Source: a virus. From it: a stretch of DNA of 23,372 nucleotides. This document shows positions 1 to 23,372 of the stretch, piece by piece; the first letter of the stretch is position 1; every line of letters begins with the position of its first letter. The stretch lies in the IMG/VR virus record IMGVR_UViG_3300042320_000043, positions 1-23,372 of that record. The stretch is one strand, 5' to 3'. Under the pieces are notes generated by a model. That model had not been told where the DNA came from. It saw only the letters and a program-made list of their open reading frames with translations, and did not search any database. Both the position numbers and the translations under genes were made by a program.

Positions 1-801
1 GAAAATCACCTCGCTGGTGTTGCCGGCCCATGCAGCCACCTGTGGCACTGGGATTCCGGCTTCAATCCAGCGGCTGATTGCCGTATGCCTGCAGTCGTAC
101 GGACGGTACAGGTGGGAGATCAACCCAGCGCCATGCAACGGCTGCAGCTTTTTACGGAAGTAACTCTGAAACGCCACTCGATTCCACGGGAAGATGCACT
201 CGTTTTCCTGTGGCAGTTGCTCAAGGATGGCTCGGCATTTGCTGTTCAACGGCACCCATCGCTTCTTGTTGGTTTTAGTGCTGTCTTTATAGCCGTGTGT
301 AAGTGTCCAGTTGCTATGTACAAGGATCTTGTTTTCCTTGATGTCTGACCATCTCAAAGCTCGCACCTCACCAGTACGCATTGCAGTTTGCAGCATGAAC
401 TCGGTGTACCACGACCAGTTGACATCTTGATAGCTGCATTTTGCAGCAAGTGCAGCAAGCACTATGCCGACTTCATTGCGTGGTATTACGACAATCTCCT
501 CGTCTTTTTGCGGCGCCTTCGGCATTTTGAAGCTGGCCAGCGGGTTGCGCTCTAGGTAGCCAACATCCTCTTGCGCCGCCCACTTGTACATGCTTTTGGT
601 GTACATCGCCACGCGCCGTGACGACAGCACAGGCTTTTCGCCTAGGACCCAGATCATCACCTGTCTTGCGTGGCTGAGGTCCTGCACAGGACATCGAATC
701 AACCACTTGCGAACCTGCCGGTAGTCAGAGGTAAGGCTTGTTGGGCACAAGGCAATAGAACGCTCAGCGAGGAAGGCGTCCCAGAGTTCTACAAGTGTCA
801 T
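1..801 (-). CDS. int: Tyrosine recombinase (phage integrase), C-terminus cut by window edge
   Basis: A continuous open frame of 267 codons runs from ATG at 801 to base 1 with no stop, so the C-terminus is missing. It is a tyrosine-type site-specific recombinase that would integrate or excise phage DNA. The N-terminal part (about 1-95) is helical and fits a SAM-like core-binding domain. The catalytic domain is clear: MRTGEVRALRW holds Arg I (R142), KDSTKTNKKRWVPL holds the beta-hairpin lysine, and PYDCRHTAISRW holds Arg II (R238). Two positions vary from the usual pattern: the His of HxxR is Tyr235, and the usual GH of the last box is G-N (N261). The nucleophile Tyr lies just off the edge. The gene follows the tail operon on the same strand and makes the element temperate. 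A weak AGGG lies upstream of the start. Confidence 0.9.
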   Translation of the reverse strand, partial: MTLVELWDAFLAERSIALCPTSLTSDYRQVRKWLIRCPVQDLSHARQVMIWVLGEKPVLSSRRVAMYTKSMYKWAAQEDVGYLERNPLASFKMPKAPQKDEEIVVIPRNEVGIVLAALAAKCSYQDVNWSWYTEFMLQTAMRTGEVRALRWSDIKENKILVHSNWTLTHGYKDSTKTNKKRWVPLNSKCRAILEQLPQENECIFPWNRVAFQSYFRKKLQPLHGAGLISHLYRPYDCRHTAISRWIEAGIPVPQVAAWAGNTSEVIF

Positions 802-817
802 GTACCAACCCTACAAG

Positions 818-842
818 AAAAGCCCGCCGGTTACAGCGGGCT
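818..842 (-). terminator. Rho-independent terminator between tail fibre and integrase
   Basis: On the minus strand AGCCCGC, an 8-nt loop and GCGGGCT form a perfect 7-bp GC-rich stem (821-842), followed by TTTTCTT. It lies after the 664-aa fibre stop (873) and ends only about 17 nt before the integrase ATG. It most likely closes the late structural operon. Confidence 0.75.
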
Positions 843-872
843 CACGCTCAGTATTGAAGGTGACTACTGGCT

Positions 873-2867
873 CTAGCAAGCCATCAGCACGCAGGGCACG
901 CAGTAGCTACCGTCCTCGTAGGTGCAGCTCACGTTGGTGCTGGTGACCTTGGCCACAGTCTTGCTGCGAATGATGTCGTCGTCCTGGGGTTTGGCAGTGC
1001 CATCACCAGCGGACATGAGTAGATCGCCACGCTGAACTGTGACGCCTTCGGCAATGCGGATGATCATGTCACCCGTCATTGCACAGTAGAAATCTTTGGT
1101 GTGAACTTCATCGTCATTGTCCCACCCCTGAAACACACCAGCAACATTGAAATCACCTTCAACATCGCTCACTTTCATGCGGTTGAGTTGTTCATTTGTT
1201 TGTTCGCCCCAATCGCACATTTCATCCAAGTTGCTCAGCACAGTGCCGCGTAGGATTTCAACACGATCTCCGTTCCCAGGGAGCTGTGACCAACGGCTTA
1301 GGTGAGCACCGTTCAGAGAGACAGTGTTACCTGAAACAGAAATGCTGCCTTCAATGGCTGTGTCTTGGTAAAACTCAAGCAGGTTGCCGTCATCGGTAGT
1401 CCTGTTGACATGCAATGGCGTACCAGACGCACGTTGGAAAGTCCCAGCTCCAACGACAGTAAGCCGTTCGGCGCTGGTAATGATTGCGCCTGTTGTTCTA
1501 TTGATAAATACGCCACCTGCATTATCAATCCTCATCCGCTCCGTAGGACCAGCCGCGCCATCTGCCGTAGTGGAGAACACTAACCTGCCCGGCATGTCAT
1601 CAGCGCCGGGGGTGCCGTCTACTTGTGCTGTAATTGATGCGCTACTGACAAAGTTTGTATTATCGGCACCTTGGAAAAAGATCGAGCCCAGCGAATCACC
1701 ATCAGCAACGATGTCAGGAGTTGCATCGCCTACTGTTGTGGAGCGTGATTTAGCGAGGTAAATTCCGCTTTGTCCGGTATCGTTTGAGTTCCTAAGAATT
1801 GACAATGCTGAGTTGTTAAGAGAGGTGCCTTCTATTTGGAAGGGGCTGGTTCTTGCGCCGCTTGTGAAGTTTGCACGCGCACTAGACGTGCCAACTAAGA
1901 GGCGACCCGAGGCATCAAATCGCGCTTTTTCACTGCCACCTGTGACAAACGCAAGATTATCCGTGGCAGGCCGATACAAACCGGCGCTGAACGCTACGGC
2001 AGAACTGTTCGCGGTGAAGGCAATTCCTCCGGCTGTACTTGAACAAGCAATGGTTCCATTGACATCCAATGTAGTAGCCGGACTCGTAGTGCCAATCCCT
2101 ACGCGGCCTGCGGAGGTGATCCGCATCCGCTCGATTCCGCTAGCGCTATCGGCATTGGTGCGAAAAGTTAATGCCGTTGCATTCTGAGCTGTAGTTTCAT
2201 TTACGCCATAAATGCCTGCGGCTCTGGTTGCGCCTCCAGTGTTTGGGGAAAATGTAATACCTATAGCCGTATTAGCTCCTGAGTTTTGGTTGTGCAGTAG
2301 CACACCAACCGCATCAACACCGGCAGCATCTTTCCGTATCTCTAAAAGTTCCTGAGGACTAGAAGTCCCCAGACCTAAAAGGCCAGCGGAGGTTAGGCGC
2401 ATCCGCTCGTTTCCTAGCGTATAGGCAACAAGGGCTTCTCCCGTCGCACCTAAAAAAGGCGTAAAAGTACTCCCATTAGGGTTAAAATATATCCCAGCGA
2501 GGCTTCCCGTAGTGCTCGCAAGGATAAGCTGCTCGGCAGCAGCAGATGAAACAACTAATGCTCTGTTTGGACTAGACGTGCCGATACCAACTCGCCCACT
2601 CGCATCAACAAACAACCGCCCCGTGCCATTAGTTGAGATGGCTAGTTGGTCAGCGCCAGGGCTGTAGATGCCGGTGTTTTCGTCGCCTTCGATGGCAATG
2701 CTTGGTGCAGCAGCAGTACCAAGCGGCACGCCACGGAACAACTCCTCAATGGTGATCCGCTTGTTCTTACTGGCAGCAGCAACCTCGCTGATGTCAACGA
2801 TGGGCAGGTAGTCACCAGCCGCTGGTGCAGTCAGTGCTGTCAGATCCGAAATCTTACGGTCAGCCAT
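873..2867 (-). CDS. Phage tail fibre protein with GIGTxSP repeats
   Basis: 664 aa. The N-terminus (about 1-50, KISDLTALTAPAAGDYLPIVD) is the kind that docks phage fibres. The shaft holds at least five degenerate units of the form [E]RMRI-x-SAG-RVGIGTxSP, near residues 84-100, 155-171, 247-263, 314-330 and 443-460. These are beta-rich, trimer-forming repeats common in fibre shafts. From about 505 the sequence changes to a distinct C-terminal domain (LNGAHLSRW, VAGVFQGWDNDDE, GDMIIRIAEG) that ends in a Cys-rich tail, CTYEDGSYCVPCVLMAC. This domain could be an intramolecular chaperone or a receptor-binding head. No Peptidase_S74 signature was seen, and a Peptidase_G2-like domain is only a guess. 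The fibre is probably the receptor-contacting appendage. AAGGA lies about 13 nt upstream of the ATG. Gene role is firm, C-terminal function open. Confidence 0.85.
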   Translation of the reverse strand: MADRKISDLTALTAPAAGDYLPIVDISEVAAASKNKRITIEELFRGVPLGTAAAPSIAIEGDENTGIYSPGADQLAISTNGTGRLFVDASGRVGIGTSSPNRALVVSSAAAEQLILASTTGSLAGIYFNPNGSTFTPFLGATGEALVAYTLGNERMRLTSAGLLGLGTSSPQELLEIRKDAAGVDAVGVLLHNQNSGANTAIGITFSPNTGGATRAAGIYGVNETTAQNATALTFRTNADSASGIERMRITSAGRVGIGTTSPATTLDVNGTIACSSTAGGIAFTANSSAVAFSAGLYRPATDNLAFVTGGSEKARFDASGRLLVGTSSARANFTSGARTSPFQIEGTSLNNSALSILRNSNDTGQSGIYLAKSRSTTVGDATPDIVADGDSLGSIFFQGADNTNFVSSASITAQVDGTPGADDMPGRLVFSTTADGAAGPTERMRIDNAGGVFINRTTGAIITSAERLTVVGAGTFQRASGTPLHVNRTTDDGNLLEFYQDTAIEGSISVSGNTVSLNGAHLSRWSQLPGNGDRVEILRGTVLSNLDEMCDWGEQTNEQLNRMKVSDVEGDFNVAGVFQGWDNDDEVHTKDFYCAMTGDMIIRIAEGVTVQRGDLLMSAGDGTAKPQDDDIIRSKTVAKVTSTNVSCTYEDGSYCVPCVLMAC

Positions 2868-2889
2868 TGCTGGAACAGTCCTTTATGGC

Positions 2890-3075
2890 CTACTCTACTG
2901 CTTCTGGGATTTCAGGCGCCACAAAGCTGCCGTCTGCATATCCCCAGCCGATACCTGCGCCATCCTGCAATGGCACCAGATCGCAACCTTCAGGTGGTTG
3001 CCATGATGCCTCGCCATCCCAGATGGTGACATTGATGACGATGCCGTTTTCGACGATTGCGTAATTCATAGTCAT
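2890..3075 (-). CDS. Small tail-fibre-associated protein (61 aa)
   Basis: The start at 3075 overlaps the stop of the glycine-rich fibre gene as TGATG, which indicates translational coupling. GTG at 3078 and ATG at 3069 (MNYAIVENG) are alternatives. The 61-aa product reads MTMNYAIVENGIVINVTIWDG, then WQPPEGCDLVPL, then IGWGYADGSFVAPE. It resembles the short ENGxVxNVxxWDG...IGWxYxxGxFxxP proteins or domains found beside phage fibre genes. Those are sometimes annotated as tail fibre assembly or as fibre domains. Function is unproven; position between two fibre genes suggests a fibre subunit or assembly factor. Confidence 0.75.
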   Translation of the reverse strand: MTMNYAIVENGIVINVTIWDGEASWQPPEGCDLVPLQDGAGIGWGYADGSFVAPEIPEAVE

Positions 3076-4118
3076 CACCAGATGTAGACGATGCAGAGGC
3101 CAGCGCCGCCAGCACCACTGGCAACTGCTGTTTGATTAGAACCACCGCCGCCGCCGCCCGGTACGGATGCAGCAGTGCCGGTGTTGGACGTGGCGCCATC
3201 ACCACCGTTGAGGCTGTCGCCACCTGCGCGTTGGGTGGCAGAACCGCCAACAGAAGCAGCGCCACCACCGCCGCCACCCCAGAAAGCAGCCGGGCCATTG
3301 CTTGTGCCGCTAGCGCCACCGGCACCACCGTAATCACCTGTATCCCCTGCATTGCCGCCGGTCAATATAGAGCCGTGGCCAGCACCGCCTGTACTGCTAG
3401 ATCCAGCAGCCAGGCTGCCGCCACCGCCGCCGCCAGTAGCAATAAGTGTGCCCCCCACATTGGTGCGGCTACCACCAGCGCCGCCGTAAGCAGTCATCAA
3501 GCTGCCGAAGCTGCTGGTGCCGCCGACGTTGCCATTGGCATCAGTGCCGGATGCAATGGCTGCACCACCTGCGCCGATTGTGACCGCAGCAGAACCGGGC
3601 AAATCAGACAACTGGAATAACCGCTGCACGCAAGCACCGCCACCACCGCCACCACCGGCTGTTGCTCCGTATCGCGCACCACTGCCGCCGCCGCCCCATA
3701 GCGTGATCAGTGCAATGGTGCCGGCGGTGGGCTTTACCCATGTGCCGTTAGCAGTAAAAACTTCCTTACTAGAGCCGGGCGGGATGGCGTTCCAGCTTGC
3801 GACAGTGCCGTTAGTGGTGAGGTACTTACCGCTTTGGCTGGTCTGCGACGGCAGCGTGCCCTCAAAGGTGATTGTATTACCAACAATCGTGGCGACCTTG
3901 ATCCAGGCGTTGTTGTTGGAATTGCGCTTTCTCCAGACTGGGGAGGTGGATGTTGGATCGATTGTCGTTCCAAGGTCGATCCAATCCTGAAACGCCACCG
4001 TGCTTGATGGCTGAGGAACGCCGCTGCTGTTTGAAAACAGTGCGGCCAGGTTGTTGTTGATGTCAGCGCGGACCGTCGGGAATGTGTCGTTCTGAACGGT
4101 CTGGTCAGCTTGCGCCAT
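3075..4118 (-). CDS. Polyglycine-rich tail fibre / adhesin
   Basis: 347 aa from ATG at 4118, which overlaps the gpJ stop as TAATG; a start 42 nt further upstream would only add a shadow of gpJ. Residues 1-115 are a baseplate-proximal part with a short motif SGKYLTTNGTVASW seen in fibres. From about 140 to the end there are many Gly runs (GGGG, GGGGGGG at about 155-161, GGGGGG at 229-234, 281-286 and 321-326), separated by short Ser/Ala/Thr/Asn loops. The protein ends GLCIVYIW. Gly-rich repeats of this kind form polyglycine-II helix lattices in the S16 gp38-type adhesins (established knowledge). The similar role here, as a receptor-binding tip, is inference. The gene lies directly after gpJ. 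Confidence 0.82.
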   Translation of the reverse strand: MAQADQTVQNDTFPTVRADINNNLAALFSNSSGVPQPSSTVAFQDWIDLGTTIDPTSTSPVWRKRNSNNNAWIKVATIVGNTITFEGTLPSQTSQSGKYLTTNGTVASWNAIPPGSSKEVFTANGTWVKPTAGTIALITLWGGGGSGARYGATAGGGGGGGACVQRLFQLSDLPGSAAVTIGAGGAAIASGTDANGNVGGTSSFGSLMTAYGGAGGSRTNVGGTLIATGGGGGGSLAAGSSSTGGAGHGSILTGGNAGDTGDYGGAGGASGTSNGPAAFWGGGGGGAASVGGSATQRAGGDSLNGGDGATSNTGTAASVPGGGGGGSNQTAVASGAGGAGLCIVYIW

Positions 4119-7100
4119 TAGACGATCTCTCTGCCGTAGCCAGTAGCAGTGTAATCGCAACTGCGGGTGACGCCTGCATTGGCACTGTTGTAGAAGTTTA
4201 CAGTGAAGCCGGTGCGGCTGGTAGAGGTGACCGTGTAGTAGTCACCAGTTGCCATGTTCGACGGGCTGATCACGATGTTCGGTGTCTGGTAAAACGCCTG
4301 CGCAAACGTGACCGTGTAGGTGTTGGCGCCAGTGCGGTTGCCAGATTCAACTCGCTGCTGCAGTTCAGCCGTTGCACCTAGGTCTGAGATCGCCAAGCCG
4401 ATTAGGTTGCTTTGGGTGATGCCAATCACCCGCACCTGGATGGCGCGTGCCCGGACCACGGCATTGACAAACTCGTTCCATGGTCCCCACGTTGGCGTGC
4501 CGGCTGGGTTGTCGTTAGTTGTGCGGACATAGGTAATGCAGTTGGTTTGGTCAAGGTCACTACCGTCGAAGTTGCCGGGTTGGTCGTCAAAAAAGCTATC
4601 CACCGTGCCAGTACCTGTGCCAGGGCCTGTTGCCGTGAAAATAAGGCCCACGGTATTGCTGTCTGCGCCAATGGCAAGAAAATCTGTTGTACCGATGGAA
4701 ACAATTTTATACCTTTTGCCTGCGACAATTCCAGTCACGGACAATGCCACCCCGACGCTATCAAAGTTGATTGATGTGCTGACCGGATAGCTAATGATCC
4801 GGCGGCGAAGGTTGATGTCATAAACCTGCGTCAGGTCCAGCGTGTCCTTGTAGACATAGGTACCAGTCAGCGCAGTCGCTGGGTTCAAATACAGCGCAAC
4901 CTTGCCAGCGTCATACACGAAGTTGGTTTTGGTGCCATCAAACTTGGGCACCAGGTTTTGCTCTTCCCAGACCTTTACGCTTAGGCGTGGCTGCGGCGTG
5001 GGCAATGCTGCATGGATGCCGACCGGCACCAGCGACCGCACGCCGGACTGATCACGGAAGGCGACGAAATAAGTGCCGGCCAGCAACGGCACCTGCTTTT
5101 GGGTTTGGTTGCCAGCCGCTGCCTGCACGATGGCATTACTGGTTGACCACTCCGCTGCTGGCATGTCACGCGGGTCATGGCGAATCAGCACTTCACCGCC
5201 AATCAGCACATCGAGGTCGGTCGCTAGATCCCACTGGATAATGGCGGTGCTTTCGTTGATGGGCACCAAGCTGACGCCTGTCGGGTTGGCAGGTGGTGCG
5301 CCAACGCCCGTCACCGAGAACATCATCTCTGCCGGTGCGCTGCTAATCACCTGCGTGGAGCTGATTGCATACACCTCCACTTGATAATTGCCGGTTGTGA
5401 CGTCCTCGATTTCGTACAGCGGGCCGTATTGGCGCACCTCGGTCCAGTTGCCAAACTCTGCCCGCCACCGAATTTTGTATTCATTGACGCCACGGACACC
5501 CTTCCATGTGAGTGCCAACTTGGTGGTAACCCGACCATTGAGCGGATACAGAATCTCGGTGCCGGTCAAGTCCTGCGGTGTTTCAGGTGGCACGTTTAGG
5601 TTGGTAATGTCGCGGGCTTCAAGTGGTGCGCCGCGCTCCACATAGTCGTATTTGCTGCTGTTGTAGCTGACGGCTGTGATCGAATAATTGATGCCCTCTT
5701 CTTCTTGGATGCCCAGCACCTTCCATTGCGTCGGTTGGATGTCGCTGGTTTCAACCATCCACACACCACCATTTTGTGGCGCCATGCTGAAAGGCGGCGT
5801 GACTGTGTACACACCAGCGGTCAAGTCTGTGATGGTGCGCGATTCAACGATGCCATCGTCTAGCACCACGCTCAGGGTGCCGGTGCTGGGCAGATCGGTT
5901 GCATTGTCAACCGTGACGGTGCTTGCGGTTCCGCTACTGATGCGGCCAGCGCGGCGAGCGCCAGACTTAACAGGGTCGGCAATGTTGATGACAGCACCGG
6001 GACGAACGATGATGCCGTTCTCCAGGCTGGTGGTAAAGCTGCATACTTCTGTCTCGTAGCGTTCGGAGTAAAGAATCCACTCGCCCACGCGATGCGCTTG
6101 TGACCGGCTGGTGGTGGCAAATGCCGTGACCTCTTTAGTCACTACGCCATAACGGGCGATGCCTTCAGGATCTTCGACTACTTCCCGATCAATGTCGCCC
6201 AGCTCTAGGTTGAGCCAGCCAACAACAACAACAGTTGAGCGGGTCTTTAGGCTGCTGGTTTCGTAGCTAAAGCCGTCTTCGCTGACATTGGCAAGACTGA
6301 ACAGCGCAACCGGATCTGATGGCCGGTCCTGCATCATGCTCAACGATCCAGCCGCCCAGTACGGCATGGCCCGGAAAATTGAACACATGTCATTGATTAA
6401 CCTATAAGCTTCTTCTTGGGTTTGGATGTTGACGTTGCAGCTAAACCGTGGCTCGCTAATTGGATCATTTAGGCCAGTCGATACCAGTTCAGCGCAATAC
6501 TTACTAGCTTGAAAAAATGCCCACTTGTCCAATGTGTTGGCTTGGATGTGATCACCCAGTCCATAGCGTTTTGATACCAAAATGTCCCAAAGAATCCAAG
6601 CGGGGTCGCTGGTCCATGCAGCAGCGCCGAATGTTCCATTCCAAATACCGGAATAGGTGAGCCTGCCGGTTTCTAGGTCAACGGTTGCATTGCTCGGAAT
6701 AGCAACCTTGATGCCACGAATTTTGTAGGCGCGTTGCGGGATGTTGCTGAACTGCTCAGCATCAATCCGTGTGGCAACGTAGGCAGTGTTTGGGTACTTC
6801 AGCTTTTTATAAATTAGCTCGGTGTAGCTAGACCACGAGAAAGTATTGGTCTCCTTAATGCTGGTCGGTTCTGCTGATGTGCGGCTAACGCGGATGTCAA
6901 CCGGAAACGTATCATTAAGTTCTATATTTCCGTTTGTGGTTAAAGAAGAGCTAGCTACATAAGAAAAAGAAGTTAGGCTAATTACTGTGGCAACAGTGTA
7001 CGTGCTGCTAGCGGCTGAACCAGATAGGATATTTGCGTAGAAAGCTGTGCCGACTGAAAGATTGTGGGGAGTAGATGTTGTTACGGTTACGGTAAAATTA

Positions 7101-7759
7101 GTTTGGCTGTAACTTCCGCTGATAACGCCATTAACGGTATCCAAAGTGACTATATAATCGCGCTGATACAGATCAGAAGTGCGGCCTGAAATGGTGTCAT
7201 TGATGACCGTGGCGTAGCTACCGCCGAAATAACGAACTGCAATTGCTAGCGACAATGACGTGCCAACGATGTCGCCGTTGTCAAGTACCTTTTGCAGCAA
7301 CGGAACGCTAATGGTTAACCGTACAGCATTGACGTTGGTGTCAATGATGGTCTTTACAACAGGCGTTGCGAGCACCACGTCTTGGCCAACTGAAATCTCT
7401 TCCTCGATGGCATCAAACCCCGGCACATAGGCCTGGCTTTGCGTGCCAAACTTGGTCACGACGGTGACGTTTTGAAAGTTAAAGTCGGATTCCTGCGGCA
7501 GTGTGTTGTCGGCAGTGGCATTAAGCAGCCGCGTCTTGTTGAAGTAAATATCCTTCATCGACGCATTCATGTATTGCGTCGTGCCTTGCGTCAATCCCAA
7601 ACGTGATGGCGTGGCAAATCCTTCGATTTCACCTTCGCTAAGGATTTCAACAATCTTGGCGTAAGCCGTTGAATCAAGGTTGTCTTTGGCTTCTGTGGAT
7701 TTACGAAAAGCGCCGCCGCCTTTACCCTTACCACCACCACCAGCACCGTAGATGCTCAT
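4118..7759 (-). CDS. J: Tail tip attachment / host specificity protein J
   Basis: 1213 aa, close to lambda J (1132 aa). It forms the central tip of the tail and contacts the host receptor. The N-terminus is Gly/Lys-rich (IYGAGGGGKGKGGG), followed by the conserved DNLDSTAYAKIVEILSEGEIEGF, which is typical of J. The tail-hub core includes YIVTLDT, PVDIRVSR and YPNTAYVATRIDAEQF; WILWDILVSKRYGLG and YRLINDMCSIFRAMPYW are very typical J motifs. Two fibronectin-III-like domains lie at about 725-920. Two short beta modules appear inserted, at about 211-282 and 1003-1055 (see findings). The ATG overlaps the gpI stop by 4 nt (ATGA), and the stop overlaps the next start. The C-terminal region is the likely specificity determinant. 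Confidence 0.93.
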   Translation of the reverse strand: MSIYGAGGGGKGKGGGAFRKSTEAKDNLDSTAYAKIVEILSEGEIEGFATPSRLGLTQGTTQYMNASMKDIYFNKTRLLNATADNTLPQESDFNFQNVTVVTKFGTQSQAYVPGFDAIEEEISVGQDVVLATPVVKTIIDTNVNAVRLTISVPLLQKVLDNGDIVGTSLSLAIAVRYFGGSYATVINDTISGRTSDLYQRDYIVTLDTVNGVISGSYSQTNFTVTVTTSTPHNLSVGTAFYANILSGSAASSTYTVATVISLTSFSYVASSSLTTNGNIELNDTFPVDIRVSRTSAEPTSIKETNTFSWSSYTELIYKKLKYPNTAYVATRIDAEQFSNIPQRAYKIRGIKVAIPSNATVDLETGRLTYSGIWNGTFGAAAWTSDPAWILWDILVSKRYGLGDHIQANTLDKWAFFQASKYCAELVSTGLNDPISEPRFSCNVNIQTQEEAYRLINDMCSIFRAMPYWAAGSLSMMQDRPSDPVALFSLANVSEDGFSYETSSLKTRSTVVVVGWLNLELGDIDREVVEDPEGIARYGVVTKEVTAFATTSRSQAHRVGEWILYSERYETEVCSFTTSLENGIIVRPGAVINIADPVKSGARRAGRISSGTASTVTVDNATDLPSTGTLSVVLDDGIVESRTITDLTAGVYTVTPPFSMAPQNGGVWMVETSDIQPTQWKVLGIQEEEGINYSITAVSYNSSKYDYVERGAPLEARDITNLNVPPETPQDLTGTEILYPLNGRVTTKLALTWKGVRGVNEYKIRWRAEFGNWTEVRQYGPLYEIEDVTTGNYQVEVYAISSTQVISSAPAEMMFSVTGVGAPPANPTGVSLVPINESTAIIQWDLATDLDVLIGGEVLIRHDPRDMPAAEWSTSNAIVQAAAGNQTQKQVPLLAGTYFVAFRDQSGVRSLVPVGIHAALPTPQPRLSVKVWEEQNLVPKFDGTKTNFVYDAGKVALYLNPATALTGTYVYKDTLDLTQVYDINLRRRIISYPVSTSINFDSVGVALSVTGIVAGKRYKIVSIGTTDFLAIGADSNTVGLIFTATGPGTGTGTVDSFFDDQPGNFDGSDLDQTNCITYVRTTNDNPAGTPTWGPWNEFVNAVVRARAIQVRVIGITQSNLIGLAISDLGATAELQQRVESGNRTGANTYTVTFAQAFYQTPNIVISPSNMATGDYYTVTSTSRTGFTVNFYNSANAGVTRSCDYTATGYGREIV

Positions 7760-8364
7760 ACGCCTGACACCTGCACAATGTCAGCGCCAGCGCTAACGAC
7801 AATGCCGCCAACCAGCATCTCGCCATAGACAACAGGCACCGGCACACCAGCCCGCGTGGTGTTCTGGATGCCGCTAAAGCTGAAACTTTTCTTGGGGTCG
7901 CCTTCGTCTTGGTCGGTTTTGGGCGTTGGGGTCAAAGCCTGTGAGATGCCGCCCACAACAAGACTCAAGCCAACGCTGAACAAAATTTTTCCAACAACGG
8001 TGAAGCCAGCAGCCACTGCAGCCTTGCCGCCCGCCGCTGCTACGGCAGCCGCCCAACCAACGCCAGGCACAAAAGCCAGAGCTACTAAGGCAATCCCCAG
8101 CAAAATTTTTCCAATTGCGCCCCCGCCGGCAATGACTGGAATAATTTCGATTTCACGGCCCATCGGGTTGTGGATGTCATCGAGGGCCAGGTCTTCGCCA
8201 GCGGTATGGACGCGGTAATACTGCTGCGCCATATGGGCTTCTAACTCTGGCCAGTTGGTCACTAGAAAACGGACGGCCTCAGCAGCAGTGGCGACATCTG
8301 CTTCCAGTACGCGATGGCCGACGAACTTAGCGAGGGCGCCGTATAGCTTGATCTTACGCAGCAT
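7756..8364 (-). CDS. I: Tail assembly protein I
   Basis: 202 aa. The start is ATG at 8364 ([14 protein letters not shown]) because a perfect AAGGAGGT lies 6-7 nt upstream; a longer start at 8385 would place that ribosome binding site inside the coding region. The first about 75 residues are a ubiquitin-like beta-grasp domain seen in lambda gpI. They are followed by a Gly/Ala-rich hydrophobic stretch ([20 protein letters not shown], then [16 protein letters not shown]) with two membrane-like segments. The C-terminus ends in [18 protein letters not shown], a motif common to gpI-like proteins. It acts in assembly of the tail tip with K, L and J and is absent from the mature lambda virion. It overlaps gpK by 11 nt and gpJ by 4 nt. 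Confidence 0.9.
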
Positions 8365-9061
8365 GACGCAACCTCCTTCCGACACATTTTAGGGTCCAAC
8401 CTCCAAGAATATCCCTAGATGACAGCCGTCCTTGCAGATGGTGAAGCATCATCTGATCGCCTAGGTACACGGCGCAGTGGTTGAGGCCGGGACTGCTGAT
8501 GCTCATGAACAGCAGGTCACCTTTTTCTAGTTCTTCATCAGGCAGCAACTCGCGGAAACCTGTCACCTTCCAGCAATCATCAAAATACGGTTTGGCTTGA
8601 AAGTCTTCTGGGTTGGCGCAGCGCTCCCAGTCGCGTAGCTTGATGCCCTGCTCGGCATACCAGTCACGAACCAGTGTCCAGCAGTCATGCACTGCCCACA
8701 CCCACTCGCGGCCAATCAATGGCGCCTTATAGCCGCATGGCTTGCATTCGCCCCAGGCTCCTAGGTTGGGATTGACGATGTACCAAGGCAAGCCGCTGGC
8801 TTCACATGCGGCGCGGTCTGCTGGTGATGGATGCGGTGGTGTGCTTGGGTGGCTGTGAACAATAGCCAACACCTCGCCTTGATCTTCGGCTGCGGCGTAA
8901 TCCTCAGTTGACAGCACAAACATCTGATCCGGTGCTGCCGCTTGGTTGCGACATGGGATGTAGTGCTCGCGGCCTTTGATGACCACCAGCAACCCACAGG
9001 CCTCGCGGGGTTGTTCCGCTTTGGCGTGCTCTAGTGCTGCGTCGCGCCAGATCATGGTCAT
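8354..9061 (-). CDS. K: Tail tip peptidase K (JAB metallopeptidase + NlpC/P60 hydrolase)
   Basis: 235 aa, similar to lambda K. It is a two-domain protein. The N-terminal JAB/MPN domain (1-115) has the Zn motif intact: Glu20 (REACG), H69-S-H71-P and S79...D82. The C-terminal NlpC/P60 domain (about 115-235) has Cys127 in HDCWTLV, His195 in NHCAVYLGD, and His207/208 as a candidate third residue. Such proteins are thought to cleave peptidoglycan peptides during DNA entry, or to mature tail tip components. Start and stop of the neighbours interlock: ATGA with gpL upstream, 11 nt overlap with gpI downstream. Both active sites look complete, so the enzyme should be functional. Confidence 0.92.
8371..8378 (-). 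promoter_or_regulatory. Strong Shine-Dalgarno for gene I
   Basis: AAGGAGGT on the minus strand, 6-7 nt before ATG 8364. It decides the start of gene I and lies inside the 3' end of gene K. Confidence 0.8.
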
Positions 9062-10035
9062 CCGCTAAATGTACCAACGCCAGGGAAGCCACCAAATGGC
9101 AATTCAGCATTTTGCCCGAACCGCAGGTGGCAGCTATTTAGTCGCTTGCCGCATACGTCACCGCTGGCACTCAGCACCGACTGGTCTGCAGCATCAAAAT
9201 AATTGGTGCCGGTGTAGCCGCATTCAGCAGAGCGGTAGGTCCATGGGCACAAGTTGGCGATGCACTGCCGCTTGGGTGCTCGCACGCCAGCAATGTCAAA
9301 ACTAGCTGCCAGTTCAAACTCAACGAGGCTGCGATTTTCCGCACTCTTTCTATCTACATAATAAATTTCTCGCGGAAATTCGGCGCTGCCATCTTCACTG
9401 GGATTGATTGGCTCCAGCAGGAAACTACCGCCATCTTCAAGCAGCAACGCATCACCATCCTCAAGTAAAAGGATGTCACCGCTGGGTGGGTAGTTGACCG
9501 CATCAAGATATTTAGCCAGCGTGCGAATGCGCGTTACCTTTGCACCTTCCAGTCCAACCGGCAAACTGAGGATGATGGCCGTAACCGTGCCGAAGATATT
9601 GCTGACACGGATTTTTGGCCGTGGCAATGTCCCTTGGCCGCTGTATTCAAACCCATCGGCCTCAATCGGAAATCTTAGGTAGCTATTGCCACGCCAGATT
9701 ACATCACCGTTATTGACCAAGCTGGTACCCGAGTGGAAACGATAAATCTCGTTACTGCCGTGGATAGCAGTGACCAGCTCCAACTCAAACAGCTCGATAA
9801 TCGCGCTGGGGTTGGGCGACTGAAAATCACCCGACAGGATGGTAACCGCCATCCATGTAACGGTGCCATCGACAGTGGTATTACCGATGACCGTCGGCCA
9901 GAACGGTTCCGTCGCGCTAGTTGTACCAGCAACCGTGCAGCGGAAGAAGAAGCCCGTCGCTGGTGGAATCGTTGCCTGAACAACATCACCGACGTTGTAG
10001 GCGTAACTAGCTTGCCACAGTGCGGGTGCGCTCAT
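9058..10035 (-). CDS. L: Minor tail protein L with Fe-S cysteine set and extra modules
   Basis: 325 aa, against 232 in lambda. The core matches gp[55 protein letters not shown], then [16 protein letters not shown]. The C-terminal domain carries Cys258, 263, 272, 295 and 302 ([14 protein letters not shown] and [10 protein letters not shown]). The last four match the pattern that binds a [4Fe-4S] cluster in lambda gpL. Two additions explain the extra length. One is an N-terminal module of about 65 residues (YNVGDVV...[15 protein letters not shown]...DGTVTW), like small carbohydrate-binding-type modules of phage tails. The other is an acidic insert at about 183-217 with three octapeptide repeats. 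The protein forms part of the tail tip with M, K, I and J. Confidence 0.92.
9409..9477 (-). repeat. Three octapeptide (24-nt) repeats inside gene L
   Basis: Residues 187-209 read as D + ILLLEDGD + ALLLEDGG + SFLLEP. The Glu residues fall exactly 8 apart (192, 200, 208). The first two 24-nt units are similar at DNA level (both contain CTTGA[G/A]GATGG). The lambda gpL core is colinear on both sides, so this is an insertion. Confidence 0.75.
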
Positions 10036-10733
10036 GGTTCAAATACCCTTTTGAACGTTGCGCCAACACTGTTGTTATTGAAGTTCATGTATTGAATACT
10101 CCATTCGCTGCAGACGAATTTAGCCGTTTGACCGCTCCTTGGATCCGTCCAAGCAAATCCTGTAACGCCTTTAGCGCCGCGCAGATAATCACGGATTTGA
10201 TTGCGCTCAGCATTTGTTCGGTTATCAAATGCAAGCGTCCAAGTCTCCTCTTGCGGTTGCAAGCCAAAGGCAATGCGTTGGCGGTAGCCATCTCCAAATG
10301 TGGTGACCTGTGCGCGGCTATCAAACGAATGCTTGGCCGAGAATTCTGGTATCCAAGAAAATGCAACAGTTGGCTCCGCAGGCAATGTCAGGTTGGGGCC
10401 CTCTGGCAAATACTGCAATTCAAACGTGGCGCTGATAGTGCTGTAATTGCAAGAGTCAAGCGTTGTATCCCACGAAGGGCAGACAAAACTTGCCGTCTCG
10501 CCAAATGGCGTCTCCCATTGAAATGGTTCGGTTCCAGCACGCGCTTGAAGGAAGCTATAAATGCCATCACGATCAGCGCTGGTGCGACCACTGAATGTCA
10601 GCTCCCAAGTGTCCTGCAAAGGATTGAGGCCGAATGTTGTGCGATGCTCGTAACTGGGATAAACGACTTGGCTGACGCGCGGCTTAGTGCTTTCTTGCAC
10701 CGGGAAGTCAGGGACGTAGGTGAATGTGGCCAT
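10032..10733 (-). CDS. M: Minor tail protein M, tandemly doubled
   Basis: 233 aa, about twice lambda M (109 aa). Two complete M-family domains lie head to tail: residues 3-110 and 124-232. Matching positions include FTYVPDF / FSWIPEF, TTFGLNPLQDTWELTF / IAFGLQPQEETWTLAF, GRTSADRDGIYSFL / NRTNAERNQIRDYL, FVCPSW / FVCSEW and ATFELQY / ATFKRVF. A linker of about 13 residues with several Pro separates them. M sits between the tape measure and L and forms part of the tail tip; a doubled M could halve the number of subunits per ring. GGAGG lies about 10 nt before the ATG, inside the tape measure 3' end. The gene overlaps gpL by ATGA. Confidence 0.92.
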   Translation of the reverse strand: MATFTYVPDFPVQESTKPRVSQVVYPSYEHRTTFGLNPLQDTWELTFSGRTSADRDGIYSFLQARAGTEPFQWETPFGETASFVCPSWDTTLDSCNYSTISATFELQYLPEGPNLTLPAEPTVAFSWIPEFSAKHSFDSRAQVTTFGDGYRQRIAFGLQPQEETWTLAFDNRTNAERNQIRDYLRGAKGVTGFAWTDPRSGQTAKFVCSEWSIQYMNFNNNSVGATFKRVFEP

Positions 10734-10736
10734 GCT

Positions 10737-13700
10737 TTACCTACCTCCCGAAAGTAAGCCACCAGGGCGCTGCTGCTTAATCAGCTCGGCTTGCACTGCG
10801 CCGGCAATCACACGGCCCAACGCAGCGCCCTGCGCAGAGTCGCCTTGCACCTGCGTGCCCTTGGCATCAACACTGACATTAACAGTGGTGGCGCCACTGC
10901 CGCCCCCCGCAACGCCAAGCTTGCCGTCTGGACCGCGCTTGAGTGGCATGATCGCTTCAGGTCCAGCTTCACCCATGACTCCTGTAGCCATGGCGCTGCC
11001 ACGAGCAAACTTAAACAGCGTTGGACTGTTGACGATGCCTCCCTTGGCATAAGGGACGATTCCGTTTTGCGCGAAGGCGTTGCCGTTGGCATTCAAGACG
11101 CCTAGAGGGTTATTGATTGAAGCGGGAGCAGACAAATCAGAGAGTCCAGCTCCCCCAGCTGCAGCGCCAGCGGTGGGATTGAAGATCCTTACAATCGTGT
11201 TCAAGATCGCCAGCTTGATCCATTCCGCAATCATCTTGGCGGCCATGTCAGCGAAATACTCGGCCACGCTGCTGAAGAAGCCAGCCAATGCTTCCTTGGC
11301 ACTCACGCTGCCGGTAATGACGCCCTTGAATGCATTGCCAAATGCATCGCCAATTGCGGTGGCGGCGCCGACGACCTGATTGCCAACATTAAGCAGCTCA
11401 TTCAATCCACCCTGGATCCTTTCAATCTCGGCGCCAATAATTGTTGAGGGAGAGTCATTGCTAGCAATACGATCCTGCTCAGCCTTGCCCTCGCCCTTAA
11501 TTCTTTCAAGTTCCTTGCGTTGCCGCTCGATCTCATCAGCAGAAGCGCCATCAGCCTGAGCCTTGACAAGCGCTGCCTCTGCGGCGCGAATTGTCTCCTC
11601 AACCACTTTCTTGGTCTCAAGATACTGTCTTGCTGTAGCTGGCAAGGTCCCCTGCGCAATCAATTCACCATATTCACGCTCAAAAGAAGCACGATCTTTG
11701 AATTCCGCCATTTGCTTGGATGCGGTTTCCATTGATTTTTTTAACTCATCATTTGCTTTCTTCTCTTGCTCGGCAAGACTAAAAACAAGCTTTGCGGATT
11801 CTTGAATTGATTGCTTTTTAAGTATTTCAAGCCTTAGCTCTTTATCCTTGGACGGAATTTTTTCTAGATCAAGTTTTGCTGCCTCGGATACCAATCGCGT
11901 TTGAGCAACAAGCGTTTGCAGGATTGCGGCCTCACGCTCATCACCAGCTAACTTCGCTTGAGAAATTAACGACTCAGCTTCAAGCAGCTGATCCATCAAG
12001 TTCAATTCAATGCGCAATTCAGCGGCGCGACTTTCTGGTCCCTTGGCGCCCTTGCCGCCCCCCTTGCCACCGCCGTCCCCTGCACCCGTGCCTCGACCAA
12101 AATTAAAAGAACGTGTTCGCGTGGATCGAAAACGGACCTGAGAGCTAGGTGCTCCATAGCGCCCAAATCCACCGGTATCCCCAAAAGTGCCGACAGGCCC
12201 GCCCTGCGCGGCGCGGCTGGAAGCGCCAGCGGCATACTGAGCTGCGCCTGCTAGCAGGCCTGCAGTATTCCCGCCCAGAATGCTGCGAATTGGCGCAGGC
12301 AAATTCTGCCACCAATTGGCAATAAGACTACTCAATCCGTTAAATGCTGCCGAAGCATTGGACTGCATGTTTGAAAAAGCGTCCGCCCAAGCGCTATCAG
12401 TATTTTCAGCGCTTACTTGGCCAGACTGAGATACAGAACCAAAAACATCATCAAACAATTGCTGAATAAACGACGCAGCTGGAGAGAGACTGTCTCCCAA
12501 GTTTTCAAAAGCCTGTCCGACATCACTCGCAGCTGCCTGACCATCTTCTTTAATTTGCTCCATGCTGCGCTTAAAGTCTCCCGCAACAACATTTCCAATG
12601 TTGTCAACCCAGTTTCTAAAGATTTCATTGGTGTCATAAACCGCTTTGCCAAGCAGCCCCAGGCCAACAACTCCCGCCGCCACCCAGCCAAATGGCGATA
12701 TGCCAAGCAATGCAGCCTTCAACCCTTGCACAGCCAGACTTGCCGTGCCAGCGATGCCACCCATTTGCGCGATGGCGGCAGAAACCTTAACAAAGGCCGC
12801 TGCAGCATTTGTTGCTATTGGAATTGCGGCTGCTATTGCGCCCAGCCCCAGCAAAGCCTTAAGCCCTCCTACGATTACTCCAGAATTATCAGCAATGGTT
12901 TTAGCGATAGCAGCAATACTTGCAGCAAAGTTGATAATATTTTGCTCATTTTCAATTAAAATATTTGAAACAATTTCCTGGAACTGTGCGCCAACTGGCT
13001 GCAGCTCACGCCCAACCGCTTCTCGCAATCGGGCAAAAGTGACCTGAATTCGATCACCAGCAGCCTGACTGCTGGCTGCAATTTCATTTGCAGAACTGCC
13101 ATAACGGGTACTCAATGCTTGCACAAATTTCATGAAGTCATTAAGTCCGACTTCACCGCCCTCCAGCAACTTATCCAATTCTTGCGGGGTCTTGCCAATG
13201 GATTGCGCAAATAGCGTGAATGCACCAGGGAGTCGCTCACCAATTTGCTGCCGCAATTCTTCGGCGCTTACCTTGCCTTTGCTAAACACCTGCGCCGTAG
13301 CCCGCAACGCAGCTTCCATGTCATTCAAGTTGCCACCCGTACCACGGATACCAGCAGCAATTCCCTCAAATGCCAATTTGGCGGCGTCAACATTGCCACC
13401 AGCGCCGATCACGCTGGCCGATAGCTGAGTGAATTGCTTATTCAACTGATCCTGAGGAATCGCCAATCGACGGCTAGTGGCATCAATAAATTGCAAGCTC
13501 TTTTCGTACTCAGCTTGGCTGCCAACCACATTGCGCAGAGCAATCCGCTGCTTGTCGATTTCAGCCGTGAAGGCCGCCATCTGGCCTAGCGATTGCCGAA
13601 TCATTCCTGCCTGCGCACCAATGGCAGCACCAGCAAAGGCGCCAGGCACGCCGCCAACTGCTGTGCCGATTGCGCCACCAATGGCGCCCTCAGGACCACC

Positions 13701-14957
13701 AAAGATGCCACCACTGATGACAGCGCCAGCCGCTTGGGTGGCTTCCATGGCGCCAAGGCGGCGGCGGCGGCCCTGCATCCGCTGCATTCGGCGGTCGATT
13801 GCAGCCATAGCCTGATCGGCTTCCCTGGCAACCTTTCCGTAGTCAACGCTTAGTGGGCTGATCGTGGTGCGAAGTTGTTGCCAAGCATCACGCTGTTGTT
13901 GCAGGCTGCGGACGCTGCCATCCGAAGAAGCCGCAACAGTGCGAATTTGTTGTGCAACTTCCCCATAGGTGCGGCCCATGAGTTGCGCAGCGTTTGCACC
14001 GGCTTGGCCGCTGATTGCTCCAATAGAGCGGAATAGTTCACTTGGCGCTTCTGGGCCAAACATTTCCCCCGTCAAGCCGCGCCCAGCAATCCCCGCTCGC
14101 TTTGCACGATTTCTTTCGATAGAACGGCTAACCGCATCCCGGGCACGCAGAGCATCATTCTCTGCATTGATCGCTCTTAGGTTTGCAATGCGATCATTGA
14201 TTTCATCTTTGCGAGCCTTGTTAGCCTCTCCCGTAACGCGATCAAGCTCCTGTTGTACTGTTTTAATTTCACTAAGGCGTTGCTTGTAATCACGAAGCGT
14301 GTAATTAGTATTTTGCAGGTCTTCTCGCAGCTCGACAAGTCGAAGACTTAGTGCAGCAGTTGTTTTTGGTAGCTCCTGCTCCGGCGTCATCGCACCAATC
14401 AATGGTGCCCCAACCGCCTGTGCGCCAGCAATTACGCCCTGGCGAGCCTGCGCCCGCCCAAAAGCCGTCTCCCTAATTGTGATTTCAGTGAGTTTGTCGC
14501 CATATGCCCGGGCGCTGACGCTTATGCCATCCAGCTCACGCCGCAATGCAGCAAGCTGAATGCGGAAGGCTTCGGGGCGACGGGCAGGAAATTGATTTGC
14601 AATTTGCCGATCAGTTTGCTCAGCAGCACGGCCAACAGCTTTGTAATCCTGTTCCAGGCTTTTAAGTGTTTTGCTGAGCCGGGTTACATCATTGGCAAGT
14701 TGTGAGTAAACATTGCCGCCAACAGTGGCCTGTGTGCGCAGCGTTTGAAGCGCCTGAATCTGACCCTTTAGTGCTTGCTCGCTATTATTTAGGCTCTTGG
14801 CGTATTCATTGATCTGCTTACGAGCAGATTCAATTTGCGTGTCAGTAAGAGTTGTTGCGCGGCCTAGCTCACGAAAACCACTCGCAATCTTTTTTAGCTC
14901 CTCACCGCCTTCAAACTTAAGTTGAACCAGCAGCTCCTCAATCCGGTTCCTAGCCAT
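10737..14957 (-). CDS. H: Tail tape measure protein
   Basis: 1406 aa, the longest gene here. It sets tail length and is ejected on infection; at about 0.15 nm per residue it predicts a tail in the range of 200 nm. The N-terminus (1-340) is long, charged and coiled-coil like. The tape measure core domain spans about 455-650 (EIDKQRIALRNVVGSQAEY, RRLAIPQDQL, GKVSAEELRQQIGERLPGAF). Strongly hydrophobic segments follow at about 680-775 (GLKALLGLGAIAAAIPIA, FGWVAAGVVGLGLLG), then a second coiled-coil region near 990-1185. The C-terminus has lambda-type motifs, VSAKEALAGFFSSVAEYFADMA and PEAIMPLKRGPDGKLGV. AAGGAG lies about 8 nt before the ATG. It overlaps the chaperone stop by 8 nt. Confidence 0.95.
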   Translation of the reverse strand: MARNRIEELLVQLKFEGGEELKKIASGFRELGRATTLTDTQIESARKQINEYAKSLNNSEQALKGQIQALQTLRTQATVGGNVYSQLANDVTRLSKTLKSLEQDYKAVGRAAEQTDRQIANQFPARRPEAFRIQLAALRRELDGISVSARAYGDKLTEITIRETAFGRAQARQGVIAGAQAVGAPLIGAMTPEQELPKTTAALSLRLVELREDLQNTNYTLRDYKQRLSEIKTVQQELDRVTGEANKARKDEINDRIANLRAINAENDALRARDAVSRSIERNRAKRAGIAGRGLTGEMFGPEAPSELFRSIGAISGQAGANAAQLMGRTYGEVAQQIRTVAASSDGSVRSLQQQRDAWQQLRTTISPLSVDYGKVAREADQAMAAIDRRMQRMQGRRRRLGAMEATQAAGAVISGGIFGGPEGAIGGAIGTAVGGVPGAFAGAAIGAQAGMIRQSLGQMAAFTAEIDKQRIALRNVVGSQAEYEKSLQFIDATSRRLAIPQDQLNKQFTQLSASVIGAGGNVDAAKLAFEGIAAGIRGTGGNLNDMEAALRATAQVFSKGKVSAEELRQQIGERLPGAFTLFAQSIGKTPQELDKLLEGGEVGLNDFMKFVQALSTRYGSSANEIAASSQAAGDRIQVTFARLREAVGRELQPVGAQFQEIVSNILIENEQNIINFAASIAAIAKTIADNSGVIVGGLKALLGLGAIAAAIPIATNAAAAFVKVSAAIAQMGGIAGTASLAVQGLKAALLGISPFGWVAAGVVGLGLLGKAVYDTNEIFRNWVDNIGNVVAGDFKRSMEQIKEDGQAAASDVGQAFENLGDSLSPAASFIQQLFDDVFGSVSQSGQVSAENTDSAWADAFSNMQSNASAAFNGLSSLIANWWQNLPAPIRSILGGNTAGLLAGAAQYAAGASSRAAQGGPVGTFGDTGGFGRYGAPSSQVRFRSTRTRSFNFGRGTGAGDGGGKGGGKGAKGPESRAAELRIELNLMDQLLEAESLISQAKLAGDEREAAILQTLVAQTRLVSEAAKLDLEKIPSKDKELRLEILKKQSIQESAKLVFSLAEQEKKANDELKKSMETASKQMAEFKDRASFEREYGELIAQGTLPATARQYLETKKVVEETIRAAEAALVKAQADGASADEIERQRKELERIKGEGKAEQDRIASNDSPSTIIGAEIERIQGGLNELLNVGNQVVGAATAIGDAFGNAFKGVITGSVSAKEALAGFFSSVAEYFADMAAKMIAEWIKLAILNTIVRIFNPTAGAAAGGAGLSDLSAPASINNPLGVLNANGNAFAQNGIVPYAKGGIVNSPTLFKFARGSAMATGVMGEAGPEAIMPLKRGPDGKLGVAGGGSGATTVNVSVDAKGTQVQGDSAQGAALGRVIAGAVQAELIKQQRPGGLLSGGR

Positions 14958-15303
14958 TGGCTTTCTCCTTGTGAAGCTCGGCTAGGGCTGCGGTCTCCAT
15001 GATCTGCAGGTCTTCCAACATGCCACGCCGGTCCTTGACATCATAAAGCTCAAACATCCCCCCGGCACCCAGAAGCACTTCATATTTCATCCCGGTGTAG
15101 CCCGCCATGCTCACCTGCCACTGCGTACCCATACGCAGGAACATCATCACTGTTTCCCAGTTGTCATCCCAAACCAAAAAGCCCTCAGGCCTTGAGGGCT
15201 TGTTCTCAACGGGCAGGATCAAGCCAAATGCCTTGGCGTCATCATCCGTCTTGTCATCTACCGGCTGCGCACCCCCTGCCCAGTGGATCGCAGCGTCTCT
15301 TAG
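14950..15303 (-). CDS. Tail assembly chaperone T-like extension (DUF1799), expressed by -1 frameshift
   Basis: This is the second half of a gpG-gpT-type fusion. The frame is -1 relative to the upstream G-like gene and is open from the slippery site to the stop at 14950, giving 117 residues after the shift and a fusion of about 225 aa. Residues include LRDAAIHWAGG, then FLVWDDNWETVMMFLRMGTQWQV, a pattern matching DUF1799 proteins found just before tape measure genes. A TTG at 15222 could start a 90-aa form but would remove the conserved HWAGG part and has no ribosome binding site, so frameshifting is the better model. In lambda, G and GT coat the tape measure and recruit tube subunits; the same role is inferred here. 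It overlaps the tape measure start by 8 nt. Confidence 0.82.
   Translation of the reverse strand, partial: LRDAAIHWAGGAQPVDDKTDDDAKAFGLILPVENKPSRPEGFLVWDDNWETVMMFLRMGTQWQVSMAGYTGMKYEVLLGAGGMFELYDVKDRRGMLEDLQIMETAALAELHKEKANG
15179..15201 (-). terminator. Terminator-like hairpin inside the T-like frame
   Basis: On the minus strand AAGCCCTCA, loop AGGCC, TGAGGGCTT form a perfect 9-bp stem, and TTT continues after it, so five T's lie at 15176-15180. It codes for NKPSRPEGFLV in the T-like frame. It could be an attenuator shielded by translating ribosomes, or a coincidence of coding sequence. Confidence 0.4.
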
Positions 15304-15309
15304 TTTCCC
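15264..15309 (-). promoter_or_regulatory. Programmed -1 ribosomal frameshift site
   Basis: The heptamer G GGA AAC (15303-15309) is in frame at the last two sense codons of the G-like gene and is followed directly by TAA. After an 8-nt spacer (15295-15302) comes a hairpin with stem GCTGCG / CGCAGC (15289-15294 and 15264-15269) and a 19-nt loop. Slipping back one base gives GGG AAA CTA and enters the T-like frame. Lambda uses GGGAAAG at the same place between G and T. Confidence 0.85.
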
Positions 15310-15626
15310 TCCCGTGCCGCGTTGAAGGTCTCGGTGTAAGCCTTCAGTACACCACGGATCCAGTAGGGATCATCAGCGAATTCTTTGACGGCTGCCTGGG
15401 AGAACGGAATGGGCTTGCCATCCTCATCATCCATGCCGTCCCAGTTGACAAGCACTGCCTGTAACATCTGCACGTCGCCTTTCTCGCTCAACTTGGCGAA
15501 CTCAGTACGCCCCAGCCGCTTGAACGTGGCATCAAAGGTGCTGGAGTCAAAGGTGCCGCCATCAGACGGCTCTTCCACCGTGACGGGCCACTTGAAGGTT
15601 TTAACCTTCTTTCGGATAAAAGTCAT
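15300..15626 (-). CDS. Tail assembly chaperone, G-like
   Basis: 108 aa. It lies between the tail tube genes and the tape measure, the position of lambda G (140 aa). It is small and acidic in its second half: MTFIRKKVKTFKWPVTVEEPSDG, FKRLGRTEFAKL, NWDGMDDEDGKPIPFS and DDPYWIRGVLKAYTETFNAAREGN. The DGxPxxFS and final helix fit phage tail assembly chaperone families. The last codons GGA AAC before TAA form the frameshift heptamer, so most ribosomes should make this short form and a minority the longer G-T fusion. No clear Shine-Dalgarno precedes ATG 15626. The upstream 84-nt gap holds a T8 tract and hairpin. Confidence 0.85.
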   Translation of the reverse strand: MTFIRKKVKTFKWPVTVEEPSDGGTFDSSTFDATFKRLGRTEFAKLSEKGDVQMLQAVLVNWDGMDDEDGKPIPFSQAAVKEFADDPYWIRGVLKAYTETFNAAREGN

Positions 15627-15662
15627 GTGAGGTACTGGACTGCTACAAGCATACAGTCAAAC

Positions 15663-15705
15663 AAAAAAAATGGCCTCACGCCTTGGTTAAATGCGCTGCG
15701 CAGCC
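15663..15705 (-). terminator. Possible terminator after the second tail tube gene
   Basis: Just after the stop at 15711 the minus strand has GGCTGCGC, an 18-nt loop, and GTGAGGCC (15672-15705). This gives an 8-position stem with one mismatch and two G-T pairs, followed by A and eight T's (15663-15670). It may reduce transcription from the abundant tube genes into the chaperones. The T8 tract is striking but the stem is imperfect. Confidence 0.45.
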
Positions 15706-15710
15706 TCGGG

Positions 15711-16976
15711 CTAGGCAAAAACCAGCTTGAATTCGTCGTTGCCGTTGGTCGATGGCGTTGCCACATACGGGATGGAAAGGCCTTGGATGCTCTCTGCGTC
15801 TTCATAGTCAGGATCCACCAAGTCAATTCGGCTGGACAGCAGCGCCACCAGATTTCCAGCAGTCTTTCCATGGATGAAGGACAAATCACCTGCAGCGGGG
15901 TCGGTTGGATCTAGGTAAATACGCTCAGAATCTTCGTAAAGCAAATCGAAAGAATCCTCGGTCAATAAGGCGTCAACAGGGTCCATCTCGCCGCCCAGCG
16001 CTGCAGCGAAAAAATCCTTCCCACTGACCCCAGCCAAGACTGGCGCCTCTATTTCAACGCTGCCATTCACGTCACGACCCGTGATGAATACCTCCTCATG
16101 GCAATTGAGCAGATCACGAAAAATCAGTTCGTTGCCCAATTCCATGACGACTGATCGAAGACAGCCACGGAATCCAAGCAGGGCAAAAGCACCTGTGTTG
16201 CCAGCCTTGAAAATACTTGGCGGCCCCTGATTGGCATATGTCACCGCCGGCAACGCAGTATCCGTTGGAGGGTTGTAAATGCCGTTGAAAACAAACTCAA
16301 TGGCCGGTATCGAGCCCAAGTCCGCAACTACGGCACAGGTGCCCCTGCATCCGGTAATACGATGAAGCGTTCCATCAACATTGTAATAAATAGTTGTTGA
16401 CTGTGGATTGTCGCTAATAGGTTCGTAGATAGTGGAAACATCAATGCTGTAAACACTTGTACTGTCGTAAGTTGTATTGTTGTTCAAGGGTCGAATTGAT
16501 GCAACCTTACTGGCGCCGACATAATCAATAATCAGCCCAAGTGTTCCTTGCCCCAATCCGCCAGTCACTCGAATAATTCGGCCAACGTAAACACGCTCAA
16601 CCGAGCTAGCACTGGCATCAAGCGTGATTGCATTGACTCCACCCCCAGCCGCAGTGCCTGCAACCGGGCCGCTTGTCACTGTTTCGCTCAGCGAACAGGC
16701 CTTCAGCAGTGAGCTGAATTGTGGTGTCACTCCGACTACGCCGCTGCCTGTCAGCTCAACACTCATTGATACTTCGACACGAGTATTGGCCAGCAACTGC
16801 TCCGAAGCGCCGTAATACGGACGCACGGTCTCACGATCAACTACTTCGCTTTGCAGCGGAATAATTTCCAAGTCAAAAACGTGTATGGCATCAAAAGCTC
16901 CACTAGGAGCTGAATCAATGCCATACACGCCCTCAATTTTGGAAAGGATCAGTCGCTTCTTGGTAAGTTGCACCAT
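15711..16976 (-). CDS. Tail tube protein, second paralogue with octapeptide insert
   Basis: 421 aa. It aligns end to end with the 387-aa tube protein upstream: in the first 100 aligned residues I count about 60 identities, and the ends IPYVATPSTNGNDEFKLVFA / LPYTAIPSTAGNDEFRLVFA match. Shared motifs include VRPYYGASEQLLANTRVE, GCRGT, IFKAGNTGAF and LSFIHG. The family is the phage tail tube type (Phage_tube_2-like). The extra length is mainly an insert at about 330-362, which holds three octapeptide repeats. Codon use looks less biased and more AT-rich than in the first copy, so expression may be lower. It could be a decorated tube subunit, a minor subunit at one end of the tube, or a divergent copy under different selection. 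The gap to the first copy is only 24 nt. Confidence 0.88.
   Translation of the reverse strand: MVQLTKKRLILSKIEGVYGIDSAPSGAFDAIHVFDLEIIPLQSEVVDRETVRPYYGASEQLLANTRVEVSMSVELTGSGVVGVTPQFSSLLKACSLSETVTSGPVAGTAAGGGVNAITLDASASSVERVYVGRIIRVTGGLGQGTLGLIIDYVGASKVASIRPLNNNTTYDSTSVYSIDVSTIYEPISDNPQSTTIYYNVDGTLHRITGCRGTCAVVADLGSIPAIEFVFNGIYNPPTDTALPAVTYANQGPPSIFKAGNTGAFALLGFRGCLRSVVMELGNELIFRDLLNCHEEVFITGRDVNGSVEIEAPVLAGVSGKDFFAAALGGEMDPVDALLTEDSFDLLYEDSERIYLDPTDPAAGDLSFIHGKTAGNLVALLSSRIDLVDPDYEDAESIQGLSIPYVATPSTNGNDEFKLVFA
15906..15974 (-). repeat. Three octapeptide repeats in the second tail tube protein
   Basis: Residues 335-357 read as D + ALLTEDSF + DLLYEDSE + RIYLDP. Acidic residues fall 8 apart at 340, 348 and 356, and the block ends in LDP, as the gpL block ends in LEP. 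The 387-aa paralogue lacks the block and goes directly from AALTDGTLGE to LSFIHG. Confidence 0.75.
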
Positions 16977-17000
16977 GATGGCGCTACCGCTGAAGCCACC

Positions 17001-18164
17001 CTAGGCGAAGACGAGCCTAAACTCGTCATTACCAGCCGTGCTCGGGATTGCCGTGTAAGGCAGCGACAGCATGTGAATGCCATCTTGATCCTGATAGCTG
17101 GGGTCACCGATGTCCACGCGGGTGGACTGCAACGCCACGATGTTGCCACCAGTGGTGCCATGGATGAATGAAAGCTCACCCAGGGTGCCGTCAGTCAACG
17201 CAGCAGTGAAATAGTCCTTCTGCGCGATGGTCGGTGCCTCGATCACAACCGTGCCAGTGGTGGCGCGATCAGTGATCAGCACTTCCTTGGTGCAGCCCAC
17301 CAGCTCCCGATACACCGTGCTGTTGCCCAGGTCCATCGAAACAGACTGGAGGCAGCCGCTGTAATCCAGCAGGGTGAAGGCACCGCTGTTACCAGCCTTG
17401 AAGATCCGAGGCGTTGCCTGATCGGCGTAGGTGACGCTCGGCGCAGCAGTGTCGGTCGGAGCGTTGTAAACCCCGGTCATCGTGAAGTCGATGGTCGGGA
17501 TTTCGCCAACAGCAGTGTTGATCGAGAACGTGCCACGGCAACCAGTGAGCTTGTGCAGCACACCGTCAATGTTGTAGTGAAGCGTCACCGAACCAAACGT
17601 GGAACTCACCGGGGTGTAAACCACGTGAGCGTCAATGCTGTAAACGCTGGTGTTATTCAGGGTCACCGCAGCGCCAATGGAACGCAGCGTGGCGACCTTG
17701 GTCGAGCCAACGTAATCGGTGATCAAGAACACCGAGCCAACGCCAAGACCAGAAGTGATGCGAATCACTTGGCCGTTGTAAAAGTCGTTGTTGGAGCTAG
17801 CGCCAGCAGCCAAGGTGATGCTGTTGGAGCCACCAGCAGTGGCAGTGCCGGTCACAGCAGGCGAAACAGTCGTCTCAGCCAAAGCACATGCCTTGAGCAC
17901 CTTGCCAAAGCGTGGCGCGGTGCCAGCAGTGCCACTGCCAGCCAGTTCCACGCTGAAGGTGCATTCAACGCGAGTGTTGGCGAGCAGTTGCTCGGATGCA
18001 CCCAGATAGGGTCGCACCAGATCGCGGTTGACCACATCACTCTGCTGAGGAGTGATGTTCAGATCCCGCACCAAAATGGCATCAGCGCCATCGGGCGAAG
18101 GGTCAACCCCGTAGCTGGACTCCGTCTCCGCCAGAATCAGGCGTTTGCGTGTCAGAAGTGGCAT
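17001..18164 (-). CDS. Major tail tube protein, first paralogue
   Basis: 387 aa, in the position of lambda V (246 aa). It polymerises around the tape measure into the tail tube. The N-terminus RKRLILAETESSYGVDPSP, then VRDLNITPQQSDVVNRDLVRPYLGASEQL, is typical of the longer tail tube family (Phage_tube_2-like). The middle holds the GVGSVFLITDYVGSTKVATL region and YNIDGVLHKLTGCRGT; the end is AIPSTAGNDEFRLVFA. AGAGG lies about 9 nt before ATG 18164, inside the preceding gene, which overlaps this one by 62 nt. Codon choice is strongly biased toward C/G-ending codons like the capsid gene, which fits an abundant structural protein. I take this copy to be the main tube subunit. Confidence 0.92.
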   Translation of the reverse strand: MPLLTRKRLILAETESSYGVDPSPDGADAILVRDLNITPQQSDVVNRDLVRPYLGASEQLLANTRVECTFSVELAGSGTAGTAPRFGKVLKACALAETTVSPAVTGTATAGGSNSITLAAGASSNNDFYNGQVIRITSGLGVGSVFLITDYVGSTKVATLRSIGAAVTLNNTSVYSIDAHVVYTPVSSTFGSVTLHYNIDGVLHKLTGCRGTFSINTAVGEIPTIDFTMTGVYNAPTDTAAPSVTYADQATPRIFKAGNSGAFTLLDYSGCLQSVSMDLGNSTVYRELVGCTKEVLITDRATTGTVVIEAPTIAQKDYFTAALTDGTLGELSFIHGTTGGNIVALQSTRVDIGDPSYQDQDGIHMLSLPYTAIPSTAGNDEFRLVFA

Positions 18165-18339
18165 CGGAAATTACCTCTTGGATTTCAGGTTCCCCCGCCA
18201 TTCCTGGTGGGAGTGTGCGTTGCACCAAGGTGCGAACGCCGGTCTCGGAGTCAAGGATGTACGAGCCACCTTGCCCTTGGTACGCATCTACAACAATAGG
18301 TTGAGGTGCTTGGTACTCCTTGCGTTGACGTGATGTCAT
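18103..18339 (-). CDS. Small protein between tail terminator and tail tube (78 aa)
   Basis: The ATG overlaps the tail terminator stop by ATGA (18336-18339), and the 3' end runs 62 nt into the tube gene in another frame. The product is polar and Gln/Pro/Asp-rich: RQRKEYQAPQPIVVDAYQGQGGSYILD, then RTLVQRTLPPG and a disordered C-terminus. No family is recognised. The coupled start and the low-complexity, soluble composition support a real gene, while the long overlap leaves the C-terminal end less certain. Position suggests a tail assembly role. Confidence 0.7.
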   Translation of the reverse strand: MTSRQRKEYQAPQPIVVDAYQGQGGSYILDSETGVRTLVQRTLPPGMAGEPEIQEVISDATSDTQTPDSGGDGVQLRG

Positions 18340-18761
18340 GCTGTGAGATCCGCGACTTGCGTGCGATAAAGCACGTCGTACTCACAAGAGATTACTCCGG
18401 CAGGCTGATCAGCCTCAACCATATTGAAAGTCGTCAAAGCTGGCTGGATGTCAATTGCCAGTCCGCCCAATGTCAGATCAGCCATTAACTTGCTGTGCAT
18501 ATCCACAATTGTTGGGTCAGCAAGTTGATCAGGCACGTTGCCACGCACGATCACCACCACACGAACGCGCATGGTCGCATCTAGCTTTGGCAGGCTGGTG
18601 TTCTGTTCATACGTGATCGTCGCAGGCTCAATCACAATCGCAGGCGTTTCAGCCCTCGCCATTGCTTCAACACGACTACGCCAGATCCGTGTACCAGCGC
18701 CTGCTGTTCCTTGCAATGCGGTGTAAATCGCTGCGAGGATTTGCTCTCGTTTACTTGCCAT
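18336..18761 (-). CDS. Tail terminator / completion protein, gpU-like
   Basis: 141 aa, near the length of lambda U (131 aa), and placed just before the tube genes. The sequence KREQILAAIYTALQGTAG...RIWRSRVEAMARAETPAIVIEP, then RVRVVVIVRGNVPDQLADPTIVDMHSKLMAD, is characteristic of the phage tail terminator families. In lambda, U forms a hexameric ring that stops tube growth and joins the tail to the head. It overlaps the preceding 49-aa gene by 11 nt and the next gene by ATGA. The assignment to U itself is by position and pattern. Confidence 0.78.
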   Translation of the reverse strand: MASKREQILAAIYTALQGTAGAGTRIWRSRVEAMARAETPAIVIEPATITYEQNTSLPKLDATMRVRVVVIVRGNVPDQLADPTIVDMHSKLMADLTLGGLAIDIQPALTTFNMVEADQPAGVISCEYDVLYRTQVADLTA

Positions 18762-18900
18762 TGATGAATCCCGGCGGACCTGGGTCGCAACCCTTAGTCA
18801 GTATCGCAACAGCACGCTTGTAGTAGTAGCAGTCCGTTTTACCTGCACGCTCTAAGGCTTCCTTCACCTTGGCCCAGTTGGCGCGGGTGTCGGCATCCAT
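18751..18900 (-). CDS. 49-aa protein of unknown function
   Basis: ATG at 18900 shares a base with the stop of the upstream gene (TAATG), and the end overlaps the tail terminator start by 11 nt. The coupling at both ends and the absence of a gap argue for a real gene. The product is MDADTRANWAKVKEALERAG, then KTDCYYYKRAVAILTKGCDPGPPGFINGK. It looks like a helix pair with a basic second half. Family not recognised. It could be a small assembly factor of the neck, the region its neighbours build. Confidence 0.75.
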   Translation of the reverse strand: MDADTRANWAKVKEALERAGKTDCYYYKRAVAILTKGCDPGPPGFINGK

Positions 18901-19517
18901 TACGCAACCTCAACAGCCACAAGCCGAGCCCGGCCAAGAGTGATGTCCACATTGCTGCTGTGGTTGGCAATGAACAGCGCCACCTCGTCGCCAGCAGCCA
19001 TGCTGATGATCCAATTGGTAACCAGCTTGGCTTCCTCCGCGCCGGAACCTGTAAAAGCGCGGCACTCGGTTTGATCTATGGCAGTGCCATTCTTAGCCAG
19101 TTTGATACCGAGGATCTTGTTGTTGCCGCTGACAGTTTTGGCGTCGATGCTGCCGTAGATCTGCATCAGCTTGGTGCTGCCGCTAGTGTTCTTCACCGCA
19201 AATGCGTTGGTGGTGCCAAGCGTCATGCCGTTGGCTGTGGTGCTGTCAAAGGTGCCAGTAAGACCAGTGGAAACGTAGACGCCCTGCGTAACTATGTCGA
19301 TGGTGCCAGCGTCCATCTTGCTCACCTGGCCGCGCACCACCGCCCCTGCCGCTGTTAAGTAATAAGACAATGCAGACCAAGCGCTGCTGCCATTACCGAC
19401 CTTGAAGTTGCGGGTGTCAGTCTCGATGCCAACCTCCCCCAACAAAAGCACGGGATTCGCTGCTGTCCATGCAGAGGCTGTATCACGCCGAAGCCGAAGT
19501 CGTGCTGTGCTGCTCAT
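18900..19517 (-). CDS. Virion protein with Mtd-like N-terminal domain
   Basis: 205 aa. The first 50 residues (ARLRLRRDTASAWTAANPVLLLGEVGIETDTRNFKVGNGSSAWSAL) match the N-terminal domain first known in the Bordetella phage Mtd protein and in many fibres. There it serves as a virion attachment domain. The rest (60-205) is Thr/Ser/Gly-rich and beta-like (GTFDSTTANGMTLGTTN, MQIYGSIDAKTVSGNNKILGIKLAKNG, SMAAGDEVALFIAN) and resembles TNF-like jelly-roll folds of fibre tips. It lies between the head-tail joining protein and the tail terminator, so a neck or head appendage is a reasonable guess. It overlaps the joining gene by ATGA. Function is inferred. Confidence 0.78.
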   Translation of the reverse strand: MSSTARLRLRRDTASAWTAANPVLLLGEVGIETDTRNFKVGNGSSAWSALSYYLTAAGAVVRGQVSKMDAGTIDIVTQGVYVSTGLTGTFDSTTANGMTLGTTNAFAVKNTSGSTKLMQIYGSIDAKTVSGNNKILGIKLAKNGTAIDQTECRAFTGSGAEEAKLVTNWIISMAAGDEVALFIANHSSNVDITLGRARLVAVEVA

Positions 19518-19951
19518 GCCGCCCCGCTGTCAAATACGTTCTCATCAGCGTAAACGGTACTTGCGCCACCACCGTCAACAACAGAGTCGAGCTGCACCAC
19601 GGGTGCTACCGGAATATCGCTATCAGCATCATCACCATTGATCGGCGTGAAACTCGTCTGATATGGCGTCTCAACAGAACGCTGAAGCATCAACTCGACA
19701 AACTTGCCGTCATCCATAAATTGCACATTCCGCACCGTGTAAGCCGCGCCATTGACCGAAACCTGCGAGCCGTTCAACAGATCGCCAAACTCAGATGCCT
19801 TTGCTGTCACCTTGTAGTCCGTAGTCAAGATCACGCCATCAGCGATGATCTCGCTTGGCATATCAAAAATGCCAATGCCGCTTACATCGCCTGCCGTTAC
19901 TGGCACGCCGAAATCGGCCAAAAACAGATCCAGGTCTTCGCTGAATGCCAT
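19514..19951 (-). CDS. Head-tail joining protein, gpFII-like
   Basis: 145 aa, against 117 in lambda FII. The first about 100 residues fit the family: MAFSEDLDLFLADFGVPVTAG, then ILTTDYKVTAKASEFGDLLNGSQVSVNGAAYTVRNVQFMDDGKFVELMLQ. This protein docks to the portal ring and accepts the tail. The last about 45 residues (TSFTPINGDDADSDIPVAPVVQLDSV) are an acidic extension outside the usual domain and could bind the next protein in the neck. The start at 19951 has no clear Shine-Dalgarno. It lies 43 nt from the divergent plus-strand gene, so its transcription must come through that gene in antisense or from a local promoter. Confidence 0.83.
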   Translation of the reverse strand: MAFSEDLDLFLADFGVPVTAGDVSGIGIFDMPSEIIADGVILTTDYKVTAKASEFGDLLNGSQVSVNGAAYTVRNVQFMDDGKFVELMLQRSVETPYQTSFTPINGDDADSDIPVAPVVQLDSVVDGGGASTVYADENVFDSGAA

Positions 19952-19994
19952 GACTACATGGTAGCGGCCTCGCTATTGTTCAGCCACTGGTGGT

Positions 19995-20321
19995 GTGGCA
20001 ATGCTTTCAACCAAGTACCGCCTGCGCCTGGAAGCAATCTGTGCCCGCATTGCAGCGCAGCAACCAGTCGAGCTGCAAGATCGCATCTGGGCAAACAAGC
20101 TTGGCGAGGTCAATCGCACTGCAGCCTCAATGCTGCGGCAAGCGCAACGCCGAGCGCAAAACCCTGAAATGCACGAAGGAAGCCTTGATGACTTCCTCAA
20201 TCAACTTGACATCGGAGGAGTTGGCGACGAAGCCAAGGGCATTCGTCGTTTCAACAGCCCAGATGAAATCGCAGACTTCTTTCGGCAAGACAAACCTGAG
20301 GACTGGCGGCAGCGAGACTGA
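19995..20321 (+). CDS. Antiparallel embedded gene, unknown function (108 aa)
   Basis: This is the only convincing plus-strand gene. The start is GTG 19995 or ATG 20001 (MLSTKYRLRLEAICARIAAQQ); the latter is more usual, and neither has a clear ribosome binding site. The product is helical and charged: LQDRIWANKLGEVNRTAASMLRQAQRRAQNP, then GSLDDFLNQLDIGG, then FNSPDEIADFFRQDKPEDWRQRD. Composition is that of a real soluble protein, unlike the Arg/Ser/Cys-rich minus frame across the same bases. It fills exactly the 370-nt gap in the minus-strand operon. Its TGA abuts the opposing TGA in the palindrome TGATCA. No family is recognised. A moron-type gene expressed in the lysogen, or a regulator, are possible. 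Confidence 0.78.
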   Translation: MAMLSTKYRLRLEAICARIAAQQPVELQDRIWANKLGEVNRTAASMLRQAQRRAQNPEMHEGSLDDFLNQLDIGGVGDEAKGIRRFNSPDEIADFFRQDKPEDWRQRD

Positions 20322-20474
20322 TCAGAATTCGCAGGCGATGGTATCGCCGCTTTCCATCAACAAGTAGTCGCCATTTTCCAGCTGGAAATGGCTGACGACT
20401 ATCAGCGTCAAGTTGTAGATCATGTCAAGAGCGCCAGGACCTAAAAGCCCACGGCCACGCAGCAGATCTTCCAT
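20322..20474 (-). CDS. 50-aa peptide with acidic octad motif
   Basis: ATG at 20474 follows the stop of the upstream gene by one base (TGA C ATG). The product is MEDLLRGRGLLGPGALDMIY, then NLTLIVVSHFQLENGDYLL and MESGDTIACEF. The last third has LENGDYLLMESGD, where ENGD and ESGD lie 8 residues apart, like the octads in gpL and the second tube protein. The stop abuts that of the convergent plus-strand gene. Coupling and the shared motif support a real gene, although it is short. It may be a virion peptide; no function can be assigned. Confidence 0.65.
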   Translation of the reverse strand: MEDLLRGRGLLGPGALDMIYNLTLIVVSHFQLENGDYLLMESGDTIACEF

Positions 20475-20475
20475 G

Positions 20476-20814
20476 TCACATCGTCCCCACCTTGCAGCTA
20501 ACCGTTGGCGTGCCGCCAGTAATAGACACCAGCCTCAGTCTTACGAATGACACAGGTGCCATCAGGTAATAGGCGGTCGTGCCATTCGCTGAAAGTGTCG
20601 TATCGGTATTCGTGGCGTTCAGGTTGAAATAATTCGTGCCATCCAGGCTCCCCTCAAGCCGAATAACGACACTCGTTCCCACATCAGCCAACGTCACCTG
20701 AAAGGTCAGTGTTGCGCCAGTTGTCGCCTGAGCAGTGGTGACACCAGTTCCACTCAGCGAGCCAAGGTCAGCAACGTCAAAAATGCTGTTATACCCAAAA
20801 GGCACATGCGTCAT
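20476..20814 (-). CDS. Small beta-rich virion protein (112 aa)
   Basis: AGAGGATGAC precedes ATG 20814. The product is Thr/Gly/Ser-rich with alternating hydrophobic strands: TLTFQVTLADVGTSVVIRLEGSLDGTNYFNL, NTDTTLSANGTTAYYLMAPVSFVRLRLVSITGG. The [V]RLEGSLDGTNYxxL and VRLRLVSITGG pattern occurs in small phage structural proteins with a sandwich fold. It is similar in style to the 136-aa protein upstream and could be a distant relative. Position after the capsid suggests decoration of the capsid or neck. A terminator-like hairpin lies between this gene and the previous one, so its dosage may be lower. Confidence 0.75.
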   Translation of the reverse strand: MTHVPFGYNSIFDVADLGSLSGTGVTTAQATTGATLTFQVTLADVGTSVVIRLEGSLDGTNYFNLNATNTDTTLSANGTTAYYLMAPVSFVRLRLVSITGGTPTVSCKVGTM

Positions 20815-20851
20815 GTCATCCTCTTTGCTACCAACAGCCTACCAATGGAAA

Positions 20852-20879
20852 GCCCCACCCCACTTGAGTGGGATGGGGC
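20852..20879 (-). terminator. Hairpin after the 136-aa capsid-region gene
   Basis: On the minus strand GCCCCATCCCACT, TG or CA at the loop, and AGTGGGGTGGGGC form a 13-position stem with one mismatch, followed by TTTCC. It begins 17 nt after the stop at 20896. The T-tract is short, so it may be a partial terminator or an RNA end protecting the capsid transcript. Confidence 0.6.
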
Positions 20880-20895
20880 AACCAATCACTCAAGA

Positions 20896-21306
20896 TCAGG
20901 CGTACTTCAGCACGGCAACAGCATTGACGCTATAGACATGAGTCGAGGTGTCCACAGTGGACACAGCCTTGATCCAGCGCTTGGCAACACCCTTGGGGAA
21001 CACCAGGAACTGCTTAGAGGCAGTGGTGCTCACCTGAGCGAAGGCAACAGTGCCGGAAGCCTGCTCAACGCCACCACGGCTGAACACAGTGGTGATGTCG
21101 GTGTAATCTCCTGACTCAGTGTCAGAAGACTGCAGCTTCACGTTCAGGGTCGAAGTACCACCGTTGGCGACATCAAGAATTACGACGACATCGCCTTCGT
21201 AGTTCTTCATGTCAACGGCAGTGCCGTTAAGAGCGCTGGTGCGGCTTGCAGTAGGCGCAAACGCAACATGAGACAGTTTTTCCAGACCAGTAGAAAGAAT
21301 GGCCAT
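20896..21306 (-). CDS. Putative capsid decoration-type protein (136 aa)
   Basis: A perfect AAGGAG lies 7 nt before ATG 21306, and codon use is strongly biased, both signs of high expression. The sequence is beta-rich: MAILSTGLEKLSHVAFAPTA, YEGDVVVILDVANGGTSTLNVKLQSSDTESGDYTDI, then TASKQFLVFPKGVAKRWIKAV and VYSVNAVAVLKYA. In siphophages a small abundant beta protein just after the capsid gene is often the head decoration protein, which is why I suggest that role. No specific family match can be claimed. It is followed directly by a terminator-like hairpin, consistent with a capsid-module transcript ending here. Confidence 0.78.
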   Translation of the reverse strand: MAILSTGLEKLSHVAFAPTASRTSALNGTAVDMKNYEGDVVVILDVANGGTSTLNVKLQSSDTESGDYTDITTVFSRGGVEQASGTVAFAQVSTTASKQFLVFPKGVAKRWIKAVSTVDTSTHVYSVNAVAVLKYA

Positions 21307-21309
21307 GAT

Positions 21310-21624
21310 TTACTCCTTGGAGGAACGGGGTTTGCGGGTACGTCGCATGGACGCATTTTCCACGACCTCCACAACTTCTTCAGGAGCAAGCTCCTCTTCA
21401 GTTTGGAGTGTGGTCTCCACTGGCTCAAGCACAGGCTCAAGCTCAGTGGCAACTTCAGGCGCGATCTCAACAGGTGCGGTTTCTGCTGACAGCCCCTCCA
21501 CCACCGCAGCGGCTTTATTGGAGCTGATCAGCAGAAAGGCATCATTTGCCTCCAGATCAAGGATGGAGCCCACCTCGGCGGGCTCTCCTTTGATCATTAC
21601 GCCTCGCAGGATCTCAACCTTCAT
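21310..21624 (-). CDS. Conserved small capsid-region protein (104 aa)
   Basis: The N-terminal half MKVEILRGVMIKGEPAEVGSILDLEANDAFLLISSNKAAAV is the compact beta domain of small proteins often found right after phage capsid genes; there it is of unknown function. The rest is a Glu/Val-rich, low-complexity tail (PVEIAPEVATELEPVLEPVETT) ending in a basic patch, RRTRKPRSSKE. The start lies 5 nt after the capsid stop and the end 3 nt before the next start. A role in head completion is inferred from position only. Confidence 0.8.
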   Translation of the reverse strand: MKVEILRGVMIKGEPAEVGSILDLEANDAFLLISSNKAAAVVEGLSAETAPVEIAPEVATELEPVLEPVETTLQTEEELAPEEVVEVVENASMRRTRKPRSSKE

Positions 21625-21629
21625 GATGA

Positions 21630-23372
21630 TCAGGTGCCGTAGCAGAAGGCGCCGGGCTGCTTAACAGCCACGTCGAGGTCTTGATGGGCAATCACGCGCA
21701 CGGTGCCAGCAGTGGCCCCAGCGTAGGGATCAACCATCAGGTCCAGACCGGACCACATGCCCATCACCATCTGGCTGAAGTCACCGAACAGAGCATCGTT
21801 GCTCAGCAGTTGGTTGGAGACGATCACCGGATAACCGTTGACCTCGTTGTTCTCCCACACAAAGGAAGCCTCGGTGCCGGCCTTGCTGGTGGACTTCAGG
21901 AGGCCACGAGCGGTGGCGTTCATGATGTACCGCAGCGAACCCACGTCAGCGTTAGCAACAGCAACGTCGGTCTCCATCGCAATCAGCTGCACAAAGGTGC
22001 CAGCGTTGGTCAGGGTCTCAGTGCCGATGCCAGTGGTGTTGATCAGACCCAGAGGCTGGTTGGTGGAGCCAGTGCCGTACATGGCAGCACGGTCAACTTC
22101 CAGAGCGATCACACGAGCCAGGTCGTTACGGATCATGCCCTCAACGTCGATGCTCGACTGGAGCAGCAGACGACGGCTGTAGTCCACAAAAGCGGCCACA
22201 GTCTTGGGGGTCATGTTGACCTGATCAATCGCTTGCTGCGATTCGGTCGGAGCAACGTTCTCACCCACCCAGTAAGCAGTGGCGGCGCTGGTCTGACGGG
22301 GGATCGAGATGTTGCCCTGCAGGCCAGTCAGCATCGTCACGCCAGCCTGGGCCAGTGCCAGACGGTTGCGGAGCAGATCAATGAAGCTGCCAGCAAGCAG
22401 TTCATCAGCCACCAAGTTGCCGCCGGAAGCGGGGATGTCCACCACCAGATCACGACGCAGCACCTCGTTCGGCACCACGATGCCGTTTGAAGAGCGCTCG
22501 TACTTGGAAGCGGCAGCCTTACCAACCTCAATCTCAAATTCAGCAGAGCGACGGGCGCTTGCATCACCAGGATTGGCCAGGTAGTTCAGAGCCTTGATGA
22601 AGCTGAAGCGCTTCACCTCTTTCTTGTCCAGACCCAGATCGTTCTGAGTCATGTCTTGAGAGCGAATAGGTTGTTCCATGGGGGCTTGGCCGAGTTTGTC
22701 GAGGACAGAAGCACGCGCTTCATCGAGGGTGCGACCACCATCGATCAATTCGCGGGCCAGATCTTGCAGCTGGTGCTTTTCGCCCAGTGCGGTGATGGCG
22801 GCGATACGGCTCCGCTCGGCCTCGACGGCCTTGGACCGGATCACCTCCACATCAGGGGTGTTGTTCTCCATTTGAACCTCAGGTTCGGGTGATGCGGCGG
22901 AGGCCGCTTGACTGCGCACTTCCTCCTGAATGGATTCAGTGACTTCAGTTTCGATCTTAGTCTCCTCGGGTTGCATAGTTTGCTCCGGAATGAGTGAACG
23001 TCCTACGCCCACCGTCGGATCGGCGGGAATAGAAACAACGCTGATTTCATAAGGAGACCAGCTCGTGGCGACCATTGCGCCGTCGCGCTCTTGCATTTCA
23101 TCAATTGAATAGCCGAAGCTCACGCCACGCAAAATGCCATCGCGCACGTCATCAAGGATCTCTTGAGCAGCCTTGCTGCGGCTGAAACGCACTTTTGCGT
23201 AACCACGCCTCTTCTGACCGTCAACCCAAGCGCGTTCAACCACGCCCAGTACACGATCAGGATCATGGTTAAACAGCAGCGGTGCGCCATCGTTCAACCG
23301 CTCAAGGACTGCTGCATCCATTTCATGGCTCAGCACTTCCTTCCCGAAATACCGTTCAACCGGATACTCCGA
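21630..23372 (-). CDS. Prohead protease fused to HK97-fold major capsid protein, N-terminus off window
   Basis: 580 residues are visible and the frame is open to the window edge (SEYPVERYFGKEVLSH...), so the start lies beyond it. The first about 125 residues are a prohead protease of the S78/HK97 type: LFNHDPDRVLGVV with the likely catalytic His, GVSFGYSI with the likely catalytic Ser, and VVSIPADPTVGVGRS. Next comes a charged helical region (about 135-240), which fits a scaffold or delta domain. The capsid domain follows with PASGGNLVADELLAGSFIDLLRNR, ISIPRQTSAATAYWVGE, NQPLGLINTTGIGT and the end VRVIAHQDLDVAVKQPGAF. In the HK97 group the protease, scaffold and capsid may be one polyprotein that cleaves itself during maturation. 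C/G-ending codon bias supports high expression. Confidence 0.93.
   Translation of the reverse strand, partial: SEYPVERYFGKEVLSHEMDAAVLERLNDGAPLLFNHDPDRVLGVVERAWVDGQKRRGYAKVRFSRSKAAQEILDDVRDGILRGVSFGYSIDEMQERDGAMVATSWSPYEISVVSIPADPTVGVGRSLIPEQTMQPEETKIETEVTESIQEEVRSQAASAASPEPEVQMENNTPDVEVIRSKAVEAERSRIAAITALGEKHQLQDLARELIDGGRTLDEARASVLDKLGQAPMEQPIRSQDMTQNDLGLDKKEVKRFSFIKALNYLANPGDASARRSAEFEIEVGKAAASKYERSSNGIVVPNEVLRRDLVVDIPASGGNLVADELLAGSFIDLLRNRLALAQAGVTMLTGLQGNISIPRQTSAATAYWVGENVAPTESQQAIDQVNMTPKTVAAFVDYSRRLLLQSSIDVEGMIRNDLARVIALEVDRAAMYGTGSTNQPLGLINTTGIGTETLTNAGTFVQLIAMETDVAVANADVGSLRYIMNATARGLLKSTSKAGTEASFVWENNEVNGYPVIVSNQLLSNDALFGDFSQMVMGMWSGLDLMVDPYAGATAGTVRVIAHQDLDVAVKQPGAFCYGT

Follow-up and report, generated by a model that had tools for sequence, protein, structure and literature searches.

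Comparative evidence for a programmed −1 frameshift at a tail assembly chaperone junction whose slippery heptamer touches the stop codon

The window analyzed here, a whole viral record of 23,372 bases, carries lambda-like tail genes, and between its tail tube (PF18906) and tape measure (PF20155) genes sit two tail chaperone frames. The first is a 108-aa open reading frame whose minus-strand end reads ...GCG GCA CGG GAG GGA AAC TAA, with G_GGA_AAC in phase over its last two codons and a protein ending in REGN-stop. A first-pass annotation had placed a complete −1 frameshift cassette here, and its coordinates were confirmed on the minus strand: the in-frame G GGA AAC lies directly before the TAA, the −1 frame is open from the heptamer for 117 codons on to the stop at 14952–14950, and the 8-nt spacer, GCTGCG/CGCAGC stem and 19-nt loop are positioned exactly as claimed (Table 1). 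Post-slip reading would begin with CTA (15303–15301), and the predicted fusion of 225 aa would cross REGN-LRDAAIHW. It had also been anticipated that a plain gene caller would give the second frame a TTG start, and the mechanical ORF list does contain it as a 90-aa ORF from TTG 15222 to 14950.

Table 1. Features of the chaperone junction and its neighbouring genes in the window.
Feature	Position	Strand	Basis
G-like tail assembly chaperone ORF, 108 aa	15300..15626	-	PF08748 Phage_TAC_4, PHROG 569; W62, N108
Slippery heptamer G_GGA_AAC	15303..15309	-	Sequence; GGGAAAC/AAAAAAC nearest in 154/158 distinct junctions
0-frame stop TAA directly 3′ of heptamer	15300..15302	-	Stop-heptamer contact in 149/158 distinct junctions
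8-nt spacer, stop included	15295..15302	-	Sequence; folding optimum ~6 nt past heptamer, 55 lineages
Stem 5′ arm GCTGCG	15289..15294	-	Sequence and folding of the window
Stem 3′ arm CGCAGC (loop 15288–15270)	15264..15269	-	Both arms retained in close relatives
Predicted T-like segment after −1 slip, 117 aa + stop, first residue L = CTA	14950..15303	-	PF08809 DUF1799, PHROG 680; −1 constraint over residues 1–26
Tape measure protein gene, next downstream, 8-nt overlap with T end	10737..14957	-	PF20155 TMP_3
Tail tube-like protein gene, upstream	15711..16976	-	PF18906 Phage_tube_2

Profile matches identify both frames. The 108-aa protein scored 23.8 bits against PF08748 (curated cut-off 21.1) and the −1 segment 47.2 bits against PF08809 (curated cut-off 26), both above threshold, and the two match PHROG 569 and PHROG 680, respectively. 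Hmmscan of the 108-aa protein gave PF08748 alone at E ≤ 0.001, with no match to the lambda G family (PF06894, Phage_TAC_2). Among 31 relatives of this G-like protein W62 is invariant and N108 nearly so. Its AlphaFold model (pLDDT 78) had no meaningful match among PDB folds, profile searches against PDB sequences returned nothing credible, an Rfam search gave no match and a tRNA search found none. PHROG 569, 680 and 17368, which match window positions 14950–15626, are labelled ‘tail length tape measure protein’, yet it is the two parts of the tail assembly chaperone that they match.

Related loci were gathered from viral contigs, named phages and bacterial genomes, and the 255 in which both parts were found were reduced to 158 distinct junctions and then to 56 clusters (greedy, 60% identity of the downstream part); the loci counted share descent and are partly redundant, which these reductions lessen but do not abolish. 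The family profiles used for finding both parts were built from stop-abutting members and could favour finding such members; prophage searches with the public PF08809 model instead gave the same picture. The downstream part lies in the −1 frame in all 255 loci. GGGAAAC is the nearest in-phase heptamer in 106 of the 158 junctions, abutting the stop in 104 and lying 3 nt from it in one and 27 nt in another. For the 48 with AAAAAAC, the distance is 0 nt in 44, 3 nt in two, and 21 nt and 27 nt in one each. Two further junctions have AAAAAAA (at 27 nt), a single one has AAAAAAT (at 0 nt), and the last has no heptamer. This places X_XXA_AAC in 154 of the 158, with 148 of these in contact with the stop; any heptamer touches the stop in 149, and the contact is present in 47 of the 56 lineages. 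An AAAG-type heptamer occurs in none of the 158. The stop itself is TAA in 90, TGA in 61 and TAG in seven, meaning the heptamer is kept while stop codon identity varies freely. All 15 named phages of the family with directly read junctions have the site, as do most of the prophages in Gamma- and Alphaproteobacteria. In the 47 stop-abutting representatives the GGA/AAA and AAC codons are fixed but for one AAT, and, although the residue before the run differs among them (E, R, A, L, V, Q, K, P), its wobble base is always the one found in the run. Given the codon usage of the genes themselves, and with the 47 divergent lineages treated as independent, the synonymous choices needed for the heptamer have a joint probability of ~10^-68. 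Relatives with the same genes and no heptamer had been named beforehand as the finding that would speak against a frameshift; among the 158 distinct junctions there is one, L249, which does count against it.

A fusion could also be made by the polymerase slipping on the A run, which is conceivable for the seven or eight A in phiES15, pAEv1818, HK639 and ZX4290 and for the eight in L039 and L143. However, the window and most of its distinct relatives have GGGAAAC, with a longest run of three, and the selection for a downstream hairpin at ribosomal spacing described below also argues for ribosomes, so we consider transcriptional slippage extremely improbable as the source of the fusion. In L039 and L143 the eight A are followed by CC with the stop 27 nt on, and these two are possible transcriptional slippage variants. 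The prophage relatives L249 and L263 have the same two domains and no slippery heptamer near the first stop.

Comparable sites have been described in known phages. Burkholderia phage KL1 (gp18/gp19) and Acinetobacter phage Loki (gp12/gp13) resemble the window in having GGGAAAC/AAAAAAC against the stop of the first chaperone and the second part in −1, and the contact between stop and heptamer was already noted by their authors (PMC3483164, PMC5313236). KL1 differs in that its T part is of a different family (PF23812, PHROG 3817/8233) and one gene separates the chaperones from the tape measure. In the KL1-like family, X_XXA_AAC abuts the stop in 37 of 39 distinct junctions. The KL1-like and DUF1799 loci might have converged on one layout; their G parts, however, are weakly similar by profile comparison (hhalign probability 91.5 over 40 columns), which makes common descent of the layouts possible. 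Closer to the window are Stenotrophomonas phage Silvanus (gp12/gp13) and Escherichia phage BrunoManser (bas12_0015/0016), which carry the window’s families and a long stem likewise placed; their heptamer touching the stop is AAAAAAC, and the hairpin sequence is unrelated to that of the window. The Silvanus record has a joined frameshift product, annotated by similarity to T1. Lambda G/GT likewise shifts to −1 where a tail chaperone gene ends, ahead of the tape measure gene, and shares the first bases of the heptamer, GGGAAA-, but its heptamer ends in G (A_AAG), its stop lies 15 nt downstream and its Pfam family is another. The first-pass annotation was correct in giving the lambda heptamer as GGGAAAG, while its ‘same place’ is only approximate, the site lying 15 nt before the G stop. 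The lambda-G family had no matches among 274 Gammaproteobacteria, and lambda relatives were therefore drawn from viral contigs; GGGAAAG with the stop 15 nt on was found in 12 of 12 distinct ones. Elsewhere, a stop directly after the slippery heptamer is on record with eukaryotic ribosomes and polymerase fusions (PMC4373837), two phage sets gave published mean distances of 26 nt and 36 nt between slippery site and stop (PMC10885494), and A_AAC sites are also on record for a haloarchaeal virus and the phiCbK group. The window’s site belongs to a well-known kind of phage switch, and its stop contact is uncommon but already reported.

If the two frames were separate genes, the downstream protein would start by itself, with TTG 15222 or a comparable codon used through coupling or reinitiation. 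The TTG-started ORF of the mechanical list would fit this, as would the S-CBS1 and S-LBS1 records, in which only the second gene is annotated, from an internal start. However, conservation of the −1 protein (L-x-D-A-A-x-x-W...) begins at the slip point itself, which lies upstream of TTG 15222. Over residues 1–26 of this frame, the 83 gap-free relatives gave 16,959, 19,068 and 50,026 differences at codon positions 1, 2 and 3, respectively, and ATG, GTG and TTG are missing from the stretch in 77 of them. The −1 reading upstream of usable starts is under coding constraint, or purifying selection, and this third-position bias together with the relatives lacking a start codon makes a separate start unlikely. 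Separate genes would also leave the fixed heptamer and the positioned hairpin unexplained, and we regard this arrangement as highly improbable. The S-LBS1 chaperone (L126, A18) is annotated as an ABC-transporter ATPase component and is evidently misnamed.

Since the arms of the downstream stem are invariant near the window and shifted further out, the stem was tested by a synonymous-codon null and not by fixed-column covariation. For 40-nt segments averaged over 55 divergent lineages, folding energy is about −9.3 kcal/mol in the background along both genes and drops to −18.2 at +6 from the heptamer; stem sequences are unrelated between lineages (e.g., BrunoManser, Silvanus and S-LBS1). With the −1 protein and codon usage fixed, the folds beat the null (mean z −2.03, Fisher p 4e-21), 22 of 47 lineages doing so at p ≤ 0.05. 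The stimulatory hairpin that had been proposed thus stands family-wide, with a 3′ structure 5–9 nt past the heptamer, but the window’s own hairpin is unremarkable by itself (MFE −16.1, z −0.95, 30 of 200 shuffles as stable) and not significant against the synonymous null (p = 0.18), a point against a frameshift at this site. Support for it as a candidate stimulator derives from the relatives. A further hairpin of high stability (−25 to −30 kcal/mol) occurs ~60–105 nt past the heptamer in the KL1-like loci L347, L348, L355 and L363. Inside the window’s T-like segment is a terminator-like hairpin, AAGCCCTCAAGGCCTGAGGGCTT, with a T-rich tail (15201–15179, minus strand), of which close relatives keep the stem and not the T run.

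An upstream Shine-Dalgarno-like stimulator, as in dnaX, is not required for a G/GT-type frameshift. Such a stimulator is not claimed here: mean anti-SD pairing peaks strongly at −14 in both families, but against the synonymous null the signal is weak (Fisher p 0.08, Wilcoxon 8e-4) and mostly explained by the encoded residues, and the window is without it there.

The −1 position of the downstream part in every related locus, the near-invariant X_XXA_AAC, the positioned hairpin and the −1 constraint support the frameshift proposed between the two chaperone frames, and judging from these sequence comparisons we consider it very likely that the locus is a G/GT-type tail assembly chaperone switch operating by programmed −1 ribosomal frameshifting. 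We infer that slippage occurs, and its frequency, its step and the roles of the chaperones would be as follows. The majority of ribosomes would make the 108-aa G protein and terminate at the TAA, while the hairpin beginning 8 nt past the heptamer would hold a minority of them, allowing tRNA-Gly and tRNA-Asn to re-pair one base back on G_GGA_AAC (GGA to GGG, AAC to AAA). Reading would then continue in −1 to give the 225-aa G-T fusion and, by analogy with lambda, many G and few GT may cover the tape measure protein and bring in subunits of the tail tube. Weighing against a frameshift at this site is the choice of slip codon: A_AAC ranks with the most slippery sites when mammalian ribosomes read it, yet in E. 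coli it is weak, with A_AAA_AAG far above A_AAA_AAC (PMC5009743).

The adjacent stop had been suggested as a possible cause of pausing, which was not established. When a stop directly followed the HIV-1 slippery site, shifting on bacterial ribosomes was lowered, which is a further point against a frameshift here, and became sensitive to RF2, with extra RF2 abolishing it; this was read as E/P-site slippage (PMC4373837). Because shifting fell and was RF2-sensitive in that test, the adjacent stop may tune yield by competition and not simply pause the ribosome. A refinement compatible with programmed frameshifting would take stop-touching A_AAC sites as a termination-gated subclass, in which the slip comes after the stop enters the A site, competing with release factors. 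Across the superfamily, the Asn (AAC) slip codon, weak in E. coli alone, might then be usable with a stop in the A site and a hairpin holding the ribosome, and release-factor supply in the infected cell would set the G:GT ratio. The near-fixed X_XXA_AAC against the stop in both the window’s family and the KL1-like one is consistent with this, as are lambda’s AAAG with its stop 15 nt off and the RF2 sensitivity of the HIV-1 site. On the other hand, the 8-nt spacer fits ordinary P/A-site slippage as well, the contact may do no more than terminate the short product where slipping occurs, and the distant relation of the two families’ G parts means the common layout may be inheritance. A few relatives also keep the heptamer with the stop shifted by at least one codon: in four, over two families (L145, L236, L243 and L365), TCA or TCG replaces the stop and TAG follows one codon later, so stop contact is strongly preferred and not absolute. 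On balance we think gating by termination rather unlikely, both for this class of site and as a rule across the superfamily.

The analysis supports one unannotated fusion protein in this phage, and the site is genuine and of an ordinary kind, its regularity extending across the family. For PF08748/DUF1799 chaperones (PHROG 569/680, mislabelled ‘tape measure protein’) a working rule is that the last bases of the first gene are GGGAAAC or AAAAAAC before the stop, and the fusion can therefore be annotated automatically. The lack of AAAG together with the nearly fixed stop contact also turns the way bacterial ribosomes slip at A_AAC into a testable question.

Several other features of the window’s structural genes were observed. 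Two tandem tail tube-like proteins (15711–16976 and 17001–18164, minus strand) are 53% identical, and the copy adjoining the chaperones has a ~30-residue insertion in its C-terminal third. Domains of a prohead protease (PF04586) and of a major capsid protein (PF05065) are encoded together, in frame, by a single ORF at 21630–23336 (minus strand). Lastly, an Mtd_N (major tropism determinant N-terminal domain)/tail-fibre-like gene lies at 18900–19517 (minus strand) between head-closure-like and tail-terminator genes, an unusual location for a receptor-binding part.

Follow-up and report, generated by a model that had tools for sequence, protein, structure and literature searches.

The window (the whole stretch of DNA analysed, 23,372 bases) is the entire virus record, and it contains two tail tube genes on the minus strand. 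The first (17001..18164) encodes 387 aa and matched Pfam Phage_tube_2 (PF18906) with 67.2 bits; the second (15711..16976) encodes 421 aa, matched the same family with 29.4 bits (cut-off 27) and was assigned to phrog_290. The two proteins were 53% identical and colinear end to end in BLASTP. The gene order tail terminator, tube, tail assembly chaperone, tape measure was found in the window, with the terminator at 18336-18761 (phrog_4204), the chaperone at 15300-15626 (TAC_4) and a tape-measure-like ORF of 1406 aa at 10737-14957. A DUF1799 gene (14950-15222) was recognised by Pfam/PHROGs profile match. A tail tip protein of 325 aa resembling lambda gpL is encoded at 9058..10035, also on the minus strand (Pfam Phage_tail_L, E = 7.5e-59; sequence match to lambda tail tip L, 8iyk_L, E = 2e-26).

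The AlphaFold model of the 421-aa protein (mean pLDDT 82, pTM 0.82) was matched by Foldseek to the tubes of T5 (9iny, E = 3e-10), SH-Ab15497 (8xan, E = 7e-11) and DT57C, and by this structural match it has the duplicated tube fold. The two halves of the tube, compared by sequence only, gave no significant similarity, and the internal duplication therefore rests on the structural match. Double tube proteins of the T5 type form trimeric rings of the duplicated domain (PMC8718954; PMC5717097). Alignments of 11 and 106 tubes delimited an insert of ~76 aa following the first-subdomain helix in the 421-aa copy (16437..16667, minus strand; pLDDT about 90), where it begins after helix 88-93 of the first half, and at the equivalent site in the 387-aa copy (17622..17852, minus strand). 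This insert was present in both window tubes and part of the family, and in none of the named-phage relatives; its pattern is GTAxxGGxNxITLxAxASS...YxGxxIRxTxGLGxG...DYVGxxKVAxxR. Locus L200 likewise has two tandem tube genes, the second of which (L200:1923-3173) carries an extension of ~30 aa, EADSLLLDDSPFNDFYILGYGEASSSG, in a different, near-C-terminal loop. The L200 pair offers a parallel that hints at second tube copies as a place for decoration.

A single large gap separates the two window tubes, the other indels being of 1 aa and 3 aa. Opposite this gap the 421-aa protein has 30 residues, GGEMDPVDALLTEDSFDLLYEDSERIYLDP (residues 328-357; 15906..15995, minus strand), within which the repeat module LLTEDSFD-LLYEDSER-IYLDP occupies residues 337-357 (15906..15968, minus strand). 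An earlier note on this DNA had described a triple octapeptide at 15906-15974 and had used the 387-aa paralogue as an internal control for insertion. The coordinates were correct (residues 335-357 of the minus-strand ORF 15711-16976), and the colinear alignment with its gap opposite GGEMDPVDALLTEDSFDLLYEDSERIYLDP bore out the use of the paralogue. Two of the three octapeptides stood as full units, while the third proved to be a half unit (IYLDP).

The note had also named, beforehand, a family alignment as the test of insertion against loss. In 104 distinct homologues, drawn from IMG/VR and from named phages and aligned with the two window copies, the only carriers were orthologues of the 421-aa protein (L005, L006, L007, L011 and L012), the sequence of L008 being cut at the insert site. 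Because 99 other tube homologues lacked the insert, nine from named phages among them (Synechococcus S-CBS1, S-LBS1 and S-CBS3, Rhodobacter, Vibrio and others), the insert was, to judge from the alignment, gained in the second tube copy rather than lost from the first. The opposite reading, an ancestral insert deleted from the 387-aa paralogue, was ruled out by the same alignment; nothing was found in its favour, and its probability is practically negligible.

The two full units of the tube insert were identical at 13/24 nt. They differ in synonymous codons, which rules out recent DNA slippage as their origin. Comparison with two orthologues gave pS values of 0.19 and 0.38 in the insert, versus pN values of 0.013 and 0.061, from small counts, so that pN/pS is about 0.07-0.16. 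An HMM built with the tube and gpL copies left out was searched against the 305 ORFs of the window and recovered the tube copy (E = 8e-9) and a copy in the gpL-like protein (E = 4e-13), the next-best, unrelated ORF scoring E = 0.74. By these profile scores, the repeat match of the tube insert is beyond chance.

We named this element the LED repeat and defined it as two units LLxED[G/S]xx followed by a half unit [I/L]xLE, with a period of 8; its general form is LLxEDGxxLLxEDGxx[I/L]xLE. The tube and gpL copies both have the two units and the half unit by the leave-out HMM, and both also lie in a loop or at the end of a virion protein, at a site that is empty in relatives. A degenerate DNA pattern for LLxED[G/S]xxLLxED[G/S] was present in at least 119 IMG/VR stretches; the loci studied were picked by pattern or homology, and their number is no independent estimate. 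The control pattern with E and D swapped was found in 2 stretches and that with period 7 in 1, out of frame. The period 9 pattern occurred in 34 stretches, about 22 of them with the motif in frame and most of these C-terminal, and the pattern with TCN serine codons in only six, all belonging by contig to this tube lineage. The best match of the LED HMM to reversed sequences had E = 0.69. In 257 Gb of bacterial genomes the pattern was found in 51 stretches, many of which are out of frame or belong to LytTR-like proteins. A minority appear to be true copies; in Limnoglobus the copy adjoins phage head genes.

Codons at the Leu positions were somewhat more alike between the two units than in shuffled pairs, those for Glu and Asp hardly so, and the variable position 3 of the unit was matched between units in 23/53 cases versus 10 in shuffles. 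A DNA-level element is disfavoured, since the peptide is conserved despite variable Leu and Glu codons. Judged on its codons, the repeat is maintained at the peptide level and did not arise by recent duplication of DNA; for the tube copy, recent slippage is excluded because its two units differ in codons. Two similar motifs were seen elsewhere. Calothrix ORFs at L169:4170-5717 and L180:4731-7259 contain longer, looser arrays of an LxREDGxxL type, and in a family of ORFs of ~710 aa (L070, L144, L156, L162 and L192), found in Mucilaginibacter and other Bacteroidota genomes and in one viral contig, SYLLNEDGSWLLNEDGSxFIIA lies about 210 residues from the C-terminal end.

The gpL module comprises 21 residues (189-209; 9409..9471, minus strand), and none is expected by pattern match in shuffled sequence. 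Its position, site A, was empty in L343, L330 and L342. L049 and L117 also had an empty site A but carried the module at a second position, site B. The gpL copies of other loci came even nearer to the tube's ALLTEDSFDLLYEDSERIYLDPTDP, namely TLLTEDAFSLLYEDDTEIYLEPVNP in L323 and VLLLEDGFDLLYEDSSRIFLEPTN in L138. Across 15 gpL orthologues pN/pS was 0.20 in the module and 0.075 in the remainder of the protein. Only 33/63 nt were identical between this phage's gpL module and its tube module, and recent gene conversion between them is thus unsupported. The overall AlphaFold model of gpL was poor (pLDDT 62), the module itself having pLDDT 68-77; within that poor model it showed isolated bridge residues at 188/190, 196/198 and 204/206, spaced by the 8-residue period. 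In the gpL of marine virus AG-345-A17 (L349:2850-4100), site A holds an insert of >100 aa, HPLRIK...YYCSTHGNSMGN, that is unrelated to the repeat and resembles a cupredoxin-like metal-binding domain.

Among 68 non-redundant carriers, several of which are short ORFs or lie at contig ends, the module was within 25 residues of the C-terminus in 33 and within 8 residues of the start in 6, and internal in the remainder. Families could be assigned as gpL (8), J (4-5), tail terminator (3) and head closure Hc3 (3), with single carriers among Hc2, T4-like neck, P22-type stabilisation protein, Mu gp48, baseplate wedge and others. Many carriers had no family assignment; four had LamG-like Pfam matches and two glycosyl-hydrolase matches. 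By these profile assignments, most carriers to which a function could be given are parts of the virion. Two loops of J were filled in L307, L323 and L326 and empty in the window's J. A loop of Hc3 carried the module in L074 and lacked it in phage DSL-LC05 at 66% identity. In both L307 and L326, the module was present in gpL in addition to the two loops of J. The module recurs at several independent sites. The window's J contains two further insert-like stretches, TGIVAGKRYKIVSIGTTDFLAIGADSNTVGLIFTATGPGTGTGTV and FTVTVTTSTPHNLSVGTAFYANILSGSAASSTYTVATVISLTSFSYVASSS, at 4601-4747 and 6929-7096, each also seen in a small number of ORFs from related loci.

Searches for a known family gave little. 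The module profile had no match in the PDB, Pfam held no family for the module, and the window copies matched nothing in PHROGs better than E = 0.3; the consensus query found weak PHROGs matches to unnamed families (best E = 0.03). Searching with the module alone by tblastn against cultured phages returned no convincing match, a result in which the low-complexity filter may hide some. No paper on the module was found in the open-licence literature, and it may have been described elsewhere. Like the calcium-binding RTX nonapeptides (GGxGxDxLx), the repeat is short and acidic, occurs in tandem, contains glycine and keeps its hydrophobic residues at set positions, but its period is 8 rather than 9, it has no GGxG and it comprises two or three units rather than many. 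RTX profiles in Pfam had no match at E up to 10, and an RTX beta-roll was ruled out on the profile search, the period and the missing GGxG.

The closest likeness in habit is to the Ig-like domains of phage structural proteins (Fraser et al. 2006, as cited in PMC8718954). Those of T5 pb6, the C-terminal part of lambda gpV and JBD30 gp44 face outward and are promiscuous across tube and other virion proteins, as is likely for the LED repeat. They are domains of ~90 residues that fold independently and have solved structures, whereas the LED repeat has 20-30 residues of 8-residue repeats and no Pfam match; an Ig-like decoration domain (~80-100 residues) was accordingly rejected for the insert, which has 30 residues and matches no Pfam family. 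SPP1 has two major tail proteins, gp17.1 and gp17.1*, one of them decorated (Auzat et al. 2008, as cited in PMC8718954). This phage, like SPP1, has a plain and a decorated tube protein. The decorated form of SPP1 is made from one gene by frameshifting, while in the present phage the two forms are encoded by tandem genes and a short repeat provides the decoration. A survey of phage domain shuffling (Smug et al. 2023, PMC10684548) likewise described one fragment common to otherwise unrelated phage proteins; its aligned fragments were of at least 50 aa, so a module of 20-30 residues lies below its detection limit.

The tube insert itself was modelled with pLDDT of about 35-38 and starts directly after helix 322-328. 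In JBD30 gp44 a peripheral helix (77-83) is followed by a decoration domain (88-175) that protrudes from the disc (PMC11445458), and the insert similarly comes after a peripheral helix. By this analogy we infer that, in the second tube subdomain, the insert sits where a decoration domain would be. Outward projection is likely because the insert follows that subdomain's peripheral helix, the position of the JBD30 decoration domain, and the insert is thus likely to be displayed outside the tail. The earlier note had placed it on the outside of the tube, and this part of its proposal gained indirect backing from the helix in the AlphaFold model and the JBD30 analogy. The simplest reading of the module would be a strand-turn-strand with a DG turn.

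We consider it probable, if far from assured, that the insert is a copy of a short, recurrent, selectively maintained module that has been placed repeatedly in the surface loops and termini of virion proteins. Against this explanation stand the low confidence of the tube-insert model, the absence of the module from solved structures and the existence of some LytTR-like proteins with a similar stretch; moreover, ~20 residues are too short to prove common descent, and the copies may have converged on a favourable sequence for a hairpin. The recurrence in many unrelated structural proteins of uncultured phages suggests an unnamed miniature surface module passed between virion parts. The broader proposal is that the LED repeat is a widespread and hitherto undescribed mobile mini-module of tailed phages, of ~20 residues, which moved between neck, tube and tip proteins, at their ends or in surface loops, and gave each virion many weak binding or docking surfaces; we regard it as about as likely as not.

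An alternative is that the module, instead of contacting the host, is recognised by another virion protein or a chaperone and marks neck, tube and tip proteins for the attachment of an accessory part. The pile-up at C-termini (33/68 carriers) is what would be expected of a docking peptide, the carriers span the whole axis from neck to tip, and some phages, such as L307 and L326, have several. The internal loop copies of identical form fit such a tag less well, however, module-free relatives retain the same carrier genes, and a common partner gene was not found, so that we hold this explanation to be unlikely while still giving it some weight.

A further reading, close to that of the earlier note, takes the acidic insert to be private to this tube, which it would decorate as a small beta-solenoid; it draws on the fixed 8-residue period and on the bridge residues in the gpL model. 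The repeat is not private, though, being found in gpL and in the IMG/VR stretches counted above; the period-9 variants show that the turn tolerates one extra residue, and hairpin turns fit equally well. Three short rungs are also few for a stable solenoid. The private solenoid is in our estimation decidedly improbable. No more can be said for a neutral, functionless loop extension that arose by chance in a low-complexity acidic loop and was tolerated as filler. The insert was modelled as disordered, and site A of gpL also accepts the unrelated insert of AG-345-A17; yet the amino acids are conserved while silent sites diverge, the insert matches a module that recurs in unrelated proteins, and position 3 is matched between units more often than in shuffles, which together make filler very unlikely.

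If the insert is, as we prefer, a copy of a recurrent surface module, the 421-aa protein would join the tube beside the 387-aa one, presumably by co-assembly, and would display the module outward, so that part of the tail would be studded with it, and gpL would expose its own copy at the tip. That several parts of the virion carry one and the same short surface points to weak, multivalent attachment, either to the host or to a partner shared within the virion. The repeated weak contacts would most likely be made with the host surface, or else with another virion protein.

Phage Ig-like domains are promiscuous and their role is still debated. If the present reading is true, a module of 20 residues would show that decoration reaches far below domain size. 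The module is small enough to be made as a synthetic peptide and tested for binding, and tube paralogues with and without it in one phage provide a natural internal control.

Follow-up and report, generated by a model that had tools for sequence, protein, structure and literature searches.

The lone plus-strand gene of the window (the whole 23,372-nucleotide stretch of IMG/VR record IMGVR_UViG_3300042320_000043 that was analysed) is best explained, with a probability of about 0.6, as a portable, self-promoted late cyanophage gene encoding a small helical protein directed at the picocyanobacterial host and not at the virion. The reading frame at 19995-20321 (+) was found to be open for 108 codons amid minus-strand head and tail genes, and by its profile match the product is a member of a known family, phrog_507 / T4-GC 49, rather than an orphan. 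The features of the region are as follows.

18762-18910, minus strand: alternative slot, empty in the window, where the tail-fibre stop runs into a small ORF ahead of the tail terminator gene
19514-19951, minus strand: head-closure gene of the Hc1 / Phage_attach kind, pointing away from the opposed gene
19951-20000, plus strand: 50-base leader that appears to move with the opposed gene between two sites, 34/50 identical to L011 and to L012 without gaps
19973-19980, plus strand: candidate -10-like element [CT]TAT[CT][GT]TT, the sole plus-strand copy in the window
20001-20321, plus strand: opposed gene of the phrog_507 / T4-GC 49 family, 106 aa from ATG 20001
20319-20324, both strands: TGATCA, the abutting convergent stop codons
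20322-20474, minus strand: 50-aa late-operon ORF converging on the opposed gene, kept in relatives (72-100%)
20852-20879, minus strand: strong terminator-like hairpin from a simple scan, inside the late operon and upstream of the opposed gene in the late direction

The GTG at 19995, taken as the start in the original prediction, gives a protein two codons longer than ATG 20001. The latter is most likely the true start, since the homologues begin at MLST, and it lies 49 bases from the start of the head-closure (Hc1)-like gene at 19951. Relatives covering 80% or more of the protein's length were found in 460 phage records. Substitutions were concentrated at third codon positions (10/6/50 against L011, for example) and dN/dS against relatives was about 0.05-0.1, which points to strong purifying selection at the protein level. 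The codon score exceeded that of all but one of 336 antisense stretches of neighbouring window genes, and the antisense frames of the gene were interrupted by stops in every relative tested. The breadth of relatives, the third-position differences and the codon score together confirm, as far as sequence comparison goes, a real protein gene beyond chance. The plus-strand gene predicted in a gap of the minus operon is thereby borne out, as is the meeting of its stop with the opposing stop in TGATCA (TGA at 20319-20321 and TCA at 20322-20324); frequent in-frame stops were looked for among the relatives and not found.

Residues 3-108 of the opposed protein were found to match positions 1-104 of the 104-position phrog_507 profile (E 1.7e-37), that is, over its full length, and two alignments showed the presence of all the invariant residues of the family (YRLRL, IWA.KL, DDF.N and DWRQ). 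The protein had been described from the sequence as having no known family, with a sensitive profile search proposed; that search was run, and the description no longer holds. No match was found in NCBIfam, none above the cut-off in Pfam, and a literature search for the family by name returned no relevant papers. Members are annotated as T4-GC 49 in S-PM2 (S-PM2p212) and S-SM2, following clusters defined earlier (PMC3037559), and as gp136 in Syn9; every record inspected called the product hypothetical or gave it no more than a number. Judged by name and genome size, nearly all of the 460 records were T4-like cyanophages, with a distant copy in the siphovirus S-CBS2, and among named isolates the family was confined to phages that infect Synechococcus or Prochlorococcus. 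Among cyanophage-named records, phrog_507 was present in about 454, against about 470 for gp23 and about 450 for cobS, these being totals and not figures matched record by record. Since the totals are comparable, the family is near-core in T4-like cyanophages, with about the prevalence of their capsid gene.

The phrog_507 proteins of T4-like isolates (S-PM2p212, Syn9 gp136) were found to be about 45-62% identical to the window protein and to share with it the MLST..YRLRL start and the DWRQRD end. The window gene differs from them in lying in a lambda-like siphovirus, opposed to its neighbours, in its leader and in being GC-rich (56%, against about 37-41% for L014 and L015). Two of the genome assemblies with family matches (L106, Nonlabens xiamenensis; L108, Euryarchaeota TMED129) were found to contain both T4-like cyanophage gp23 and phrog_507. 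A cellular origin of the family was considered from these matches and set aside; they are probably cyanophage contigs binned with bacterial or archaeal genomes.

The capsid, head-closure and tail genes place the window near the Synechococcus siphoviruses S-LBS1, S-CBS1 and S-CBS3, which share homologous proteins and a similar order of head and tail genes. By these genes the window phage is a lambda-like siphovirus of their kind, a type distinct from the T4-like cyanophages. The opposed gene is absent at the matching place in all three, unlike in the window, and none of them is among the phage-collection phrog_507 matches listed. An integrase-family (PF00589) ORF was found at window 1-801 (-), cut by the left window edge and beside a tail-fibre gene; the same ORF is present in the identical contig of L003, and an integrase is also present in S-LBS1. 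Because of this truncated ORF, the window phage may be temperate. Two adjacent tail genes, 15711-16976 and 17001-18164 (-), are about 53% identical and form a tandem duplication, of which L011, L013 and L125 match just one copy.

Among the IMG/VR relatives that share the late operon of the window, the opposed gene was limited to close relatives and occupied one of two slots. In the window type (L002-L010) the head-closure gene and the 50-aa ORF flank it; in L011/L204 and L012/L013 its neighbours are the tail fibre gene on one side and the tail terminator gene on the other. Direct reading of the window and L204 showed both slots to be compact and reciprocally empty, one being vacant where the other is filled, and in every siphovirus case the gene was antisense to the late operon. 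The siphovirus copies formed one clade (support 100/99) in a tree of few columns whose deeper branching is unsure; phylogenetically, a single siphovirus lineage is shown to have gained phrog_507 once. In L007 (3390-3958), the head-closure and fibre genes were found to be swapped for alleles 55-62% identical, with the adjoining opposed gene 99% identical and a sharp recombination border at its leader.

Identity between the leaders of the two slots (34/50) compares with at most 25/50 in shuffles, followed by only 15/50 in the next 50 bases, and none of the other loci compared contained the leader sequence. Because some 50 upstream bases align without gaps between the slots and the next 50 do not, the leader is read as promoter-bearing and co-moving. 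Leader and gene would thus travel together, and a promoter in the leader would give the gene a transcript independent of the late operon and running in the opposite direction. A consensus sigma-70 promoter was not found in the siphovirus leader. The motif [CT]TAT[CT][GT]TT stands in the siphovirus leaders at the distance at which T4-like leaders have their late promoter core, and by position and conservation it is a candidate -10-like element.

In the T4-like phages, 71 of the 85 distinct phrog_507 leaders, which are mutually related and so not 85 independent cases, were found to contain [ACT][TA]AAATA at -45 to -15, against 2.2 expected from background. Nearly all of these cores lie at -33 to -24, mostly at -27, and the same core precedes 9% of other long-ORF starts. 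It agrees with the published late promoter motif of cyanophages, NATAAATA (PMC2984593). About half of the leaders without the core sit directly behind gp135, mostly 1-3 bases away, in an operon-like arrangement. Most contigs with these leaders are fragments, gp23 being present in 4 of 23 such records tested, all four longer than 100 kb. The T4-like phrog_507 genes thus mostly carry their own T4-type late promoter core. At the window leader a NATAAATA-like T4-type (gp55-type) late core was not found, and CTATTGTT stands there instead.

The stop of the opposed gene abuts or overlaps the opposing gene, and a simple consensus scan of 18700-21400 found no plus-strand terminator-like site behind it. 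That late transcription must cross the gene in antisense, as first proposed, is plausible and not certain, for the hairpin at 20879-20852 (-) lies upstream. Similar hairpins were found ahead of the head-closure gene in L123 and L125. On account of these hairpins the late operon may give rise to several separate mRNAs, the number of terminator-like sites being not clearly above chance.

AlphaFold2 predicted a confident three-helix N-terminal domain (residues 1-53), the third helix being basic, and beyond the domain a less ordered and less certain stretch that ends in the conserved DKPEDWRQRD tail. A sequence search of solved structures returned nothing significant. The structure search suggested alongside the original prediction was run on the complete model and separately on just the three-helix domain, and neither gave a convincing match in the libraries; the best (VIA Z 3.0 and 4.8) fell in the range of common helical arrangements. 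A helix-turn-helix had been suspected from the basic third helix, and no match backs it.

In T4-like phages, phrog_507 was found at many unrelated genomic places, usually on the same strand as its neighbours, by a rough tally in which five siphovirus loci scored as "same" were opposed on direct reading. The small gene gp135 (phrog_1461, about 65 aa) often lies near it, upstream or downstream, as in the gp135-gp136 pair of Syn9 (L111, 3773-4312). It was considered as an obligate partner and rejected, being linked in just 37 of 100 loci. It was not found in the siphovirus clade loci, so that the window gene has no gp135 beside it, unlike many T4-like copies.

A lambdoid moron is one gene, equipped with a promoter, that has been inserted between genes of the phage; the window gene is likewise a single insert with a leader of its own, carried by some phages and missing from the corresponding site of relatives. 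Of the moron reading put forward in the original prediction, this anatomy (single insertion, 50-base leader, absence in relatives) stands, whereas lysogen-specific expression is disfavoured, the family being near-core in T4-like cyanophages and mostly equipped with a T4-type late promoter core. Unlike a moron, the window gene belongs to a family that is near-core in another, lytic phage group, and the consensus scan found no terminator behind it. A prophage gene driven by its own promoter and serving superinfection exclusion or anti-defence would suit the autonomous opposed cassette and the integrase ORFs of the window, L003 and S-LBS1. It is nevertheless unlikely given those late cores in lytic relatives, the result that no family among the PADLOC defence models matched the protein at E up to 1, and the absence of a demonstrated lysogen even in the case of S-LBS1 (PMC6157547).

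A late virion or assembly protein, such as a minor head or tail component or a chaperone, would agree with the late promoter core in T4-like phages and with the position of the gene between gp23 and gp3 in Syn9, behind baseplate genes in S-PM2 and adjoining a head gene in S-CBS2. The many unrelated places of the gene, and its sharing by contractile-tailed T4-like phages and lambda-like siphophages of differing virion architecture, make such a role improbable. The transcript might matter more than the protein, by tuning or protecting late mRNA as an antisense RNA; the gene is antisense in both siphovirus slots, and protection of phage mRNA by antisense transcription has been proposed for cyanophages (PMC10976474). 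Strong constraint at the protein level and the mostly same-strand placement in T4-like relatives weigh heavily against it, and it is the least probable of the readings. A late, host-directed function is preferred to a part in the virion: the gene is kept in two unrelated virion types, in many contexts and, among named isolates, in picocyanobacterial phages only. We infer the host target from this distribution.

As a late gene of this kind, the window copy would most likely be expressed in the lytic cycle, like its T4-like counterparts, and its product would probably be a small protein that binds, or serves as an adaptor to, a target in the picocyanobacterial host (nucleic acid or host protein) late in infection. 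More tentatively, phrog_507 might be a general late factor of picocyanobacterial host takeover across unrelated phages, spreading as a bare cassette of promoter and gene that stays autonomous wherever it is inserted, even against a late operon. A near-universal gene of T4-like Synechococcus and Prochlorococcus phages appears here to have its own promoter, to be of late type and to move between phage classes. The window phage, being of an unrelated type, holds a small, naturally isolated copy; this speaks for a host target and lets the function be tested away from the T4-like background.
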